From Rhodobacterales bacterium 52_120_T64 (GTDB lineage Bacteria > Pseudomonadota > Alphaproteobacteria > Rhodobacterales > Rhodobacteraceae), in NCBI GenBank assembly GCA_002162875.1, contig MABA01000021.1, positions 124,001 to 188,000 of the forward strand: a stretch of DNA of 64,000 nt, in the 5' to 3' direction. A program made the translations under genes and the position numbers. Position 1 is the first letter of the stretch. Each line of letters starts with the position of its first letter. Below, piece by piece: positions 1 through 64,000 of this stretch. The notes under the pieces were generated by a model that saw only the letters and a program-made list of their open reading frames with translations, was not told the DNA's origin and searched no databases.

Positions 1-1
1 A

Positions 2-1249
2 TTAGTGTGCCACCGCCGCTGCTACGGATTCGTCAATCATGCGGCCTTCTTTGAAACGATCCATAGTGAATGGCGCCGCCAGATTGCGCGGTTCGCCATC
101 GGCCAGCATTTCTGCTGTCGCCCAGCCTGATCCGGGAATGGACTTAAAGCCACCTGTCCCCCAGCCACAGTTAATGAACATTCCATCAACCGGTGTTTTA
201 CCGATTATCGGAGAACGGTCGCCAGTCATATCGACGATGCCACCCCATTGGCGAAGCTGTTTAAGGCGTGAGATGATAGGGAAAGTTTCGATTAGGGCGC
301 GGACGGTTTCCTCGATATGGTGGAACGACCCGCGCTGCGTATAGTTGTTAAACCCGTCAGATCCGCCGCCAATTACAAGCTCGCCTTTGTCAGATTGGCT
401 CAGGTATCCATGCACCGTATTGGCCATAATGACACAATCAAGAACTGGCTTTACTGGCTCGGAAACCAACGCTTGCAACGCCATGCTTTCAACAGGAAGG
501 CGGAAGCCAGCCATGTCAGCCAGAATGCCAGAACTGCCGGCAACAACCACGCACAACTTTTTGCACTTGATAGCACCCTTAGAGGTTTGCACACCGGTGA
601 TTTTGCCTCCGGTCTGGTCAATCCCTGTAACTTCGCATTGCTGAATAATATCAACGCCACGATCCGAGGCACCACGCGCGTATCCCCATGCCACAGCGTC
701 GTGTCTCGCTGTCCCGCCGCGTGCCTGCCAAAGACCTCCCAGGACTGGGTAGCGTGGGCCATCAAGCTCGATTATTGGAACGATTTCCTTGATACGTTCC
801 GGAGTGACCATCTCGGACTTGATACCTGCGAGGCGGTTTGCGTGCGACGTGCGTTTCCAAGCGCGCAGTTCGTGCTCGGTCTGGGCCAGCATCAAAACTC
901 CGCGCGGGGAGAACATGATGTTGTAGTTGAGGTCCCGACTTAACCCCTCGTAGAGCGTGCGTGACAGCTCGAATATCGCAGCGGATTCGTCTTGCAAGTA
1001 GTTGGAGCGGATGATCGTCGTGTTGCGACCCGTGTTACCACCACCGAGCCAGCCTTTTTCCAGAACACCTACATTGGTGATGCCATGGTTCTTGGCCAAA
1101 TAGTAGGCGGTTGCTAAACCATGCCCACCAGCGCCCACGATCACAACGTCGTATTCAGCTTTGGGGGTCGGTGATTTCCACGCGCGTTCCCATCCTGAAT
1201 GAAATCGGAAAGCTTCGCGAGCAATTGCAAAGGCGGAATAGCGTTTCAT
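2..1249 (-). CDS. soxB: Sarcosine oxidase subunit beta
   Basis: FAD- and FMN-carrying beta subunit of heterotetrameric sarcosine oxidase, which oxidatively demethylates sarcosine to glycine and passes the one-carbon unit to tetrahydrofolate. The 415-residue protein has the family's usual length. A dinucleotide-binding GxGxxG motif (VGAGGHG) lies at about residues 38-44. His183 in the GGTARHDAVAWG segment probably corresponds to the histidine that carries covalent FMN in characterised enzymes; this is from memory of the family, not shown here. The C-terminal half has the DAO-fold GWGTGGFKS motif. The ATG is preceded by AGGAG. The stop codon lies at the very edge of the window, so the expected soxD, soxA and soxG partners would be outside it. 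Confidence 0.93.
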   Translation of the reverse strand: MKRYSAFAIAREAFRFHSGWERAWKSPTPKAEYDVVIVGAGGHGLATAYYLAKNHGITNVGVLEKGWLGGGNTGRNTTIIRSNYLQDESAAIFELSRTLYEGLSRDLNYNIMFSPRGVLMLAQTEHELRAWKRTSHANRLAGIKSEMVTPERIKEIVPIIELDGPRYPVLGGLWQARGGTARHDAVAWGYARGASDRGVDIIQQCEVTGIDQTGGKITGVQTSKGAIKCKKLCVVVAGSSGILADMAGFRLPVESMALQALVSEPVKPVLDCVIMANTVHGYLSQSDKGELVIGGGSDGFNNYTQRGSFHHIEETVRALIETFPIISRLKQLRQWGGIVDMTGDRSPIIGKTPVDGMFINCGWGTGGFKSIPGSGWATAEMLADGEPRNLAAPFTMDRFKEGRMIDESVAAAVAH

Positions 1250-1446
1250 GAACGAGGCTCCTATTTCAGGGCGGGTTTGGTTATCACTGGAATGCAGCAG
1301 AAACGCTGTATGTCCCTGCCAAACTCCGGCGTATTTATGCTAGTTCACGACATATTCATCATGCAATCCCCCCTGCGCGTTTTTCGTCCATTGCAACACG
1401 GGCGCGAGCGGGGATACTGTGCGCGCTGAATTAACAGGACGATAAG

Positions 1447-2652
1447 ATGATTTTCTGGATATTTGCTGGCGGTTTGACGGCTTTGACTTTGGCAGCAATG
1501 CTTTGGCCTTTGCTGCGCCCTTCGAGGCAAACCGCGATGCGGTCGTCCTACGATGTGCAAATTTATAAAGACCAGTTGAAAGAGGTCGAGGCTGATTTAG
1601 CCCGCGGCACCTTGAGCGAAGCCGAAGCGAAAGCCAGTCGTACCGAAGTTTCTCGGCGATTGTTGGCAGCAGCAGATGCAGAGGCCAGCGAGTCGTCATC
1701 CGGCAACGCACCTAAAAGCATTTCGCGGGCGTTGGCGATAACGGTAAGCCTTGCGGTACTGGTCGGTGGGTTCGGTGTTTATCAGCAGCTTGGCGTACAG
1801 GGCATGCCCGATTTCCCGTTGGAGGACCGTGTTAGTTCTCGCCCCTCTCAAGCAGTCGCAGAAAAAGCGGTGGCTCAGGATGCGGTCGGATTGCCGGATA
1901 TTGTGCAGATCGACCCAAAACACCTTGAACTCGTTGAGCAATTGCAAGAAGTCCTACAGGATCGCCCCGACGATTTACGTGGACACCAGATGCTGGCTGA
2001 CAATCTGGCACAACTTGGAAAGTACGCTGACGCACGTGTGGCGCAGGATACCGTGATGCGAATTCTGGGCGATGAGGCATCTGCCGAGGATTACGCCGCC
2101 CACGCCGAAATAATGATTGTTGCTGCAAACTGGTACGTGTCTCCGGCTGCCGAGCAAGCTTTGGTGGATGCATTCCAGACCGACCCTTCCAACATGTTGG
2201 CGCGATATTACGCCGGCGTCTTGATGATTCAGCGGCAGGATTACGCACAAACCTATTCGCTATGGAGTGGGTTATTAGAGGAAGGTCCGGCGGATGCACC
2301 GTGGATCGCCCTGATAGAAAACCAGATCGAAGCCGTCGCCGCAGAGGCGGGGATTACGCCATCGACCCTGAGCGGTCCATCTTCGGATCAAGTTGATGCC
2401 GCAGGTGATATGACCGATGCGGAGCGCAACGATATGATTCGCGGCATGGTCACCCAGCTAAGCGAACGTCTGGCGGCCGAGGGCGGCACAGCAGAAGAGT
2501 GGGCGCGGCTTATTCGGGCGTACGGCGTTTTAGGTGAAACAGCCAAAGCCTCGAAAGTCTGGAACGAAGCGAAAGAAGTGTTTGCGACCAATCCAGATAA
2601 CATCGCCTTGCTTTTGGAAGCAGCGCGAGATGCGGAAGTTTCAGCGCGATGA
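1447..2652 (+). CDS. ccmI: c-type cytochrome biogenesis protein CcmI
   Basis: Inner-membrane apocytochrome c chaperone of system I cytochrome c maturation; it presents unfolded apocytochrome to the CcmF/H heme lyase. The 401 residues begin with a membrane segment (about 1-22), followed by the typical charged helical region with KDQLKEVEADLARGTLSEAE. A second membrane segment lies at about 96-117, and the C-terminal part is TPR-like (about 155-400). The sequence is much stronger in the N-terminal CcmI domain than in the TPR tail, as is usual. It overlaps ruvX by 4 nt (ATGA), suggesting translational coupling. No other ccm genes are present here. This fits an organism with many c-type cytochromes, such as the one at 18072-18467. 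Confidence 0.92.
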   Translation: MIFWIFAGGLTALTLAAMLWPLLRPSRQTAMRSSYDVQIYKDQLKEVEADLARGTLSEAEAKASRTEVSRRLLAAADAEASESSSGNAPKSISRALAITVSLAVLVGGFGVYQQLGVQGMPDFPLEDRVSSRPSQAVAEKAVAQDAVGLPDIVQIDPKHLELVEQLQEVLQDRPDDLRGHQMLADNLAQLGKYADARVAQDTVMRILGDEASAEDYAAHAEIMIVAANWYVSPAAEQALVDAFQTDPSNMLARYYAGVLMIQRQDYAQTYSLWSGLLEEGPADAPWIALIENQIEAVAAEAGITPSTLSGPSSDQVDAAGDMTDAERNDMIRGMVTQLSERLAAEGGTAEEWARLIRAYGVLGETAKASKVWNEAKEVFATNPDNIALLLEAARDAEVSAR

Positions 2653-3122
2653 GTGATATTTTTGATGACGTAGTCGAGTTTGCAGCGATATTGCCACCGA
2701 TGTCGGCCCTGATGGGGCTGGATTTGGGCACAAAAACCATCGGTGTCGCGGTTTCGGATACATTGCGAAACGTGTCGACACCGCTGGAAACAGTACGACG
2801 CAAGAAATTCGGAATAGATGCAGCACGGTTAATGGACCTGATGGCTGAGCGAAATATCGTAGGTGTGGTTCTGGGTTTGCCCTTCAATATGGACGGATCT
2901 GAGGGGCCTCGATGCCAATCCACCCGCGCATTTGCCCGAAATTTGTCACGGCTGATTGATATTCCCATCACTTACTGGGACGAACGCCTATCCACCGTAG
3001 CCGCCGAACGCGCACTTTTAGAGGCGGATACGTCGCGAAAGCGTCGTTCCGAGGTTATCGATCACGTAGCTGCCGGATATATCCTACAAGGACTGCTGGA
3101 CCGACTGGCGTATTTAAGGTGA
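2649..3122 (+). CDS. ruvX: Holliday junction resolvase-like RuvX/YqgF
   Basis: RNase H-fold nuclease of the YqgF/RuvX family, implicated in Holliday-junction resolution and in 16S rRNA 5'-end maturation. The 157 residues contain the nucleic-acid-binding core: MGLDLGTKTIGVAVSD with catalytic Asp25, VVLGLPFNMDGSEG with the conserved LGLP turn, and a C-terminal YWDERLSTVAAER plus VIDHVAAGYILQGLLD. These are the acidic active-site segments of the family. The start overlaps the ccmI stop by 4 nt, and the stop overlaps the upstream possible start of the next small gene, so the three genes form a tight cluster. Confidence 0.93.
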   Translation: MSDIFDDVVEFAAILPPMSALMGLDLGTKTIGVAVSDTLRNVSTPLETVRRKKFGIDAARLMDLMAERNIVGVVLGLPFNMDGSEGPRCQSTRAFARNLSRLIDIPITYWDERLSTVAAERALLEADTSRKRRSEVIDHVAAGYILQGLLDRLAYLR

Positions 3123-3127
3123 GCGAT

Positions 3128-3352
3128 ATGGAGTTGAACGAGGTTTGGAAGCGCGATGAGGTGGAGTCACCTTGTGTTAACATTTGCGTCATTCACCCCG
3201 CATCAGGCCTTTGCGTCGGGTGCTTTCGGACGACTAACGAGATCGCTGGGTGGTCTACAATGGAACCGGAATCCCGCGGAGCCCTTGTGGCCGAATTACC
3301 AGATCGTAAAAAACTTGTCGTAAATCGTCGAAAAAGACGTGGACATTCATAA
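3128..3352 (+). CDS. DUF1289 domain-containing protein
   Basis: Small protein of about 74 residues matching the DUF1289 pattern: ESPCVNICVIHPASGLCVGCFRTTNEIAGW, four cysteines in CxxxC...CxxC spacing that probably bind a metal. The family's molecular role is not known to me. Two starts are possible. GTG at 3119 overlaps the ruvX stop, but ATG at 3128 has AAGGTG six bases upstream, so the ATG is preferred. It is the last gene of the ccmI-ruvX cluster. The 110 nt downstream are AT-rich without a clear terminator. Confidence 0.85.
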   Translation: MELNEVWKRDEVESPCVNICVIHPASGLCVGCFRTTNEIAGWSTMEPESRGALVAELPDRKKLVVNRRKRRGHS

Positions 3353-3462
3353 ACGAATTGTTAAGATTCAATATCTAGTATTTGAAACTTCTGTAACGAT
3401 GTGAAAATTTTCATCGGTAATGGCCATGTGGGTCATAAATAGGTCAGAAAGTTGAACAGATA

Positions 3463-4140
3463 ATGCAAATATGGGCCCTAATTCTAATAGTTTATTTTTT
3501 AGGTGCTTTTGTGCTGCGCGAGAACTTTTCGTCGTTGTTTATGGAATCCGGCGGTGCATCCTGGGTGGCACTGGTTGCAGTCGGCCTGGTCGCGACAGCT
3601 TTTGCTGGACCAATACGAAATTTGATGGGATCTTTGTCGGAAGAACGACACCGCGCCATGTTTGCGCTGGCTGCCCTGTTTTGCATTGGAGGCATCGAAT
3701 ATATCAACACCGAGCGGGCAATAGTCTCTGAACGGATAGTGGCAGAAACTGCAGCTGTCGCTGTTATTAGCCCTGAAGCATCAATCAAACGGTCTTGGGA
3801 CGGTCACTTCAGGGCGATTGCGCAGATAAACGGACGCGATGTTGGCTTGATGGTCGATACAGGTGCCTCGCTGGTTTTGCTGCGCCACGATGATGCGCTT
3901 CGGATTGGTATTCCGTTGGGCGAGCTTGATTATTCAACGCCCCTGACGACAGCATCCGGTAAATCCTTTGTTGCAAAATTTTATATCACCGACCTCACCA
4001 TAGGTGACGTGACATTGCATGATGTACGGGCGGCAGTAGCGCAAGAAGGCGCATTGCACTCCTCCTTGCTTGGAATGAGCTTTTTGGAAAAACTGGAAGA
4101 AACTGTTATTCAGAAAGACCGGATGATCTTGCGCAAGTAG
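3463..4140 (+). CDS. TIGR02281-type clan AA aspartic protease
   Basis: Membrane-anchored retropepsin-like aspartic protease of the type common in alphaproteobacteria. Of 225 residues, the first 85 hold two or three hydrophobic segments (about 3-18, 34-50, 65-80). The soluble domain follows, with the active-site motif VDTGASLVLL (Asp132) and a second conserved region, LTTASGKSFVAKF. The C-terminal LLGMSFLEKLEE matches the flap and second strand of the fold. A single catalytic Asp implies that it acts as a homodimer. The substrate is unknown. The ATG has no strong Shine-Dalgarno sequence, so the start is moderately certain. The stop lies 6 nt from that of the convergent TauE-like gene. Confidence 0.88.
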   Translation: MQIWALILIVYFLGAFVLRENFSSLFMESGGASWVALVAVGLVATAFAGPIRNLMGSLSEERHRAMFALAALFCIGGIEYINTERAIVSERIVAETAAVAVISPEASIKRSWDGHFRAIAQINGRDVGLMVDTGASLVLLRHDDALRIGIPLGELDYSTPLTTASGKSFVAKFYITDLTIGDVTLHDVRAAVAQEGALHSSLLGMSFLEKLEETVIQKDRMILRK

Positions 4141-4146
4141 GGTAGG

Positions 4147-4977
4147 CTACCCCCAGATTGCTTTTCTAAGCATATTCAAGGCCATCAACATAATGAAAAA
4201 CGCGAAGGCCAATTTTAACGGCTTCGGGTCCATCGCATGTGCCAATTTCACACCAAGCGGCGCGGTTATCATCGTCATGGATACCACAATCGCGAACGTA
4301 GGTAGATTAATCAGACCAACCGTTAACGGTGGTTTAACGGGCATACTCCAACCGATCATCAGGAAACCTATGACGGACGGAACAGCAATAAGAACGCCAA
4401 ATCCAGCCGAAGTTGCGATGGCACGGTGAATGGGCTGGTTATAAAGGGTCATCAACGGAACCCCGAAACTACCGCCACCAATCCCCATCAGAACCGACAG
4501 GAAACCTAGCACTGGCGCAGTGGTAAATCGCCCGATCCTCGTTGGCATTTCGTCCCCCAAACGCCAGCTAGGGCGACCAAATGCGAGGTAAAGACCAACC
4601 AACGCTCCTAGTATTCCGAAAAGAACCATTAAGCTAACCGAACGCAGTTCGCGTGCTATAAGTACGCCGAGGGTGGCCCCGATTGCGATCCCGGGTGCCC
4701 AGCGTTTAAGAATGTCCCAGTCCACGGCGCCCTTTTTGTTGTGACTAACCACCGAGCGAATGGACGTGAAAATAATCGTAGCCAATGAAGTTGCTACACA
4801 AATTTGCATCAGATTCTCACCGTCGTACCCAAGGGCGTCGAACATGTAGAAAAATGCAGGCACCAAGACGATACCACCTCCGACACCTAGCAATCCTGCG
4901 ACGATTCCGGCAAATGCCCCGATCACTAAAAGCAATGCGATCAGTGGCAATAGTTGTGATAGTTCGAACGTAAACAT
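4147..4977 (-). CDS. TauE/SafE family sulfite exporter-like permease
   Basis: Eight-helix integral membrane protein (276 residues) of the TauE/SafE (DUF81) family, members of which export sulfite, sulfoacetate or related organosulfur anions. The family's duplicated motif is visible: GIVAGLLGVGGGIVLVPAFFY near residue 25 and SVLMGIGGGSFGVPLMTLY near 160, each ending in a Gly-rich turn. The substrate cannot be assigned from sequence; no taurine or sulfonate catabolic genes lie nearby. The start codon is preceded by AAGGAA. It sits just downstream of dusA on the same strand (9 nt gap) and may be cotranscribed with it. Confidence 0.88.
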   Translation of the reverse strand: MFTFELSQLLPLIALLLVIGAFAGIVAGLLGVGGGIVLVPAFFYMFDALGYDGENLMQICVATSLATIIFTSIRSVVSHNKKGAVDWDILKRWAPGIAIGATLGVLIARELRSVSLMVLFGILGALVGLYLAFGRPSWRLGDEMPTRIGRFTTAPVLGFLSVLMGIGGGSFGVPLMTLYNQPIHRAIATSAGFGVLIAVPSVIGFLMIGWSMPVKPPLTVGLINLPTFAIVVSMTMITAPLGVKLAHAMDPKPLKLAFAFFIMLMALNMLRKAIWG

Positions 4978-4986
4978 TAGTATTCC

Positions 4987-5973
4987 TTAAGCTGCAAGAC
5001 GGCGAATTTCCCCGAGGGCGGATAGGACGAGTTCGGGCCCTGCCCCTTCAAGATGTGCACCTTCGGAGATGACGCGTCGCCAACGGCGCGCGCCTGGTCT
5101 GCCGGCGAAGGCACCTAACATATGGCGGGTGATCTGATTTAGGCGTGCGCCTTTGCCAAGCTCACTTTCGATATAGGGCAGCATATCCAAAACCGCTTGT
5201 TCGGCAGTAGTGGTGCTGGGGCCCCCGAAAAACTGTTGATCTACACTGGCCAATATTTTGGCGGGCTCGTGGTATGCGGTACGCCCGATCATCACACCAT
5301 CAACACCTGCATCAAGGTGCGTTTGAACTTGCTCAAGCGAGCTGATTCCACCGTTTATGCATATCTCCAATCCCGGAAACAGCCTTTTCATGGCGTGAAC
5401 CAGCTCATAATCCAACGGTGGAACATCCCGGTTCTCCTTGGGGCTTAGACCTTGCAGCCATGCCTTTCGCGCATGCACCGAAAAGCTGCGGATACCAGCT
5501 GCGGATACGCGGGACAAAAACTCGGGCAGGATTTCTTCAGGGGCCTGGTCATCGACGCCGATACGGCATTTGATTGTGATCTCTGGGCCGGTCGAAGCTT
5601 TGATCATTGCGGCCGCGCAGTTGGCAACTAATGCGGGGTTCTCCATCAGAACCGCGCCAAAACTGCCCGATTGAACCCGATCCGATGGGCAACCGATGTT
5701 CAAGTTGACCTCGTCATAGCCATAATCGCAGGCGATGCGGGTGGCTTCGGTCAGTAACGCCGGATCTGAACCGCCAAGTTGCAGCGCAACCGGATGTTCA
5801 TCTTCGTGATAGCCCAGCAAATGATCGCGATTTCCGTGCACCACCGCCGCCGCTGTTACCATTTCGGTGTAAAGCACCGCGTGCTTACTGAATCGACGGT
5901 GGAAATACCGACAGTGTCGGTCGGTCCAGTCCATCATCGGTGCAACGGAAATTCTGCGGTTTATACTTGTCAT
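4987..5973 (-). CDS. dusA: tRNA-dihydrouridine(20/20a) synthase DusA
   Basis: FMN-dependent reductase that converts uridine to dihydrouridine at positions 20/20a of the tRNA D-loop. From the chosen ATG at 5973 the protein is 328 residues and begins MTSINRRISVAPMMDWTD, the canonical Dus N-terminus. An upstream in-frame start at 6105 would add 44 basic, unconserved residues and is rejected. Cys95 in NLNIGCPSDRVQSG is the catalytic acid. The phosphate-binding segment CINGGISSLEQVQTHLDAGVDGVMIGRTAYHEP is intact. It is divergent from the TRAP binding-protein gene, with a 153-nt shared promoter region. Confidence 0.93.
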   Translation of the reverse strand: MTSINRRISVAPMMDWTDRHCRYFHRRFSKHAVLYTEMVTAAAVVHGNRDHLLGYHEDEHPVALQLGGSDPALLTEATRIACDYGYDEVNLNIGCPSDRVQSGSFGAVLMENPALVANCAAAMIKASTGPEITIKCRIGVDDQAPEEILPEFLSRVSAAGIRSFSVHARKAWLQGLSPKENRDVPPLDYELVHAMKRLFPGLEICINGGISSLEQVQTHLDAGVDGVMIGRTAYHEPAKILASVDQQFFGGPSTTTAEQAVLDMLPYIESELGKGARLNQITRHMLGAFAGRPGARRWRRVISEGAHLEGAGPELVLSALGEIRRLAA

Positions 5974-6126
5974 TGGGTAGATCCAACCTTGGGCACGTGC
6001 TGTATGACTTCGTACCCTAGCGCCATCGGTTTTTCCAGAGCTGACTATTTTATACGCGACAAATCTTGTTGACCTTCGGCGTAAGGAATCCGAGAGTTGC
6101 ACCATATCATTTGTTTGAGGTAAAAA

Positions 6127-7152
6127 ATGAAACGTATCTATCCACTATTCAGCGGCGTAGCGGTCGCCGTTACGCTGGCGTCCTCAGCTATGTCACAAGA
6201 AGTGACGCTGCGGTTGCACCAATTCTTGCCGCTACAGTCTGCAATTCCCGGGAGCGCGATCCAGCCGTGGATCGAAAGGATCGAGGCTGCGTCGGGTGGA
6301 CGCATTAAAATTGAACACTATCCTTCTATGCAACTTGGCGGGGCGCCACCCGCACTATATGGTCAGGCCAAGGACGGTGTTGTCGATATTATCTGGACGC
6401 TGATGGGATATACGCCGGGGCGGTTCCCGAGTTCCGAAGCCTTTGAATTACCGTTTATGACTGGAAGTTCCGAGGCATCCTCGCGAGCGTTCCACGAGTT
6501 TATCCAAGCTAACGCCATGGCAGAATTCACCGACACGCATCCGTTGGTGTTTCACACACACGGACCGGGCTGGATCCACTCCAACCAACCTATTGCGAAT
6601 TTGGCAGATGTTTCGGGTCAAAAACTACGTGGTCCAACACGAGTAATTACCAACCTACTTGGCAAACTTGGGGCAACACCTGTCGGTATGCCCGTTCCCG
6701 CCGTGCCGGAAGCTTTATCCAAAGGTGTGATCGATGGCACAGTTATTCCTTTCGAAGTAACCGTACCGCTGCGCGTTTCCGAACTGGTGACAAATCATAC
6801 TGGTTTTGCATCCAACCCTGGCCTTTATACGGCGACGTTTGTTCTGACCATGAACAACGACAGCTATGATGGGCTGCCTGATGATCTGAAAGCGGTTATC
6901 GATGCGAACTCGGGTCCGGAAGTAGCGGCAATGTTCGGAGCAGTTATGGACGCCGGCGATATTACTGGTCGCGCGATTGCCGAGGCCATGGACAATACCG
7001 TTATAGAACTGGATGATGGTGAAAAAGCCCGATGGATGGCAGCGGCACAACCTGTCGTCAACGAGTGGCTGGAAGAAATGAACACGCTAGGCATTGATGG
7101 GCAAGCGTTGATTGATGCGGCCAAAAAGCTGATCGCAAAATACGAGAAGTAA
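6127..7152 (+). CDS. TRAP transporter substrate-binding protein, DctP family
   Basis: Periplasmic solute receptor of a TRAP transporter (341 residues). A Sec signal peptide covers about residues 1-23 (cleavage near AMSQ). The body shows DctP features: ASGGRIKIEHYPSMQLGG, the KDGVVDIIWTLMGYTPGRFP segment, and the conserved Arg region GQKLRGPTRV that usually anchors a carboxylate. It is probably a receptor for an organic acid, but the ligand cannot be named. No DctQ or DctM membrane subunit is adjacent on either side, so it is an orphan receptor in this window. GAGGT precedes the ATG. A hairpin follows the stop. Confidence 0.9.
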   Translation: MKRIYPLFSGVAVAVTLASSAMSQEVTLRLHQFLPLQSAIPGSAIQPWIERIEAASGGRIKIEHYPSMQLGGAPPALYGQAKDGVVDIIWTLMGYTPGRFPSSEAFELPFMTGSSEASSRAFHEFIQANAMAEFTDTHPLVFHTHGPGWIHSNQPIANLADVSGQKLRGPTRVITNLLGKLGATPVGMPVPAVPEALSKGVIDGTVIPFEVTVPLRVSELVTNHTGFASNPGLYTATFVLTMNNDSYDGLPDDLKAVIDANSGPEVAAMFGAVMDAGDITGRAIAEAMDNTVIELDDGEKARWMAAAQPVVNEWLEEMNTLGIDGQALIDAAKKLIAKYEK

Positions 7153-7156
7153 GAAT

Positions 7157-7184
7157 TGGTGGCCGAATTTCAGTTCGACCACCA
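7157..7184 (+). terminator. Hairpin after TRAP receptor gene
   Basis: Inverted repeat TGGTGG-C-CGAA / TTCG-A-CCACCA with a 6-nt loop (TTTCAG), one internal mismatch, starting 4 nt after the stop codon. There is no U-run downstream, so it is a weak intrinsic terminator at best, or a 3'-end stabilising hairpin of the kind common after abundant binding-protein messages. Confidence 0.5.
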
Positions 7185-7271
7185 TCAATGCACCTTATTG
7201 AATATAACACTTGCGCTTAACGTCTATTCGCGCAACCATCCTTGCAACACATCTTGCCAAGGAGCTTTTTC

Positions 7272-8249
7272 ATGACAATTCTGCGCCCTTCCCGCCGTGA
7301 CATCTTGAAAATGAGCGCCATGGCACCGGCCTTCGCCCTCAGCGCGCCTGCTTTGGCCAAAGTTGCAGCGCCCACAAATGGACAATCGGCAGGATATTTT
7401 CGCTTTTCGGTGGGTGCGGCAAAGTTGACGGTGATTTCGGACGGGCACTTCACCAGTTCTGCACGGGATATCGGAATTAACGCTGAAGAAGACGAGATCA
7501 CCGCCTTTATGGTTGCGCATTTTCAGGACGCGACCTCCCACTATGAACACACTAACCATGTGGTAATCGAACTTGGCGATAATAAAGTCTTGGTTGATGT
7601 GGGCTCGGGGAACCGGTTCGTATCGACCACAGGGCGAATGCTGGAAAACTTGTCAGCATCTGGCATTGGCGAAGACGAAATCACGCACGTTGCCATTACA
7701 CACGCACATCCTGACCATATCTGGGGCATTCGCGACGATTTCGACGAAGCAATTTTCCCCAACGCCGATTACCTGATTGGCGCGACCGAATTCGATTGGT
7801 GGATGTTTGATGACCGCGTCAATCTGGTCGATGCAAGCGATCAATCAATGGTCGTCGGCGCAGTTAACTCCCTGACCGCAACTGGGCAACAGTTAACGCG
7901 CGTCGGCAATGACCACGAAGTTGTCCCAGGCGTTACTATGATCGCCACCCCGGGGCATACAATCGGCCATATGTCGTTAATCGTTGAAAGCGAAGGGCAT
8001 AGTTTGTTGATTACCGGCGATGCAATCCGCGACCCATATGTCAGCGTGGAGCGGCCGGAGTGGTACGCGCAAATTGACATGGATCCCGAAACGACAGTGG
8101 CGACACGCAAGAAATTACTGGATATGGCCGCCTCAGATCGGATGGCGATTCTAAGCTATCACTTCCCTTTCCCTGGGGTTGGACATGTAGTTGCTAACGG
8201 GAATGCCTACCGATTTATCCCTGCTCTGTGGCAATGGAATCAAGGTTAA
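7272..8249 (+). CDS. Tat-exported metallo-beta-lactamase-fold hydrolase
   Basis: MBL-fold metallohydrolase, about 325 residues from the chosen ATG at 7272, which follows AAGGAG with good spacing; an in-frame start 30 nt upstream lacks this. The N-terminus PSRRDILKMSAMAPAFALS is a twin-arginine signal with an AxA-like site (ALA), so the enzyme probably folds with its metals before export to the periplasm. The metal-binding motif is H144-A-H146-P-D148-H149; further ligands are expected in TPGHTIGHMSL and ITGDAI, with YHFPFPGVGHV at the end. The substrate is unknown; lactonases, quinone-quenching enzymes and alkylsulfatases share the fold. It overlaps the convergent amidotransferase-like gene by 4 nt. 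Confidence 0.88.
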   Translation: MTILRPSRRDILKMSAMAPAFALSAPALAKVAAPTNGQSAGYFRFSVGAAKLTVISDGHFTSSARDIGINAEEDEITAFMVAHFQDATSHYEHTNHVVIELGDNKVLVDVGSGNRFVSTTGRMLENLSASGIGEDEITHVAITHAHPDHIWGIRDDFDEAIFPNADYLIGATEFDWWMFDDRVNLVDASDQSMVVGAVNSLTATGQQLTRVGNDHEVVPGVTMIATPGHTIGHMSLIVESEGHSLLITGDAIRDPYVSVERPEWYAQIDMDPETTVATRKKLLDMAASDRMAILSYHFPFPGVGHVVANGNAYRFIPALWQWNQG

Positions 8250-8986
8250 CGTTCACGTAGCGCAACGCCGAATGCTTCGAATAAAGGTCGCGAAACCTCG
8301 TCATGTTCGGCATTCCATTCAGGATGCCATTGAACTGCGATTGCGAAACCTTCTGCTTGATCAATATGAATTGCCTCGGGCGTGCTATCTGGAGCGCGTC
8401 CCTCGACGACGACACGTTCCCCGGGAATGCAGATACCTTGGCCGTGCAGTGAATTCACTAGAATTTCGTCGGTTTCGAAAATTTGAGCGAACTTCCCTGC
8501 GGGTGTCAAAGCTACGGTGTGACGATGCTCGAACTTTTCTTCGATTGTTCCATCAGGAGGCATTCTGTGATTCAATCTACCGGGCAAGTCGCGAATTTCC
8601 GGGTGCAAGGTACCGCCGAATGCGACGTTAAATTCTTGAAAACCACGGCAAATCCCCAGTATTGGGATAGATTTCGCCACGCACTCCCGAATCAACGGCA
8701 ATGTCAGGGCGTCACGATCCAAGTCAAATTGGCCGTGTGCTTCGGTTGCCTCTTCGCCGTAGTGTTTTGGATGCACGTTTGGGCGACCACCCGTAAAAAC
8801 GAAGCCGTCACAGATCGATGTTAGCTCGTCGATGGTCCCAATTGTTGGAAGCGCTGGAATGACGATTGGCACAGCGTCTGACACGGTATTAACTGCTTCG
8901 AGGTTCATTACCCCGACGCCTTGTACCGTGTATTGATCGCCAATCAAATGAGTGTTTCCGATAATACCGACAATTGGTCTGCGCAT
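8246..8986 (-). CDS. Gamma-glutamyl-gamma-aminobutyrate hydrolase-like (peptidase C26)
   Basis: Class-I glutamine-amidotransferase-fold hydrolase (246 residues) resembling PuuD, which cleaves gamma-glutamyl-GABA to glutamate and GABA in putrescine breakdown. The catalytic triad is visible: Cys113 in LGICRGFQ, His221 and Glu223 in WHPEW. The neighbouring FGGTLHPEIRDLP and NSLHGQG segments are typical of this family. No puuABC genes are adjacent, so the exact gamma-glutamyl substrate is an inference. The 144 nt between this gene and the divergent DUF465 gene should hold both promoters. Confidence 0.88.
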   Translation of the reverse strand: MRRPIVGIIGNTHLIGDQYTVQGVGVMNLEAVNTVSDAVPIVIPALPTIGTIDELTSICDGFVFTGGRPNVHPKHYGEEATEAHGQFDLDRDALTLPLIRECVAKSIPILGICRGFQEFNVAFGGTLHPEIRDLPGRLNHRMPPDGTIEEKFEHRHTVALTPAGKFAQIFETDEILVNSLHGQGICIPGERVVVEGRAPDSTPEAIHIDQAEGFAIAVQWHPEWNAEHDEVSRPLFEAFGVALRER

Positions 8987-9059
8987 GTTTCACCTCGAAT
9001 AATGCATGCCGTATTTTACGCAAATGTTGACGACTGTCTATGCAGGAAACAGCAATTTA

Positions 9060-9073
9060 TTGACCTAGCGCAA
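9060..9073 (+). promoter_or_regulatory. Possible degenerate FNR/CRP-family box
   Basis: The sequence TTGAC-CTAG-CGCAA keeps the TTG-N8-CAA frame of FNR-type sites but matches the TTGAT/ATCAA consensus at only seven of ten half-site positions. It lies about 58 nt before the DUF465 start. It may be chance; it is noted because a perfect box of the same class occurs at 57785. Confidence 0.22.
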
Positions 9074-9130
9074 GGATCCTTGGGTTGGCATCCCCTAACT
9101 TCAACATGCATCACCTAAAGGAGAACTCAA

Positions 9131-9364
9131 TTGTCCCACACGCCTAACGAATTAATCGATATGTTCCCGAAACAAGCAGCCCAAATCCACGATCTAAAGG
9201 CTGAGAACGGAGAGTTCTCACGTATTTTCGATGAATACCATGATGTAACACGCGAAATACACCGTGGTGAAACCAATGTTGAACCGATGGATGATTTTCA
9301 CCTAGAGGAGTTACGTAAACGGCGCTTGCAAATGCTCGATCGTGTAACAGCAATTCTCAAATGA
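9131..9364 (+). CDS. DUF465 (YdcH-like) small protein
   Basis: Small charged helical protein of 77 residues with the DUF465/YdcH pattern: NELIDMFPKQAAQIHDLKAENGEFSRIFDEYHDVTREIHRGE, then EELRKRRLQMLDRVTAILK at the end. It is probably an alpha-helical hairpin or short coiled coil; the function is not known to me. The start is TTG at 9131, strongly supported by AAAGGAG at 9117-9123 and by the conserved MSHTPNELI beginning. Its end is 4 nt from the relict liuC stop on the other strand. Confidence 0.85.
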   Translation: MSHTPNELIDMFPKQAAQIHDLKAENGEFSRIFDEYHDVTREIHRGETNVEPMDDFHLEELRKRRLQMLDRVTAILK

Positions 9365-9368
9365 TGAA

Positions 9369-9940
9369 CTAGGGTTTCCAACTAGGCGCGCGTTTTTCGA
9401 AGAACGCAGAAACGCCTTCCATTGCTTCGGGATGTTCCCATGTATCGGCCAGCCTTTCGATAGTCTGGTCGATAACACCGTCGTCAATTGTGGGGCCCAA
9501 ACTTCTGAATAACGCCTTCGTTACAGCCACAGCAGCCGGGGCAAGTTCCGAATATCAGCGCGCCTCCTCGTTTATGGTAGCATTTAAGTCTTCGACCGCG
9601 TCCGTAATAAGACCGATACCTTCAGCCTTGCTGGCTGAAAGTATCAGAGCCGACAAACCTGCATACCGAGAATTGTTCTCGCCGATTTTCGCATTGACGT
9701 AGGGGAAAATAGTTGCAGATATCAAACCAATTTAGTCGAAGTAAGCAAACAATTCGCATTTATCGAACAACATGCGATATCGCCAACGGATATTAAGCCA
9801 ACGCATTTCCATGCACATTACCAATCAACGGTATTGGTAGCGTAATAAGATGAAACAGCATCTCAGCCAGTTTACATGCCTCGGCGATACGTTGTAATCG
9901 CGTTGGTGTCAGTACTTAACGAAATCGTGGAATAGGGCAT
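9369..9940 (-). pseudogene. Decayed methylglutaconyl-CoA hydratase (liuC-like enoyl-CoA hydratase)
   Basis: Remnant of an enoyl-CoA hydratase/isomerase in the position where liuC is expected, starting 1 nt after the liuE stop. An ATG at 9940 opens MPYSTISLSTDTN, the usual N-terminus. A deletion of roughly 75 residues joins this to a piece reading RIAEACKLAEMLFHL (from 9891), then PLIGNVHGNAL, then a stop where the Gly-rich oxyanion motif should be. Further pieces GLISVGDIA and GLISATIFPYVNAKIGE occur in different frames. The last 119 codons are one frame (from 9728) ending FFEKRAPSWKP, but carry an in-frame TGA at 9555-9557. Deletion, frameshifts and a nonsense codon together exclude function. 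This region would otherwise read as a 570-nt gene-free gap. Confidence 0.88.
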
Positions 9941-9941
9941 A

Positions 9942-10796
9942 TCAGCTCTCGCTCAAAGATCGGGCAAATGCGGATGCCTTGTTCAATTTTTCTATACTCA
10001 AGCCGGTTTCATAGTTCATTTCATGCAGCATATTTACCACAGCAACCGTATCAACATTTCCTTTAGCACCTTCCGCATACGGACAACCGCCTAACCCACC
10101 AACTGCGGAGTCGAATGTTCGAATACCAGCTTCGAGACATACGTCGATATTTTTAAGAGCGTTGTTGTTGGTGTCATGGAAATGACCAGCAATTAGGTTT
10201 CCAGGGATTTCATTCATCACTGAACTAATTAGACGGTGCGTAGTTTCGGGAGTTGCGGCTCCGATTGTATCGCCAAGCGAAATTTCATAACACCCCATGT
10301 CGAGTAAGCGTAAAGCAACCCGAATAACCTGATCCGGGGCAATTCGACCATCATATGGACAGTGAGTAACACAAGACACGTAGCCTCGAACCTTACACTT
10401 ATCAATCTTTGCCTGCTCTATAATTGGCAAAAACCTTAGCAAACTATCCTCTATCGAACAATTTATGTTTTTCCAACTAAATCCTTCCGAAGCGGAGCCG
10501 AAAATCGCGACTTCATCTACACCGGCTTCAATCGCAGCCTCATACCCCCGCATATTCGGCGTCAGCGCAGTATAGGCCGTCCCACCTTTCTTAGAAATGC
10601 CAGCCATAACAGCCGCAGCATCGGCCATTTGCGGCACCCACTTTGGGCTGACGAAACTAGTAGTTTCTATATGAGAGAACCCGCAGTTCGAAAGCATGTC
10701 TACCAATTTAATCTTGTCCTCAGTCGCGATTAGACGCTTCTGATTTTGCAAACCATCTCTCGGACCAACCTCAAATATTTTCACATGCTCAGGCAT
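9942..10796 (-). CDS. liuE: Hydroxymethylglutaryl-CoA lyase
   Basis: Cleaves 3-hydroxy-3-methylglutaryl-CoA to acetoacetate and acetyl-CoA, the last step of leucine catabolism. The 284 residues match the HMGL-like TIM barrel: EVGPRDGLQNQK at the N-terminus with substrate and metal residues, GDTIGAATPETTH, HFHDTNNNALKN (metal-binding His pair), and the signature GLGGCPYAEGAKGN with the catalytic cysteine. It overlaps the end of liuD by 8 nt, so it is translated as part of the liu operon. Its substrate normally comes from LiuC, which is a pseudogene immediately downstream. Either another hydratase feeds it or its role here is reduced. Confidence 0.94.
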   Translation of the reverse strand: MPEHVKIFEVGPRDGLQNQKRLIATEDKIKLVDMLSNCGFSHIETTSFVSPKWVPQMADAAAVMAGISKKGGTAYTALTPNMRGYEAAIEAGVDEVAIFGSASEGFSWKNINCSIEDSLLRFLPIIEQAKIDKCKVRGYVSCVTHCPYDGRIAPDQVIRVALRLLDMGCYEISLGDTIGAATPETTHRLISSVMNEIPGNLIAGHFHDTNNNALKNIDVCLEAGIRTFDSAVGGLGGCPYAEGAKGNVDTVAVVNMLHEMNYETGLSIEKLNKASAFARSLSES

Positions 10797-12750
10797 CAGA
10801 GTCTTCCAAAGTCAGCAAAACCTCTCCGGCTTCCACCTGTTGCCCGACCTTAACCAATATTTCCGAAATGCTACCGTCCCGCGCAGCGGTCAGCGAATGC
10901 TCCATTTTCATAGCCTCGATAATTATCAGCGTATCACCGGCATTAACCTCACTTTTAGGGGCCGCGTTCAGTACCTTCACAATACCCGGCATGGGCGACA
11001 GTATCTCGTTACCGCTGCCTTCCCCAATTTCACCAATGGAATATCCAGTAACGATATCAAATACTTTCGTGGCGTCACCCATGAACAGGGTAACCGTATC
11101 ATCCTGCTTAAAGTACTGGACTAACCGCCGATGATCGCCGTCAACCAGCGTCAGAGAATTTTCAAATACGGCCTCAACTCGCAGACTCGTCTTTTCAGAT
11201 GAATTCGAAATTGTGAAGGCCTGCGTTCCGTTCGCCGTTACCAATAGCTCAATCTCTTCGCCATTCGCGGCTAGCCACACAGACCTATTCATTGGCGTCC
11301 AAAGACTCCAACCGGTTAAGGGACCATCTTCCGCGAAGTTGCCAGCGATCACCGCGGCAAGCGCCCAGTCGACAAATGCTAGATCTGCCGATACGGTCAA
11401 TTCATTTAGGTCACGTTCAATAAGCCCCGTGTCAACATTTCCAAGTTTAAATTCCGTATGCGCGCACAAAGCGGATAGGAACGGTATGTTTGTGACTGTT
11501 CCGGAAATGTTGCTCTCTGCGAGTGCTGAACTCATGCGAGCAAGCGCGATCTCTCGAGTTGCGCCCCAAACGATGACTTTTGATATTATTGGGTCATACC
11601 AAGGCGTTATAACGTCACCTTCGCGGATACCGCTATCTACGCGAGCCATGGGGGACATCGATAAATAGTCTATTGACCCGGTCATGGGTAAGAACCCAGC
11701 GGGAACGTCTTCAGCATATATTCTTGCTTCGAACGCATGCCCACTTAAGGTTAAACCATCTTGTGTGACTGGTAGAGGTTCGCCATTCGCAACCCGAAAT
11801 TGCCATTCAACAAGATCTTGGCCGGTAATCATCTCGGTTACCGGATGCTCTACCTGTAAACGTGTATTCATTTCCATAAACCAGAAACGATCGGGGCTCA
11901 GCCCTTTAGAGGCGTCGACAATGAACTCGATTGTGCCCGCGCCGCTATAACCGATAGCTTTGGCGCATCGGACGGCGGCTTCGCCCATCGCGGTGCGCAT
12001 TTCTTCGGTCATTCCGGGCGCAGGAGCTTCCTCGATTACCTTTTGATGACGCCGTTGTAAGGAGCAATCCCGCTCAAACAGGTGTATGGCGTTGCCATGG
12101 TCGTCACCGAACACCTGTATTTCAATATGACGTGGTTTTGTGATCCATTTTTCGATCAAACAGTGGGCATCGCCGAAAGCTGATAATCCTTCCCGTTGCG
12201 CGCCCTCAAGTGCACCGATAAAATCCTTTGGATTGTCGACTTTTCGCATACCTTTGCCGCCGCCACCCGCGCGGGCTTTGATTAAAACCGGGTATCCGAT
12301 GTTTTTGGCTTCGTTTGCAAGGAAATCTGCGTCTTGGTTCGATCCGTGATAGCCGGGAACGACAGGAACACCGCTGTTGGTCATCAATTCTTTGGCAGCG
12401 TCTTTCAGGCCCATCGCACGGATGGCGCTGGATGAGGGGCCGATGAACCGGAGACCAGACGCTTCCACAAGTTCAGCAAAATCAGGGGATTCGGAAAGAA
12501 AACCATAACCTGGATGAATAGCTTGGGCACCAGAAGCCTTCGCGATTTCAATAATCTTATCCCCTCGGAGATAACTTTCAGCGACAGCCGGCGGGCCGAC
12601 GCGCCATGCCTCGTCAGCTAAGGCGACATGTTTGGAATGTGCATCTGCATCCGAGTAGATCGCGACGGTTTTCACACCCAACTTTCGGGCGGTGTCCATA
12701 ATACGGCAGGCAATTTCGCCGCGGTTCGCTATGAGAATCTTGTCAAACAT
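10789..12750 (-). CDS. liuD: 3-Methylcrotonyl-CoA carboxylase, biotin-carrying alpha subunit
   Basis: Biotin carboxylase plus biotin carboxyl carrier subunit (653 residues) that carboxylates biotin with bicarbonate and ATP for methylcrotonyl-CoA carboxylation. The N-terminal MFDKILIANRGEIACRIM, the ATP-grasp segment GGGGKGMRKV, the FMEMNTRLQVEHPVTEMITG motif and a C-terminal biotinyl domain with EAMKMEH (biotin-accepting Lys615) are all present. Acetyl- or propionyl-CoA carboxylase alpha subunits are similar, but the place between liuB and liuE points to the leucine pathway. It starts 9 nt after the liuB stop. Confidence 0.93.
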   Translation of the reverse strand: MFDKILIANRGEIACRIMDTARKLGVKTVAIYSDADAHSKHVALADEAWRVGPPAVAESYLRGDKIIEIAKASGAQAIHPGYGFLSESPDFAELVEASGLRFIGPSSSAIRAMGLKDAAKELMTNSGVPVVPGYHGSNQDADFLANEAKNIGYPVLIKARAGGGGKGMRKVDNPKDFIGALEGAQREGLSAFGDAHCLIEKWITKPRHIEIQVFGDDHGNAIHLFERDCSLQRRHQKVIEEAPAPGMTEEMRTAMGEAAVRCAKAIGYSGAGTIEFIVDASKGLSPDRFWFMEMNTRLQVEHPVTEMITGQDLVEWQFRVANGEPLPVTQDGLTLSGHAFEARIYAEDVPAGFLPMTGSIDYLSMSPMARVDSGIREGDVITPWYDPIISKVIVWGATREIALARMSSALAESNISGTVTNIPFLSALCAHTEFKLGNVDTGLIERDLNELTVSADLAFVDWALAAVIAGNFAEDGPLTGWSLWTPMNRSVWLAANGEEIELLVTANGTQAFTISNSSEKTSLRVEAVFENSLTLVDGDHRRLVQYFKQDDTVTLFMGDATKVFDIVTGYSIGEIGEGSGNEILSPMPGIVKVLNAAPKSEVNAGDTLIIIEAMKMEHSLTAARDGSISEILVKVGQQVEAGEVLLTLEDSDA

Positions 12751-12759
12751 ATCGCCGTC

Positions 12760-14361
12760 CTACATCCGGAACACGCCAAATTGCGTGTCCTCTATTGGAG
12801 CGTTTAGCGCGGCCCTAAGAGACAGCGCCAACACCTCACGGGTTTTACGTGGATCGATCACGCCATCGTCCCAAAGGCGGGCGGATGCGTAAAGGGGGTG
12901 GGATTGGCGTTCGAACATCTCAATTGTGGGGCGCTTGAACTCCGTTTCTTCGTCTGTGCTCCATTGGCCACCGTTACGCTCGATTCCATCGCGCTTAACA
13001 GTCGCAAGGACACCAGCGGCTTGCTCCCCTCCCATCACTGAAATGCGGGAATTCGGCCATGTCCACAAGAACCGAGGGGAGTATGCACGCCCTGACATGC
13101 CGTAATTTCCGGCTCCGAAAGATCCGCCGACAAGCATGGTTACTTTGGGTACTTTGGTGGTCGCTACTGCAGTTACCAACTTCGCACCGTGCCTTGCTAT
13201 GCCTTCAGATTCGTACTTTTGACCAACCATGAAGCCTGTGATGTTTTGCAGAAATACCAGTGGAATTTTTCTTTGTGAACAAAGCTCTATGAAGTGTGCG
13301 CCTTTTACAGCGCTTTCGCTGAATAGCACGCCGTTATTGGCAACGATTCCAACGGGAATGCCCATAACGTGGGCAAAACCGCAAACGAGCGTGGTGCCGA
13401 AACGAGCTTTGAATTCGTCGAAACGGGACCCGTCAACGACGCGTGCGATTACCTCACGGATATCGTAGGGAGTTTTCAAGTCAGCGGGGACTACACCGAA
13501 GATTTCCGCTGGATCGAACGCAGGTTCCTCGATCGATTGCAGCGCGACAGTCGTTGGTTTGATACGGTTCAGGTTGCCCAATGCCTGACGGGCCAAATCC
13601 AACGCGTGGGCGTCATTTTCGGCCAAGTAGTCTGCCACACCGCTTAAGCGCGTGTGCACATCGCCCCCGCCTAAATCTTCGGCAGTCACGATTTCGCCTG
13701 TTGCGGCTTTAACCAATGGCGGGCCGGCGAGAAAGATAGTACCTTGCTCTTTAACGATGATGGTCACATCCGACATCGCGGGCACGTACGCGCCACCTGC
13801 GGTGCAAGAACCCATAACGACGGCAATTTGCGGGATGCCTTTTGCGGACATGTTAGCTTGGTTGAAAAATATGCGACCGAAGTGGTCACGATCAGGAAAA
13901 ACCTCGTCCTGTTGAGGAAGGTTCGCGCCGCCGCTGTCTACCAAGTAGACGCATGGCAGGTTGTTTTGTTCAGCGATTTCCTGTGCACGAAGGTGTTTTT
14001 TCACCGTCATCGGAAAATACGTACCGCCTTTTATGGTGGCATCGTTGCAGACGACCATGACTTCAGCGCCGTGGACGAGGCCAATTCCGGTGATGACGCC
14101 TGCACCAGGCGAAGCGTTGTCGTACATATCATGCGCGGCGGTCGCGCCAATTTCGAGGAACGGAGAGCCTGCGTCCAATAGATTGGCAATTCGGCGACGG
14201 GGCAGCATTTTGCCCCTCGATAGATGGCGCTCACGAGAACGCTGGTTACCTTTTGCCGTGATGGCCGCAACTTCCGCAATCTGTGCGAGGGCAGCTTCGT
14301 GAGCTGCAACGTTTGTTTTAAACGTGTCCGATCCGGTGGTTACGTTGGATTTCAGCTGCAT
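12760..14361 (-). CDS. liuB: 3-Methylcrotonyl-CoA carboxylase, carboxyltransferase beta subunit
   Basis: Transfers the carboxyl group from biotin to 3-methylcrotonyl-CoA, giving 3-methylglutaconyl-CoA. The chosen ATG at 14361 overlaps the liuA stop by one base (TAATG) and yields 533 residues beginning [18 protein letters not shown], the expected N-terminus and length. A longer frame to 14595 runs inside liuA and is rejected. Crotonase-fold carboxyltransferase features include [39 protein letters not shown] and the C-terminal [22 protein letters not shown]. Its product has no hydratase in this operon because liuC is broken. Confidence 0.94.
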
Positions 14362-15524
14362 TACCCTGTCACTTTCATCAATTCGCGGCCAATCAACATC
14401 CGGCGGATTTCGGATGTCCCTGCCCCGATTTCCATCAGTTTGGCGTCGCGCATTAGGCGGGAAACGGGTGAGTCGTTCATGTACCCTGCGCCACCCATGG
14501 CCTGTACACCTTGCACGGCCATCTCCATCGCTTTTTCGGATGCATACAATACGCAAGCGGCCGCGTCTTGGCGAGTTACTTCGCCGCGGTCGCAAGATTT
14601 AGCAACTTCGTAGACGTAAGCCCGGGCGGAATTCATAGTCGTGTAGATATCAGCGATCTTGCCCTGCATTAGCTGGAAGTTGCCGATGCTTTCACCGAAT
14701 TGCTTGCGCTCGTGCATGTAGGGCAGGATGTGGTCAAGAACGGCGTGAATGATGCCTACGCCGATACCGGACAGGACCACGCGCTCGTAATCGAGGCCGG
14801 ACATCAGGACGTTCACACCACGACCTTCTTCGCCCAGAACGTTTTCGAAGGGGACTTCAACGTCCTCGAATATCAACTCCGCAGTGTTGGAACCACGCAT
14901 TCCCATTTTGTCAAAATGTGGTGAGGTGGAGAAACCAACCATGGATTTTTCAACAATAAACGCGGTCATTCCACGTGAACCGGCGTCTGGGTCAGTTTTA
15001 GCGTAGACCACTAGCGTGTCGGCATCAGGACCGTTGGTAATCCAGTATTTTGTGCCATTCAGGATGTACCGATCGTTCTTTTTCTCGGCCCGTAGCTTCA
15101 TCGAAACCACGTCTGAACCTGCACCCGATTCAGACATTGCGAGCGCACCGACATGTTTGCCGGAAATCAAACCGGGGAGGTACTTTAGTTTCTGTTCATG
15201 GTTACCGTTCAGTTTGATTTGATTAACGCACAGGTTCGAATGCGCCCCGTAAGACAAGCTGACGGAGGCAGACGCTCGGGCGATCTCTTCGACGGCGATG
15301 GTGTGCGCGAGGTATCCCATACCTGCCCCACCGTATTCTTCGGGAACGGTAATACCGTGCAGGCCAAGTTCACCCATTTCCGTCCATAATTCAGACGGAA
15401 ATTCGTTTTTGGCGTCGATATCAGCAGCCATCGGCGCTAAGCGATCTTGCGCCCAACGGTGAACCATATCACGCAAAGCCTCAACGTCTTCTCCGCAGGC
15501 AAAATTCATCGAGGCGTTAAACAT
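14361..15524 (-). CDS. liuA: Isovaleryl-CoA dehydrogenase
   Basis: FAD acyl-CoA dehydrogenase that oxidises isovaleryl-CoA to 3-methylcrotonyl-CoA, the first dedicated step after leucine transamination and decarboxylation. From ATG 15524 (AAAGGAA upstream) the protein is 387 residues; the earlier in-frame start at 15548 falls inside the palindromic operator and is rejected. Glu247 in [13 protein letters not shown] is at the position of the isovaleryl-specific catalytic base, which separates this enzyme from most other acyl-CoA dehydrogenases. The flavin-binding [17 protein letters not shown] region and [16 protein letters not shown] at the end are typical. It is the first gene of liuA-B-D-E. 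Confidence 0.94.
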
Positions 15525-15547
15525 TGGGATTCCTTTCAAACTTTTCA

Positions 15548-15571
15548 TTAACTGAACACATGTTCACTTAA
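15548..15571 (-). promoter_or_regulatory. 24-bp near-perfect palindrome, probable operator of the liu operon
   Basis: Symmetric site made of outer TTAA arms, one unpaired base on each side, inner TGAACA and TGTTCA half-sites and a 2-nt centre. It lies 24-47 nt before the liuA ATG, where a repressor would block transcription or early elongation. The size and symmetry suit a TetR-type dimer, as used for several acyl-CoA-degradation regulons. No regulator gene is in the window. The identity of the regulator is inference. Confidence 0.55.
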
Positions 15572-15586
15572 TAAGCAAGAAAGTTT

Positions 15587-16708
15587 TTATACCGCTAATA
15601 ATGTTCGCTCGATAAACCAATATGCGCCGATGGCCGCGATGCCCAACGACAACGGAGTGGTAATGACGGCGCGGTACCAGTTTTTTCGACCAAACCACAC
15701 ACCAAACAGTACAAAACAAAGGGCAATGACAGCCAATTGACCGAGTTCTACGCCGATATTGAAGCCAATAAGGCCAGAAACGAATTGCGATTGCACGAAG
15801 CCAACCTCAGCAAGAACACCTGCGAATCCAAGACCATGAAGTAGACCAAACCCGAATACAATGAGCGGCCGCCAACGACTGAGACCGCTCATGAAGATGT
15901 TTTCGATGCACACATAAACGATGGAGGCGGCAATCAGAGGCTCAATGATCGCAGGCGGAATGTTGACCCAACCGAGCATTCCCATAGCCAGCGAGATGGT
16001 ATGAGCCAACGTAAAGGCCGATATCTGCCACAAAAGTGGGCGCATTTGGGTGGAAAGCAGGAACAAGCCAACAACGAACAATATATGGTCCAGGCCTTTG
16101 GGAACGATATGTTCAAAACCGATTGCGACATATCTGGCGAAAACCGACAGGCCGGATTGTTGTGTAACGCCAACAACAGAAATGGGATCGGTTATTTGGC
16201 CACTTTGCAGATAGGCCGAGTAACCGTCTTCGCCTTCCGGCGTTGTCACACGAACAATCAGCGGTCCGAGATTTGCAGACCACCCGAAGACGAATTCCCG
16301 CGCCCCCGCCGGTATTTCTCCTGCGATTTTCAGGGTTGTGTCACGAACCAGCTCCATGTCTCCGATCTCGGGGATAATTAACGCTGTAGTGCTCGCTAAC
16401 AATGGCTGGCCGTCGATTGTGGCGCTAATGGCGGATAAGAACTGCGCCTCGAATCCGGTGAATTCTTTTGCAAGTTCACTCGGCGTCAGCAAGCGCAATG
16501 TATCGTATCGCTCGGCATTGCTGGATTCGGAAGTGTCCGAGAGGTTGGGGTCAACTTCAGCGATCAGCGCCTCTAGTGTCAAACGAAATTCGACCTCGAA
16601 ACTACCTTGTGCAAAACGAATATCTGCAACAGCCGGACGCAATTCGTGGGAGGTCCCGGAAATAGGCAACAGCAAAATCATGAACAGGGCCAGCAGGATT
16701 GAGCGCAC
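15587..16708 (-). CDS. HupE/UreJ-type membrane protein
   Basis: About 373 residues from a GTG start at 16708, preceded by AAGGAA; an in-frame ATG at 16801 would run into the divergent gene and lacks a signal-like N-terminus. A signal peptide (about 1-19, ending SGTSHELRP) leads to a soluble beta-rich region of roughly 180 residues. A six-helix HupE/UreJ_2 domain follows, with GFEHIVPKGLDHILFVVGLF and FGLLHGLGFAGVLAEVGF. HupE proteins are linked to nickel or cobalt uptake; the His-rich motifs GFEHIVPKGLDH and LLHGLGF are the likely metal path. No hydrogenase or urease genes are nearby. Metal specificity is unknown. Confidence 0.85.
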   Translation of the reverse strand: MRSILLALFMILLLPISGTSHELRPAVADIRFAQGSFEVEFRLTLEALIAEVDPNLSDTSESSNAERYDTLRLLTPSELAKEFTGFEAQFLSAISATIDGQPLLASTTALIIPEIGDMELVRDTTLKIAGEIPAGAREFVFGWSANLGPLIVRVTTPEGEDGYSAYLQSGQITDPISVVGVTQQSGLSVFARYVAIGFEHIVPKGLDHILFVVGLFLLSTQMRPLLWQISAFTLAHTISLAMGMLGWVNIPPAIIEPLIAASIVYVCIENIFMSGLSRWRPLIVFGFGLLHGLGFAGVLAEVGFVQSQFVSGLIGFNIGVELGQLAVIALCFVLFGVWFGRKNWYRAVITTPLSLGIAAIGAYWFIERTLLAV

Positions 16709-16778
16709 GGTAATGTTCCTTGACTTAGGCTTTGCAAAAACCGAACCATACACTCTGGTTTTGGCAATGGAAGATGTA

Positions 16779-17609
16779 ATGCGGAGTTCACAAATATTCA
16801 CATCGGTTTTGTTTGGTTTTCTGGCCGTGGTGCGCCCCGTAGCAGCGCATGAATTCTGGTTGGATGCGTTAGATTACACGCTTGAAACCGGGCAGGAATT
16901 ACAGGTTGATATTCGTGTTGGACAAGATTTTAAGGGTAACAATTACAGCTTCAATCCCAATCTGTTCTACGATTTCAGCTTGACGAGCCGTGATGGGAAA
17001 GTCGCCGTTGACGGAAGGATTGGAGATCAACCTGCTGTTGCCATGACACCTGTTAGCGACGGACTGATTGTAGTAAATCATTTCTCGACGACGCAGCTTT
17101 TGACCTATGAGGATGATGGAAAGTTTGAGGACTTTGTTCGTAACAAAGGTCTAGACTGGGTGCTGGAAAAACACATCGCGCGTGGATTGCCTGAAGTTGG
17201 ATTTGGCGAGGGTTACACGCGGTTTGCCAAGTCCTTGGTTGCGGTTGGCGACGGCGTCGGGCGGGACGCCCACACAGGCATGCCATTCGAACTAGTCGCG
17301 CTGCAAAATCCCTACACGGATAATATTTCCAACGGCTTACCCGTTCGGCTTTTCTTTGGAACAGATGGACTAGCCGATATCCAAATCGACATTTTTCGGC
17401 GTCCAGCGGACGGCAGCGAAGTTGTGAAAACGCATGTTGTGACGAACGAAACAGGCCTAGCATTTATCCCGATTAATAGCGGCGATACTTACCTGATAAA
17501 CGCTGTACATATGATTATTCCTCCGGCGGAAGATATCGAAAGAACCACCGCCGTTTGGCACAGTCTTTGGGCCTCTATGACCTTCAAAGCGGGTTTGGCA
17601 GGAGAGTGA
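16779..17609 (+). CDS. DUF4198 domain-containing periplasmic protein
   Basis: Exported protein of 276 residues. The Sec signal is RSSQIFTSVLFGFLAVVRPVAA with mature start HEFW, the hallmark N-terminal histidine segment of DUF4198/NikM-like proteins. The domain continues with VDIRVGQDFKGNNY, GEGYTRFAKSLVAVGDG and TNETGLAFIPINSGDTYLINAVH. Family members accompany transition-metal uptake systems and have been proposed to bind nickel, cobalt or copper at the exposed N-terminal His. ATG 16779 has GGAAGA just upstream; 16767 is an alternative. It is divergent from hupE with only 70 nt between and sits 1 nt before the methyltransferase, suggesting one functional unit. Confidence 0.82.
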   Translation: MRSSQIFTSVLFGFLAVVRPVAAHEFWLDALDYTLETGQELQVDIRVGQDFKGNNYSFNPNLFYDFSLTSRDGKVAVDGRIGDQPAVAMTPVSDGLIVVNHFSTTQLLTYEDDGKFEDFVRNKGLDWVLEKHIARGLPEVGFGEGYTRFAKSLVAVGDGVGRDAHTGMPFELVALQNPYTDNISNGLPVRLFFGTDGLADIQIDIFRRPADGSEVVKTHVVTNETGLAFIPINSGDTYLINAVHMIIPPAEDIERTTAVWHSLWASMTFKAGLAGE

Positions 17610-17610
17610 A

Positions 17611-18069
17611 ATGAGCATTTGGAACAAATACTTCGACTGGCCACCCGTATGGTTACTGATCTTTATTGCGATTGCTTGGGCGCAGGTTCAGATTTGGAAC
17701 CCACTTATGTATAACACGGGGCTCACGACTGGGATAGGGCGCACCACAATCGTGTTTGGAATTGTTTTGATGGGCATCAGTTTTGGGATGTTTCGGAAGC
17801 ATAAAACATCCATTGTACCGAAACGCTCACCCAAAAGTATCATCACATCCGGACCATATAAATATTCGCGCAATCCGATTTATTTGGCTGATACGATTGC
17901 ACTGTTCGGATGTGTCCTACTATTTGGGTCTACCCTCTCGTTTGCGCTGGTTCCCACTTTCGCATGGGTGATCCGCAAGCGTTTTATCAATGGTGAGGAA
18001 ACCGAAATTCGCGCCGAGTTCGGGCAAGCCTTTGACGACTACTGCCAGCAAACCCGACGCTGGATTTAG
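17611..18069 (+). CDS. Membrane methyltransferase of the isoprenylcysteine/phospholipid methyltransferase type
   Basis: Integral membrane protein, 152 residues with four hydrophobic segments. The C-terminal catalytic motif region reads ITSGPYKYSRNPIYLADTIALFG, the conserved SAM-binding RNPIYL signature of the PEMT/ICMT family, followed by EETEIRAEFGQAFDDYCQQTRRW. Substrates of bacterial members are mostly unknown. It begins 1 nt after the DUF4198 stop and is probably cotranscribed with it. Its stop lies 2 nt from that of the convergent cytochrome gene. Confidence 0.85.
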   Translation: MSIWNKYFDWPPVWLLIFIAIAWAQVQIWNPLMYNTGLTTGIGRTTIVFGIVLMGISFGMFRKHKTSIVPKRSPKSIITSGPYKYSRNPIYLADTIALFGCVLLFGSTLSFALVPTFAWVIRKRFINGEETEIRAEFGQAFDDYCQQTRRWI

Positions 18070-18071
18070 GT

Positions 18072-18467
18072 TTAGTACCCGTTGGCGGCTTGCAGTTCCC
18101 GCACATATTTTGTGATCCATCGTATCTGTGCATCAGATACACCTTCAACTGGGGGCATATTGCCAAAGCGCCAGTGGTGCGCGCGCACACCGTTCTTGAT
18201 CGCGTTCAAAAATGCGCCGTCGCCGTGGTGTCCGGCCTTGTAAAATGCATGCAGGAATGGCGGGCCGTTATCAGTGCCCGTTCCATTGTCCCCGTGACAA
18301 GTCGCACAATTTTCCTCATAGGCAATCTGACCGCTTTGAGCCGTTTGTGAAAACTCAGGAATCGAGATCGTACCGCCACCGGCGTTACTTGGCCCTGTAA
18401 ACATAGTCCACGCGGCGTAAGTTACAGCAAGAATTAGCACAAAAACGGCTACCATCTTGAAGTTCAT
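18072..18467 (-). CDS. Small membrane-anchored or secreted c-type cytochrome
   Basis: Monoheme class-I cytochrome c of 131 residues. A hydrophobic N-terminus (about 3-23) serves as signal or anchor. Heme is attached at C54-A-T-C57-H58, and Met104 in FGNMPPVEG is the likely sixth ligand. The start overlaps the cueR stop (ATGA), making it the third gene of the copA-cueR operon. This linkage suggests a role tied to copper exposure, for example electron transfer to a periplasmic cuproenzyme or cuprous-ion oxidation, but nothing in the sequence proves it. Confidence 0.88.
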   Translation of the reverse strand: MNFKMVAVFVLILAVTYAAWTMFTGPSNAGGGTISIPEFSQTAQSGQIAYEENCATCHGDNGTGTDNGPPFLHAFYKAGHHGDGAFLNAIKNGVRAHHWRFGNMPPVEGVSDAQIRWITKYVRELQAANGY

Positions 18468-18871
18468 AGCATTCCCTCTTCCGTATTTTCACCCGCCAAT
18501 CCTTGAAGGATTGGGCAGTCGGGCCTGTTGTCGCCGTGACATTTGTTAACCAATACAGACAAGGTCGCTTGCATGGCTTTCAGTTCCTCGATTTTATCTT
18601 CCATTTTTTCGAGATGCTCGCGCGCCATTGCTTTTACGTCTGCGCTTGCACGGTCCGTATCTTCGTAAAGGGACATCAGGGTGCGACAGTCCTCTATTGT
18701 AAATCCAAGACCCCTCGCCCGACTTAGGAAAGCCAGCTTGTGCATGTGCGTATGGCTGAAATCTCGATAACCGTTAGATGTACGGTCGGGCGAAATTAGA
18801 CCGATATCTTCGTAATATCTGATGGTCTTTGCAGGCAGGCCGCTGCTGTTTGAAGCTTCGCCAATATTCAT
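18464..18871 (-). CDS. cueR: CueR, copper-responsive MerR-family activator
   Basis: Cytosolic Cu(I)-sensing activator, 135 residues from ATG 18871. A winged helix-turn-helix lies at residues 2-70 (IGEASNSSGLPAKTIRYYEDIGLI) and a dimerisation helix at about 75-110. The metal loop has Cys111 and Cys119 in CHGDNRPDC, the two-cysteine, seven-residue spacing of monovalent-metal CueR-type sensors. The start overlaps the copA stop, so the sensor is encoded within the operon it should control. A matching 19-bp-spacer promoter lies at 21297-21327 ahead of copA. A longer frame to 19021 is inside copA and is rejected. Confidence 0.93.
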   Translation of the reverse strand: MNIGEASNSSGLPAKTIRYYEDIGLISPDRTSNGYRDFSHTHMHKLAFLSRARGLGFTIEDCRTLMSLYEDTDRASADVKAMAREHLEKMEDKIEELKAMQATLSVLVNKCHGDNRPDCPILQGLAGENTEEGML

Positions 18872-21270
18872 TTTTCGCCCTCCGGCTTCCAGCGTTTCAA
18901 TAGCAAAGAATTGCTGACGACACTTACGCTTGAGAAGGCCATCGCGGCACCGGCCAAGGCAGGGTTCAGGAACCCCAGCGCGGCGATCGGGATGCCAATG
19001 ACATTGTAAATGAACGCCCAAAACAGGTTTTGGCGAATTTTCGACGATGTGGCGCGTGCGACCTTAAGTGAGGAATGCACCAGCGTCGGATCGGCTTGCA
19101 TCAGCACGAACCCGGCGGTTTCCAGCGCCACGTCCGCACCGCCACCCATGGCAATGCCGAGGTCTGCCACCGCAAGCGCCGGGGCGTCGTTTACACCATC
19201 GCCGACCATGGCCACGTGATGCCCCTCGGCAACGAGGGCCTTAAGGACCGCGACTTTGTCGTCTGGGCGCATCTCGGATTTCACGTCGTCGATACCGACG
19301 AGCTTGGCTATATGCGCAGCGGTTTGCGGATTGTCGCCCGTTAGCAACATGGTGCGAACACCGTCCGCTTTCAGCGCTGCGATGGCGGCCTTGGCCTGCG
19401 GCCTTGGCGTGTCAGCTAGACCGATAAGCCCCAAAACAACGTCGTCGCGAGCGACCCAGACAACTGTTTGGCCTTGCTCTGCCATCTTTAACGCAACGGA
19501 TTGCATCACATCTGTCGCACTAGGCGCGGCGAATGTTTGTCGACCGATCAATACGGTTGTGTTGTTCACTCTCGCCGCCACCCCTTCACCAACTTTTGCG
19601 GTGAATTCAGTCGGAGCTGACAGGGTAAGTTTGCGATTTTTGGCAGCTGCCACCATTGCTTTACCTAGCGGATGTTCAGACCCAGACTGGGCGGACCCTG
19701 CCACCACCAGCAGGTCGTCGTCCGGCAGATCAAAACTGTGGATCCCGACGATTTTGGGTTTTCCCATCGTCAGCGTACCGGTTTTGTCAAACACTACGGT
19801 GTCGATGTTCTTGGCGCGCTCGAGTGTTTCGATATCGCGTATCAGAATTCCATGCTGCGCGGCCACACCGGTTCCTGCGACCAACGCCGTTGGTGTGGCC
19901 AAACCAAGCGCACAAGGGCAGGCGATAACTAATACGGAAATCGCAGCGGTGAGCGCAGTTTCGAATTCTGCTCCGGTGGCCATCCAGACGGTCAAGGTTA
20001 TAAGGGCAATCACAAGCACCACAGGTACGAAAATTGCCGCAATGCGATCGACCAGTCGTTGAATGGGCGCTTTGCCGGTTTGGGCTTCCTCCACCAACTT
20101 CGCAATCTTGGCGAGCGTGGTATCCGTCCCGACTTTCCTTGCGCGAACCCTTAACAGGCCAACACCATTGATTGATCCGGCGATGACGTCATCACCCTTT
20201 TGGCGCACCACTGGCATGGATTCGCCGGTGATCAGGCTCTCGTCGAGTTCGGATTCGCCTTTGATGATTTCACCGTCGACGGGCAGACGCTCGCCGGGTT
20301 TTACTATGACGACATCGCCGATCAGGACCTCGGAAATAGCAACCTCGACCTCTTCATTGGCGCGAAGCACTATGGCATTATCCGGGCGTAACGACATGAG
20401 CTGCCGAAGTGCGGAGGAGGCGGACCGCTTGGCGCGTGCCTCTAGAACCTTACCCGCCAAAATCAGCGTTATGACAACCGCGGAGGCCTCGAAATAGAGC
20501 TGCCCTTTGGCTTCAGCACCTAATGTGAGAAGCATCCAGACACTATAGAAATAAGCGGCACTTGTTCCCACCACAACCAGTTGGTCCATGTTGCCAGCTT
20601 TGGCCTTCAGCGCACTCCAAGCAGCACGATAGAATCGACGACCAATCCAGAATTGAACGGGGGTTGCGAGAAGGAGTTCAGCGTAGGGCGGGATGTTGAG
20701 ATCGAACCCTGCCAGCATGAAAATCATCTGGGAAACCAACGGCAACGTTAGTGCTGCTGCAACAGAAAGCTCAACTAAATCCTTGCGTTGCGCGGCAGAA
20801 ATTTCTTTTTCCCGATCATCCCCTGTTTCTTTTGCAATCGTCGCGGGATAGCCCGCATCGGCCGATGCTTTCGCGATTATCGCAGGCGTGGTTTGCCCTG
20901 GTATGTAGTTAACCGAAGCGGTCTCCAGCGCCAAATTCACAGATGCTGACAGCACCCCCGACACGGATTGCATGGCCTTTTCCGATCGCCCAGCGCAACT
21001 GGCGCAGGTCATTTTGGAGATGTTGAAGGTCACCTGTGCCTCGCGAATTCCGTAACCCGTGGTGCGCACAGCATCGGCGATCCGATCAGCGGAGAGGGCA
21101 TCTGCATCATAGGATACATCTAGCTTTTCCAGCGCCAGATTGACGGTCGCAGATTCGACTCCGGGCATAGCTTCGACAGCCTTTTCCACACGTCCAGCGC
21201 ACCCCGCACAAGTCATGCCGGTTACTTCAAAATTTACGTTGTCATAATGGGCCGATGCCAAATCTTGCAT
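18868..21270 (-). CDS. copA: Copper-exporting P1B-type ATPase CopA
   Basis: Heavy-metal P-type ATPase of 800 residues that pumps Cu(I) out of the cytosol. Two N-terminal HMA domains carry CxxC at Cys21/Cys24 (GMTCAGC) and Cys89/Cys92 (KMTCASC). The transmembrane site has the CPC motif in ACPCALGLATP. Actuator TGES, phosphorylation site DKTGTLT, TGDN and the hinge GDGVNDAPAL are all present. The start at 21270 is chosen because AGGAGA precedes it and because the upstream in-frame codon at 21327 lies within the promoter. It overlaps cueR by 4 nt. Copper supply to cytochrome oxidase by the CopA2/FixI class is an alternative role, but the CueR linkage favours detoxification. Confidence 0.94.
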   Translation of the reverse strand: MQDLASAHYDNVNFEVTGMTCAGCAGRVEKAVEAMPGVESATVNLALEKLDVSYDADALSADRIADAVRTTGYGIREAQVTFNISKMTCASCAGRSEKAMQSVSGVLSASVNLALETASVNYIPGQTTPAIIAKASADAGYPATIAKETGDDREKEISAAQRKDLVELSVAAALTLPLVSQMIFMLAGFDLNIPPYAELLLATPVQFWIGRRFYRAAWSALKAKAGNMDQLVVVGTSAAYFYSVWMLLTLGAEAKGQLYFEASAVVITLILAGKVLEARAKRSASSALRQLMSLRPDNAIVLRANEEVEVAISEVLIGDVVIVKPGERLPVDGEIIKGESELDESLITGESMPVVRQKGDDVIAGSINGVGLLRVRARKVGTDTTLAKIAKLVEEAQTGKAPIQRLVDRIAAIFVPVVLVIALITLTVWMATGAEFETALTAAISVLVIACPCALGLATPTALVAGTGVAAQHGILIRDIETLERAKNIDTVVFDKTGTLTMGKPKIVGIHSFDLPDDDLLVVAGSAQSGSEHPLGKAMVAAAKNRKLTLSAPTEFTAKVGEGVAARVNNTTVLIGRQTFAAPSATDVMQSVALKMAEQGQTVVWVARDDVVLGLIGLADTPRPQAKAAIAALKADGVRTMLLTGDNPQTAAHIAKLVGIDDVKSEMRPDDKVAVLKALVAEGHHVAMVGDGVNDAPALAVADLGIAMGGGADVALETAGFVLMQADPTLVHSSLKVARATSSKIRQNLFWAFIYNVIGIPIAALGFLNPALAGAAMAFSSVSVVSNSLLLKRWKPEGEK

Positions 21271-21296
21271 GTCGCGTCTCCTATGTGTTCGAGCAG

Positions 21297-21327
21297 TATC
21301 TAAGGCTTCCAGTGACTGTAAGGTCAA
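21297..21327 (-). promoter_or_regulatory. CueR-type promoter of copA-cueR-cytochrome c
   Basis: On the minus strand a -35 TTGACC (21322-21327) and a -10 TAGATA (21297-21302) are separated by 19 nt, the overlong spacing that MerR-family activators correct by distorting DNA. Within the spacer an imperfect dyad, ACCTTAC and GGAAGCC half-sites with a 7-nt centre, resembles the CueR box. A start site near 21290 would leave a leader of about 20 nt before the copA ATG. Confidence 0.82.
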
Positions 21328-21415
21328 GGGGTAAAGCCAACTTTTTGAAAATCGTTATGGAATCGAGGGCTTTGCCACCGTATAAGGCCTTGAAACCAAA
21401 GCGGAGGCTGATGCC

Positions 21416-22009
21416 ATGCGGACTGCGAAAATCGAACGTAAAACGGCCGAGACCGATATTTCAGTCGAGATAAATCTCGATGGAACCGGGATCTATGACA
21501 ACCAAACGGGTGTCGGGTTTTTCGACCATATGCTAGACCAGCTTTCGCGCCACGCATTGATCGACATGACCGTTCGCGCCAACGGGGATTTGCACATTGA
21601 CGACCACCACACTGTGGAAGATGTGGGCATCGCACTTGGCAAGGCTGTTGCACAAGCCATTGGTGACAAACGAGGAATTGTGCGTTACGGGTCTTGTATG
21701 CTGGTCATGGATGACACGTTGGTACGGGCTGCGCTGGATATGTCTGGGCGCGCGTACTTGATTTGGAAAGTGGATTTCACTGCTTCAAAAATCGGATCGT
21801 TCGACACTGAACTTGTGCGCGAATTCTTTACGGCGTTTGCAATGAATGCCGGAATGAACCTGCACATCGAACGTTTAGACGGTCTGAACAGCCACCACAT
21901 TGCCGAAGCCAGCTTCAAGGCTGTTGCTCGTGCATTGCGCGATGCGCTGGAAACGGACCCACGTAAAGCCGATGCGATCCCTTCGACCAAAGGTACGCTG
22001 AGCGAATGA
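21416..22009 (+). CDS. hisB: Imidazoleglycerol-phosphate dehydratase
   Basis: Sixth step of histidine biosynthesis: dehydration of imidazole-glycerol phosphate to imidazole-acetol phosphate. The 197 residues match the monofunctional HisB family; there is no phosphatase domain. The metal-binding motifs are [16 protein letters not shown] in the first half and [11 protein letters not shown] in the second. [13 protein letters not shown] and the C-terminal IPSTKGTL are typical. It overlaps hisH by 4 nt. The divergent copA promoter is close upstream. Confidence 0.95.
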
Positions 22010-22647
22010 CGACGGTTATTGTTGACTATAACTCCGGCAACATCCATTCGGCTGAGAAAAGCTTTCAGCGGATGGCTGACGAAGTTGATGCCGGGACGGT
22101 TATCGTGTCCTCGGACCCTGAAGTTGTGCGCAAGGCAGATCGAATTGTATTGCCCGGCGTAGGGGCTTTTGCTGATTGTCGTCAAGGCCTTGCGAGTTAT
22201 GACGGGCTGTTTGAGGCGATCGAGGAACGGGTGTTGCATGGCGGCGTTCCGTTCCTTGGAATTTGTGTCGGAATGCAAATGATGGCGACCATGGGGCGCG
22301 AACATGGGCAGAATACACAGGGTTTTGACTGGGTCAGTGGCGAAGTGGTTGAAATGCAGCCAAACGACCCTGAACTTAAGGTTCCGCACATGGGCTGGAA
22401 CGAATTGGAAATCCGCGTTCAGCACCCGCTTTTTGATGGCATTTCAACAGGGGACCACGCGTATTTCGTGCACTCGTATCACCTCGCACCAAGCGATCCT
22501 GCACATCTTATGGCCACGGTCGATTACGGTGGTCCGGTGACGGCGATGGTGGCGCTGGACAATATGGTTGGCACGCAGTTTCACCCTGAGAAAAGTCAGA
22601 AAACCGGTTTGCAACTGATTGCGAATTTCCTGCACTGGAAACCGTAG
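22006..22647 (+). CDS. hisH: Imidazole glycerol phosphate synthase, glutaminase subunit
   Basis: Class-I glutamine amidotransferase that supplies ammonia to HisF for imidazole-ring closure in histidine biosynthesis. Of 213 residues, the triad is Cys87 in [10 protein letters not shown] with His193 and Glu195 in [22 protein letters not shown] is the usual N-terminus. It is translationally coupled to hisB. Contrary to a common alphaproteobacterial order, hisA and hisF do not follow; a convergent GlcG-like gene comes next, so the other his genes must lie elsewhere. Confidence 0.95.
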
Positions 22648-22652
22648 ATCGA

Positions 22653-22723
22653 CGTTAACCTTTTAGGGTTATACGCCGTTTTTCACGTACACAACGCGTG
22701 TGTACGCGTTGCGTTAACCTTTT
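22653..22723. repeat. Direct repeats flanking a hairpin between hisH and the GlcG-like gene
   Basis: Two copies of the 12-mer CGTTAACCTTTT (22653-22664 and 22712-22723) flank a perfect 8-bp inverted repeat, CGTACACA and TGTGTACG around ACGCG (22686-22706). It is in the 93-nt convergent gap. Without a U-run it is not a standard intrinsic terminator. It could be a bidirectional 3'-end structure or a member of a dispersed intergenic repeat family. Confidence 0.5.
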
Positions 22724-22740
22724 GGACGTAGGGCGCGCAA

Positions 22741-23169
22741 TTAACCTTCGCCAACCAAATTTACGGCCTCGATACCAGCCATGGCCGCGATCAGATCGTT
22801 GTCCGAAGTGTCGCCCGTAACGCCGACAGCACCCAGAATTTCGCCCTTGTTGTTTTTCAGCAATACGCCGCCGGGAACGGGGATGACTTTGCCGCCGAAT
22901 GCGCCGTTAACGGCTGCCATGAAATAGGCTTGTGCCTCTGCGCGGGCCATCTGAGCGGTTCCGCCCATGCCCAGCATTACGGAACCGTAGGCTTTGCCCT
23001 CGGCGATTTGGAAACGACCGGGGGCAGCACCGTCTTGGCGCTCGAACGCTTTTATGTTGCCGCCTGCGTCTAGCACGATGACGGAAAGGGGTTTCAGCCC
23101 CATCTCGACACCCGTACGGAAAATCGTTGCAATCATTTTACGGGATTTGGTTAGGGAAATGGCAGCCAT
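22741..23169 (-). CDS. GlcG/HbpS-like heme-binding domain protein (DUF336)
   Basis: Single-domain protein of 142 residues matching the GlcG/HbpS family: SVIVLDAGGNIKAFERQDGA, FQIAEGKAYGSVMLGMGG, GGVLLKNNKGEILGAVGVTGDTSDND. Members occur in glycolate-utilisation loci and as extracytoplasmic heme-binding proteins, but this one has no signal peptide. GGAGCG precedes the ATG. No glcDEF genes are adjacent, although two GlcD-like oxidases occur elsewhere in the window. The specific function is unknown. Confidence 0.85.
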   Translation of the reverse strand: MAAISLTKSRKMIATIFRTGVEMGLKPLSVIVLDAGGNIKAFERQDGAAPGRFQIAEGKAYGSVMLGMGGTAQMARAEAQAYFMAAVNGAFGGKVIPVPGGVLLKNNKGEILGAVGVTGDTSDNDLIAAMAGIEAVNLVGEG

Positions 23170-23242
23170 GGTGCGCTCCTACATTTGGGTTACGCGAGGT
23201 TAGTAACAGCGCCGGCAGCGAAGCGGAAGGGGATATCAATCT

Positions 23243-23269
23243 TGCTCTTGCAGCTGGCGTACAAGAGCA
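23243..23269. repeat. Inverted repeat upstream of pepN
   Basis: Perfect 8-bp arms TGCTCTTG and CAAGAGCA around an 11-nt centre, ending 32 nt before the pepN ATG in the divergent glcG-like/pepN region. It may be a leader hairpin or an operator; no factor is suggested. Confidence 0.35.
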
Positions 23270-23301
23270 TAGGTTGTTGGAAAGCCAATCGGAGATTTCT
23301 C

Positions 23302-25854
23302 ATGCAAGACCAGACCATCCGCCTTTCTGAATATCAGCCCCTTCCCTATTTGGTAGAGGATGTGCATCTGACGTTTAAACTGCATGCCAACAAGACACGG
23401 GTAAAAGCGCGGATAACCTTTGTGACTAATCCGGCGAACCCCGGTGGCGATCTACGACTCGACGGGCAAGAACTGATTCTGATTTCGAGCAAAATCGACG
23501 GGATTGATGTTGACGCCACCCCTGATAGCGAGGGGCTGACATTAGCCGCATCAATGCTGTCTGACCGGTTTGTCTGGGAATGTGAAACGGAGATTAACCC
23601 AGAAGCCAATACGTCCTTAAACGGTTTGTATATGTCGGGCGGTATGTACTGCACACAGTGCGAGGCGGAAGGGTTCCGCAAGATTACATTCTACCCCGAC
23701 CGCCCTGATGTAATGAGCGTTTTCACAGTGCGAATTGAAAGCGATATGCCGGTACTACTGTCAAACGGGAACCCCGTTGAAAGCGGCGAGGGCTGGGTCG
23801 AATGGCATGACCCTTGGCCAAAGCCTGCATATTTGTTTGCTTTGGTGGCGGGTGATTTGGTGTCTTATGACGACACGTTCAAAACGGCCTCGGACCGTGA
23901 GGTTGCGCTGAAGATTTATGTCCGCGACGGCGATCAGGACAAATGTGCTTACGCGATGGATTCGTTGATCCGGTCGATGAAATGGGACGAAGAAGAATAT
24001 GGGCGGGAATATGACCTCGACATTTTCAACATCGTTGCGGTGGATGATTTCAATATGGGCGCGATGGAAAACAAAGGGTTGAATATCTTTAACTCAGCAT
24101 TGGTTTTGGCCAGCCCCGAGACCGCGACGGATGCCAACTACGAGCGGATCGAAAGTGTCATTGCGCACGAGTATTTCCACAATTGGACCGGCAATAGAAT
24201 TACGTGCCGCGACTGGTTTCAGTTGTGTCTGAAAGAAGGGTTGACGGTTTACCGCGATCAACAGTTCACAAGTGATATGCGCGACGCAGGTGTAAAAAGA
24301 ATTGACGATGTGCAGGCCTTGCGAGCACGGCAATTCCGCGAGGATGCAGGACCGCTTTCCCACCCACCAAGGCCTGAAGAATACATTGAGATCAATAACT
24401 TCTATACGGCTACGGTGTATAATAAAGGGGCCGAAGTTGTCGGAATGCTGCCATGTTTGGTGGGCAAAGACGGGTATCGCAATGCGCTCGATCTATATTT
24501 TGAACGACATGACGGGCAGGCCTGTACGATCGAGGATTGGTTGACAGTTTTTGAGGATGCAACGGGGCGAGATTTGACGCAGTTCAAGCTGTGGTATTCC
24601 AGCGCGGGGACGCCGAAGGTTGCCGTTACGGATGATTGGTCGGACGGAGTTTATTCGCTTACGCTGACGCAAGCGACAGCGCCAACACCTGGGCAAGACG
24701 AGAAGCTGCCGCGGTTGATTCCTGTTGGTGTCGGGCTGCTGTATCCTGATGGGTCCGAGGCTTTGGCAACCCAAACTCTGGAACTTGATAAGGAAACCCT
24801 AACCTTTACGTTCGATGATCTTCGGGAACGTCCGATTCCTTCGATTTTGCGGGACTTCTCAGCCCCTGTGATTATTGAACGGGACGTGTCGAATGAAGAG
24901 AACGCGTTTTTACTGGCCAACGACACGGACCAGTTTAATAAATGGGAGGCTGGGCGAAACTATGCCCTAAACATTTTGGGTCGGTTGACCGATGGGGCCA
25001 ATGACCCTGACGCGGCGTTTCTTGCGGCCATGAAAACCGTTGCGTCGGATGATGGGTTGGACCCGGCGTTTCGGGCGTTGGCAGTTTCGCTGCCGGATGA
25101 AAGTGCTATCGCGGGCGATAGTGTTGCCAAGGGCGGCGTTCCTGATCCGTTGGCGATTCATAAGGCGCGGCGCATGCTGGACACGGCTTTGGCCGGCGAG
25201 ATGGCTGCCGACCTGCCCGCATTATATACAAGCATGAACGTCGAAGGTGCGTATACACCTGATGCGAAGGCGGCGGGTAAGCGAGCGTTGCGTGCGCGTG
25301 CATTGTCGATGATGACGCTGTTAGACCCTGATGCCAAGTTGGCGAAGCAACAGTACAGCGACGCGGATAACATGACTGAACAGCTATCGGCGCTCGCCGC
25401 GTTGGTTGCAGCAGGCCAAGCGAGTGAGGCGTTGGAGGCGTTTTACGAGCAGTGGAAACACGAAAAGCTGGTGGTTGATAAATGGTTTATGGTGCAGGCA
25501 GCTGCCACTCCGCCGGAACGCGCTATTGAAGTGGTGCGAAACCTGTCTAACCATGCTGCTTTTGAGTGGAAAAACCCTAACCGTTTCCGTGCGTTGATCG
25601 GGGCGTTTGCTGGTGGCAATCCCGCAGGGTTCCATGATGAAAGCGGGGCTGGGTATGAGTTTGTGGCAGACTGGATCATCAAGCTCGACCCGCACAATCC
25701 GCAAACCACCGCCGGAATGTGCACGGTATTTTCGTCGATGGGCCAATACGATCCGGTGCGCCAAACCAAGATGAGAGCAGCGTTACAACGGGTTCAAGAC
25801 ACCAAAGGCCTGTCCAAAAATGCTTCCGAAATCGTTGGACGGATTTTGTCGTAG
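23302..25854 (+). CDS. pepN: Aminopeptidase N (M1 family)
   Basis: Zinc aminopeptidase that removes N-terminal residues from peptides in late cytosolic protein turnover. From ATG 23302, after GGAG, it has 850 residues and begins MQDQTIRLSEYQPLPY, like other PepN. An in-frame extension to 23185 is unconserved. The substrate-binding GAMEN motif is at about 253-257. The zinc site is HEYFH at 289-293, with the third ligand Glu in LKEGLTVYRDQQF. The C-terminal DUF3458 helical part is present to the end. Its neighbours are not functionally linked. Confidence 0.95.
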   Translation: MQDQTIRLSEYQPLPYLVEDVHLTFKLHANKTRVKARITFVTNPANPGGDLRLDGQELILISSKIDGIDVDATPDSEGLTLAASMLSDRFVWECETEINPEANTSLNGLYMSGGMYCTQCEAEGFRKITFYPDRPDVMSVFTVRIESDMPVLLSNGNPVESGEGWVEWHDPWPKPAYLFALVAGDLVSYDDTFKTASDREVALKIYVRDGDQDKCAYAMDSLIRSMKWDEEEYGREYDLDIFNIVAVDDFNMGAMENKGLNIFNSALVLASPETATDANYERIESVIAHEYFHNWTGNRITCRDWFQLCLKEGLTVYRDQQFTSDMRDAGVKRIDDVQALRARQFREDAGPLSHPPRPEEYIEINNFYTATVYNKGAEVVGMLPCLVGKDGYRNALDLYFERHDGQACTIEDWLTVFEDATGRDLTQFKLWYSSAGTPKVAVTDDWSDGVYSLTLTQATAPTPGQDEKLPRLIPVGVGLLYPDGSEALATQTLELDKETLTFTFDDLRERPIPSILRDFSAPVIIERDVSNEENAFLLANDTDQFNKWEAGRNYALNILGRLTDGANDPDAAFLAAMKTVASDDGLDPAFRALAVSLPDESAIAGDSVAKGGVPDPLAIHKARRMLDTALAGEMAADLPALYTSMNVEGAYTPDAKAAGKRALRARALSMMTLLDPDAKLAKQQYSDADNMTEQLSALAALVAAGQASEALEAFYEQWKHEKLVVDKWFMVQAAATPPERAIEVVRNLSNHAAFEWKNPNRFRALIGAFAGGNPAGFHDESGAGYEFVADWIIKLDPHNPQTTAGMCTVFSSMGQYDPVRQTKMRAALQRVQDTKGLSKNASEIVGRILS

Positions 25855-25919
25855 GCCTTGCCCCTTTGGGCGTGGTTGCGTAGAAGATCAAGACCCATAT
25901 TCTTAGCGGATGAAACGCA

Positions 25920-27437
25920 ATGACCGAGCTTGCCTATACCGAACCAAAACCAAAGATCTATGCTGGTGCGAAAGACGACTGGGAAGTCGTGATCGGGCTT
26001 GAAGTGCATGCCCAGGTCTCTTCGAATTCCAAGTTGTTTTCGGGCGCTTCGACCAAGTTTGGCGCAGAGCCGAATTCAAATGTTTCGCTGGTGGATGCAG
26101 CAATGCCCGGCATGTTGCCGGTGATCAACGAGTTCTGTGTTGAACAAGCGGTGCGCACGGGATTGGGTTTGAAGGCTGAGATTAACCTTTATTCGCGGTT
26201 CGACCGTAAGAACTATTTCTACCCCGATTTGCCGCAAGGCTACCAGATCTCGCAGCTATACCACCCCATCGTTGGCGAGGGCGAAATCCTTGTGGATATG
26301 GAGCCGGGTGTGGCGCGTAAGGTTCGTGTTGAACGGATTCATATCGAGCAAGACGCGGGTAAATCTGTGCACGACATGGACCCCGAAATGTCCTTTGTTG
26401 ACTTAAACCGTACCGGAATTGCCTTGATGGAAATCGTTTCGCGGCCAGATATTCGCGGTCCGGAAGAAGCAGCCGAATATGTTCGAAAACTGCGTCAAAT
26501 CTTACGGTATTTGGGCACTTGTGATGGAAATATGCAAGAAGGTTCCATGCGCGCTGACGTAAATGTGTCCGTTTGTAAGGCTGGAACGTATGAAAAATTC
26601 CGTGCTAGCGACAATGATTTCTCGTTATTGGGAACGCGGTGTGAGATCAAGAATATGAACTCTATGCGGTTCATTCAGCAAGCGATCGACTATGAGGCTA
26701 AGCGCCAGATCGCGATTATTGAAGACGGTGGAACCATCGATCAGGAAACGCGTCTATATGATCCGGTGAAAAGCGAAACGCGGTCCATGCGGTCCAAGGA
26801 AGAAGCGCACGATTACCGGTATTTCCCTTGCCCTGATTTGCTGCCATTGGAGATTGAACAATCTTGGGTCGATACCATCGCGGCCGGTTTGCCAGAGCTG
26901 CCTGACGAGAAGAAAGCACGTTTCGTTTCTGATTACGGCATGACTGAATATGATGCTAGCGTGTTGACTGCAAATGTCGCTAAGGCTGATTTCTTCGAAA
27001 CCGTTGCCAAAGGGCGCGATGGAAAAATGGCCGCGAACTGGGTGATCAACGAATTGTTTGGTCGTCTTAACAAAGAAGATCACAAAATTGAGGAATCGCC
27101 GATTTCAGCCGATCAGCTGGGCGGAATTCTTGATCTGATCACCAAGGGCGATATTTCTGGCAAAATTGCCAAGGAGTTGTTCGAGATTGTCTGGACCGAG
27201 GGCGGTGATCCTGCAGAAATCGTCGAAGCACGCGGTATGAAGCAGGTGACCGATACTGGTGCGATCGAAACTGCTGTGGATGAAGTCATGGCCGCGAACC
27301 CTGACAAAGTAGCCGCTGCAAAAGCAAAGCCGAGCATGGCGGGTTGGTTTGTTGGGCAGGTTATGAAGGCGACCGGAGGCAAGGCCAATCCGAAAGCCGT
27401 CAACGAAATCATTCGCGCTAAGTTGGGTATCGAGTAA
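25920..27437 (+). CDS. gatB: Asp/Glu-tRNA(Asn/Gln) amidotransferase subunit B
   Basis: Subunit of the GatCAB complex that converts misacylated Glu-tRNA(Gln), and possibly Asp-tRNA(Asn), into the correct aminoacyl-tRNA. The 505 residues include [22 protein letters not shown] near the N-terminus, [21 protein letters not shown], the zinc/kinase region and a C-terminal YqeY/tail domain (about 360-505) that recognises tRNA. The length is normal. The gatA and gatC partners are not in the window. The following DUF4177 gene is on the same strand, 33 nt downstream. Confidence 0.95.
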
Positions 27438-27470
27438 GCTAGGTTAGATCAACCAGAGTTGGGAGAGACC

Positions 27471-27839
27471 ATGTCGACTTTTGAATACAAAACCATATGC
27501 GCCCCTCGTAAGGCACTGAAAATAAAAGGTGTTAAGGGGGCAGATAATCGTTATGCGCAAACTTTAACCGACGTTATTAATGCGCAATCAGCCGACGGTT
27601 GGGAATATTTCCGTGCGGAATCACTGCCGGTCGATGAAAAATCCGGCATGATGGGCAAGACAGCCGAGAAATATTTGAGCCTGCTGATATTTCGCCGAGA
27701 AAACATCGAAACCTACGAAGATCCAGCCTTCAGCCCGGCATCAGCCGAAGAGTTGCCGGACCCTATGATACTGCAATCACCAGAGGTCGACGTTGAAGTT
27801 TCTGACGAAATCTCGACGCTTGGCCCCGCTACGCGTTAG
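27471..27839 (+). CDS. DUF4177-like protein
   Basis: Protein of 122 residues from ATG 27471, with GGGAGAG just upstream. The N-terminal half (FEYKTICAPRKALKIKGVKG, LTDVINAQSADGWEYFRAESLP, YLSLLIFRRE) matches the small DUF4177 alpha/beta fold. The last 40 residues are Pro/Glu-rich and look disordered. Its function is not known. It overlaps the stop of the convergent FAD-linked oxidase by 4 nt. Confidence 0.78.
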   Translation: MSTFEYKTICAPRKALKIKGVKGADNRYAQTLTDVINAQSADGWEYFRAESLPVDEKSGMMGKTAEKYLSLLIFRRENIETYEDPAFSPASAEELPDPMILQSPEVDVEVSDEISTLGPATR

Positions 27840-29209
27840 TTGGACGGCAACATTTTCCCCGGATTCATGATGTTTTGCGGATCCAGCGCCTTTTTGATGT
27901 CTACCATTATTTGAAGGGCGCCGCCGTGCTCCTCGGCCATGTACTTCATTTTGCCCATTCCGACGCCGTGTTCCCCTGTGACAGTTCCGTCGAGCTTCAA
28001 CGCAAGTTTGTTTAGATTGTGGGTAAATTCGCGAGCATTCCCCATCTCTTCAGCGTCATCAAGGTCAACGATGATTCCGCAATGAAAATTGCCGTCACCG
28101 GTGTGGCCAAGAATGGTAACCATCAAACCAAGGCGGTCACGTTCCGCATGGGCAAACATCACGGCTTCGGCTAGGCGGCTAATCGGCACACAAACGTCAG
28201 TATTTTGTACGCGTTTTTTCGGGCTAAGCGCCTTTTGTCCATAATATGCATTGTGGCGCATTTTCCACAAAGCGGCGCGATCTTCAGCGTTGGCTGACCA
28301 TGCAAAATCGCTTCCGCCCATGTCCGAAACGATTTCGCCGAAAGTTTCCGCCTGTTCTTTCACGCCGTTGGGTGTGCCGTGGAATTCCACAAATAGCTGC
28401 GGGACTTCGGCCAGATTGACGTTTTGGAACAGATTGAAACCACGGGCCATCATTCCGTCCACGAATTCTATTCTGGCCATGGGGATGCCCATCTGGATGG
28501 TCGCGATGACGGTGTTCACGGCAGATTCGATATCGGGGAAACTACATGTGGCGGCCGAGACGGCCTCGGGTTGGCCTTGCAGGCGCAAGGTGATTTCGGT
28601 GATGATCCCGAGGGTGCCTTCGGAACCTACGAACAACTTGGTCAGATCATATCCGGCGGAAGATTTACGAGCGCGGGTGCCTGTACGGATGATACGACCG
28701 TCGGCCATAACCACCTCTAATGCCAAGACATTTTCGCGCATTGTGCCGTAGCGTACGGCGGTGGTGCCGGATGCACGAGTAGCGGTCATACCGCCGAGTG
28801 ACGCATTTGCGCCGGGGTCTACGGGGAAGAACAGGCCGGTGGCGCGGAGGTCTTCGTTTAACTGTTCGCGCGTTACACCCGGTTGGACGACGACGTCCAT
28901 ATCCTCTGTGTGGGTGTCCAGAACTGCGTTCATTTTGGACATATCGAGGCTGATACCGCCACGGACCGCTAACTGGTGCCCCTCTAGCGACGTGCCGGTG
29001 CCATAGGCGATTATTGGGCAATCGTTGGCGGCGCAAACCTTGACGATTTCGGATACTTCAAGGGTAGTGTTCGGGAATACCACTGCGTCGGGAGGGGTGA
29101 CGGGGAAGTAGGCCTCGTTCTGACCGTGGGCATCCAGAATTGCGGTGTTGGTCGTTACTTGGTCGCCGTACAGTGATTGTAAGGCTTTGATTGCGGCTTC
29201 GATGCTCAT
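27836..29209 (-). CDS. FAD-binding oxidoreductase, D-lactate dehydrogenase (cytochrome) / GlcD type
   Basis: Flavoprotein of 457 residues from ATG 29209 (strong GGAGGGAA upstream). The N-terminal FAD_binding_4 domain has PIIAYGTGTSLEGHQLAVRGG and DPGANASLGGMTATRASGT. The C-terminal FAD-oxidase cap has ILGHTGDGNFHCGIIVD and TVTGEHGVGMGKMKYM, with His residues of the metal and substrate site. It is closest in appearance to D-lactate dehydrogenases that pass electrons to cytochrome c or quinone. Glycolate and D-2-hydroxy acids are alternative substrates. It is monocistronic here and divergent from the thioesterase gene. Confidence 0.85.
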   Translation of the reverse strand: MSIEAAIKALQSLYGDQVTTNTAILDAHGQNEAYFPVTPPDAVVFPNTTLEVSEIVKVCAANDCPIIAYGTGTSLEGHQLAVRGGISLDMSKMNAVLDTHTEDMDVVVQPGVTREQLNEDLRATGLFFPVDPGANASLGGMTATRASGTTAVRYGTMRENVLALEVVMADGRIIRTGTRARKSSAGYDLTKLFVGSEGTLGIITEITLRLQGQPEAVSAATCSFPDIESAVNTVIATIQMGIPMARIEFVDGMMARGFNLFQNVNLAEVPQLFVEFHGTPNGVKEQAETFGEIVSDMGGSDFAWSANAEDRAALWKMRHNAYYGQKALSPKKRVQNTDVCVPISRLAEAVMFAHAERDRLGLMVTILGHTGDGNFHCGIIVDLDDAEEMGNAREFTHNLNKLALKLDGTVTGEHGVGMGKMKYMAEEHGGALQIMVDIKKALDPQNIMNPGKMLPSN

Positions 29210-29269
29210 GGGGGTTCCCTCCGGTTTCGCGTCACAGTAGTGTCGACTTAAATCGAGGGAAAGTGCGAA

Positions 29270-29776
29270 ATGACACCATTTGAGGGACATGACGGGACGT
29301 ATTCGGCGCCAGTTACATTGGCGGACCGTAAAGTTCCCGCGGAGTGGATAGATTATAACGGTCATATGAATGTTGCCTATTACATTATGGCGATAGATCA
29401 GGCGTTGGACCAGTTTTTGGAAGATGAATTAGGGATTGGCGAGGCGCATGCGGCGCGGGTTCGCCAAGGTCCGTACGCGTTACAATCCCATGTACAGTTT
29501 TTGGGCGAACTGTTGGAGGGCGCGTCGTTTAGCGTTTCCGTGCGGTTGATTGATTGTGACGCCAAACGGATGCATGTGTTTCTTGAGCTTCATTCAGACG
29601 GAAGTCTCGCTGCAACTTGTGAACAGATGCTGATGAATGTGGATTTGGAAACGCGGCGATCTACCCCCTACCCCGACTGGGCGCAGTCACGCATGGCGGT
29701 GATGTTAGAGGCGCATTCCACGCTGGAACGGCCTGCGCAACTGGGTGCAGCGATTGGCATACGGCGGAAAGTTTAA
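29270..29776 (+). CDS. Thioesterase-like hotdog-fold protein
   Basis: Acyl-CoA thioesterase-like protein of 168 residues. The active-site segment EWIDYNGHMNVAYYIMAIDQALDQF has the DxNGHMN pattern of 4-hydroxybenzoyl-CoA thioesterases. GPYALQSHVQFLGELLEGA and CEQMLMNVDLETRRSTPYPDW match a group often annotated beside carnitine dehydrogenases. No carnitine genes are nearby, so the acyl substrate is open. Its stop is 1 nt before the ClC gene, suggesting cotranscription. Confidence 0.82.
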   Translation: MTPFEGHDGTYSAPVTLADRKVPAEWIDYNGHMNVAYYIMAIDQALDQFLEDELGIGEAHAARVRQGPYALQSHVQFLGELLEGASFSVSVRLIDCDAKRMHVFLELHSDGSLAATCEQMLMNVDLETRRSTPYPDWAQSRMAVMLEAHSTLERPAQLGAAIGIRRKV

Positions 29777-29777
29777 G

Positions 29778-31454
29778 ATGCTCCAACCTGTCGAAAAATT
29801 CGTTAAAAAAAGTTACGCTGGTGTCTATGGCGAGTGCCGCTCGGCGCTGTCGACCATTCGCACCAAAGGGCCGGGGCAGTTGACGTTTTGGCTTCTCGCG
29901 TTGGTGATTGGTGTAGCGGCCGGGGCGGCGGCGCTGGGGTTTCGCGTGGCAATTTCGGAAATTCAGGGGCTGTTGTACGGCGCGGATGACCACACGCTAG
30001 CGACAACGCTTGGTTCATTGGACTGGAAATGGGTCGTTGGCATTCCAATTTTGGGCGGGTTGGCGGTTGGGTTGATCCTTTGGGCGTTTACGCCCGATGG
30101 CCAAGCGCGTGCTGTTTCGGATGTGATCGACGGGGCCGCGATGCACGAAGGGCGGGTGAGCAAGCGGATCGGCCTAGCCTCGGCTGCGGCGGCTTTGATT
30201 ACGTTGTCTACGGGTGGATCAAGTGGTCGCGAGGGGCCCGTGGTGCATTTGGCGGCGGTTATTTCCAGTTGGGTTTCGAACCGGATTCATGCCGACGGAA
30301 TTACGGCGCGGGATTTGATGGGCTGTGCTGTGGCTGCAGCGGTTTCAGCGTCTTTTAATGCGCCTTTGGCGGGAACGATTTTTGCGCTGGAGGTGGTGTT
30401 GCGTCACTTCGCGGTCCACGCTTTTGCCCCAATTGTCATCGCATCAGTGGCCGGAACAGTAGTCAGCCGTTTGCAAATGGGCAATGTGACGGAGTTCATA
30501 TTGCCGGTAAATCCAATTGCTTTGCATGTAGAGTTGCCCGCATTTCTGATGTTGGGGATTGTGTCCGGTCTTGTGGCTTTCGTGCTGATCCGCAGCATAT
30601 TCTTGGCCGAAGACTGGGGGGATGCAATTCAGAAATACACCCGTTTGCCCAGTTTTTTACGCCCTGCTGTGGCTGGGGCAATGCTGGGCGGGATAGCTTT
30701 GATGTTTCCGCATATCATCGGGGTCGGGTATGAAACTACGTCATCCGCGCTGACAGGACAGTTGTTGATGCACGAGGCGTTTGTTTTTGCGATTATCAAG
30801 GTTGTGGCCATTGCGATTACTTTTGCCGGGCGCATGGGGGGGGGAGTTTTCTCGCCTTCATTGATGTTGGGCGCTTTGACGGGATTAACGTTTGGGCTGG
30901 TGGCGACTTCGGTTTTCCCCGGAATTTCGGGAAGCGAGACGATTTACGCGCTGGCTGGCATGGCAGCGGTGGCCGCGGCGGTGCTGGGTGCGCCGATTTC
31001 CACGACGTTGATTGTGTTTGAGATGACGGGGGATTGGCAGGCGGGAATTGCCGTGATGGTCTCTGTTTCCTTGTCCAGCGCCTTGACCAGCCGTTTGGTT
31101 GATCGCAGTTTCTTCCTGACCCAACTGGAACGACGCGGCGTGCATTTGGCCGCCGGACCGCAAGAATATCTGCTGTCTACGATCAGCGTTCGCAACATTA
31201 TGCATTTGGTTGGATCAGGGGAGGATGCGCCGCAATCGCAATGTCAAAACTTGATCGATCAGGGTGCGTATGTGGATATCTCCGAAACATTGGAGACTGC
31301 TATGGCAAAGCTCGAAGCCTCACCGGTGCAGCTTTTGCCTGTAGTCAAAGAATCGGAAAGCGGGCCGGAATTGATCGGCACGCTTTATCTTGTGGATGCG
31401 TTGCGAAGCTATAACCGTGCGTTGGCCGCGACCGCGCAAGAAGAGCATTCGTAA
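29778..31454 (+). CDS. ClC-family chloride channel/antiporter
   Basis: Chloride transporter of 558 residues from ATG 29778. The anion-pathway motifs are GGSSGREGPVVH with gating Glu152 and GGGVFSPSLMLGALTG (GxFxP motif). About ten to twelve membrane helices lie between residues 38 and 445. The C-terminal 110 residues form a CBS-like regulatory region (ISVRNIMHLV...LLPVVKESESGPELIGTLYLVDALRSYN). The retained gating glutamate suits a proton-coupled antiporter, though channels also keep it. Several GGGG runs near 30836 are in frame. The stop is 2 nt from the convergent DUF427 gene. Confidence 0.9.
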   Translation: MLQPVEKFVKKSYAGVYGECRSALSTIRTKGPGQLTFWLLALVIGVAAGAAALGFRVAISEIQGLLYGADDHTLATTLGSLDWKWVVGIPILGGLAVGLILWAFTPDGQARAVSDVIDGAAMHEGRVSKRIGLASAAAALITLSTGGSSGREGPVVHLAAVISSWVSNRIHADGITARDLMGCAVAAAVSASFNAPLAGTIFALEVVLRHFAVHAFAPIVIASVAGTVVSRLQMGNVTEFILPVNPIALHVELPAFLMLGIVSGLVAFVLIRSIFLAEDWGDAIQKYTRLPSFLRPAVAGAMLGGIALMFPHIIGVGYETTSSALTGQLLMHEAFVFAIIKVVAIAITFAGRMGGGVFSPSLMLGALTGLTFGLVATSVFPGISGSETIYALAGMAAVAAAVLGAPISTTLIVFEMTGDWQAGIAVMVSVSLSSALTSRLVDRSFFLTQLERRGVHLAAGPQEYLLSTISVRNIMHLVGSGEDAPQSQCQNLIDQGAYVDISETLETAMAKLEASPVQLLPVVKESESGPELIGTLYLVDALRSYNRALAATAQEEHS

Positions 31455-31456
31455 GT

Positions 31457-31801
31457 TTAGAAACGTTCGACGGTGGCCTTGTCGGTGTAGAATGACAGGT
31501 ATCCAGCTATTTCTTTGGCAGCTTCGATTGGCTCTTCATAGGTCCAGACGGAATTTTCGATCACTCCGCTTTTGGCAGCGATGCCAAAGTAGCTGGCCTC
31601 GCCTTTATATGGGCATGTAGAGCGTTGATCCGAGGTATCCAAAAACGCCATGGCGACGTCTTCACGCGGGAAATAGATGGCGACGGGATAGTCCCCTTCA
31701 TGCACTTCCAATGCACTATCGGATTCTGCAATAACGGCACCACCTGCACGGACAACCCATGTTCCGACGGCGGGTTTAATCGTAATTCTTTTCTTGGTCA
31801 T
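31457..31801 (-). CDS. DUF427 domain-containing protein
   Basis: Single-domain protein of 114 residues from ATG 31801, with AAGGAA upstream. The family core is visible: GTWVVRAGGAVIAES, YPVAIYFPREDVAMAFLD, and STCPYKGEASYFGI, in which the CPYKGxAxY motif is diagnostic. The end has WTYEEPIEAAKEIAGYLSFY. It is a small beta-rich fold with no assigned reaction. It is probably cytosolic. Confidence 0.88.
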   Translation of the reverse strand: MTKKRITIKPAVGTWVVRAGGAVIAESDSALEVHEGDYPVAIYFPREDVAMAFLDTSDQRSTCPYKGEASYFGIAAKSGVIENSVWTYEEPIEAAKEIAGYLSFYTDKATVERF

Positions 31802-31872
31802 GTGCAGTTCCTTTTTATGCGAGAACAGCATTTAGCCGTTTGGCTCATAATTTTCAACCATTGTGCGGTGCA

Positions 31873-33663
31873 TCATATCGGCGCACAGGCTGATTTCAAC
31901 CACACGAGCGTGTCCGCACTGACCAGTTCTCCAACCTTTTCAAAGACCTCTGCATGATAGGCGTTCAACCAGTTACGCTCGTCTATGGTCAGCAGATCGA
32001 CCTGAATCAGGTCGCGATCAATTGGCACATATGTCAATGTTTCGAAGCCAAGCATTTCGCGATCACCACCTTCGGGGATGCTAGCAGGTGTAACAACCAA
32101 TAAGTTTTCGATGCGGATGCCGTAAGAACCTGCTTTATAATGGCCCGGTTCGTTCGATACTATCATGCCTACCTCAAGCGGACAGGTGGAGCGTCGCGCG
32201 ATACCTTGCGGGCCTTCATGGACGCCCAGATACGCGCCAACGCCGTGGCCAGTGCCGTGGTCGTAATCCATGCCTGCTTGCCAAAGTGCTTGACGCGCGA
32301 AACCGTCAAGGTCTCGGCCGGCCAGACCTATGGGCCAGCGGGCTTGGGTGATGGCGATCATACCTTTCAGAACCATCGTGTTAGCACGTTTAGCGTCATT
32401 GGGGACTTCGCCAACCGCGATTGTTCTCGTGATGTCTGTCGTGCCGTCTTCGTATTGCCCGCCACTATCGACCAGCAGGGTCTCGCCGGTTTGAATCGTG
32501 CGGTTGGAGTTTTCATCAACGCGGTAATGCACGATTGCGCCGTTCGGTCCCGAGCCGCAGATCGTTTCGAACGAGATGTCTTTCAGAGCATTGGTATTTC
32601 TGCGAAAAACCTCCAAACGTTGCACCACATCGATTTCGGTCAGAGTTCCGCTGGTCACAGCAGAACCGAGCCAGCAGAGGAATTCTGCCATCGCGGCTGC
32701 ATCACGGATATGGGCGGCACGGGATCCGGCGATCTCGATCGGGTTCTTACAGGCTTTGGGCTGGATGCACGGATCCGGAGCCCATACCGGATTTTGGAGC
32801 AGATCAGATATGGCAACGGGAGCCGTATCGCGATCGACAGCCGTATTGCCATTCATCGCGGCCAGTTTTGTCGCAAAATCACCTTCAGCATGGAGCGTTA
32901 CAGTTGCACCAAGATGCGCGCGAAGGGTGTCGTCACATTTATCTGCGTCCACGAACAAATCGACGACACCATTGGCGTGCAAAATCGCAAAACACAGGGC
33001 GACCGGCGTGTTGGATATGTCAGTACCACGAATATTCAGCAACCATGCGATGGAATCTGGCAAGGTCAAAACAGCGGCGGACAAATCTTGCGTCGCTAGC
33101 TTGGCACCTATTTTCTGACGTTTACTTTCACTGGTTTCGCCCGAAAATTCTATAGCATGGGGATGTACCTTACCTTTGGGGGCTGCGGGGCGGTCATCCC
33201 ATATGTCGTCAATTAGATTGCCAGTTTTCTTAAGCGTGATGTCATTGCTGGCAACAGTTGTTTCTAGCTTTTCGATTGCATCGAAACTGTGAAGCCATGG
33301 ATCATAGGCAACTACTCCGCCATTCGGCAGGGCTTCGATCAGCCAATCTGAGAGCTTAACATCGTTGGATGGTACTGGCGTGAAACTGTCCAGATCGATT
33401 TGAGAACGGACCTGCAATGTGTAGCGACCATCGACGAAAACGCCTGCTGTATCCAGCAAAGCTGCACAAAATCCTGCGGAACCCGTGAAACCGGTTAGCC
33501 ATGCTAGACGTTCGGAACGAGCAGCCACGGTTTCACCGAAATGGGCATCAGCGCGCGGAATAAGAAAGCCGTCCACTTGCGCGGCTCGCATCGTTTCGCG
33601 CAATTTGGTTAAGCGGGCTGGGCCAGCGTCGGGGGATGTCGTTACGGCGAATGTTTGAAACAT
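31873..33663 (-). CDS. Aminopeptidase P family protein (Xaa-Pro aminopeptidase, M24B)
   Basis: Three-domain M24B peptidase of 596 residues that removes N-terminal residues preceding proline. Two N-terminal creatinase-like domains (about 1-310) precede the pita-bread catalytic domain. The metal ligands are visible in LVDSGGQYEDGTTDITRTI (Asp pair), GHGVGAYLGVHEGPQG (His), NEPGHYKAGSYGIRIENLLVV (Glu) and a final Glu. The size matches the long cytosolic APP1-like class rather than the E. coli 440-residue enzyme. It has no obvious operon partner. Confidence 0.92.
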   Translation of the reverse strand: MFQTFAVTTSPDAGPARLTKLRETMRAAQVDGFLIPRADAHFGETVAARSERLAWLTGFTGSAGFCAALLDTAGVFVDGRYTLQVRSQIDLDSFTPVPSNDVKLSDWLIEALPNGGVVAYDPWLHSFDAIEKLETTVASNDITLKKTGNLIDDIWDDRPAAPKGKVHPHAIEFSGETSESKRQKIGAKLATQDLSAAVLTLPDSIAWLLNIRGTDISNTPVALCFAILHANGVVDLFVDADKCDDTLRAHLGATVTLHAEGDFATKLAAMNGNTAVDRDTAPVAISDLLQNPVWAPDPCIQPKACKNPIEIAGSRAAHIRDAAAMAEFLCWLGSAVTSGTLTEIDVVQRLEVFRRNTNALKDISFETICGSGPNGAIVHYRVDENSNRTIQTGETLLVDSGGQYEDGTTDITRTIAVGEVPNDAKRANTMVLKGMIAITQARWPIGLAGRDLDGFARQALWQAGMDYDHGTGHGVGAYLGVHEGPQGIARRSTCPLEVGMIVSNEPGHYKAGSYGIRIENLLVVTPASIPEGGDREMLGFETLTYVPIDRDLIQVDLLTIDERNWLNAYHAEVFEKVGELVSADTLVWLKSACAPI

Positions 33664-33766
33664 GATGGGCTCGATAATTTGTTATTGCGCGTGAATTCTC
33701 AGATTTGCACGGCTCGCGGATTACCGCTAGGATAATCGGCAGGGATATCGAAAAAGGGGACTCGAA

Positions 33767-34063
33767 ATGGCCAGACTATTGGCGTTTCTGTTTTTTATTG
33801 GTGGGGCGGTACGTGTTTGGTTTGACTGGCGGGATACAATTTCGCAGGCTGATCCATTCCGGTTTGCGGATACGGGAACCGTTTGGGCGCAAATCCATTT
33901 CGGCAGTTTGCAAGTTATCCAACCCGCGATTGAGCGCTATATCGGCCCGTGGATGTGGGAGCGGTTGATATTCCCCGTTCTGCTAACACCGTTTGTGCCT
34001 ATTATGTTCGGACTCGCGCTGGTTTTTTGGCTTTTGGCGAAATGGAAAGCTAAGCGCGCTTAA
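33767..34063 (+). CDS. Small two-helix membrane protein of unknown function
   Basis: Protein of 98 residues. The N-terminal hydrophobic segment is about residues 2-18, and a second (about 70-92) ends in the positive tail KWKAKRA, giving a hairpin with a periplasmic middle segment by the positive-inside rule. The middle contains [25 protein letters not shown] do not recognise the family. The 3' end overlaps the convergent cobT gene by 14 nt, and reading continuity with conserved-looking tryptophans supports a real gene. Confidence 0.7.
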
Positions 34064-35915
34064 CGCGACCACGTTTCTTGACATCATCCTCGAACAACGA
34101 GGCCAGCTGTTCGGTCATTGCACCTGCAAGCTGTTCCACATCTGTAATTGTAACCGCGTGTTCGTAGTATCGCGTCACGTCGTGGCCAATACCAATCGCG
34201 ATCAAGTCCACAGCTTTGCGTTTTTCGATCATGGCGATCACATTTCGCAAGTGCTGTTCCAGCGTGCTGGCGGGGTTCACGGACAGCGTTGAATCGTCCA
34301 CGGGGGCGCCGTCCGAGATAACCATCAGAATACGGCGGGCTTCGGGGCGATTCATAAGGCGGCGGTGCGCCCACTCTAACGCTTCACCGTCGATATTTTC
34401 TTTCAGCAGGCCCTCCTTCATCATCAGACCAAGGTTCGGGCGTGTCCGACGCCAAGGCGCGTCAGCCCCCTTGTAGATGATATGGCGAAGGTCGTTCAGA
34501 CGACCTGGTGCGGCAGGGCGTCCATCAGCAAGCCACGCTTCGCGACTACGGCCACCTTTCCACGCGCGCGTGGTAAAGCCGAGGATCTCGCACTTAACTT
34601 GGCAGCGTTCCAGCGTGCGGGCCAAAACGTCTGCACAAATCGCAGCGATTGAGATCGGGCGGCCGCGCATGGAACCGGAGTTGTCGATCAATAGCGTTAC
34701 GACGGTATCGCGGAATTCGGTGTCTTTTTCCTGCTTGAACGACAGCGGCGTTGTCGGGTTGGTTACCACGCGCACAAGGCGGGCGGCGTCCAATATGCCC
34801 TCCTCCAGGTCAAACTCCCAGCTGCGGTTCTGCTGCGCCATCAAGCGGCGTTGCAGGCGGTTGGCGAGGCGACTTACGGCGCTTTTTAACGGATCGAGTT
34901 GTTGGTCGAGATAGGCGCGTAAGCGCTCCAGCTCTATAGGGTCGGCCAGTTCTTCGGCGGTAATTTCTTCGTCGAATTCTGTAGTGTAGACCTGATAGTC
35001 CGGATCAGCTTCGGAATGCGGTGCTTGAGGTGGTTGTTCGTCGGGGGAGTCGCCATCCTCTAGTTCAGCCTCGTCGAGCATGTCCATATCATCGGATTCG
35101 TCCAGCGAGGCTTTAGCCTCCTGCTGTTCCATCTCGTCTTGATCTTGATCTTCCTGGCTGTCTTCCTGATCCTGGTTTTGATCTTCCTGATCTCCACCGT
35201 CATCGGATTCCTCGTCGTCTTCCTGATCCTCAGACGCTTCCTGATCTTCGTCAGGGTCCTCGCTGTCAGGATCATCACCAAGCTGATCGCCGTACCCGAG
35301 GTCGTCGATTACTTGCCGTGCAAGACGCGAAAACGCGGCCTGATCTTCAAGAACGGCATCTATATCACCGAGTGTATCGCCAGCCTGTCCTTCCAGAAAA
35401 CCGCGCCAGAGTTCCAGCACATTATCCGCCCCTTTGGGTAAATCGCGACCGGTCGCCAACTGGCGCACCATATATCCGGCGGCAACAGCCAGCGGGGCCG
35501 ATGCGGATTCGGAAATCTGAGCGTAACCAGCCTTGGCAGCCTCATCACCAATCTTGGCGTCGATGTTCTTAGCGGTGCCGGGCATGGCGCGTGCACCGAG
35601 TGCCTCGCAGCGTGCGGTTTCCATCGTTTCATAAAGGGCTTGCGCAACATCGCCTGCGGGGCGGTACTTGCTGTGCGTCGCCTCGTTATGGAACCGCAGT
35701 TGCATGGCGTAGGCGTCCGCCGTTCCACGTGCCAGCAGCACCTCTTGCGAGGTCATTCGGCGTGTAACCTGCGGCAAGCGTGCGGTATCGCCAACCAAAC
35801 CGGAAGGATCGACGGAAAATGTCACACTCAATTCAGGCTCGTTCGCGAGGGCCTTTGTCGCTTCTGCCAGAGCCTTTTTGAATGGCTCGGCTGGATTGTC
35901 GTTTGGCTTAGCCAA
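34050..35915 (-). CDS. cobT: Cobaltochelatase subunit CobT
   Basis: Subunit of the aerobic cobaltochelatase CobNST, which inserts cobalt into hydrogenobyrinic acid a,c-diamide during B12 synthesis. The 621 residues comprise an N-terminal helical domain, a very acidic low-complexity linker (about 214-265, rich in Asp, Glu and Gln), and a C-terminal von Willebrand A domain with the MIDAS sequence DNSGSMRG at 411-418. CobT and CobS together resemble the magnesium-chelatase AAA+ motor pair. The start overlaps the end of cobS by 8 nt. CobN is not in the window, so the third subunit must be encoded elsewhere. Confidence 0.94.
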
Positions 35916-36879
35916 GGCTCATCGATACTGCGCTTTCGGGCAGCTCCTCGTCAAAGCAACGCTGATAGATTTCAGCCACAATCTGGCGTTCCATCTCGTC
36001 ACATTTGTTCAGGAATGTCAGGCGGAAGGCGAAACCTACGTCGCGGAATATCTCGGCGTTTTGGGCCCATGTGATAACGGTACGCGGGGACATAACGGTG
36101 GATAGATCGCCGTTCATAAACGCGGTACGGGTCAGGTCGGCGACGGTCACCATCTGGCCAATAGTCTTGCGGCCTTCTTCGGAATTGTAATGCGGCGCCT
36201 TGCCCAGAACGATCGCGCTTTCGGCGTCGTGGGACAGGTAGTTCAATGTGGAGACAATCGACCACCGGTCCATCTGGGCTTGGTTGATTTGCTGCACACC
36301 GTGGTAAAGACCGGTTGTGTCGCCAAGGCCGACAGTGTTGGCGGTCGCGAACAGACGGAAGGATTGGTGCGGCGTGATGATTTCGTTCTGATCGAGAAGG
36401 GTCAGTTTGCCCCCCTCTTCCAGTACGCGTTGGATCACAAACATTACGTCTGGGCGGCCTGCATCATATTCGTCGAACACAAGCGCGCAAGGATTGCGCA
36501 GCGCCCACGGCAGGATACCTTCCTGAAACTCGGTGATCTGTTTGCCGTCTTTCAGCTTGATGGCGTCTTTACCGATCAGGTCGATCCGGCTGATGTGGCT
36601 GTCAAGATTCACACGAACCGTTGGCCAGTTCAGGCGTGCAGCGACTTGTTCGATGTGGGTTGATTTACCTGTGCCGTGGTAGCCTTGAATCATCACACGG
36701 CGATTGAACTGGAAACCTGCGAGAATGGCGAGCGTCGTATCCGGGTCAAATTTATACGTCGGATCAATATCGGGGACACGATCTGTGCGTTCCTCAAAAC
36801 CTTTGATCGACATATCGGAATCGAACCCGAACAGGTCGCGGACGCTTAGGGGCTCGGTTGGTTTCATATTGCTTGTCAT
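35908..36879 (-). CDS. cobS: Cobaltochelatase AAA+ subunit CobS
   Basis: AAA+ ATPase partner of CobT in cobalt insertion. From ATG 36879 it has 323 residues and begins [20 protein letters not shown]; a second ATG 12 nt on is possible, and the frame extension to 36963 is not conserved. Walker A is [10 protein letters not shown] (about 65-74), Walker B is [17 protein letters not shown], and the sensor region [21 protein letters not shown] is intact. The gene order cobS-cobT with overlapping ends implies coupled stoichiometric synthesis. Confidence 0.94.
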
Positions 36880-36990
36880 CGGTTCTATCCATCGTGCAGA
36901 ATTCGGCGCGCGGGCCATAATTTTATCAAGGGTATATGTGTAACATTCACGGCCGGCTTGCAAGGGGCTGGAAAGCCGATGGTCGTTACT

Positions 36991-37644
36991 TTATTTCTCG
37001 ATGAAACTCCGCGAACCTTTAATTTGCTCCCACGCCCATACGACTTCAGCCAAGCGTTCCTCGTCGTCGCGCCGCCCGCCGTTAAGATCAGGGTGCATAG
37101 CTTTGACAAGGGATTTATAGACTTTGCGGATTTCTGCCTTGGTCATTGTGTCCTTGGCGTCCATGATTTCCAGCGCTTTTCGCTCGGTTGGGGGCAGCTT
37201 GCGTGCGCGTGTTCGTGGATCGGCGGCTGGGTTCAATGTACCGTTTTCACCAAGTACTTCGTACGGGTCATCAAAACCGAAACGTTTGAAGGCTTGGGAT
37301 TCGACGTTTGCGCGACCGCTGTTGATCGCATCGCGGAAAGGTTTGGTGTCGCGACCCCAGACTTTATCGGATTCAACCTGTTCTTCGAATTCGGACTCAG
37401 AATGATTTTCGAAGAAATTCCATTTCTTATTGTATTCGCGAATATGCTCCTGACAGAACCACACGAACTCCTCGACGTTGTCGGGGCTTTTGGGGGCGCG
37501 GAATTTACCGGTTTTTTTGCAAGCGGCATTTTCACATTCGCGGGACGAAGACTCAATAGCACCGGACTTGCCACGCAAACGCGAGCGGCGTTTTTTGTCC
37601 GCTGAAACCGAGATATCAAAATTTAGTGGTGACGGCCGTTTCAT
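36991..37644 (-). CDS. J-domain protein with C-terminal DnaJ motif
   Basis: Protein of 217 residues with a J domain at its C-terminus: DPYEVLG at about 126-132, then TKAEIRKVYKSLVKAMHPD with the essential HPD at 184-186, ending in a helix IV-like WAWEQIKGS. About 35 residues, basic and helical, are inserted between helix I and helix II. The N-terminal region has Cys37, Cys42, Cys64 and His67 in a spacing that could hold zinc. It should stimulate Hsp70 ATPase; clients are unknown. Its position upstream of cobS-cobT with a 111-nt gap is a familiar Rhodobacterales arrangement. Confidence 0.85.
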   Translation of the reverse strand: MKRPSPLNFDISVSADKKRRSRLRGKSGAIESSSRECENAACKKTGKFRAPKSPDNVEEFVWFCQEHIREYNKKWNFFENHSESEFEEQVESDKVWGRDTKPFRDAINSGRANVESQAFKRFGFDDPYEVLGENGTLNPAADPRTRARKLPPTERKALEIMDAKDTMTKAEIRKVYKSLVKAMHPDLNGGRRDDEERLAEVVWAWEQIKGSRSFIEK

Positions 37645-37737
37645 GGCAGGCGGTCCTTTCAGCTTTCCGACTCAGGCTCAACACAATACTGTTTGAAACA
37701 GAATGGCCAAGGCCTAAAGCAAACGGAGCGAGATATT

Positions 37738-38001
37738 TTGACATATAGTGAACGGATCACCCAGAAACTGACCGAAGCGTTCAGCCCTGTTGAATTGCAG
37801 GTTATTGACGAAAGCGAGCAACATCGCGGGCATGGTGGATATATCGAGGGTGGCGAGACACATTTCAAGGTAGTGATGAAATCCACCGATATGAACGGAC
37901 TTTCGCGCGTGGCACGGCAACGGGCCGTGTACAATGTATTGAAGTTGGAACTGGATGAACGTGTTCATGCCCTTGCGTTGCAGATTGACGGTGTAGCTTG
38001 A
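37738..38001 (+). CDS. BolA family protein
   Basis: Small alpha/beta protein that partners monothiol glutaredoxins in iron-sulfur and iron signalling. Of about 87 residues, the core is SERITQKLTEAFSPVELQVIDESEQHRGHGGY, with the conserved His of the RGH motif, then ETHFKVVMKSTDMNGLSRVARQRAVYNVL. The start chosen is TTG 37738, because GGAGCG lies seven bases upstream and the length fits the family. A second in-frame TTG at 37693 would add 15 unconserved residues. Its stop overlaps the TTG of the next gene. Confidence 0.88.
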   Translation: MTYSERITQKLTEAFSPVELQVIDESEQHRGHGGYIEGGETHFKVVMKSTDMNGLSRVARQRAVYNVLKLELDERVHALALQIDGVA

Positions 38002-38654
38002 GCCGCGAGTTTATCTACGACCCGTCCGATGCGCCGATAGAAATCCTGCATGAAGACGAGGCTTTGCTGATTGTTAACAAGCCCTCTGGCCTATTATCGG
38101 TGCCCGGGCGTCTGGATGAGCATAAGGACAGTCTGGAGACTCGGCTGCGCGATATCTATCCCGATACGTTGCTGGTGCATCGCTTGGATGTGCCCACCTC
38201 CGGCGTGATGGTTTTTGCGCGCACCAAATCGGCACAGCGGCATATCGGAATGCAGTTCGAAAAACGCCAGACACGCAAGACCTATGTTGCGCGGGTCTGG
38301 GGGCGTGTTGCCGACAATAGCGGACATATAGATCTGCCGCTGATTGTGGATTGGCCCGTTAAGCCACGTCAAAAAGTTTGCCACGAAACAGGAAAACCAT
38401 CGCAGACCGATTGGGTTGTGTTGGAACGGGAAGCCAGTGCAACGCGCGTACGCCTGCACCCGACCACAGGGCGCACCCATCAGTTGCGGGTGCATATGCA
38501 AGCAATCGGGCACCCGATCCTAGGTGATCGGTTTTATGCTGACGACGAGGCATTGGTGGCGGCTGACCGGTTACAGCTTCATGCAGAAGTATTAGTGTTG
38601 CGCCACCCAACTGGCGGCGCCGAGATGGTTTTTCGTTCCGACGTGCCGTTTTAG
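37998..38654 (+). CDS. RluA-family pseudouridine synthase
   Basis: RNA pseudouridine synthase of 218 residues; the size and lack of an S4 domain suggest a RluA-like enzyme acting on 23S rRNA and/or tRNA. The catalytic Asp64 lies in LLVHRLDVPTSGVMVFA. RKTYVARVWG and TGRTHQLRVHMQAIGHPILGDRFY are typical. The start is TTG within the bolA stop (TTGA overlap), so translation is probably coupled. The stop overlaps that of the convergent ABC permease by 4 nt. Confidence 0.9.
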   Translation: MSREFIYDPSDAPIEILHEDEALLIVNKPSGLLSVPGRLDEHKDSLETRLRDIYPDTLLVHRLDVPTSGVMVFARTKSAQRHIGMQFEKRQTRKTYVARVWGRVADNSGHIDLPLIVDWPVKPRQKVCHETGKPSQTDWVVLEREASATRVRLHPTTGRTHQLRVHMQAIGHPILGDRFYADDEALVAADRLQLHAEVLVLRHPTGGAEMVFRSDVPF

Positions 38655-39490
38655 CGCATAAATTGCGGTTTGAAGCGGAACTTGATTTTTTGCTCGGGTG
38701 CGATGTGGCGGTTCAGCCGTTTGTTGGCATATCCAAACAGCGCGATGATTATCAGTGTGAAGCTGACGAAATATCCGGCGATGATTGGGTATGAGACAAA
38801 CGGGTTGAAGGTTTTATCGGCAAAGTAACTAGCATAGTAAAGCGCATCACCGGATTGCCGCCACGCTGGAAAGCCCGAGAAGAACACGAGCGTCGTGGCG
38901 TGGAACATAAAGATCGCTTCGTTGGTATAGCTTGGCCAAGCAAGGCGAAGCATCGCTGGCCATATGATACGGCGGAACTTGCGAAAACCTGACATCCCGA
39001 AGGCGTCAGCCGCCTCGATATCACCTTTGGGAACTGCGCGAAGGGCACCATAGAAAATCTCGCCGGCATAGGCGGAAGTGTTAAGGAACAGCACGATCAC
39101 CGCGCCGAGCCATGCCTTTGTTAACCAACGCGTCTCGGCCGTGATGGTTGCAAAACCAAGGTTGATATCCACGCCAACTTTGGGGATCAATACGAATATC
39201 TCGTAAGCGAGGAAGAACTGAATGAATAGTGGGGAACCCCGAAATACGAATATGAAAGATTTTGCCGGAATCGCTGCCCAAGGGTTTTGACTAGCTTTTC
39301 CGACGGCCACTAATGTTGCGACACCAAACCCCAGCAGCATCGCGAAGATGGCAAAATATACATTCCAGATCATACCCGACCCGATCAAGACAAACTGCTC
39401 ACATAGGGTGATGTCCGTCTTGGGCAGCAGACGCTCGCCAATTCCGATGGAGCGCAAGCCATAGTCGATTAAGGTGTCATAGCAGCTCAT
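38651..39490 (-). CDS. Polar amino-acid ABC transporter permease (HisM-like)
   Basis: Second membrane subunit of a polar amino-acid uptake transporter, 279 residues. It has about five helices and the EAA loop GALRAVPKGDIEAADAFGMSGFRKFRRIIWPAMLR, which contacts the ATPase. The overall HisQM-type sequence resembles histidine/arginine/octopine systems. It overlaps the preceding permease by 4 nt. It is the last gene of the ATPase-receptor-permease-permease cluster. Confidence 0.9.
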   Translation of the reverse strand: MSCYDTLIDYGLRSIGIGERLLPKTDITLCEQFVLIGSGMIWNVYFAIFAMLLGFGVATLVAVGKASQNPWAAIPAKSFIFVFRGSPLFIQFFLAYEIFVLIPKVGVDINLGFATITAETRWLTKAWLGAVIVLFLNTSAYAGEIFYGALRAVPKGDIEAADAFGMSGFRKFRRIIWPAMLRLAWPSYTNEAIFMFHATTLVFFSGFPAWRQSGDALYYASYFADKTFNPFVSYPIIAGYFVSFTLIIIALFGYANKRLNRHIAPEQKIKFRFKPQFMR

Positions 39491-40347
39491 GAGCCTGCCC
39501 CTACTGTGGCTTGTCCGTGAGATAGTCGTTTGGTGACACGGTTAAACACCTTCTCGCTTGCCCACGTCATGAACAAATAGAAAACTAGTAGGAAGACGAA
39601 GTAGTACAATCGCCAGTCCGGGTGCGGATATGCAAAGCGGGTGGTTTTGGAACCACCAAGTTCACGCGCCCAATATACGATGTCTTCGACGCCCAGAAGG
39701 AATAACAACGGGGTAGCTTTTATGAGGATCATCCATAGGTTGGATAGCCCGGGAAGTGCATAGACCCACATTTGCTTAACTTGTACGCGCCAGAACACCT
39801 GGCGGTCAGTCATACCGAATGCTTCGGCGGTTTCGAGTTGCGCGCGGGGGACAGCGCCCATTGCACCATAAAGGGTGTTTGCGGCAAATGCGCCAAAAAC
39901 CAACGCGAAGGCGATTAACGCCAACATAAACCCATATGATTCATGTATCCATTGCGGCGATGACCCAAGTGGCATCTTGGCTGCAGTACACACGACGAAG
40001 TCGTGTCCTTGGCGGATCGGCTCACGAACGTCTGGGCATTTTACGCGGTGCCGCAGATATTCGATGCCCTGATCCATTGCGATGGGAACGAAGAGAAAGA
40101 AGATAATATCCGGGACGCCACGCACGATATTGGTATAGGCAAGACCGAACCACCTGAACGGTGGGATTTTTGACTTGCGCGCCATCGCGCCGCCGAAACC
40201 CAGAACCATTACCACCGGTGCTGTCAGCGCCAGCAATAACAGAACGGTTCCGAAACTGGCATAAAAGGCCTGATGCTTGCCTGTAGTCAGGTAACACATC
40301 CACCAGTTAATACCGTCAAGGCTTGAAGGATCAGCGCACATTTCCAT
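39487..40347 (-). CDS. Polar amino-acid ABC transporter permease (HisQ-like)
   Basis: First membrane subunit of the same transporter, 286 residues. Membrane helices are separated by a long periplasmic loop (about 105-140) containing two cysteines, CPDVREPIRQGHDFVVCTAA, a possible disulfide. The EAA loop is GAMGAVPRAQLETAEAFGMTDRQVFWRVQVKQ. It lies 52 nt downstream of the receptor gene, across a strong hairpin, and so is probably made at lower level than the receptor. Confidence 0.9.
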   Translation of the reverse strand: MEMCADPSSLDGINWWMCYLTTGKHQAFYASFGTVLLLLALTAPVVMVLGFGGAMARKSKIPPFRWFGLAYTNIVRGVPDIIFFLFVPIAMDQGIEYLRHRVKCPDVREPIRQGHDFVVCTAAKMPLGSSPQWIHESYGFMLALIAFALVFGAFAANTLYGAMGAVPRAQLETAEAFGMTDRQVFWRVQVKQMWVYALPGLSNLWMILIKATPLLFLLGVEDIVYWARELGGSKTTRFAYPHPDWRLYYFVFLLVFYLFMTWASEKVFNRVTKRLSHGQATVGAGS

Positions 40348-40363
40348 GAAGGATGCCTAGATT

Positions 40364-40391
40364 TCGAGGGGCGACATATACCGCCCCTCGA
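40364..40391 (-). terminator. Intercistronic hairpin between receptor and permease genes
   Basis: Perfect 10-bp stem TCGAGGGGCG / CGCCCCTCGA with an 8-nt loop, starting 8 nt after the receptor stop codon. There is no U-run. Such structures after binding-protein genes protect the upstream message and/or partly terminate, raising receptor over permease levels, as in the malE and hisJ operons. That role is inferred here. Confidence 0.7.
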
Positions 40392-40399
40392 CGTTAAAC

Positions 40400-41116
40400 T
40401 TAGTAGTTGGCGTCGATGTCGAGCCAGCGTTTCACCATTTCGTTCAAAGTGCCGTCAGCTTTCATCACATCAATGGCCACGTTCAGGGCAGTTTTCAGAT
40501 CGCCGTCGCTTTCACGAACACCGATACCTACGCCACCACCAATCGACACGTTGTCGCCAACGAATACCAGTTCACCATTGCTGTCTGCAACGATGTCGGC
40601 AAGGAATGCGCGGTCAGCCAAGACGGAGTCCACTTCACCGGAACGAACTGCCGCAACAGTTTCGTCAGGTGACGCAAATTCAACGACTGTCGCACCAGAG
40701 CTGGCCACGTGGCTGGCCTGAATAGTTGCAGATTGAGCTGCAACTACGTCACCGGCACTATCGGCACCAGCCAATGCAACGTATGCGCTTGGATCAGATG
40801 GAATGTATTCTTGGGTAAAGTCGATGACTTCGTCGCGCTCATCCGTGATCGACATGCCAGCGATGATTGTGTCGTAGTTGCCCGAAACGAGGTTAGGGAT
40901 AATTGAATCCCAGTCGTTCACAACCCAAACGCAATCAAGTCCGGCAATTTCGCACAGACGGTCGCCAAGCTCGCGTTCCAGGCCGTCTACTTCACCATCG
41001 TCATTGATAAAGTTGTATGGAGGGTATGCGCCCTCGGTTCCCATACGAACTGTGTCGGCGGCAACCGAGCCAGCTACGAATGCAGCGATTGTCGCTGCTA
41101 GTATTATTTTTTTCAT
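40400..41116 (-). CDS. Polar amino-acid ABC transporter substrate-binding protein
   Basis: Periplasmic receptor (SBP_bac_3 family), 238 residues. The Sec signal peptide is about 1-20 (VAGSVAADTVRM). The ligand pocket shows GTEGAYPPYNFINDDGEVDGLERELGDRLCEIAGLDCVWV, with the aromatic PPYNF and a disulfide-capable Cys pair, then NYDTIIAGMSITDERDEVIDFTQEYI with the carboxylate-binding Arg/Asp elements. A lysine/arginine/histidine/octopine-type ligand is likely; exact specificity is not readable. The cytoplasmic ATPase gene precedes it by 27 nt. Confidence 0.91.
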   Translation of the reverse strand: MKKIILAATIAAFVAGSVAADTVRMGTEGAYPPYNFINDDGEVDGLERELGDRLCEIAGLDCVWVVNDWDSIIPNLVSGNYDTIIAGMSITDERDEVIDFTQEYIPSDPSAYVALAGADSAGDVVAAQSATIQASHVASSGATVVEFASPDETVAAVRSGEVDSVLADRAFLADIVADSNGELVFVGDNVSIGGGVGIGVRESDGDLKTALNVAIDVMKADGTLNEMVKRWLDIDANY

Positions 41117-41143
41117 CGTTTTCTCCCTGATGAAGTTAGTTTA

Positions 41144-41920
41144 TTAATGTTGGGCCGTAGTAGCCGAAAGAAACTGCTTAAGCCGTTCTGACTTCGTATT
41201 CCCGAAAACCTCCTCGGGCGTGCCTTCTTCTTCGATCAGGCCTTGATGTAAGAAGATGACATGATCAGCTACGTCGCGGGCAAGCTTCATATCATGGGTG
41301 ACGATAATCATTGTCCTGCCTTCATTAGCAAGCGATTTGATTACTTTTACGACTTCTGCCTCTAATTCAGGGTCAAGCGCGCTGGTTGGTTCGTCAAAAA
41401 GCATCGCCACCGGTTCCATCGCCAATGCGCGCGCAATGGCCGCGCGTTGCTGCTGACCACCAGATAACTGGGCTGGATATGCATCACATTTATCACCGAT
41501 GCCGACTTTGGCCAGTAATTCGCGACCGACTGCTTCAGCTTGCGTCTTGTCCTTACCAAGAACCGATATCGGAGCCTCGGTAACGTTATCCAGAACGCTT
41601 AAGTGTGACCAAAGGTTAAACTGCTGGAAAACCATCGACAGCTTTGAGCGCAGTTTAATGACTTGTTTTGCATCCGCCGGTTTGCGCCCGTCGTCGGTTC
41701 CTTTCCAAGCGATTAGGTCACCGTCGAACCGAATGTCTCCCTGCTGGCAAAGCTCCAATAGATTCGCACAACGTAACAAAGTACTCTTGCCGGAACCCGA
41801 AGATCCGATCAAAACGACGACCTCACCAGCGTTGGCATGTAGGTCAATTCCCTTCAAAACATCCAGTGACCCGAAGCTTTTGTGAATGTTCTTTAGCGAA
41901 ATGATAGGCGTTTCTGTCAT
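41144..41920 (-). CDS. Polar amino-acid ABC transporter ATP-binding protein
   Basis: ATPase of the transporter, 258 residues, HisP/GlnQ type. Walker A is GSSGSGKST (about 38-46). The signature LSGGQQQRAAIARALAMEP and Walker B AMLFDEPTSALDPE follow, then the H-loop VTHDM. It is the first gene of the cluster, in the order ATPase, receptor, permease, permease. The 266-nt AT-rich region upstream, shared with the divergent CAP-domain gene, must hold its promoter; I see no recognisable operator there. Confidence 0.93.
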   Translation of the reverse strand: MTETPIISLKNIHKSFGSLDVLKGIDLHANAGEVVVLIGSSGSGKSTLLRCANLLELCQQGDIRFDGDLIAWKGTDDGRKPADAKQVIKLRSKLSMVFQQFNLWSHLSVLDNVTEAPISVLGKDKTQAEAVGRELLAKVGIGDKCDAYPAQLSGGQQQRAAIARALAMEPVAMLFDEPTSALDPELEAEVVKVIKSLANEGRTMIIVTHDMKLARDVADHVIFLHQGLIEEEGTPEEVFGNTKSERLKQFLSATTAQH

Positions 41921-42186
41921 TTGTTCTTTCGAGAATCTCTTTAACCCGTTGATGCGGTGACGCTATTTAGTTGGTGGTGGAATTAGCGATACAAAATGTG
42001 TGCTGACTGCCCTGAAGTCAACATATTTGTCACATAATTCGACCAATTTTCATTGGGATATAGTGTTAATTGACTCCTAATACCTCTTCACTATTGTCGA
42101 AATCTTGTAACCCGTAATTCATCCCCAGTTCAGTTCAGTATCAGTGCAAGCCGACCGTATGTTGGCCCCACAATTCTGGTTTTAAC

Positions 42187-42831
42187 ATGGCACGATCACT
42201 CGTGACCTTGATGGCAATCTGCGCTCTCGGGTTAATATGGACAACAGCTGCTTTTGCCTCGCAAGGAAGCTGCAATACGCAGCTTACACACATTGCGAAT
42301 AGCCGTGCAGTATCGGCGGAAACTCTGGATCAAAGTCTCTTTAATGTAGCTGTTCTTCACTATGTAAATATTGAACGCTGCAACCGTGGACTGGCTCCTC
42401 TTCGATCGGACAACAATCTTATCCGCGCAACCAGCCAACACAGCCGACATATGGCTTCAAATGCTTATGTTAGTCATAAATCTCAACAGTCTGGATATCG
42501 CAACCTTCAAGATCGCCTATCCAAAGCACGCGTGAATTACAGAGTTGCCGGCGAGAATGTTATAAAAAGTTTTGTATTTGCCTTCAATCGGCAGGCCGTC
42601 GGTGGAGATCGCGCAAATTGCAGATTTAGCTATGCAAGCAACGGGAATCCGGTTCCGCGCCATACATATGATTCACTAGCTAAAGATTTGGTGGCTTTGT
42701 GGATGGCTTCGACGACACACCGCAAAAACATTCTGCATCGTGATTACCGACGGGCGGGCGCAACTTTTGGTGTCAACGCCGACCCAAATTATTGTGGCAC
42801 CGTTTACGCCGCGCAGAATTTCGCGAATTAA
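42187..42831 (+). CDS. Secreted CAP (SCP/PR-1) domain protein
   Basis: Exported protein of 214 residues. The Sec signal peptide is about 1-24 (TTAAFASQGS). The CAP fold is recognised by HYVNIERCNRGLAPLRSDNNLIRATSQHSRHMASNAYVSH, the THRKNILHRDYRRAGATFG segment and the final YCGTVYAAQNF. Conserved His and Glu residues suggest the usual CAP cavity. Paired cysteines (residues 28 and 63, later 138 and 206) could form disulfides. Bacterial CAP proteins are secreted, with roles in envelope or host interaction mostly unproven. It is followed by a good intrinsic terminator and convergent with the repeat lipoprotein gene. Confidence 0.85.
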   Translation: MARSLVTLMAICALGLIWTTAAFASQGSCNTQLTHIANSRAVSAETLDQSLFNVAVLHYVNIERCNRGLAPLRSDNNLIRATSQHSRHMASNAYVSHKSQQSGYRNLQDRLSKARVNYRVAGENVIKSFVFAFNRQAVGGDRANCRFSYASNGNPVPRHTYDSLAKDLVALWMASTTHRKNILHRDYRRAGATFGVNADPNYCGTVYAAQNFAN

Positions 42832-42842
42832 CTTGCCCATAA

Positions 42843-42876
42843 CAAAACGGCGCCATATCAGTGACGCCGTTTTTTT
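42843..42876 (+). terminator. Intrinsic terminator after the CAP-domain gene
   Basis: A 9-bp stem AAAACGGCG / CGCCGTTTT with a 12-nt loop is followed by continued T residues (eight in a row at 42869-42876). It starts 11 nt after the CAP gene stop. The A-run on its left arm could also serve the convergent lipoprotein transcript. Confidence 0.85.
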
Positions 42877-42886
42877 TCCACACAGA

Positions 42887-43540
42887 CTATTCTGCTAAAT
42901 CATAGCCATTATCTAATAACCACTGCTGAAAGTCTGAAAAGTCGGGGCGATTATTCATTTCCCAAAACAGATAGACTTGCTCAGAAATCGACAAATGATC
43001 GAAACCTTTGGTGCCACTATTGCCATTGTTTCCGCTATTGCCGCTATTTGTACCGCCGCTATTGTCGCCGCCGTTGTTGTTTTCAGCATTATTATTCGAA
43101 TTAGAATTGCCGGGAGCATCATCGTCTCCATTGCCCCAGCCGTTGTTTCCGTTGCCATCCGAAACGGGCGGTTCAACTGGTGGTTCAACTGGCGGTTCAA
43201 CAGGTGGCTCAACTGGTGGTACAATCGGCGGTTCAACAGGTGGTACAACCGGCGGTACAACCGGCGGTTCAACAGGTGGTACAACCGGCGGTTCAACAGG
43301 TGGTACAACTTGATTTACGATTGTGATCCCCAAAACCTCGGGCTCAGGAATACACGCCTGATCATCGATTATCGGGAAACCCTCTTTGGTGAAAATAACT
43401 GGTGCAGGCTCTGCGCTGCAATATGCCACAAATATGCCGTTCACATACTCTCCGCCAGCAACTTGGGGTTCTTCGCTTACAACCGCAGCACATGCGCCCA
43501 AAATAGTTAGGCTACACGCCGCAAAAAACGGGTGCCTCAT
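42887..43540 (-). CDS. Putative lipoprotein with Pro-Val-Glu repeats and Asn/Gly-rich segment
   Basis: Protein of 217 residues with a clear layout. A lipoprotein signal with lipobox LGAC (Cys17) comes first. A globular segment to about residue 75 follows, with paired cysteines (YCSAEPAPVIFTKEGFPIIDDQACIPEPEVLGI). A rigid PPVEPPVVPP repeat spans about 77-123, then a Gly/Asn/Asp-rich linker from about 125-178. The last 38 residues form a compact acidic, aromatic end, LSISEQVYLFWEMNNRPDFSDFQQWLLDNGYDLAE. AGGAG precedes the ATG. The architecture suggests a surface or periplasmic stalk presenting a small C-terminal domain. I do not recognise a family. Confidence 0.75.
   Translation of the reverse strand: MRHPFFAACSLTILGACAAVVSEEPQVAGGEYVNGIFVAYCSAEPAPVIFTKEGFPIIDDQACIPEPEVLGITIVNQVVPPVEPPVVPPVEPPVVPPVVPPVEPPIVPPVEPPVEPPVEPPVEPPVSDGNGNNGWGNGDDDAPGNSNSNNNAENNNGGDNSGGTNSGNSGNNGNSGTKGFDHLSISEQVYLFWEMNNRPDFSDFQQWLLDNGYDLAE
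43170..43310 (-). repeat. 12-bp tandem repeat encoding PPV(E/V) units
   Basis: Nearly twelve consecutive 12-bp units of the form GGTTCAACAGGT or GGTACAACCGGC (plus-strand reading) within the lipoprotein gene. Alternating variants show a 24-bp higher-order unit. Each unit encodes four residues, so copy-number change keeps the frame and would alter stalk length. Confidence 0.9.
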
Positions 43541-43751
43541 GGTAGATACTCCTAATACTAAATACTATAAAATACACTTACTTGCAGTACCCACCGTACC
43601 GACGAATCGGACCATCACATATATTCTAAATAATGTCCATTTTTGAACACAGAAAAAACACAATTTCACATCAGCCGCCGCGAACATTGGAACTTGTCAC
43701 GATTGTTCAAATACAGGAAAGTGCTGGCAGCAAGAGTAAAAGGACTTTGAC

Positions 43752-44891
43752 TTGATAGATCCAGCCAACCTAACCGCCAATTTGATACGTTGCCCTTCAG
43801 TAACACCGAACGAGGGCGGTGCCCTGCAACTGCTGGACGCGCTTTTATCAGATGCAGGCTTTGTTACCACACGCGTTGATCGCGGAAACACCTCCAATCT
43901 ATTTGCACGCTGGGGTGGACAGACGAACGGGCGGACATTTGGATTTAACGGCCACACGGATGTGGTCCCTGTCGGAGATGCCGATGCATGGACCGTTGAT
44001 CCCTTTGGAGCAGTGGAAAAAGACGGGTTTATGTATGGGCGCGGGTCGACAGACATGAAATCCGGCGTTGCAGCTTTTGCGGCCGCCGCTGTTGATTTCG
44101 TTGTTGCAACGCCGCCGAACGGATCGATTGTGTTGACTATCACCGGAGACGAAGAAGGCGACGCGACCGATGGGACCGTTGCGTTGCTGGACTGGATGAA
44201 AACCAACGGTGAAAACATCGATCACTGCCTAGTCGGAGAACCGACCTGCCCTGACACCATGGGCGAAATGATGAAAATCGGTCGGCGTGGTTCGATGACC
44301 GCGTATTTTACTGTGACGGGTGTGCAGGGGCATTCTGCTTATCCGCACCGTGCCAACAACCCGCTGCCTGCAATGGCGCGGCTGGTGGATCGCTTGGCCA
44401 GTCATGAACTGGACGGAGGAACTGAACATTTCGATGCCTCGACGCTGGCGGTTACCACGATTGACACCGGAAACACGGCTAACAACGTTATTCCAGCGAA
44501 TTGCAGGGCGACGGTGAATATCCGATTCAACGACGACCACACATCGGTAGATCTAACCGCGTGGTTGCGCGGCGTTGCCGACGAGATTGCGGCTGTGGAC
44601 GATGTGGATATTGAAATGCGCGTGCAGGTTTCCGGCGAAAGTTTCAGTACCGCCCCCGGGGAGTTGTCTACGTTAATCGCGACAGCCGTGAAGGCAGAAA
44701 CTGGCATTACGCCAGAAATGTCCACATCGGGCGGCACATCGGATGCACGATTTGTTAAGGATCATTGTCCGGTGGTGGAATTCGGATTGGTTGGCAAAAC
44801 TATGCATCAGATTGATGAACGGGTGGAGGTTGCACAAATTCATCAGTTGAAGGCGATTTACACACGTATATTGCAAAACTATTTCGCCTGA
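43752..44891 (+). CDS. dapE: Succinyl-diaminopimelate desuccinylase
   Basis: Di-zinc M20 hydrolase that cleaves N-succinyl-LL-diaminopimelate in lysine and peptidoglycan precursor synthesis. The 379 residues include the metal ligands His68 and Asp70 in [10 protein letters not shown], the bridging Asp in [10 protein letters not shown], the Glu pair in [12 protein letters not shown] and a final His in [11 protein letters not shown]. The start is TTG at 43752 ([14 protein letters not shown]), supported by AAAAGGAC upstream and conservation from the first residues. Other dap genes are not adjacent. Its end is 7 nt from the convergent acetyltransferase stop. Confidence 0.95.
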
Positions 44892-44898
44892 ATAAGCG

Positions 44899-45396
44899 CT
44901 AGTTCCATTTACGGATCAGGCCGGTCACACCTTCAAATGCGTTTGCGCTCAAAGGTTTTGCAAGCAAACGGTCGGGATTTGTTGGGGGCGGAAACTGTAA
45001 GTTTTTCGCGACTTCTCGGCAAAATCCGTAGCGACGGTAATAGGGCTCGTCTCCGATCAAGATTACTCTGGACCAACCAATATTCACCGCGCGTTCTAAT
45101 GCTTCAGAAACCAACAAATTTCCAAGCCCTTCACCTTGGCGTGTGGGGTGGACGGCGACCGGGCCGAGCAATAGAGCTGGATGCCCCGCTTGACCGATCC
45201 GCACTGGCCAAAATCGTATTGCCCCGGCGAGAATGTCATATTTATCCCGCGCAACAAGTGATAGGTCGGCTATCCGATCGACGCCGTCACGCAAACGATA
45301 CGAACTTAATGCCGAACGGCCAGGGGCGAACGCTAAATCGTAGAGGTATTCCACCTCGTCCAGATCATCGGGGATTTCAGGGGTTATGAGAAACAT
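44899..45396 (-). CDS. GNAT family N-acetyltransferase
   Basis: Single-domain acetyltransferase of 165 residues. The acetyl-CoA-binding signature is LLLGPVAVHPTRQGEGLGNLLVSEALERA (about 75-103), with the Q/RxxGxG/A loop. IGDEPYYRRYGFCREVAKNL matches the YhbS-like subfamily. The substrate is unknown. There is no operon partner on its strand. Confidence 0.88.
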   Translation of the reverse strand: MFLITPEIPDDLDEVEYLYDLAFAPGRSALSSYRLRDGVDRIADLSLVARDKYDILAGAIRFWPVRIGQAGHPALLLGPVAVHPTRQGEGLGNLLVSEALERAVNIGWSRVILIGDEPYYRRYGFCREVAKNLQFPPPTNPDRLLAKPLSANAFEGVTGLIRKWN

Positions 45397-45563
45397 TGGA
45401 AGCTACCGGCACATAGAATAGGAAAAACGTCGCCCGAATCGGGAGGGCAAACTTAGCTTCGTCGGATTATCTGTATATACATTCTGGCGTTTCCCTAAAT
45501 GTCTCTCGACACTTGCCTACCACGCCCATAACTATTCGGCAAATGCACAAAAGGACTTTGCGA

Positions 45564-46172
45564 ATGTTTTATCGCCCGAATATCGACGACCATGGCCTAC
45601 CGCACAACCCGTTTAAAGCGATCGTCTCTCCGCGCCCGATCGGATGGATTTCATCTGTGGATGCACAGGGCCGCGCCAACCTCGCACCATACAGCTTTTT
45701 CAACGCTGTAACGGACAACCCGCCGATGGTGATGTTTGCCAGTACGGGGACTAAACCAGATCAGCCTTACGCCAAGGATTCTGTTGCCAATATCCGTGAA
45801 ACCGGTGAATTTGTGGTAAGCATTGTGTCGCTTTCTTTGAAGGACGTTATGAACCGTTCATCACAAGCATTGGCAGCGGGCGCAGATGAATTTGATCATG
45901 CCAACATTGCCAAGGCGGACAGCAATGTGGTTAAGGCACCGCGAGTAGCGGCCTCGCCCGCGTCCCTCGAATGCAAATTGTTCAAAATAGTCGATCTGCC
46001 CGGCGAGAACAATGTGATGGTTTTGGGGGAAGTCGTTGGCGTGCATCTGGATGATGCAGTCATTGTGAACGGAATTTTCGATGTTACCCGCTATACCCCG
46101 TTGGCACGACTAGGATATAAAGATTACACTTCGGTTACAGATATATTTTCGTTAGATCGACCTAAGGGATGA
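45564..46172 (+). CDS. Flavin reductase family protein
   Basis: FMN-binding split-barrel protein of 202 residues from ATG 45564 (AAGGAC upstream); the frame extension to 45513 is not conserved. The core reads NPFKAIVSPRPIGWISSVDAQGRANLAPYSFFNAVTDNPPMVMFAS, a diagnostic flavin-reductase-like segment, and CKLFKIVDLPGENNVMVLGEVVGVHLDD. It may reduce FMN with NAD(P)H or act directly as an oxidoreductase. It is first in a four-gene cluster with mtnP, a nadR-like gene and apt, and its stop overlaps a possible mtnP start. Confidence 0.87.
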   Translation: MFYRPNIDDHGLPHNPFKAIVSPRPIGWISSVDAQGRANLAPYSFFNAVTDNPPMVMFASTGTKPDQPYAKDSVANIRETGEFVVSIVSLSLKDVMNRSSQALAAGADEFDHANIAKADSNVVKAPRVAASPASLECKLFKIVDLPGENNVMVLGEVVGVHLDDAVIVNGIFDVTRYTPLARLGYKDYTSVTDIFSLDRPKG

Positions 46173-46174
46173 CC

Positions 46175-47044
46175 ATGGATACAATGATCGGGATAATCGG
46201 TGGCAGTGGTGTTTACGACGTTGACGGGCTTGAAGACGCGAAATGGGTGACGGTTGAAACCCCGTGGGGCGAACCTTCGGATCAGATATTCACCGGAACG
46301 CTTGACGGTGTGAAAATGGCGTTTTTGCCAAGACACGGGCGCGGACATGTGCAGACGCCGTCTTCGATCAACTATCGCGCCAACATTGATGCCTTAAAAC
46401 GTATCGGTGTAACGGATGTGATCTCGGTTTCAGCCTGTGGCTCGTTCCGTGAAGAAATGGCCCCCGGCGATTTCGTAATCGTGGACCAGTTCATTGATCG
46501 CACCTTTGCGCGGGAAAAGTCGTTCTTCGGGCCGGGATGTGTCGGCCATGTTTCAGTAGCACATCCCACCTGCCCGCGCGTGTCCGCTGCTTGCTTTGAC
46601 GCGGCTAAGGCCGAAGGTATCAACGTTCATATGGGCGGCACCTATCTGGCGATGGAAGGGCCGCAATTCTCGACACTCGCGGAAAGCAAGATGTACCGCG
46701 AAGTTTGGGACTGTGATGTAATCGGCATGACCAATATGCCAGAAGCCAAACTGGCGCGCGAGGCAGAACTAGACTACGCGTCAGTGGCTATGATTACCGA
46801 CTATGACAGTTGGCACCCAGACCACGGGGAAGTTGTAATTGCCGAAATCATCAAGACTTTGTTGGGTAATGCAGACAAAGCGCGCGGCATGGTCAAACGC
46901 CTGCCCGCCCTGCTTGGGTCAACGCGGGTTGTCTGCGAACACGGTTGCGACCGCGCGCTGGAATTTGCCATTCTAACAGCAGCCGAAGCGCGCGACCCTT
47001 CGATGGTGGCTAAATTGGACGCTGTTGCTGGCCGCATGCTTTAA
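46175..47044 (+). CDS. mtnP: S-methyl-5'-thioadenosine phosphorylase
   Basis: Phosphorolyses methylthioadenosine (from polyamine or homoserine-lactone synthesis) to adenine and methylthioribose-1-phosphate. About 289 residues from ATG 46175, which has AAGGGA five bases upstream; ATG 46169, overlapping the previous stop, is the alternative. The motifs are MIGIIGGSGVYDVDGL, FLPRHGRGHVQTPSSINYRANIDALK, SACGSFREEMAPGDFVIVDQFIDRT and EGPQFSTLAESKMYR. TNMPEAKLAREAELDYA matches the MTA-specific rather than inosine-type phosphorylases. The adenine product is the substrate of Apt, encoded two genes downstream. Confidence 0.94.
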   Translation: MDTMIGIIGGSGVYDVDGLEDAKWVTVETPWGEPSDQIFTGTLDGVKMAFLPRHGRGHVQTPSSINYRANIDALKRIGVTDVISVSACGSFREEMAPGDFVIVDQFIDRTFAREKSFFGPGCVGHVSVAHPTCPRVSAACFDAAKAEGINVHMGGTYLAMEGPQFSTLAESKMYREVWDCDVIGMTNMPEAKLAREAELDYASVAMITDYDSWHPDHGEVVIAEIIKTLLGNADKARGMVKRLPALLGSTRVVCEHGCDRALEFAILTAAEARDPSMVAKLDAVAGRML

Positions 47045-47110
47045 CGCTATCTTTCACCTGCCATTCCCCGTGACACCGCGCTACAAAGCGTTGATCAAAA
47101 GAGGCTAAAT

Positions 47111-48106
47111 ATGACGACGACCGGCGTTATCCTTGGTAAGTTCATGCCCCCACATGAAGGACACGTGGCGTTGGTGCGAACTGCATCATATCTTGTGGAT
47201 CGGCTGACGATCATCTTGTCCGCGTCGGACAACGATCCTATCAGCCCATCTATCCGCAAAAGCTGGATGGAGAGCCTGTTTCCCAAAGCCGTGGTGATCG
47301 TCGCCAACAACGGCGCTGAGCCACTAGCGTCTGATAGTCCCGAATGGGGCCCAATTATCCGCGGTTTCCATCCGGAAGCTATCGACCGGGTGATTGGTTC
47401 GGAGGGATATATTGTTGATCTCGCCCGCACCTTGCACGCGCAGCACTTCATCCTCGACCCGATGTGGATGGCGTTCCCGGCGAACTCGGTCGAGGTGCGC
47501 GAAGACCCGTTTGGCCATTGGAAATCTATTCCAGGTTATGTGCGCCCGTATTTCCAGAAACGCCTGACTTTGGTTGGACCGGAAAGTACCGGTAAATCCT
47601 ATATGGCAGACGTACTTGCGGCAAAATTCGGTGGACCATATGTTCCGGAATACGGACGCCCGTATGAAAAATACCGCACCTCTGGTGATTACCACGCAGA
47701 GGAATTGCACTATATTGTCGACGGGCACGTTGCGCACCGTAAAACCTTGTCGTTGAAAGCGGGTCCAATCCTGTTCGAGGATACCGACCCGCTGTTGACC
47801 GCTGTCTGGGCGGAAATGTTGCTCGGGCATTCGCTACCTGAACTTGAGGCCCGGATTGAACTGCCTGACCATTACTTGTTGCTGGACGCGAACGCGCCTT
47901 GGGAACAAGACCCCCTGCGCTATTACGGCAAGCAAGAGCTGCGGCAAAAGTTTTTCACCAAAATCAAAGCCAAGCTCGATACTTTTAATGCCCACTACAC
48001 ACTGATTTCAGGTGACTGGGTAGAACGCGAAAGGCAGGCTGTTGCTGCCGTTGAAAAATTACTAAAATCACCCAAAATGCACGGAGGGGCAGATGCCCAA
48101 AAATAA
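47111..48106 (+). CDS. NadR-like bifunctional NMN adenylyltransferase / ribosylnicotinamide kinase
   Basis: Two-domain enzyme of 331 residues. The N-terminal nucleotidyltransferase has [18 protein letters not shown], the HxGH-type site (His18). The C-terminal P-loop kinase has Walker A GPESTGKS (156-163), then EYGRPYEKY and [19 protein letters not shown]. It lacks the N-terminal DNA-binding helix-turn-helix of enterobacterial NadR, so it should be purely enzymatic, turning nicotinamide riboside into NMN and NAD. It overlaps apt by 14 nt. Confidence 0.88.
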
Positions 48107-48632
48107 AACTGTCAAAGATTACATCCGCACCATTCCAGACTTTCCGCACGAAGGGATTATGTTTCGCGATGTGACAACATTATTCGGCGACCCGCGAGGT
48201 TTTCGAATGGCTATCGATCAACTTCTGCACCCCTATGCGGGGGAGCGTATCGATAAAGTTGTCGGGCTTGAAGCGCGCGGGTTTATCCTTGGCGGAGCAA
48301 TTGCGCACCAGCTTTCTTTGGGTTTTGTACCTATCCGCAAGAAGGGCAAACTGCCCGGTAAAACGATAGAGCAGGAATATTCGCTAGAATATGGTCAGGC
48401 TGTGATGGAAGTACACGAAGATGCCATTCAGCCCGGCGAAAAGATTCTGATGGTCGATGACCTGCTGGCAACCGGCGGCACGGCCGAAGCTGGAATCAAA
48501 CTGATCGAGCGTATGGGAGGCGTTGTCCTAAGTTGCGCGTTTATCATTGATTTGCCTGAACTGGGCGGTCGTGAAAAGCTGGAGGAAATGGGGATGGATG
48601 TTCACATCCTTTGCGATTTTGACGGAACGTAG
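48093..48632 (+). CDS. apt: Adenine phosphoribosyltransferase
   Basis: Converts adenine and PRPP to AMP. The 179 residues match the family length. The flexible loop and base-binding region [39 protein letters not shown], and the PRPP loop [24 protein letters not shown] are intact. A strong Shine-Dalgarno (CGGAGGGG) lies inside the end of the upstream gene. It closes the purine/NAD salvage cluster, with a terminator 90 nt downstream. Confidence 0.96.
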
Positions 48633-48721
48633 GATGCGCTAACTCCTTGTTAACCATTCTATGACAAAACATTGGCACCCCACAAGAATTGGGTGCTGCT
48701 TGCATCAGTTTCGGCTGGTAG

Positions 48722-48756
48722 AAACGCTCCGCTGGTCCCCTCCGGTGGAGCGTTTT
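48722..48756 (+). terminator. Intrinsic terminator between apt and the FAD-linked oxidase
   Basis: A 9-bp perfect stem AAACGCTCC / GGAGCGTTT with a 16-nt loop, followed by one more T. It covers the stop codon of the convergent oxidase gene. The arms are A- and T-rich at their ends, so it can work in both directions. Confidence 0.72.
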
Positions 48757-50158
48757 AGATTACAGCGCCGGGGTTCATGATGCCGTTTGGATCCAATGCA
48801 TGTTTAATGGCGCGCATTGCGGAAAGTTTCGCAGGATCACTATATTTCAACAGCTCTGCCTTTTTCACACGTCCGATCCCGTGTTCTGCACTGAAAGATC
48901 CGCCAAATTCAGCTACGAGATCATAGACGCTGCTCGCCAATGACGCTCGAATGTCATCGAATTGCGAACGCTTTACACCCTTTGGTGGAAAAATGTTGTA
49001 GTGCAAATTTCCGTCACCTAAATGGCCAAAGCAATTTATTCGGAATGTCGGATTGATAGTTTTAACCATTTTTGAAGCACGTTCTATGAATTCTGGAATC
49101 CGACTAACGGGCACCGATATATCATGCGACGCGATCGCGCCGACCCTGCGATTAGATTCTGGAATGCTTTCGCGGATATTCCAAAACGCTCGTCGTTGTG
49201 TTTCGTTCTGTGCCAACACAGCGTCAGTGATCAGTCCAGCTTCGAATGCATCCCCCAATGCCTGTTCCAGATTTTCTTTCAGGCCCGAATTACCACCAGC
49301 GCCACATTCAAGAAGGATCATCCATTGAGGTGTCGAGGATAGTGGTTCGACAAATTCAAGTCCTGTTTCGTTTAGAAACTCCAGACCTTGGCGGCTGACC
49401 AATTCGAAGGCAGAGATCACCTCGCCAAACTTTGTCGATAGTCGGTTTAGTATCTCTACACCAGCTTGTGGGTTCGGGATCGCCAGAAACGCAGTTTCAA
49501 CTTCGACGGGTTTGGACATAAGTCGAAGCGTCGTTGCCGTGATGATACCTAACGTGCCCTCGGCACCGATCAAAAGGTTCCGAATGTCATATCCAGTGTT
49601 GTCCTTGCGCAACCGTTTTAGCCCGCCAACAATGCTTCCATCGGGCATCACTGCCTCGATTCCAAGGCAAAGTTCACGAGTATTTCCGTAGCGAAACACA
49701 TTCACGCCGCCCGCGTTGGTCGCAAGGTTGCCACCGATTTGGCACGACCCTTCAGACGCTAGTGACAGCGGAAACAGGCGATCTACATCGTCTGCTGCCG
49801 ACTGAATATCAGCCAATATCACACCAGCTTCAGCGATTAGAACATTGTCGGAAGGATCGACTTCGCGGATGGAATTCAGCCGCTCCAACGATAGGATAAC
49901 AGGCTTGGGGCCTGCTATCGAAGTTTGACCGCCGACCAGTCCTGTACCACCGCCATAGGGAATAACACCGATTTTATCCGTATTGCATAAGCGCACAATT
50001 TCCGAAACTTCGCCCACCGAACGCGGGCGCACGACCGCTGCCCCTTGCCCGTCATACCGCCCGCGCGGCTCTGCCAAATAGTGCACTGTGGGTTCGACGG
50101 AGTCGGTGATACGCGCCAGTTTCGACAGAAATTCGGGGGTTGGTTCGTTTAGGGGCAT
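48755..50158 (-). CDS. FAD-binding oxidase, D-2-hydroxyglutarate/glycolate dehydrogenase type
   Basis: Flavoprotein of 467 residues in the same superfamily as the oxidase at 27836, with a clearly different sequence. The FAD domain has VIPYGGGTGLVGGQTSIAGP and FPLSLASEGSCQIGGNLATNAGG. The cap domain has INCFGHLGDGNLHYNIFPP and GGSFSAEHGIGRVKKAELLKYSD, the HGIGxxK metal/substrate motif. It resembles D-2-hydroxyglutarate dehydrogenases, with GlcD and D-lactate enzymes as alternatives. It is followed upstream on the same strand by an acetyltransferase gene, but the two are not overlapping. Confidence 0.86.
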   Translation of the reverse strand: MPLNEPTPEFLSKLARITDSVEPTVHYLAEPRGRYDGQGAAVVRPRSVGEVSEIVRLCNTDKIGVIPYGGGTGLVGGQTSIAGPKPVILSLERLNSIREVDPSDNVLIAEAGVILADIQSAADDVDRLFPLSLASEGSCQIGGNLATNAGGVNVFRYGNTRELCLGIEAVMPDGSIVGGLKRLRKDNTGYDIRNLLIGAEGTLGIITATTLRLMSKPVEVETAFLAIPNPQAGVEILNRLSTKFGEVISAFELVSRQGLEFLNETGLEFVEPLSSTPQWMILLECGAGGNSGLKENLEQALGDAFEAGLITDAVLAQNETQRRAFWNIRESIPESNRRVGAIASHDISVPVSRIPEFIERASKMVKTINPTFRINCFGHLGDGNLHYNIFPPKGVKRSQFDDIRASLASSVYDLVAEFGGSFSAEHGIGRVKKAELLKYSDPAKLSAMRAIKHALDPNGIMNPGAVI

Positions 50159-50186
50159 TTATCCCTCCGACAGGGTTTCGGAAATG

Positions 50187-50765
50187 TTAATCCGTACGGC
50201 CACGGCGGTCGCGCCGCAGATTGGCATATAAAACATGGTTTCGCCAACGGCCAGCGATCTTCAGATAGCTTTGCGCAACGCCTTCGTACTTGAATCCGGA
50301 CTTTTCCAGCAACGCGCGCGAAGGAGCATTTTCTGGAAGGCATCCGGCCTGAATACGACTGATGTCCAATACCGTGAATGCATGCTGCACCGACGCGTTC
50401 AGTGCTTCGGCCATATAACCTTGCCGTGTAAAGTTCTCACCCATCCAATAGCCAACGGTGCAAGACTTGGACACGCCAGCCTGGATGTTATCGAGAGTTA
50501 TTCCGCCTACCAGATGGCCATCGTCACGATGAAAAATCAACATGTTTAGGGCACGGCGCTCCTTGGCCAATCGTTTGGCCCACCCCACTCGGTTTTGGAA
50601 TGCGCGGCGCGTAAGATAAGCGCCGTCGCGCACGGGTTCCCACGGTTCCAGAAAGTTGGCAGAATCTCGACGAAGATTAACCCACTCGGTGCAATCGGCT
50701 GTAGCGGGCAAGCGTAAGATTAACCGTTCGGTCTGAAGTATCTGGATATCACGCCGAAAGAACAC
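50187..50765 (-). CDS. GNAT acetyltransferase, RimJ-like
   Basis: Acetyltransferase_3-type protein of 192 residues. TERLILRLPATADCTEWVNLRRDS at the N-terminus, GGITLDNIQAGVSKSCTVGYWMGENFTRQGYMAEALNASVQHAF with the acetyl-CoA loop, and ENAPSRALLEKSGFKYEGVAQSYLKIAGRWRNHVLY are characteristic of RimJ/RimL ribosomal-protein N-terminal acetyltransferases. It begins 2 nt after the stop of the M16 protease gene, so it is probably in the same transcript as thrC and the protease. Confidence 0.89.
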   Translation of the reverse strand: MFFRRDIQILQTERLILRLPATADCTEWVNLRRDSANFLEPWEPVRDGAYLTRRAFQNRVGWAKRLAKERRALNMLIFHRDDGHLVGGITLDNIQAGVSKSCTVGYWMGENFTRQGYMAEALNASVQHAFTVLDISRIQAGCLPENAPSRALLEKSGFKYEGVAQSYLKIAGRWRNHVLYANLRRDRRGRTD

Positions 50766-50767
50766 AG

Positions 50768-52030
50768 TTAGCTCACCAGTTTATCGGTAAGCGTTGCCAA
50801 CGCCGGTGCACCATCTACCGGTCCATACAGTACCATCGCTGGTTTTCCTGTCATACACAACTTTTGCGCAAAGTCGCGAACTTTAGGGGTAGTAACCGCC
50901 TCGATTTTGTCGATGGTTTCCTCAAGATCAGGCACGCGATCCCAGACCGAAACCATGCGCGCAATGCGTTCACAGCGGGCGGACGGGCTTTCCAAGCCCA
51001 TCAACATCCCCGCCTTCATTTGTTGTCGGGCACGTTCAACTTCCACATCGCTCATGTCTTCTGTTGCACGTCGCAACTCAGCGATGGTCAAGTCTGCTAG
51101 CTCGGCGACCTTATCACCGCTGGTGCCTGCGTATACTGTGAACATTCCAGTGTCTTCGTGCGCACTTGCCGATGCGAAGATTGAATAGCATAGGCCACGT
51201 TTTTCACGGGCCTCTTGAAACAGCCGCGAGGACATACCACCACCAAAAGCTGTGGAAAAAATTTGGCCGGTGTAGACATCTACGTCGCGGAAACCCGGAG
51301 CCTCAATCGCGAAAGTGAAATGTGCCTGTTCCAGGTCTTTGATTTCGCGCTTTTCACCGCCAGTGAACTTCGCCTTAGGAGCGGTGGCCGCGGTCCGACG
51401 AGGTAGATGGCTGAACAGCTTTTCCGCTTCGCGCACGATCGCATCATGGTCGACAGCTCCTGCCGCCGCCAAAATCATTTGCTCTGGCCCATAATACTCT
51501 TGTACGAACCCCGCTAGATTTTCGCGGCTGAACGCTTTTACACGCTCGGCTGGACCAAGGATCGGTCGCCCCATCGGCTGATCTGGAAAGGCGGTTTCTT
51601 GCAGCCAGTCGAAAATGATGTCGTCAGGCGTATCGAAGGATTGGCCGATCTCGGACAAGATCACACCGCGTTCAACTTCCAACTCGCGCGGATCAAACGC
51701 TGGTTCCAATAGGATATCGGATATCACGTCGAGGGCTAATGGCACATGTTCTTGCAACACACGCGCATAATACGCGGTAGTTTCGCGGCTGGTGTAAGCG
51801 TTGATAAATCCGCCGACATTTTCGATAGCTTCAGCGATGTCCAGTGACGTGCGCCGCTTCGTGCCCTTGAAAGCCATGTGTTCAAGGAAGTGCGCGATGC
51901 CGTTTTGGTCCAGACGTTCGTGACGCGCACCGGCGTCTACCCAGATACCAATCGTGGCCGATTTCAAGCCCGGCATATTTTCGGTGACGATACGGAACCC
52001 GTTCGACAAGGTGTGCATTTGAACGCTCAC
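50768..52030 (-). CDS. M16 family zinc metallopeptidase (processing-peptidase-like)
   Basis: Pitrilysin-family peptidase of 420 residues related to mitochondrial processing peptidase beta. The inverted zinc motif HFLEH (His47, Glu50, His51) is followed by the downstream Glu ligand in LEVERGVILSEIGQS. The Gly-rich loop GGGMSSRLFQEAREKRGLCYSI is present in the second half. It overlaps the thrC stop by 4 nt. This thrC-M16-GNAT order, downstream of the oxidase genes, is commonly seen in relatives. Confidence 0.93.
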   Translation of the reverse strand: MSVQMHTLSNGFRIVTENMPGLKSATIGIWVDAGARHERLDQNGIAHFLEHMAFKGTKRRTSLDIAEAIENVGGFINAYTSRETTAYYARVLQEHVPLALDVISDILLEPAFDPRELEVERGVILSEIGQSFDTPDDIIFDWLQETAFPDQPMGRPILGPAERVKAFSRENLAGFVQEYYGPEQMILAAAGAVDHDAIVREAEKLFSHLPRRTAATAPKAKFTGGEKREIKDLEQAHFTFAIEAPGFRDVDVYTGQIFSTAFGGGMSSRLFQEAREKRGLCYSIFASASAHEDTGMFTVYAGTSGDKVAELADLTIAELRRATEDMSDVEVERARQQMKAGMLMGLESPSARCERIARMVSVWDRVPDLEETIDKIEAVTTPKVRDFAQKLCMTGKPAMVLYGPVDGAPALATLTDKLVS

Positions 52031-53421
52031 TGATTGATCCCTTTGCGGATGATTTCCTGAATCGCGGACAGGTCGTTGGCGACGCGGGTCACGCGTTCCG
52101 GACGGTCATACAGATCCGCCATGTGCGGCGGCAGGTTCGGACGAATGCCGCAGGCATCCTCGACCGCGTCCGGGAATTTCGCGGCATGTGCTGTGGCCAA
52201 TGTAATCATCGGGGTGGCCTTATCTCCGCGAACGTCGGCAGCGGACTTGATCGCAACGGCCGTATGTGGACAAACGATTTCACCGTATTTGTCTCGTGCG
52301 AGTCGGATGGTCGCCGAAGTTTCCTGTTCGGAGCAATTGGCGCTATCGAATTCGTCCCGAAGGCGGCTCAATGCACCTTGCGAAAGTGCGAATGAACCTT
52401 TTGAATTCAGATCGTCCATAAGCTGCGAAATTGCAGGCCCTTCGCGATCATAAAGATCAAACAGCAATCGCTCGAAATTAGACGAAACCTGAATGTCCAT
52501 CGAAGGACTGATCGATGGGACAACGCCTGTTTTACTGTGATCGCCGCTAGTCAGCGTTCTGTGCAGGATGTCGTTTTGGTTGGTCGCAATCACCAACCTC
52601 TCAATCGGAAGACCCATGCGTTTCGCTACGTAGCCCGCAAATATATCACCAAAATTGCCTGTCGGAACGGTGAACGAAACCTTACGGTGGGGCGCGCCTA
52701 ACGAAACCGCAGAAGTGAAATAGTAAACAACTTGCGCGATAACGCGCGCCCAGTTGATAGAATTTACACCGGCCAGCTTTACACCATCGCGGAATTCAAA
52801 ATCGTTGAACATGTTTTTCAACTGCGCTTGGCAATCGTCGAAATCACCGCCTACCGCAAGTGCATGGATGTTGGTGGCATCAGGTGTGGTCATCTGACGT
52901 CGCTGCACTTCCGACACACGGCCATGCGGATACATGATGAATACATCAACAGCGTCAAGACCTGCAAACGCCTCTATCGCGGCAGAACCCGTGTCACCTG
53001 AAGTTGCACCAACAATCGTTACGCGCTCGCCACGGCGCTTCAGCGCCACGTCGAACATCTGGCCGATTAGTTGCATCGCTACATCTTTGAAGGCCAAAGT
53101 CGGACCGTGGTGCAATTCCAACAGAAAATCGTTCGGGCCAAGCTGAACTAGCGGGCAACGAGCGTCGTGCTTGAAGCTAGAATACGCCTTAGACAGGATT
53201 TCTCGGAACTCAACGTCAGTGAAAGTGTCACCAATGAAAGGCTTGATCACGCGAAAAGCGACCTCTTCGTAAGATAGGCCAGCGAGAGCCGAAATGTCGT
53301 CATGAGACATCTGTGGCCAGCTTTCGGGGACATAGAGGCCTCCGTCACGGGCCAGTCCAGTCAACATTGCATCTTCAAAACTTAAGGACGGCGCTTGGCC
53401 TCTTGTAGAAATATACCGCAT
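52027..53421 (-). CDS. thrC: Threonine synthase
   Basis: PLP enzyme that converts O-phosphohomoserine to threonine. It has 464 residues, the long E. coli/yeast-like form. MRYISTRGQAPSLSFEDAMLTGLARDGGLYVPE is the class signature. The cofactor lysine is Lys112 in HGPTLAFKDVAMQ. TIVGATSGDTGSAAIEAF binds the PLP phosphate, and PTGNFGDIFAGYVAKRMGLP is conserved. It starts 14 nt after the surf1 stop. There is no leader peptide or riboswitch visible upstream. Confidence 0.95.
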   Translation of the reverse strand: MRYISTRGQAPSLSFEDAMLTGLARDGGLYVPESWPQMSHDDISALAGLSYEEVAFRVIKPFIGDTFTDVEFREILSKAYSSFKHDARCPLVQLGPNDFLLELHHGPTLAFKDVAMQLIGQMFDVALKRRGERVTIVGATSGDTGSAAIEAFAGLDAVDVFIMYPHGRVSEVQRRQMTTPDATNIHALAVGGDFDDCQAQLKNMFNDFEFRDGVKLAGVNSINWARVIAQVVYYFTSAVSLGAPHRKVSFTVPTGNFGDIFAGYVAKRMGLPIERLVIATNQNDILHRTLTSGDHSKTGVVPSISPSMDIQVSSNFERLLFDLYDREGPAISQLMDDLNSKGSFALSQGALSRLRDEFDSANCSEQETSATIRLARDKYGEIVCPHTAVAIKSAADVRGDKATPMITLATAHAAKFPDAVEDACGIRPNLPPHMADLYDRPERVTRVANDLSAIQEIIRKGINQ

Positions 53422-53435
53422 TTATTCAATCCGAC

Positions 53436-54101
53436 TCATGTTGCTTTCGATTTGATACGCCGAAGAGCGTACCCTGTCATCCCGATCCATATAGCGGCCA
53501 GTGAAAACCATGTCATCACGTATTCCAAGTGCCGGTTCGTTATGTTGACCGAAACCCGCTGCGGCGTGATGCCATCATTGTTAGTGCTGCGCGAAATGGC
53601 CAGCATAATCTGATCGGTTTCCAAGGCGGCTGCCATCAAATTCACATCGCGGGCAAACCAGATGTTCTTTTCAAGATTTGGATCAGGAACATATTTGTCG
53701 GTTTCTTGGGGCCAGACAAGCGAGCCAACGGCAGTAACTTCCCCACCAACCCGCACTGAGTTCTTTTCGGTTTCCAACAAAAAACCCCGGTCCACCAAAA
53801 TCCGGCGACCATCATCTAGCACCATCGGCGCGATTACGCGAAATCCGGGGCTGCCATCACTAAAGGTTAGAACGTGGAGTTCGCCTTTTGCAATCATTCC
53901 AGTTGCTTCGACCTGTAGATATTTGTCTGCAACCGGATCGACGTCTAAAGGTAGTGCAACTGGCAACTCGGCGAGCCGCAGGTCGATTTCGGCTAGGACA
54001 CCTGTTTTCCACGTCAGACGTTGCAACTGCCAAAAACCCAACGACATCAATATTGCAGCGCCAGTCAGGCCGAAAATAATCAGTGGTAAGCGTCGGTTCA
54101 T
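53436..54101 (-). CDS. SURF1 family cytochrome oxidase assembly protein
   Basis: Assembly factor that helps place heme a in subunit I of aa3 oxidase. About 221 residues from ATG 54101, with GAGGT upstream. It has two terminal membrane helices (about 4-22 and 195-213) around a periplasmic domain, the SURF1 layout. GFWQLQRLTWK near the N-terminus and the RHLEYVMTWFSLAAIWIGMTGYALRR end are diagnostic. It is the last oxidase-linked gene, downstream of ctaE across a hairpin. Confidence 0.92.
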   Translation of the reverse strand: MNRRLPLIIFGLTGAAILMSLGFWQLQRLTWKTGVLAEIDLRLAELPVALPLDVDPVADKYLQVEATGMIAKGELHVLTFSDGSPGFRVIAPMVLDDGRRILVDRGFLLETEKNSVRVGGEVTAVGSLVWPQETDKYVPDPNLEKNIWFARDVNLMAAALETDQIMLAISRSTNNDGITPQRVSVNITNRHLEYVMTWFSLAAIWIGMTGYALRRIKSKAT

Positions 54102-54122
54102 TAAGACCTCGTTCAAACGAAA

Positions 54123-54149
54123 GCGCGAGCCCTGAGAAAGGACTCGCGC
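54123..54149 (-). terminator. Hairpin between ctaE and surf1
   Basis: On the minus strand the stem GCGCGAG-T-CC pairs with GG-G-CTCGCGC (one U-G wobble) around a 7-nt loop, followed by TTT. It lies 66 nt past the ctaE stop and 22 nt before the surf1 ATG. It probably terminates part of the ctaCBGE transcript, lowering expression of surf1 and the genes behind it. Confidence 0.6.
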
Positions 54150-54214
54150 AAATATAGTAGAGAAGGCTGGGCACCAGTGGAACCCTTACAGGCACCGCCC
54201 CCTCAAAGGGTGTA

Positions 54215-55006
54215 TCAGCCGCCCCAGATGTAAATAGCAGCGAATAGGAACAGCCATACAACATCAACGAAGTGCCAGTACCAAGCCGCAGCCTCGAAGC
54301 CGATGTGGCTTTCTGGTGTAAAGTGGCCTTTCTGGACACGGAACAGACAGATAGCCAAGAATATTGTACCAACGATAACGTGGAAACCGTGGAAGCCGGT
54401 CGCCATGAAGAACGTGCCGCCATAGACGTTGCCTGCAAAGGCGAATGTCGCGTGGATGTATTCATACCCTTGGAAGAATGTGAACAACATACCTAGAAGA
54501 ATGGAAAGGATTAGGCCGTTTTTCAAACCTTTACGATCGTTTTCATGCGCCAGCGCGTGGTGCGCCCAAGTAGCCGCAGCACCAGAACACAACAGAATCA
54601 ACGTGTTGATCAGTGGCAAGTGCCATGCGTCCAGCGTTTCGATGCCTTCCGGTGGCCAAACACCACCAGCAAAATCCGCAATAGGAAAGAGCGAGGCGCG
54701 GAAGAACGCCCAGAACCACGCAACGAAGAACATAACTTCGGAAGTGATAAACAGGATTACGCCATAACGCAGGCCGATTTTAACGACAGGCGTATGATCG
54801 CCAGTGTTACCTTCGACAACACATTCTGCCCACCATGCATACATTGTGTAAAGCACGCCGGCGAAACCAATTAGTGCCATCCACGGACCAGAGTCGTTCA
54901 TCCATAGAACTGAGCCAAAGAACATAATGAACGCGCTAACCGCGCCAAGTAGTGGCCACGGGCTGGGTGCCAGAATGTGGTAATCGTGATTTTTTTCATG
55001 CGCCAT
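54215..55006 (-). CDS. ctaE: Cytochrome c oxidase subunit III
   Basis: Seven-helix core subunit of aa3-type oxidase, 263 residues. Conserved features: [25 protein letters not shown] at the start, [21 protein letters not shown] with the conserved Glu, [13 protein letters not shown], and [19 protein letters not shown] with the His pair before [20 protein letters not shown]. The length is typical. It belongs to the ctaC-ctaB-ctaG-ctaE cluster; ctaD (subunit I) is not in the window. Confidence 0.96.
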
Positions 55007-55039
55007 GTTGGGTCCCTCTTATATTAGACGTAATCGCGG

Positions 55040-55630
55040 TTAGTTTACCGCAGATTGGGTTGTTTCGTCTACCGTTTGAACAAGACTTGCTTGCTCGCTG
55101 GGTAGGTCGGTTTCATAGAATGTGTAGGATAGCGTGATCGACTTGACAAATTTACCATCACGATCGTTTACGATCTCTGGATCAACATAAAACGTGACGG
55201 GCATTTGAACAGTTTCGCCGGGTTGCAGGATTTGTTCGGTAAAGCAGAAACAGTCGATTTTTGTGAAATACTCGCCCGCCGTAAAAGGGGTGACGTTGTA
55301 ACTGGCCGTTCCGGCAATCACTCGGTCAGTCGGGTTATGTGCCTCGTAAAAGGCCAAACCTACTTCGCCAATACGAATTTCCATTTGACGCTGCACGGGC
55401 TTGAAGGTCCATGGCATGTCACGTTCTTTGGAGGCATCAAAACGTATCAGCATGGTTTGCTCGAGAATACCGTCACTTTGAGCCGACGATGCAACGGCAG
55501 TTGTGCCACCATACCCCGTGACCGCGCAGAACCAATTGTAAAATGGAACCGCCGCTATACCCATCGCCCCCATGAAGGCAACAATGCTCACAAGGCTTAG
55601 GACAACACGTTTATTAGCGGATTTCTTCAT
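55040..55630 (-). CDS. ctaG: Cytochrome c oxidase assembly protein CtaG (Cox11-like)
   Basis: Copper chaperone needed to build CuB in subunit I. The 196 residues have an N-terminal membrane anchor (about 10-30) and a periplasmic immunoglobulin-like domain with the copper-binding CFCF motif (Cys127 and Cys129 in IDCFCFTEQ). VPFYNWFCAVTGYGGT near the anchor is also conserved, with its third functional cysteine. It overlaps the small upstream membrane-protein gene by 4 nt. Confidence 0.95.
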   Translation of the reverse strand: MKKSANKRVVLSLVSIVAFMGAMGIAAVPFYNWFCAVTGYGGTTAVASSAQSDGILEQTMLIRFDASKERDMPWTFKPVQRQMEIRIGEVGLAFYEAHNPTDRVIAGTASYNVTPFTAGEYFTKIDCFCFTEQILQPGETVQMPVTFYVDPEIVNDRDGKFVKSITLSYTFYETDLPSEQASLVQTVDETTQSAVN

Positions 55631-55809
55631 TCAGACACCGCATCAAGGCTGAAATTCGGCGCTTTGATATCCACATCTTGAGGCATGCTAAGCTTCACAA
55701 TACTAACAGCGAAAATCAAGCCGACGAACAGTGCAAGAGCAATTCCAACCGATGCATTGCGCCCTTTGCGTCGTGTGTGCAGTTCATGTTCTTTGTGAAT
55801 ACCGGGCAT
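55627..55809 (-). CDS. Small single-helix membrane protein in the cta cluster (CoxF-like)
   Basis: Protein of about 60 residues, MPGIHKEHELHTRRKGRN then one membrane helix (about 20-42) and a short outer tail. The positive N-terminus predicts it inside. Short proteins of this build lie between ctaB and ctaG in many alphaproteobacteria and are sometimes called CoxF; the role is not established to my knowledge. ATG 55809 overlaps nothing downstream but begins within 3 nt of the ctaB stop. There is no strong Shine-Dalgarno, so it is probably coupled to ctaB. Confidence 0.75.
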   Translation of the reverse strand: MPGIHKEHELHTRRKGRNASVGIALALFVGLIFAVSIVKLSMPQDVDIKAPNFSLDAVSE

Positions 55810-55811
55810 AA

Positions 55812-56780
55812 TTAGAACCACACAGGCCAGTTCGCAAGCCCGAGGTCGAGGGCACGCAAAGCAGCCTCGGCCAACAAGGCTACGAAGTGGGCAAAAAGGA
55901 ATAGGATGGAGAACATGAAGAAGCGTCTCTCGGCGCTGTAGGTATCTGCATCGGCAACTTCGTCATTGCGCTGCCAAAGGCGGAAAGCGCCAAACAGGAA
56001 CACGGCATTGAAACCAACAGCCACAACGAAATACAGTGGCCCGCCGATCTGCGTAAAGGCAGGCGCGATTGCGATTGGGGCCAACAACACTGAATACGCT
56101 AAAATGTGGCGGCGTGTTACGCGTGTTCCGCTAGTGACTGGCAGCATTGGAATACCGGCGGCTTTGTAATCTTCATTACGGAACAGGGCCAGCGCCCAGA
56201 AATGCGGCGGGGTCCAGACAAAGATCAACGCGAACATCAGAATGCTCTCGATGCTGACACCACCCGTTGCCACGGCCCAACCAATCATCGGAGGGAACGC
56301 GCCAGCGGCACCACCGATTACAATGTTATGCGGCGTGCTACGTTTCAACCACATGGAATAAACGACGGCATAGAAAAATATCGTGAAGGCCAGCAAACCT
56401 GCGGCAAACAAATTACCAAAAAGCCCGAGCATCATCACAGACATAAACGAAAGCGACACACCGATCGCCAAGGCCTCGCCCCGTGAAACGCGGCCTGAAG
56501 GGATTGGGCGGTTGGCTGTACGCTTCATGATGGCATCGATGTCGGCATCCCACCACATGTTCAAAGCACCCGAAGCCCCTGCCCCAATTGCGATGCACAG
56601 GATTGAGGCGAATGCGATGACCGGATGCACAGCAACGGGTGCTGTGAACAGGCCCACCGCTGCCGTAAAGATAACCAAACGCATGACACGCGGCTTCAGT
56701 AGGTCGACATAGTCGCCAAACCGCGCGTCATATTTTTGCGTTTCAGTCATGTGTGTTGCGTCAGTCATAATGTTGCCCAT
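55812..56780 (-). CDS. ctaB: Protoheme IX farnesyltransferase (heme O synthase)
   Basis: UbiA-type prenyltransferase that adds a farnesyl group to heme b, giving heme o, the precursor of heme a for the oxidase. About 322 residues with roughly eight or nine helices. The first Asp-rich prenyl-PP site is [21 protein letters not shown], and the second is [24 protein letters not shown]-like (observed [20 protein letters not shown]). The N-terminal [18 protein letters not shown] is typical. In-frame ATGs at 56780, 56768 and 56750 are all possible; none has a good Shine-Dalgarno, so the exact start is uncertain. Confidence 0.94.
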   Translation of the reverse strand: [322 protein letters not shown]

Positions 56781-56786
56781 TGAGGA

Positions 56787-56808
56787 TCGGGGCAGCGAAC
56801 CGCCCCGA
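56787..56808 (-). terminator. Hairpin between ctaC and ctaB
   Basis: A perfect 7-bp GC-rich stem TCGGGGC / GCCCCGA with an 8-nt loop, 8 nt after the ctaC stop and only 6 nt before the first possible ctaB ATG. It lacks a U-run. It probably limits read-through or masks ctaB initiation, so that structural subunit II is made in excess over the assembly enzyme. Confidence 0.6.
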
Positions 56809-56816
56809 CAAGCGTA

Positions 56817-57710
56817 TTAGTCAGCAGATGCGACAGTGATCGAAGTCGGCAAACCTGCAAACTCTTCTATGGCGCGGTTCAGCCATGCGTCATACATATC
56901 TTGCGAAACCACTTTGACCGTGATGGGCATGTACGTGTGATCCTTGCCGCAAAGTTCGGAACACTGACCGAAGTAAACGCCTTCGGTTTCAGCGGCGAAC
57001 CATGTTTCGTTCAAGCGACCCGGAACAGCGTCCAGCTTCACACCGAACGAAGGGATCGCCCACGCGTGGATAACGTCACCACCGGTGATCTGAAGGCGAA
57101 CCACGGCGTTCACAGGAACAACCACAGCATTGTCAGTGGCCAACATGTATTCATCTTCAGCGTAACCGTACTCGGCCAACTCGGCTTTAACGGCTTCCGT
57201 TAGTCCGGCTTCGCCAGTACCGATCATATACGAGTCGAATTCGAACTCGCTATCGGGGTATTCATATGTCCAGTACCACTGGTTGCCCGTTACTTTGATA
57301 GTCAAGTCGGATTCAGGGATCTCTAGCTGTTTGAAAAGAATTGGCAGCGAGAAGGAACCGATAACGATCAGGATCAGGATTGGTGCAACAGTCCAGATAA
57401 CCTCGATAGTCGAGTGATGTGTGAAACGTGCCGCGTCTTTATTTGCTCGCCGATTGTAAAATACGATGACCCAGATCAGCAGCGCGGTTACGAACAAACA
57501 GATAATCCCGATGATCCAGTTGACCATTCCGTCTAACCATTGAATGTCACGCGCCAGTTCAGTTGCCGCGGTTTGGAAACCTATGCCACCAGAAACTGGT
57601 TTGCCGATGGACTCGAGGCCATTAATACCGTCTTGCGCCCAAGCAGCGCCGGAAATCATGGTAGCAACTATAATAGTTGCAACTTTTGTGAAGAAATCAC
57701 CAATCCGCAT
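56817..57710 (-). CDS. ctaC: Cytochrome c oxidase subunit II
   Basis: CuA-bearing subunit that accepts electrons from cytochrome c. The 297 residues contain a signal peptide (about 1-25), two membrane helices (about 63-85 and 105-127) and a periplasmic cupredoxin domain. The CuA ligands lie in GQCSELCGKDHTYM: Cys250, Cys254, His258 and Met261, with the earlier His in VIHAWAIPSFGVK. There is no C-terminal cytochrome c extension, so it is an aa3-like rather than caa3 subunit. It is first in the cta cluster, with a divergent promoter region holding a perfect FNR-type box. Confidence 0.96.
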   Translation of the reverse strand: MRIGDFFTKVATIIVATMISGAAWAQDGINGLESIGKPVSGGIGFQTAATELARDIQWLDGMVNWIIGIICLFVTALLIWVIVFYNRRANKDAARFTHHSTIEVIWTVAPILILIVIGSFSLPILFKQLEIPESDLTIKVTGNQWYWTYEYPDSEFEFDSYMIGTGEAGLTEAVKAELAEYGYAEDEYMLATDNAVVVPVNAVVRLQITGGDVIHAWAIPSFGVKLDAVPGRLNETWFAAETEGVYFGQCSELCGKDHTYMPITVKVVSQDMYDAWLNRAIEEFAGLPTSITVASAD

Positions 57711-57729
57711 CGTTTGTTCCCCGTCATTT

Positions 57730-57742
57730 GTGCTATTAGCAC
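57730..57742. promoter_or_regulatory. 13-bp palindrome in the ctaC leader
   Basis: Perfect inverted repeat GTGCTA-T-TAGCAC, 20-32 nt upstream of the ctaC ATG. It is too short-looped for a useful hairpin, so it reads as a protein-binding dyad near the ctaC transcription start. The factor is unknown. Confidence 0.35.
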
Positions 57743-57784
57743 TCTATAAATCCTGCCTGCGATAATTTGCAGAATCTCCGTTTA

Positions 57785-57798
57785 TTGATCTGGATCAA
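57785..57798. promoter_or_regulatory. Perfect FNR-type box between ctaC and tldD
   Basis: TTGAT-CTGG-ATCAA matches the FNR/FnrL consensus at all ten half-site positions. It is centred 81-82 nt before the ctaC ATG and 91-92 nt before the tldD ATG. Repression of aa3 oxidase under low oxygen is the more plausible use, with activation of either gene also possible. The FnrL gene is not in the window. Confidence 0.8.
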
Positions 57799-57882
57799 AG
57801 ATCATATTAGACGGTAGATAACAAGTCAGTCATTTGCGGCATTCAGCCGCTTCTAACCATTTCATTGCTCGAAGGACTAGAT

Positions 57883-59310
57883 ATGTCTTCAACTACGCCG
57901 CGCTTTCGCCCTTTCGAGACGAATCTTGACCTAGATCGTTCTCTCGCAATCCTCCGTGCCGCAACAACAGGTGCTGATGATGGCGAGCTGTTCCTCGAAC
58001 GCCGTCGATCCGAAGCATTGGTTTTGGATGATGGGCGGATAAAAACTGCCAGTTATGATGCATCCGAAGGATTTGGCCTGCGCGCCATTCGTGGAGAGAC
58101 AGCCGGCTATGCCCATTCGTCCGAGATTTCGGAGGGGGCATTGAAACGTGCTGCCGAAACTGCTCGTTTAGCCGTCGGGGATGGTGGGGGGACGATGGCG
58201 CCACCACCGGTGCCGACGAACCAACGTTTGTACACCGACCTCGACCCATTTGACGACGCGACATTCGCTGTGAAAATCGAGACGTTGCGCGAAATAGACG
58301 CCTTTGCGCGAGAGCTAGATTCAAAGGTCGTGCAAGTTTCGGCAAGTCTAACGGGCAGTATGCAAGAAATCGAAATACTGCGTCCCGATGGCGTGCATTT
58401 GTCTGAGTCGCGTCCCCTGACGGGGATTAGCGTCTCGGTCATAGTGGAAAAGGACGGGCGGCGCGAAAGTGGGCACTCGGCCAGTGGTGGACGCCATGGT
58501 TTGGCGATGCTGATGACGGAAGTTCACTGGAAGGCCGCCGCGAAAGAGGCTTTGCGGATCGCTTTGGTTAACCTCAACGCAGAACCCGCACCCGCGGGCG
58601 TCATGGACGTTGTCCTTGGCAATGGTTGGCCCGGAATTCTGCTGCACGAAGCGATCGGGCACGGGCTTGAGGGAGATTTCAATCGCAAAAAGACCAGCGC
58701 TTTTGCCGGATTGATGGGCAAACGCATTGCCGCCAAAGGAGTAACTGTAGTTGACGACGGGACAATTCCAGACCGTCGCGGTTCAATATCTTTCGATGAC
58801 GAAGGTACCCCATCGCAGCGCAACGTGCTTATCGAAGACGGCATTCTGGTTAACTTTATGCAAGACCGTCAGAACGCCCGCCTGATGGGGGTGCCGGCAA
58901 CCGGTAACGGACGCCGCCAAAGTTATGCCCATGCACCCATGCCGCGAATGACCAATACCGTCATGCTTGGTGGCGATGTTGAACCAGGTGATATCGTTTC
59001 CGAAGTAAAAGACGGTATTTACGCCGTAGGGTTCGGTGGTGGTCAGGTAGACATCACAAACGGAAAATTTGTCTTCAGCTGTACCGAAGCATATCGCGTG
59101 AAAAACGGTATCGTCGGAAATCCCGTGAAGGGAGCCACGTTGATAGGCGACGGTGCAACCGCATTGAACAAAATTCGTCTAATTGGCAACGATATGGCCT
59201 TGGACCCAGGGATCGGCACTTGCGGAAAAGCCGGACAATCGGTTCCGGTTGGAGTGGGGCAACCCACATTGCTTATCGGTGATTTAACGGTTGGCGGCAG
59301 CGCGACCTGA
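57883..59310 (+). CDS. tldD: Metalloprotease TldD
   Basis: Catalytic half of the TldD/TldE (PmbA) heterodimer that cleaves unfolded peptides, including antitoxins and modified-peptide precursors. From ATG 57883 (GAAGGA upstream) the protein has 475 residues. The zinc motif HEAIGH is at 255-260 within LLHEAIGHGLEGDF, with the third ligand, a Cys, expected in GIGTCGKAGQSVPVGVGQP. MTNTVMLGGD and GGGQVDITNGKFVFSCTEAY are conserved. Its partner gene pmbA is not in the window. The 158 nt after the stop hold no recognisable gene; a 40-codon ORF (59343-59465) without a ribosome-binding site is probably spurious. Confidence 0.95.
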   Translation: MSSTTPRFRPFETNLDLDRSLAILRAATTGADDGELFLERRRSEALVLDDGRIKTASYDASEGFGLRAIRGETAGYAHSSEISEGALKRAAETARLAVGDGGGTMAPPPVPTNQRLYTDLDPFDDATFAVKIETLREIDAFARELDSKVVQVSASLTGSMQEIEILRPDGVHLSESRPLTGISVSVIVEKDGRRESGHSASGGRHGLAMLMTEVHWKAAAKEALRIALVNLNAEPAPAGVMDVVLGNGWPGILLHEAIGHGLEGDFNRKKTSAFAGLMGKRIAAKGVTVVDDGTIPDRRGSISFDDEGTPSQRNVLIEDGILVNFMQDRQNARLMGVPATGNGRRQSYAHAPMPRMTNTVMLGGDVEPGDIVSEVKDGIYAVGFGGGQVDITNGKFVFSCTEAYRVKNGIVGNPVKGATLIGDGATALNKIRLIGNDMALDPGIGTCGKAGQSVPVGVGQPTLLIGDLTVGGSAT

Positions 59311-59468
59311 TCTACGGTGTTTTATTCAACCCTTTCCGTCACATGCGAACAAGAAAATCCAGAATCGAGCACGCCCCTCGCAAAGAAATCGCGCTAGACG
59401 AAGCTGTTGGCTTTTGCCCGCTGCCAGGAATACTCATTCCATTCGCGAGTCTGCGTGCGGGGTGACAA

Positions 59469-60254
59469 TTATGAGAGCGTTTCTGGATAGTCGCGTGTGA
59501 ACACCATGCGACCTTCTTCAGACATATCTGGCCTGAAGCCATATCCTCCAAGGTCAAACCCTTTCAGGTCTTCCGCGTCGGTAATACGGTTTTGCATCAC
59601 AAACCGCGCCATAGCGCCGCGTGCTCGCTTGGCAAAGAAGCTAACGATTTTGCTGTCACCTTCGCGATCTTCCATGAAAATCGGCGTTATAACTCGCAAT
59701 TTTAACGCGGAAGGGTCGACTGCCGTAAAATACTCCACGGAAGCGCAATTCAATAGTGTGTCAGACCCCGTCAAATCGGCTTGTTCGTTCAATGCAATCG
59801 ACAGACGGTCGCGCCAGTATTGATACAAACTTTTTCCGCGTCGCGTCGCCAATCGGCTGCCCATTTCAAGGCGATACGGTTGAATCTCGTCCATCGGGCG
59901 CAGCAATCCGTAAAGCCCGGACAATATCCGTAAATGATCTTGTGCGTAGGTCATCTCGGCGGAATCCAGCGATCCAGCCTCTAATCCTAAATAGGTATCG
60001 CCAGCAAAGGCTAGCGCAGCCGGTTTTGTATCTTCAGCCAGCGGGTGTTCTTCAAACGCTTTGAAGCGGTCTTGGTTAAGCTTTGCCAAGGGTTGGCTTA
60101 TTTTCATCAACTTCCGCAAATCTGCAACACTAAGCCGTCGCGCGGTGCGGCTAATACTATAGGCGTCAGATTGAAAGCTTGGTAGCGTTGTCGAAATAAT
60201 CGGCTTGACGACCTCGAAGTTCAGCTTTTTAGCTGGAGAAATAACCGTCAGCAT
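59469..60254 (-). CDS. yaaA: Peroxide stress protein YaaA
   Basis: DUF328 family protein of 261 residues; in E. coli YaaA limits intracellular free iron and DNA damage during peroxide stress and binds DNA. The start MLTVISPAKKLNFE is the family hallmark. LMKISQPLAKLNQDRF, FAGDTYLGLEAGSL, LRILSGLYGLLRPMDEIQPYRLEMG and the conserved VKFFAKRARG-like segment (observed VSFFAKRARGAMARF) are all present. It is monocistronic, 125 nt from nosX on the same strand. No OxyR site could be recognised. Confidence 0.93.
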   Translation of the reverse strand: MLTVISPAKKLNFEVVKPIISTTLPSFQSDAYSISRTARRLSVADLRKLMKISQPLAKLNQDRFKAFEEHPLAEDTKPAALAFAGDTYLGLEAGSLDSAEMTYAQDHLRILSGLYGLLRPMDEIQPYRLEMGSRLATRRGKSLYQYWRDRLSIALNEQADLTGSDTLLNCASVEYFTAVDPSALKLRVITPIFMEDREGDSKIVSFFAKRARGAMARFVMQNRITDAEDLKGFDLGGYGFRPDMSEEGRMVFTRDYPETLS

Positions 60255-60379
60255 ATCGCGCCTCGCATGTACAATAAAATCAGCCCTGGTCTACAGGTTT
60301 GAACCGAATGTAGTGCATGAACAAACGGGGGTCCACAGCGATAAAGTACACCTGTTTTGGCCAACTACAACGCGGGCAA

Positions 60380-61276
60380 TCATCGCAAATAAACGTCGCA
60401 ATCACCCTTCGCCGCGATTACTTCAGGCTTGGACATAAGGCAGAATGCCGTCGAAAGACCATCCGCATCGGCGGAGGAATGTGAAACAACACTGACGCTA
60501 GACCAGATACCGCTCGAATAACCCGTACGAGGGTCAAGAATATGCCCAACCGCCCGGTCCTGATCGAAAGTAGTACCTGAAGGGGAAGAGGTTGCTATGG
60601 CCGCGCCGCTCAACGGAATGCGATCACTTTCACTCTTCAGTTTGATTTGCCAGGCAGCCCCATCGGGCGCAACGCCCAGCGCTGCAATTTCGCCGGTATT
60701 TACCAAAACATCCTTCACTCCGTTCTGACGGAACAGTTCGGTGACCTTGTCGGCGATAAACCCCTGCGCGATGCCGTTCAACGTCATCATAACACCAGTT
60801 CGGTCGAATGAAACTTCTTGCACCGAGTAGTTCACATGCTGCCAGCCAGTTACAGCCATAGCTTGGGAAATACGCTCGGTAGAGGGCTGGCGACCAGCGG
60901 AAAATTCTTCGGCGTAAAGCGACCAGAGCGACTGCACCGTGGGATCAAAAGCGCCGCTAGTGCGAGCATTAAGTCGCGAACATATGGATAGAAGCTCTAT
61001 CATATCGAAGGCAGGATTCTGCAATATACCGTCGCGATTAAGCCGCGATATTTGGCTGTTCGATTGATACAGGCTGAATATTCGTTCCAGTCGATGAATT
61101 TCGCTAACCGCGGCTTTAATCAGCCTGTCCGCATCGGGATGATCAAGAATTATATGTGCATCAGCGCCCAGCGCAATTCCGCGCCATTGTGATACTGTGC
61201 TGGTGGAACCAACGCCAACTGCTGGAAGAACGGCGACCCCAGCGACGATACTCAGAAATCTTCTACGTGTTATCAT
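60380..61276 (-). CDS. nosX: NosX, FAD:protein FMN transferase (ApbE family)
   Basis: Periplasmic flavin transferase that covalently attaches FMN to a threonine of NosR, supporting electron flow to nitrous oxide reductase. The 298 residues begin with a twin-arginine signal, MITRRRFLSIVAGVAVLPAVG. The ApbE domain shows NGIAQGFIADKVTELF, the NTGEIAALG metal/nucleotide region and HILDPRTGYSSGIWSSVSVV with the Mg-binding Asp. Its place directly after nosL, with a 4-nt overlap, assigns it to the nos operon rather than to thiamine or rnf functions. Confidence 0.93.
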   Translation of the reverse strand: MITRRRFLSIVAGVAVLPAVGVGSTSTVSQWRGIALGADAHIILDHPDADRLIKAAVSEIHRLERIFSLYQSNSQISRLNRDGILQNPAFDMIELLSICSRLNARTSGAFDPTVQSLWSLYAEEFSAGRQPSTERISQAMAVTGWQHVNYSVQEVSFDRTGVMMTLNGIAQGFIADKVTELFRQNGVKDVLVNTGEIAALGVAPDGAAWQIKLKSESDRIPLSGAAIATSSPSGTTFDQDRAVGHILDPRTGYSSGIWSSVSVVSHSSADADGLSTAFCLMSKPEVIAAKGDCDVYLR

Positions 61277-61803
61277 TCGGATGTCTCCAGTGCGGCGGTA
61301 TCAAATTCTACAGGTGCCAAAACCAATTCGGCGGGAATTTCTGCCAAGCGCATGATTTCTCCGCCATGTGCGGCCATAAATGTTTGCGCTTTTTCAAGGT
61401 CGGAAAACGGAGCCAGTTCTGGCGCACCCATTCCACCGGTAACATCCGAGTTTACGACAAAGTATGCGTCGTTCACATCCATCCAGTTCTCGGCGCCCGG
61501 CGCCTGCCAACTGGCGGCTTCCCCCATATCATTGACATATATTACGACTATTTCAGCAGACTGTTCTTGCGATTTCAAATATGCAATGCCATCGCGGACC
61601 TGACTAAACCACAGAGGTGCCAGAAAACCTTCGATGTGAACTTGTGCTTTTGGACCTTGATGCTCCAATATCTCCATCTGGCAATAGTGGCCGGCAGCTT
61701 CTGCTGTCAAAATCAACGGGTCGGGGGCTGCAATATCCGCGACGTCATCTTTGCACCCCATCAGAAATACTAGAGGCAAAATTGCTGCTAATGCGAGTTT
61801 CAT
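61273..61803 (-). CDS. nosL: NosL copper-binding lipoprotein
   Basis: Outer- or inner-membrane-anchored periplasmic copper chaperone for NosZ maturation. The 176 residues start with a lipoprotein signal whose lipobox ends MGC (Cys17). The copper motif is Cys41-Gln-Met43 in GHYCQMEILEHQGPKAQV, a variant of the usual CGM. FSQVRDGIAYL and the C-terminal AQTFMAAHGGEIMRL match the family. It overlaps nosY and nosX by 4 nt on each side. Delivery of Cu(I) to the CuZ site is established for homologues. Confidence 0.93.
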   Translation of the reverse strand: MKLALAAILPLVFLMGCKDDVADIAAPDPLILTAEAAGHYCQMEILEHQGPKAQVHIEGFLAPLWFSQVRDGIAYLKSQEQSAEIVVIYVNDMGEAASWQAPGAENWMDVNDAYFVVNSDVTGGMGAPELAPFSDLEKAQTFMAAHGGEIMRLAEIPAELVLAPVEFDTAALETSE

Positions 61804-62621
61804 GGTTCAACCCTCCGGAAGGCTATCCACGCGAGGAATAGCGCCATTATCGGCCACAATAGTAGCGATAGAAGCTGACCCGTTGCACCCGATGCCCCGC
61901 CTGCAACACCGACGCCCGATGCCAGTTCGGATACCGAAACGTCAGACATATTGAATAGGCGAAATGCGTCAGCCGGGTTCGCAACTAGCAACCAAGGGAA
62001 TATGTCCTTGGTGAAGGTTCCGCCGTCATCTGCAACCAACGCGCCAAGCAATCCGAGGTCGTACAAAACGACGCAGATCAACCAGATGATGATAACGATC
62101 CCAGAAGCCACTCCGGCCTGGCGTACCAAGCTGGACACGAGATATCCAATTCCCAAGAATGCGGCACCAAGCGCGAGCGACGTGAAGAATAGTTTCAGCA
62201 ACGGTTGGAACGACATGTCGGCGATACCGTATTGCCAAATGGTTAACACAGCCGTCAGGCCAAGCCCGACAGCAATAGCTACGCCGAGCACGCAGAGATG
62301 CGCGATAAATTTTCCCACTAAAATTTCGCCGCGTGACATTGGATATGTAAGGTTAAGGGCGAGTGTACCGCGCTCGGCCTCTCCCGCTATCGCATCAAAC
62401 GACAACAGTAAGCCGATCAATGGGATCAGATAAACAGACAATGTGGTGATGGAAGTCACGGCTACGGTCAGGGGATCAACCCCCAAACTACCGGTAGGAG
62501 CGCCACCTGCCAGCGTCAACACTATGGTGAAAAGGGCCATCAGAATAACCGACGTCGCGACCCACATGTTGCGCCGTGCTATCAAGAGTTCAAGTCTGGT
62601 GATTGCGAAAATGGACATCAT
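61800..62621 (-). CDS. nosY: NosY ABC transporter permease
   Basis: Membrane subunit of the NosDFY ABC system that helps assemble the CuZ centre of nitrous oxide reductase. The 273 residues include about six helices, ITRLELLIARRNMWV at the N-terminus, and DAIAGEAERGTLALNLTYPMSRGEILVGKF, the coupling region to NosF. LVANPADAFRLFNM is typical of NosY. It overlaps both neighbours by 4 nt. Confidence 0.93.
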   Translation of the reverse strand: MMSIFAITRLELLIARRNMWVATSVILMALFTIVLTLAGGAPTGSLGVDPLTVAVTSITTLSVYLIPLIGLLLSFDAIAGEAERGTLALNLTYPMSRGEILVGKFIAHLCVLGVAIAVGLGLTAVLTIWQYGIADMSFQPLLKLFFTSLALGAAFLGIGYLVSSLVRQAGVASGIVIIIWLICVVLYDLGLLGALVADDGGTFTKDIFPWLLVANPADAFRLFNMSDVSVSELASGVGVAGGASGATGQLLSLLLWPIMALFLAWIAFRRVEP

Positions 62622-63514
62622 GCGCCCTCCCCGACGTTTGAGTAGTAACGGTAGAGGTCTTCCAGACCTGCTGGCGTGACATCGACATCCTTGATTGCAG
62701 CACCCAACGCGGTAATCTGCCCAAGCATCGCAACTTTGTGATCCTGCTGGCAGGTGAGTATGACCGAACGACCGTTAACACGTTCCCCGCCAAGCTCGGT
62801 GGCGATGCGGTCGGCGTCTGCCTCGGATGTTGTGACATTCACATGAATCGGCAACCGCGCTGTTTGGCGAAGGGCAGCGAGGCTGTTATCGGCCAACAGC
62901 TTTCCCTTACTCATAATAGCGATCCGGTCGGTACGGGTTTCAAGTTCAGTCAAGGCATGAGACGACAACAGCACTGCGGTGCCTGCGGCAGACAGCTCTT
63001 CTACGATATCGTAGAATTCGTGGCGCGAAACCGGATCAAGACCCGATGTCGGTTCGTCCAGCAAGGCCAGTTTCGGGTGGCCCAACAACGCCTGAGCAAG
63101 CCCGATACGTTGGCGCATACCCTTGGAATAGGTTCTAATTTTCCGGTCGGCAGCATCGCTTAAACCAACGCGATCCAACAGATCGTCAGCCCGTAGCGTC
63201 GTTGCCGACTTGAGGCGGGCGAAATGTTGCAGCTGTTCACGCCCTGTTAACGCACCATGGAACGCAACACTTTCCGGCAAGAAACCGATGGAGGATCGCG
63301 CAGAGCGCGAACCGGGTGTTGCGCCCTTTATCGAAATAACACCAGACGTGATTGGTGTTAGTCCCAGTATCATCCGCATCAACGTAGTTTTTCCGGCACC
63401 GTTGTGCCCAAGAAGAGCAACACGTTCACCGGCTTCTATTTGCAGACTGACGCCGCGCACGGTTTCGAGTTTACCGTATTGCTTACATACATTTTCAATT
63501 TTCAAAGTTGTCAT
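62618..63514 (-). CDS. nosF: NosF ABC transporter ATP-binding protein
   Basis: ATPase of NosDFY, 298 residues. Walker A is GHNGAGKT (36-43). The signature YSKGMRQRIGLAQALLG and Walker B LALLDEPTSGLDPVSR follow, then the switch His in LLSSHALTELE. The C-terminal extension (about 215-298, ISALGAAIKDVDVTPAGLEDLYRYY-like) is the usual NosF tail. It overlaps nosY and nosD by 4 nt on each side. Confidence 0.93.
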   Translation of the reverse strand: MTTLKIENVCKQYGKLETVRGVSLQIEAGERVALLGHNGAGKTTLMRMILGLTPITSGVISIKGATPGSRSARSSIGFLPESVAFHGALTGREQLQHFARLKSATTLRADDLLDRVGLSDAADRKIRTYSKGMRQRIGLAQALLGHPKLALLDEPTSGLDPVSRHEFYDIVEELSAAGTAVLLSSHALTELETRTDRIAIMSKGKLLADNSLAALRQTARLPIHVNVTTSEADADRIATELGGERVNGRSVILTCQQDHKVAMLGQITALGAAIKDVDVTPAGLEDLYRYYSNVGEGA

Positions 63515-64000
63515 TGGATTTCTTTCCAGACAGGAATTTCGGGGCGCACGGGCTGCATTAGCGGTGCGCGGTCAATTACGCCGCCGGGCAATGTGGCGGG
63601 GAATGCGGATTGCGACCAGCGGATAAGCTGTACGGCAGGTGAACCGAGCAGTGCTTTTGCGGCAGGTTGCGTCCAAAGAACATGGTCCATGATATCGTTG
63701 GGCCGGTACGCGCTGTCGGCGATACCATCACCGTTCAGGTCAAACGCGGCATGGTCAGACCAGTAATTTCCGTTTCCGTCTGCACTCCAATCCACCCATT
63801 TGGAGCCGACGTATTTCACTTGTGTGCGATTGCCGATAAAGGCATTGCCCGACATTTCATTGCGTTCGGAACCTGCGGTGAAGTGAATGCCGATGCCGCA
63901 ACCCTCAAACCGGTTACCGTTGAAGGTGTTCTTGTGGGCGTTGTAGATGAACACGCATTTATCACGCACTTGTCGAATGGTGTTGTTAATCACTTCGCTT
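63511..64000 (-). CDS. nosD: NosD, C-terminal part (cut by window edge)
   Basis: Last 162 or so codons of the periplasmic beta-helix component of NosDFY. The open frame continues past position 64000, so the listed start is the window edge, not a start codon. Right-handed beta-helix repeats (NTIRQVRDKCVFIYNAHKNTFNGNRF, CGIGIHFTAGSERNEMSGNAFIGN) precede the characteristic end WSADGNGNYWSDHAAFDLNGDGIADSAYRPND. The upstream nosR and nosZ are expected beyond the right edge. Confidence 0.93.
   Translation of the reverse strand, partial: SEVINNTIRQVRDKCVFIYNAHKNTFNGNRFEGCGIGIHFTAGSERNEMSGNAFIGNRTQVKYVGSKWVDWSADGNGNYWSDHAAFDLNGDGIADSAYRPNDIMDHVLWTQPAAKALLGSPAVQLIRWSQSAFPATLPGGVIDRAPLMQPVRPEIPVWKEIQ

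Follow-up and report, generated by a model that had tools for sequence, protein, structure and literature searches.

When the terminal gene of a catabolic operon is broken, is the pathway broken as well, or is the missing step supplied from elsewhere in the genome? This question is raised by a liu (leucine/isovalerate utilisation) operon in the 64,000-nt stretch of DNA analyzed here (the window; G000:C13:124001-188000), which belongs to a genome of 3.42 Mb in 26 contigs that is 99.99% complete (G000). The original prediction held that liuC, the last gene of the operon, is dead while its four neighbours are intact, and left open whether another hydratase substitutes or the pathway is in early decay. 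The features on which our analysis rests are as follows:

9119..9364, + strand: small open frame (81 codons from stop to stop), a neighbour that abuts the pseudogene and lies outside it
9369..9940, - strand: liuC pseudogene (3-methylglutaconyl-CoA hydratase, crotonase superfamily), from tblastn, orthologue alignments and an ECH_1 match with internal stops
9555..9557, - strand: in-frame TGA stop, from tblastn and orthologue alignments
9728..9729, - strand: 1-nt deletion with frameshift, from orthologue alignments
9802..9803, - strand: junction of a 13-nt deletion, FGGG gone and frame shifted, from orthologue alignments
9891..9892, - strand: junction of a 194-nt deletion, codons 18 to ~82 gone including CAGGD, from pairwise alignments with G002, G003 and G009, each totalling 194 nt
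9942..10796, - strand: liuE, HMG-CoA lyase, intact, 77-85% identical in close congeners
10789..12750, - strand: liuD, methylcrotonyl-CoA carboxylase (MCC) alpha subunit (biotin carboxylase), intact
12760..14361, - strand: liuB, MCC beta subunit, intact; top solved match P. aeruginosa MCC-beta (798 bits), MCC Phe191 kept; start set at the ATG near 14361 and not at the TTG at 14595
14361..15548, - strand: liuA, acyl-CoA dehydrogenase in the operon position of isovaleryl-CoA dehydrogenase, intact

The liuC remnant and the genes around it

Using the intact liuC of a congener (G003, 259 aa) as a tblastn query against the window, we recovered four collinear pieces on the minus strand in differing frames, covering residues 1-17, 75-111, 116-140 and 140-259, with 80% identity across the last 120 codons. 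These matches (E ~9e-65) exclude chance similarity and identify the remnant as liuC rather than another hydratase. The pseudogene also clusters with liuC of the genus in a tree and lies directly 3' of liuE, as liuC does in congeners; most relatives within the genus carry an intact liuC at this same site. Its limits, an ATG at 9940 just past the liuE stop and a TAG at 9371-9369, coincide with those first proposed.

The lesions were mapped by alignment with three intact orthologues (G002, G003 and G009), which bore out the in-frame TGA and the several frameshifts that had been predicted, since the 194-nt, 13-nt and 1-nt deletions each shift the frame. The internal deletion had been put at about 75 codons, which is an overstatement: 194 nt equal 64.7 codons, so that the large deletion, of about 65 codons, shifts the frame as well. 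The roles of the oxyanion-hole motifs and of the conserved glutamate in crotonases are well established. FGGG, removed by the 13-nt deletion, is the second oxyanion-hole motif, and TEVKL, which bears the conserved glutamate, has become TSTKL. With three frameshifting deletions, a TGA, and neither oxyanion-hole motif nor the TEV glutamate left, the pseudogene, judged from its sequence, cannot encode a working hydratase. That all of this is an assembly or sequencing artefact is exceedingly improbable: there are four independent lesions, including the two longer deletions, plus substitutions in conserved motifs, in a nearly complete genome of few contigs, and it is this number of separate lesions that makes an assembly error implausible.

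Across the last 120 codons, the pseudogene shows dN/dS values of 0.08-0.13 against intact copies, compared to 0.05-0.08 between intact copies, which suggests that the loss is recent relative to the divergence from the compared species. A search of the plasmid collection with the pseudogene DNA gave no match. Small frames akin to the one at 9119-9364 on the plus strand adjoin liuC in two other genomes (G009 and G010).

As predicted, liuA, liuB, liuD and liuE are intact and tightly coupled, with open frames that overlap or almost touch. In pairs containing G000, dN/dS was 0.02-0.03 for liuA and liuB (full-length pairs), 0.06-0.08 for liuD and 0.04-0.09 for liuE, rough values given that synonymous sites are close to saturation, and about the same as in pairs of relatives that retain liuC. 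Relative-rate tests on the four genes gave no significant excess for G000 (largest chi-square 2.7). There is thus no sign of relaxed selection or decay in liuABDE, with the qualification that a very recent loss would be expected to leave none yet. These results bear on the possibility that the leucine/isovalerate pathway has become dispensable in this lineage, with the loss of liuC as a first step and that of liuABDE still to come. We regard such early decay as unlikely, considering that liuABDE is intact, that its dN/dS is normal and that changes specific to the lineage are not significantly in excess; in its favor, the surviving codons of the pseudogene still look constrained, and liuABDE may have had too little time to decay.

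A LiuC-type paralog in a second operon

A search of the rest of the genome for a LiuC-like hydratase, as the original prediction had proposed, revealed 16 further crotonase-family proteins above the Pfam cut-off. One of these, at C6:45386-46177, is a full-length LiuC-type hydratase with 51% identity to liuC of the genus over 262 aa, while the next-closest G000 crotonase reaches 31%. It scores 374 bits against the equivalog model NF005675 (PRK07468; cut-off 350 bits), a model named only 'crotonase/enoyl-CoA hydratase family protein', compared to 373 bits for the G003 liuC and 447 and 368 bits for the canonical and C6-type proteins of R. pomeroyi, respectively. C6-type and canonical LiuC form sister clades (support for the joint clade 0.95), separate from five further crotonases of G000, and the C6 hydratase keeps the CAGGD, GGGVG and LTEV-LGLIPA motifs. 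Since it exceeds the NF005675 cut-off and is sister to canonical LiuC, the C6 hydratase is by sequence a LiuC-type enzyme, but it is not the native copy. The earlier statement that the product of the operon has become a dead end is probably wrong, given this paralog, the unrelaxed liuABDE and the similar genomes described below.

The step could also be covered, both in the G000 species and in the congener G004 discussed below, by a generic crotonase, such as the short-chain enoyl-CoA hydratase paralogs on contigs C11, C19 and C13. Crotonases are often promiscuous, and the 16 other family members offer many candidates. These others, however, are at most 31% identical to LiuC, and two that were tested fall to different NCBIfam equivalogs, whereas the C6 gene is far closer to LiuC and adjoins an MCC-type carboxylase. 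We therefore consider a generic crotonase quite unlikely, even though it would also account for G004, which has several such genes and no detected C6-type gene.

The C6 hydratase belongs to an operon (C6:38951-49307) with the order TetR, mutase small subunit, mutase large subunit, MeaB GTPase, thioesterase, TetR, carboxyltransferase, hydratase, biotin carboxylase and acyl-CoA dehydrogenase, in which the TetR and thioesterase genes were named by eye. Its carboxyltransferase scores 585-628 bits against MCC-beta, 427 against geranyl-CoA carboxylase (GCC) beta and at most 266 against PCC. The Phe of its DHFG aligns to F191 of human MCC-beta, and the alignment to MCC-beta is gap-free near this residue, so that the three-residue insertion before the Phe is present. 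A Phe at human MCC position 191 distinguishes MCC from GCC by excluding geranyl-CoA, and GCC is reported to be without three residues present in MCC before Phe191 (PMC4673880). Based on the MCC-type score and the kept Phe191, the predicted product of the C6 carboxylase should be 3-methylglutaconyl-CoA, which the adjacent hydratase would then use as substrate. We also considered an Atu-type terpene operon, which is unsupported: the hydratase scores 221 bits against NF004227, the model for gamma-carboxygeranoyl-CoA hydratase (AtuE-type), with a cut-off of 426 bits. Assignment of the acyl-CoA dehydrogenase as an isovaleryl-CoA dehydrogenase (IVD) is likewise unsupported, as among solved acyl-CoA dehydrogenases it scores 288 bits with LCAD and 240 with IVD.

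Upstream, C6:39566-42650 (L049:9566-12650) encodes MeaB and a B12-dependent acyl-CoA mutase whose small and large subunits are separate proteins. In alignments, the mutase has Leu and Ile at two positions that we take to set substrate choice; methylmalonyl-CoA mutase has Tyr and Ala there, and 2-hydroxyisobutyryl-CoA mutase Ile and Asp. Given the MCC-type pathway encoded in the same operon, it could be a mutase of the isovaleryl/pivalyl type; our literature search on pivalyl-CoA returned passing mentions only. Elsewhere on the contig, C6:81893-89843 encodes another MCC-like carboxylase pair, the third in the genome, next to an HMG-CoA lyase-like protein (36% identity to liuE), a set whose counterpart in Burkholderiales directly adjoins the C6-type hydratase set.

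Regarding the origin of the C6 operon, its hydratase was found in none of 12 congeners of G000, and its carboxyltransferase is also missing from the sampled genomes of the genus. Hydratase orthologues with 85-87% identity and the same gene order occur in scattered Roseovarius, Sulfitobacter and Roseobacter and in a Rhodobacteraceae MAG, and a Hoeflea MAG carries a C6-type operon without the mutase, its hydratase again 85-87% identical. Because no sampled congener has the operon and such similar copies are scattered over Roseovarius, Sulfitobacter and Hoeflea, it was probably acquired horizontally. Its G+C content is 57.1%, compared to 52.4% for the window. The contig itself appears to be chromosomal rather than a plasmid, as its first 17 kb hold genes for a translation elongation factor, ribosomal proteins, RNA polymerase and nusG (named by eye).

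Distribution of the loss and the favored explanation

We then asked how liuC loss and the C6-type gene are distributed. The family in question is that of Ruegeria pomeroyi, as sampling around the R. pomeroyi genome led to the loci (G423-G427) already obtained for the window (G013-G017). Among 16 family members chosen solely for carrying the C6-type gene and also having liuE, canonical liuC is missing from four, in which liuABDE is free of stops and the sole close LiuC is the C6-type gene: Litorivita pollutaquae, Roseovarius amoyensis, a Roseovarius MAG and a Rhodobacteraceae MAG. For Litorivita and the Roseovarius MAG, the compared stretch ends within liuA. In an even set of 70 family genomes, all 56 that have liuE carry LiuC within 3 kb of it, one of them (G434) in frameshifted form. 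Loss of liuC and presence of the C6-type paralog are associated with p = 0.009 when counted by genome and p = 0.11 when the four genomes are counted as two clades, an association that is suggestive, not conclusive. The split liuC in G434 (G434:C1; L278:1565-2334), beside liuE, may reflect a sequencing error, and a second LiuC-type gene was sought in that genome and not found.

Within the genus, G004 carries a separate and much more eroded liuC remnant 3' of liuE (G004:C199; L024:1300-1500), in which the start codon has become ACG and recognisable sequence is limited to ~70 nt at the 5' end and ~130 nt at the 3' end. No C6-type gene was found in this genome, which is only 71% complete; either the replacement lies in the missing 29%, or another hydratase can serve. 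This second loss keeps the rival explanations alive and counts in favor of early decay, as do G007 and G008 of the same genus, in which neither a liuE ortholog nor an MCC-type liuB/carboxyltransferase was found: whole-operon loss happens in the genus, and the whole liu operon seems to be lost in G008, a 99% complete genome. Against decay, the near erasure of liuC in G004 marks an older loss, yet liuB, liuD and liuE of this genome still have open frames and show no acceleration in relative-rate tests. An interruption of G004 liuA is not a second broken gene; it is a run of N at a scaffold gap.

Taken together, liuC in the window is a real and fairly recent pseudogene, and we consider it likely that its step is covered by the LiuC-family paralog at C6:45386-46177 in a second operon, probably an acquired one. 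Of the two outcomes first left open, substitution is thus favored over decay, based on the second LiuC-type gene in an apparently acquired MCC operon, the unrelaxed liuABDE and the four genomes with the same configuration; the expectation that the loss is either recent or compensated held as well. Under this substitution, horizontal gain of an operon for a B12-dependent acyl-CoA mutase, an MCC-type carboxylase, a LiuC-type hydratase and an acyl-CoA dehydrogenase would have made the native liuC redundant, after which it would have been lost. Flow would run from LiuA through LiuB/LiuD and the C6 hydratase to LiuE. We infer from this that the C6 hydratase may act on 3-methylglutaconyl-CoA, that it would be expressed during growth on leucine, and that the gain of the operon presumably preceded the loss of liuC.

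Several observations run counter to substitution. Most C6-type carriers with liuE (12 of the 16) retain canonical liuC, indicating that the paralog normally has another or an additional role; the C6 acyl-CoA dehydrogenase is nearer to long-chain enzymes than to isovaleryl-CoA dehydrogenase; the TetR regulators may restrict expression of the operon; and G004 has lost liuC almost entirely, with no C6-type gene detected. A further proposal, which we advance tentatively and think unlikely, is that the two operons, of different origin, are interlocked, the native one keeping HMG-CoA lyase without a hydratase and the acquired one the reverse, so that each relies on the other. A quaternary-carbon acyl-CoA (e.g., pivalyl-CoA) might then be converted by a new mutase of the acquired operon to isovaleryl-CoA and so enter leucine breakdown. 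Such mutual dependence is weakened by an HMG-CoA lyase-like gene at C6:88890, 40 kb away on the same contig.

Substitution by the C6 paralog would matter for metabolic reconstruction, where damage to one gene of a catabolic operon is often taken to mean that the pathway has failed; here the step is probably supplied by a paralog elsewhere. A possible function is thereby suggested for a clade of LiuC-type proteins that many Rhodobacteraceae carry, and the natural strains without liuC identified here are ones in which that function is testable. The kind of event is already known; our searches of the open literature turned up no report of this liuC loss or of a function for the C6-type clade.

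Comparison with known systems

The locus in the window has the order of the liu operons (liuABCDE) of relatives, with liuA-B-D-E followed by liuC, and an MCC-type liuB with the diagnostic Phe, but differs in that its liuC is a pseudogene. The C6 hydratase scores above the equivalog cut-off of the LiuC/NF005675 family, which in the liu operons of Rhodobacteraceae takes the place of the 3-methylglutaconyl-CoA hydratase, but stands in a clade of its own and in another operon (TetR-CT-ECH-BC-ACAD, preceded by a B12 mutase set). With the Atu (acyclic terpene utilisation) cluster and its AtuE (isohexenylglutaconyl-CoA hydratase), the C6 operon shares an acyl-CoA dehydrogenase, a biotin carboxylase pair and a LiuC-like hydratase; in contrast to that cluster, its hydratase fails the AtuE-type model, and its carboxyltransferase retains the MCC Phe and aligns to MCC without gaps. 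Finally, as in xenologous or non-orthologous displacement after the gain of a functional paralog, the native gene is dead and a related foreign gene is present. Here, however, the displacing gene lies in another operon, and the two operons would need to cooperate.
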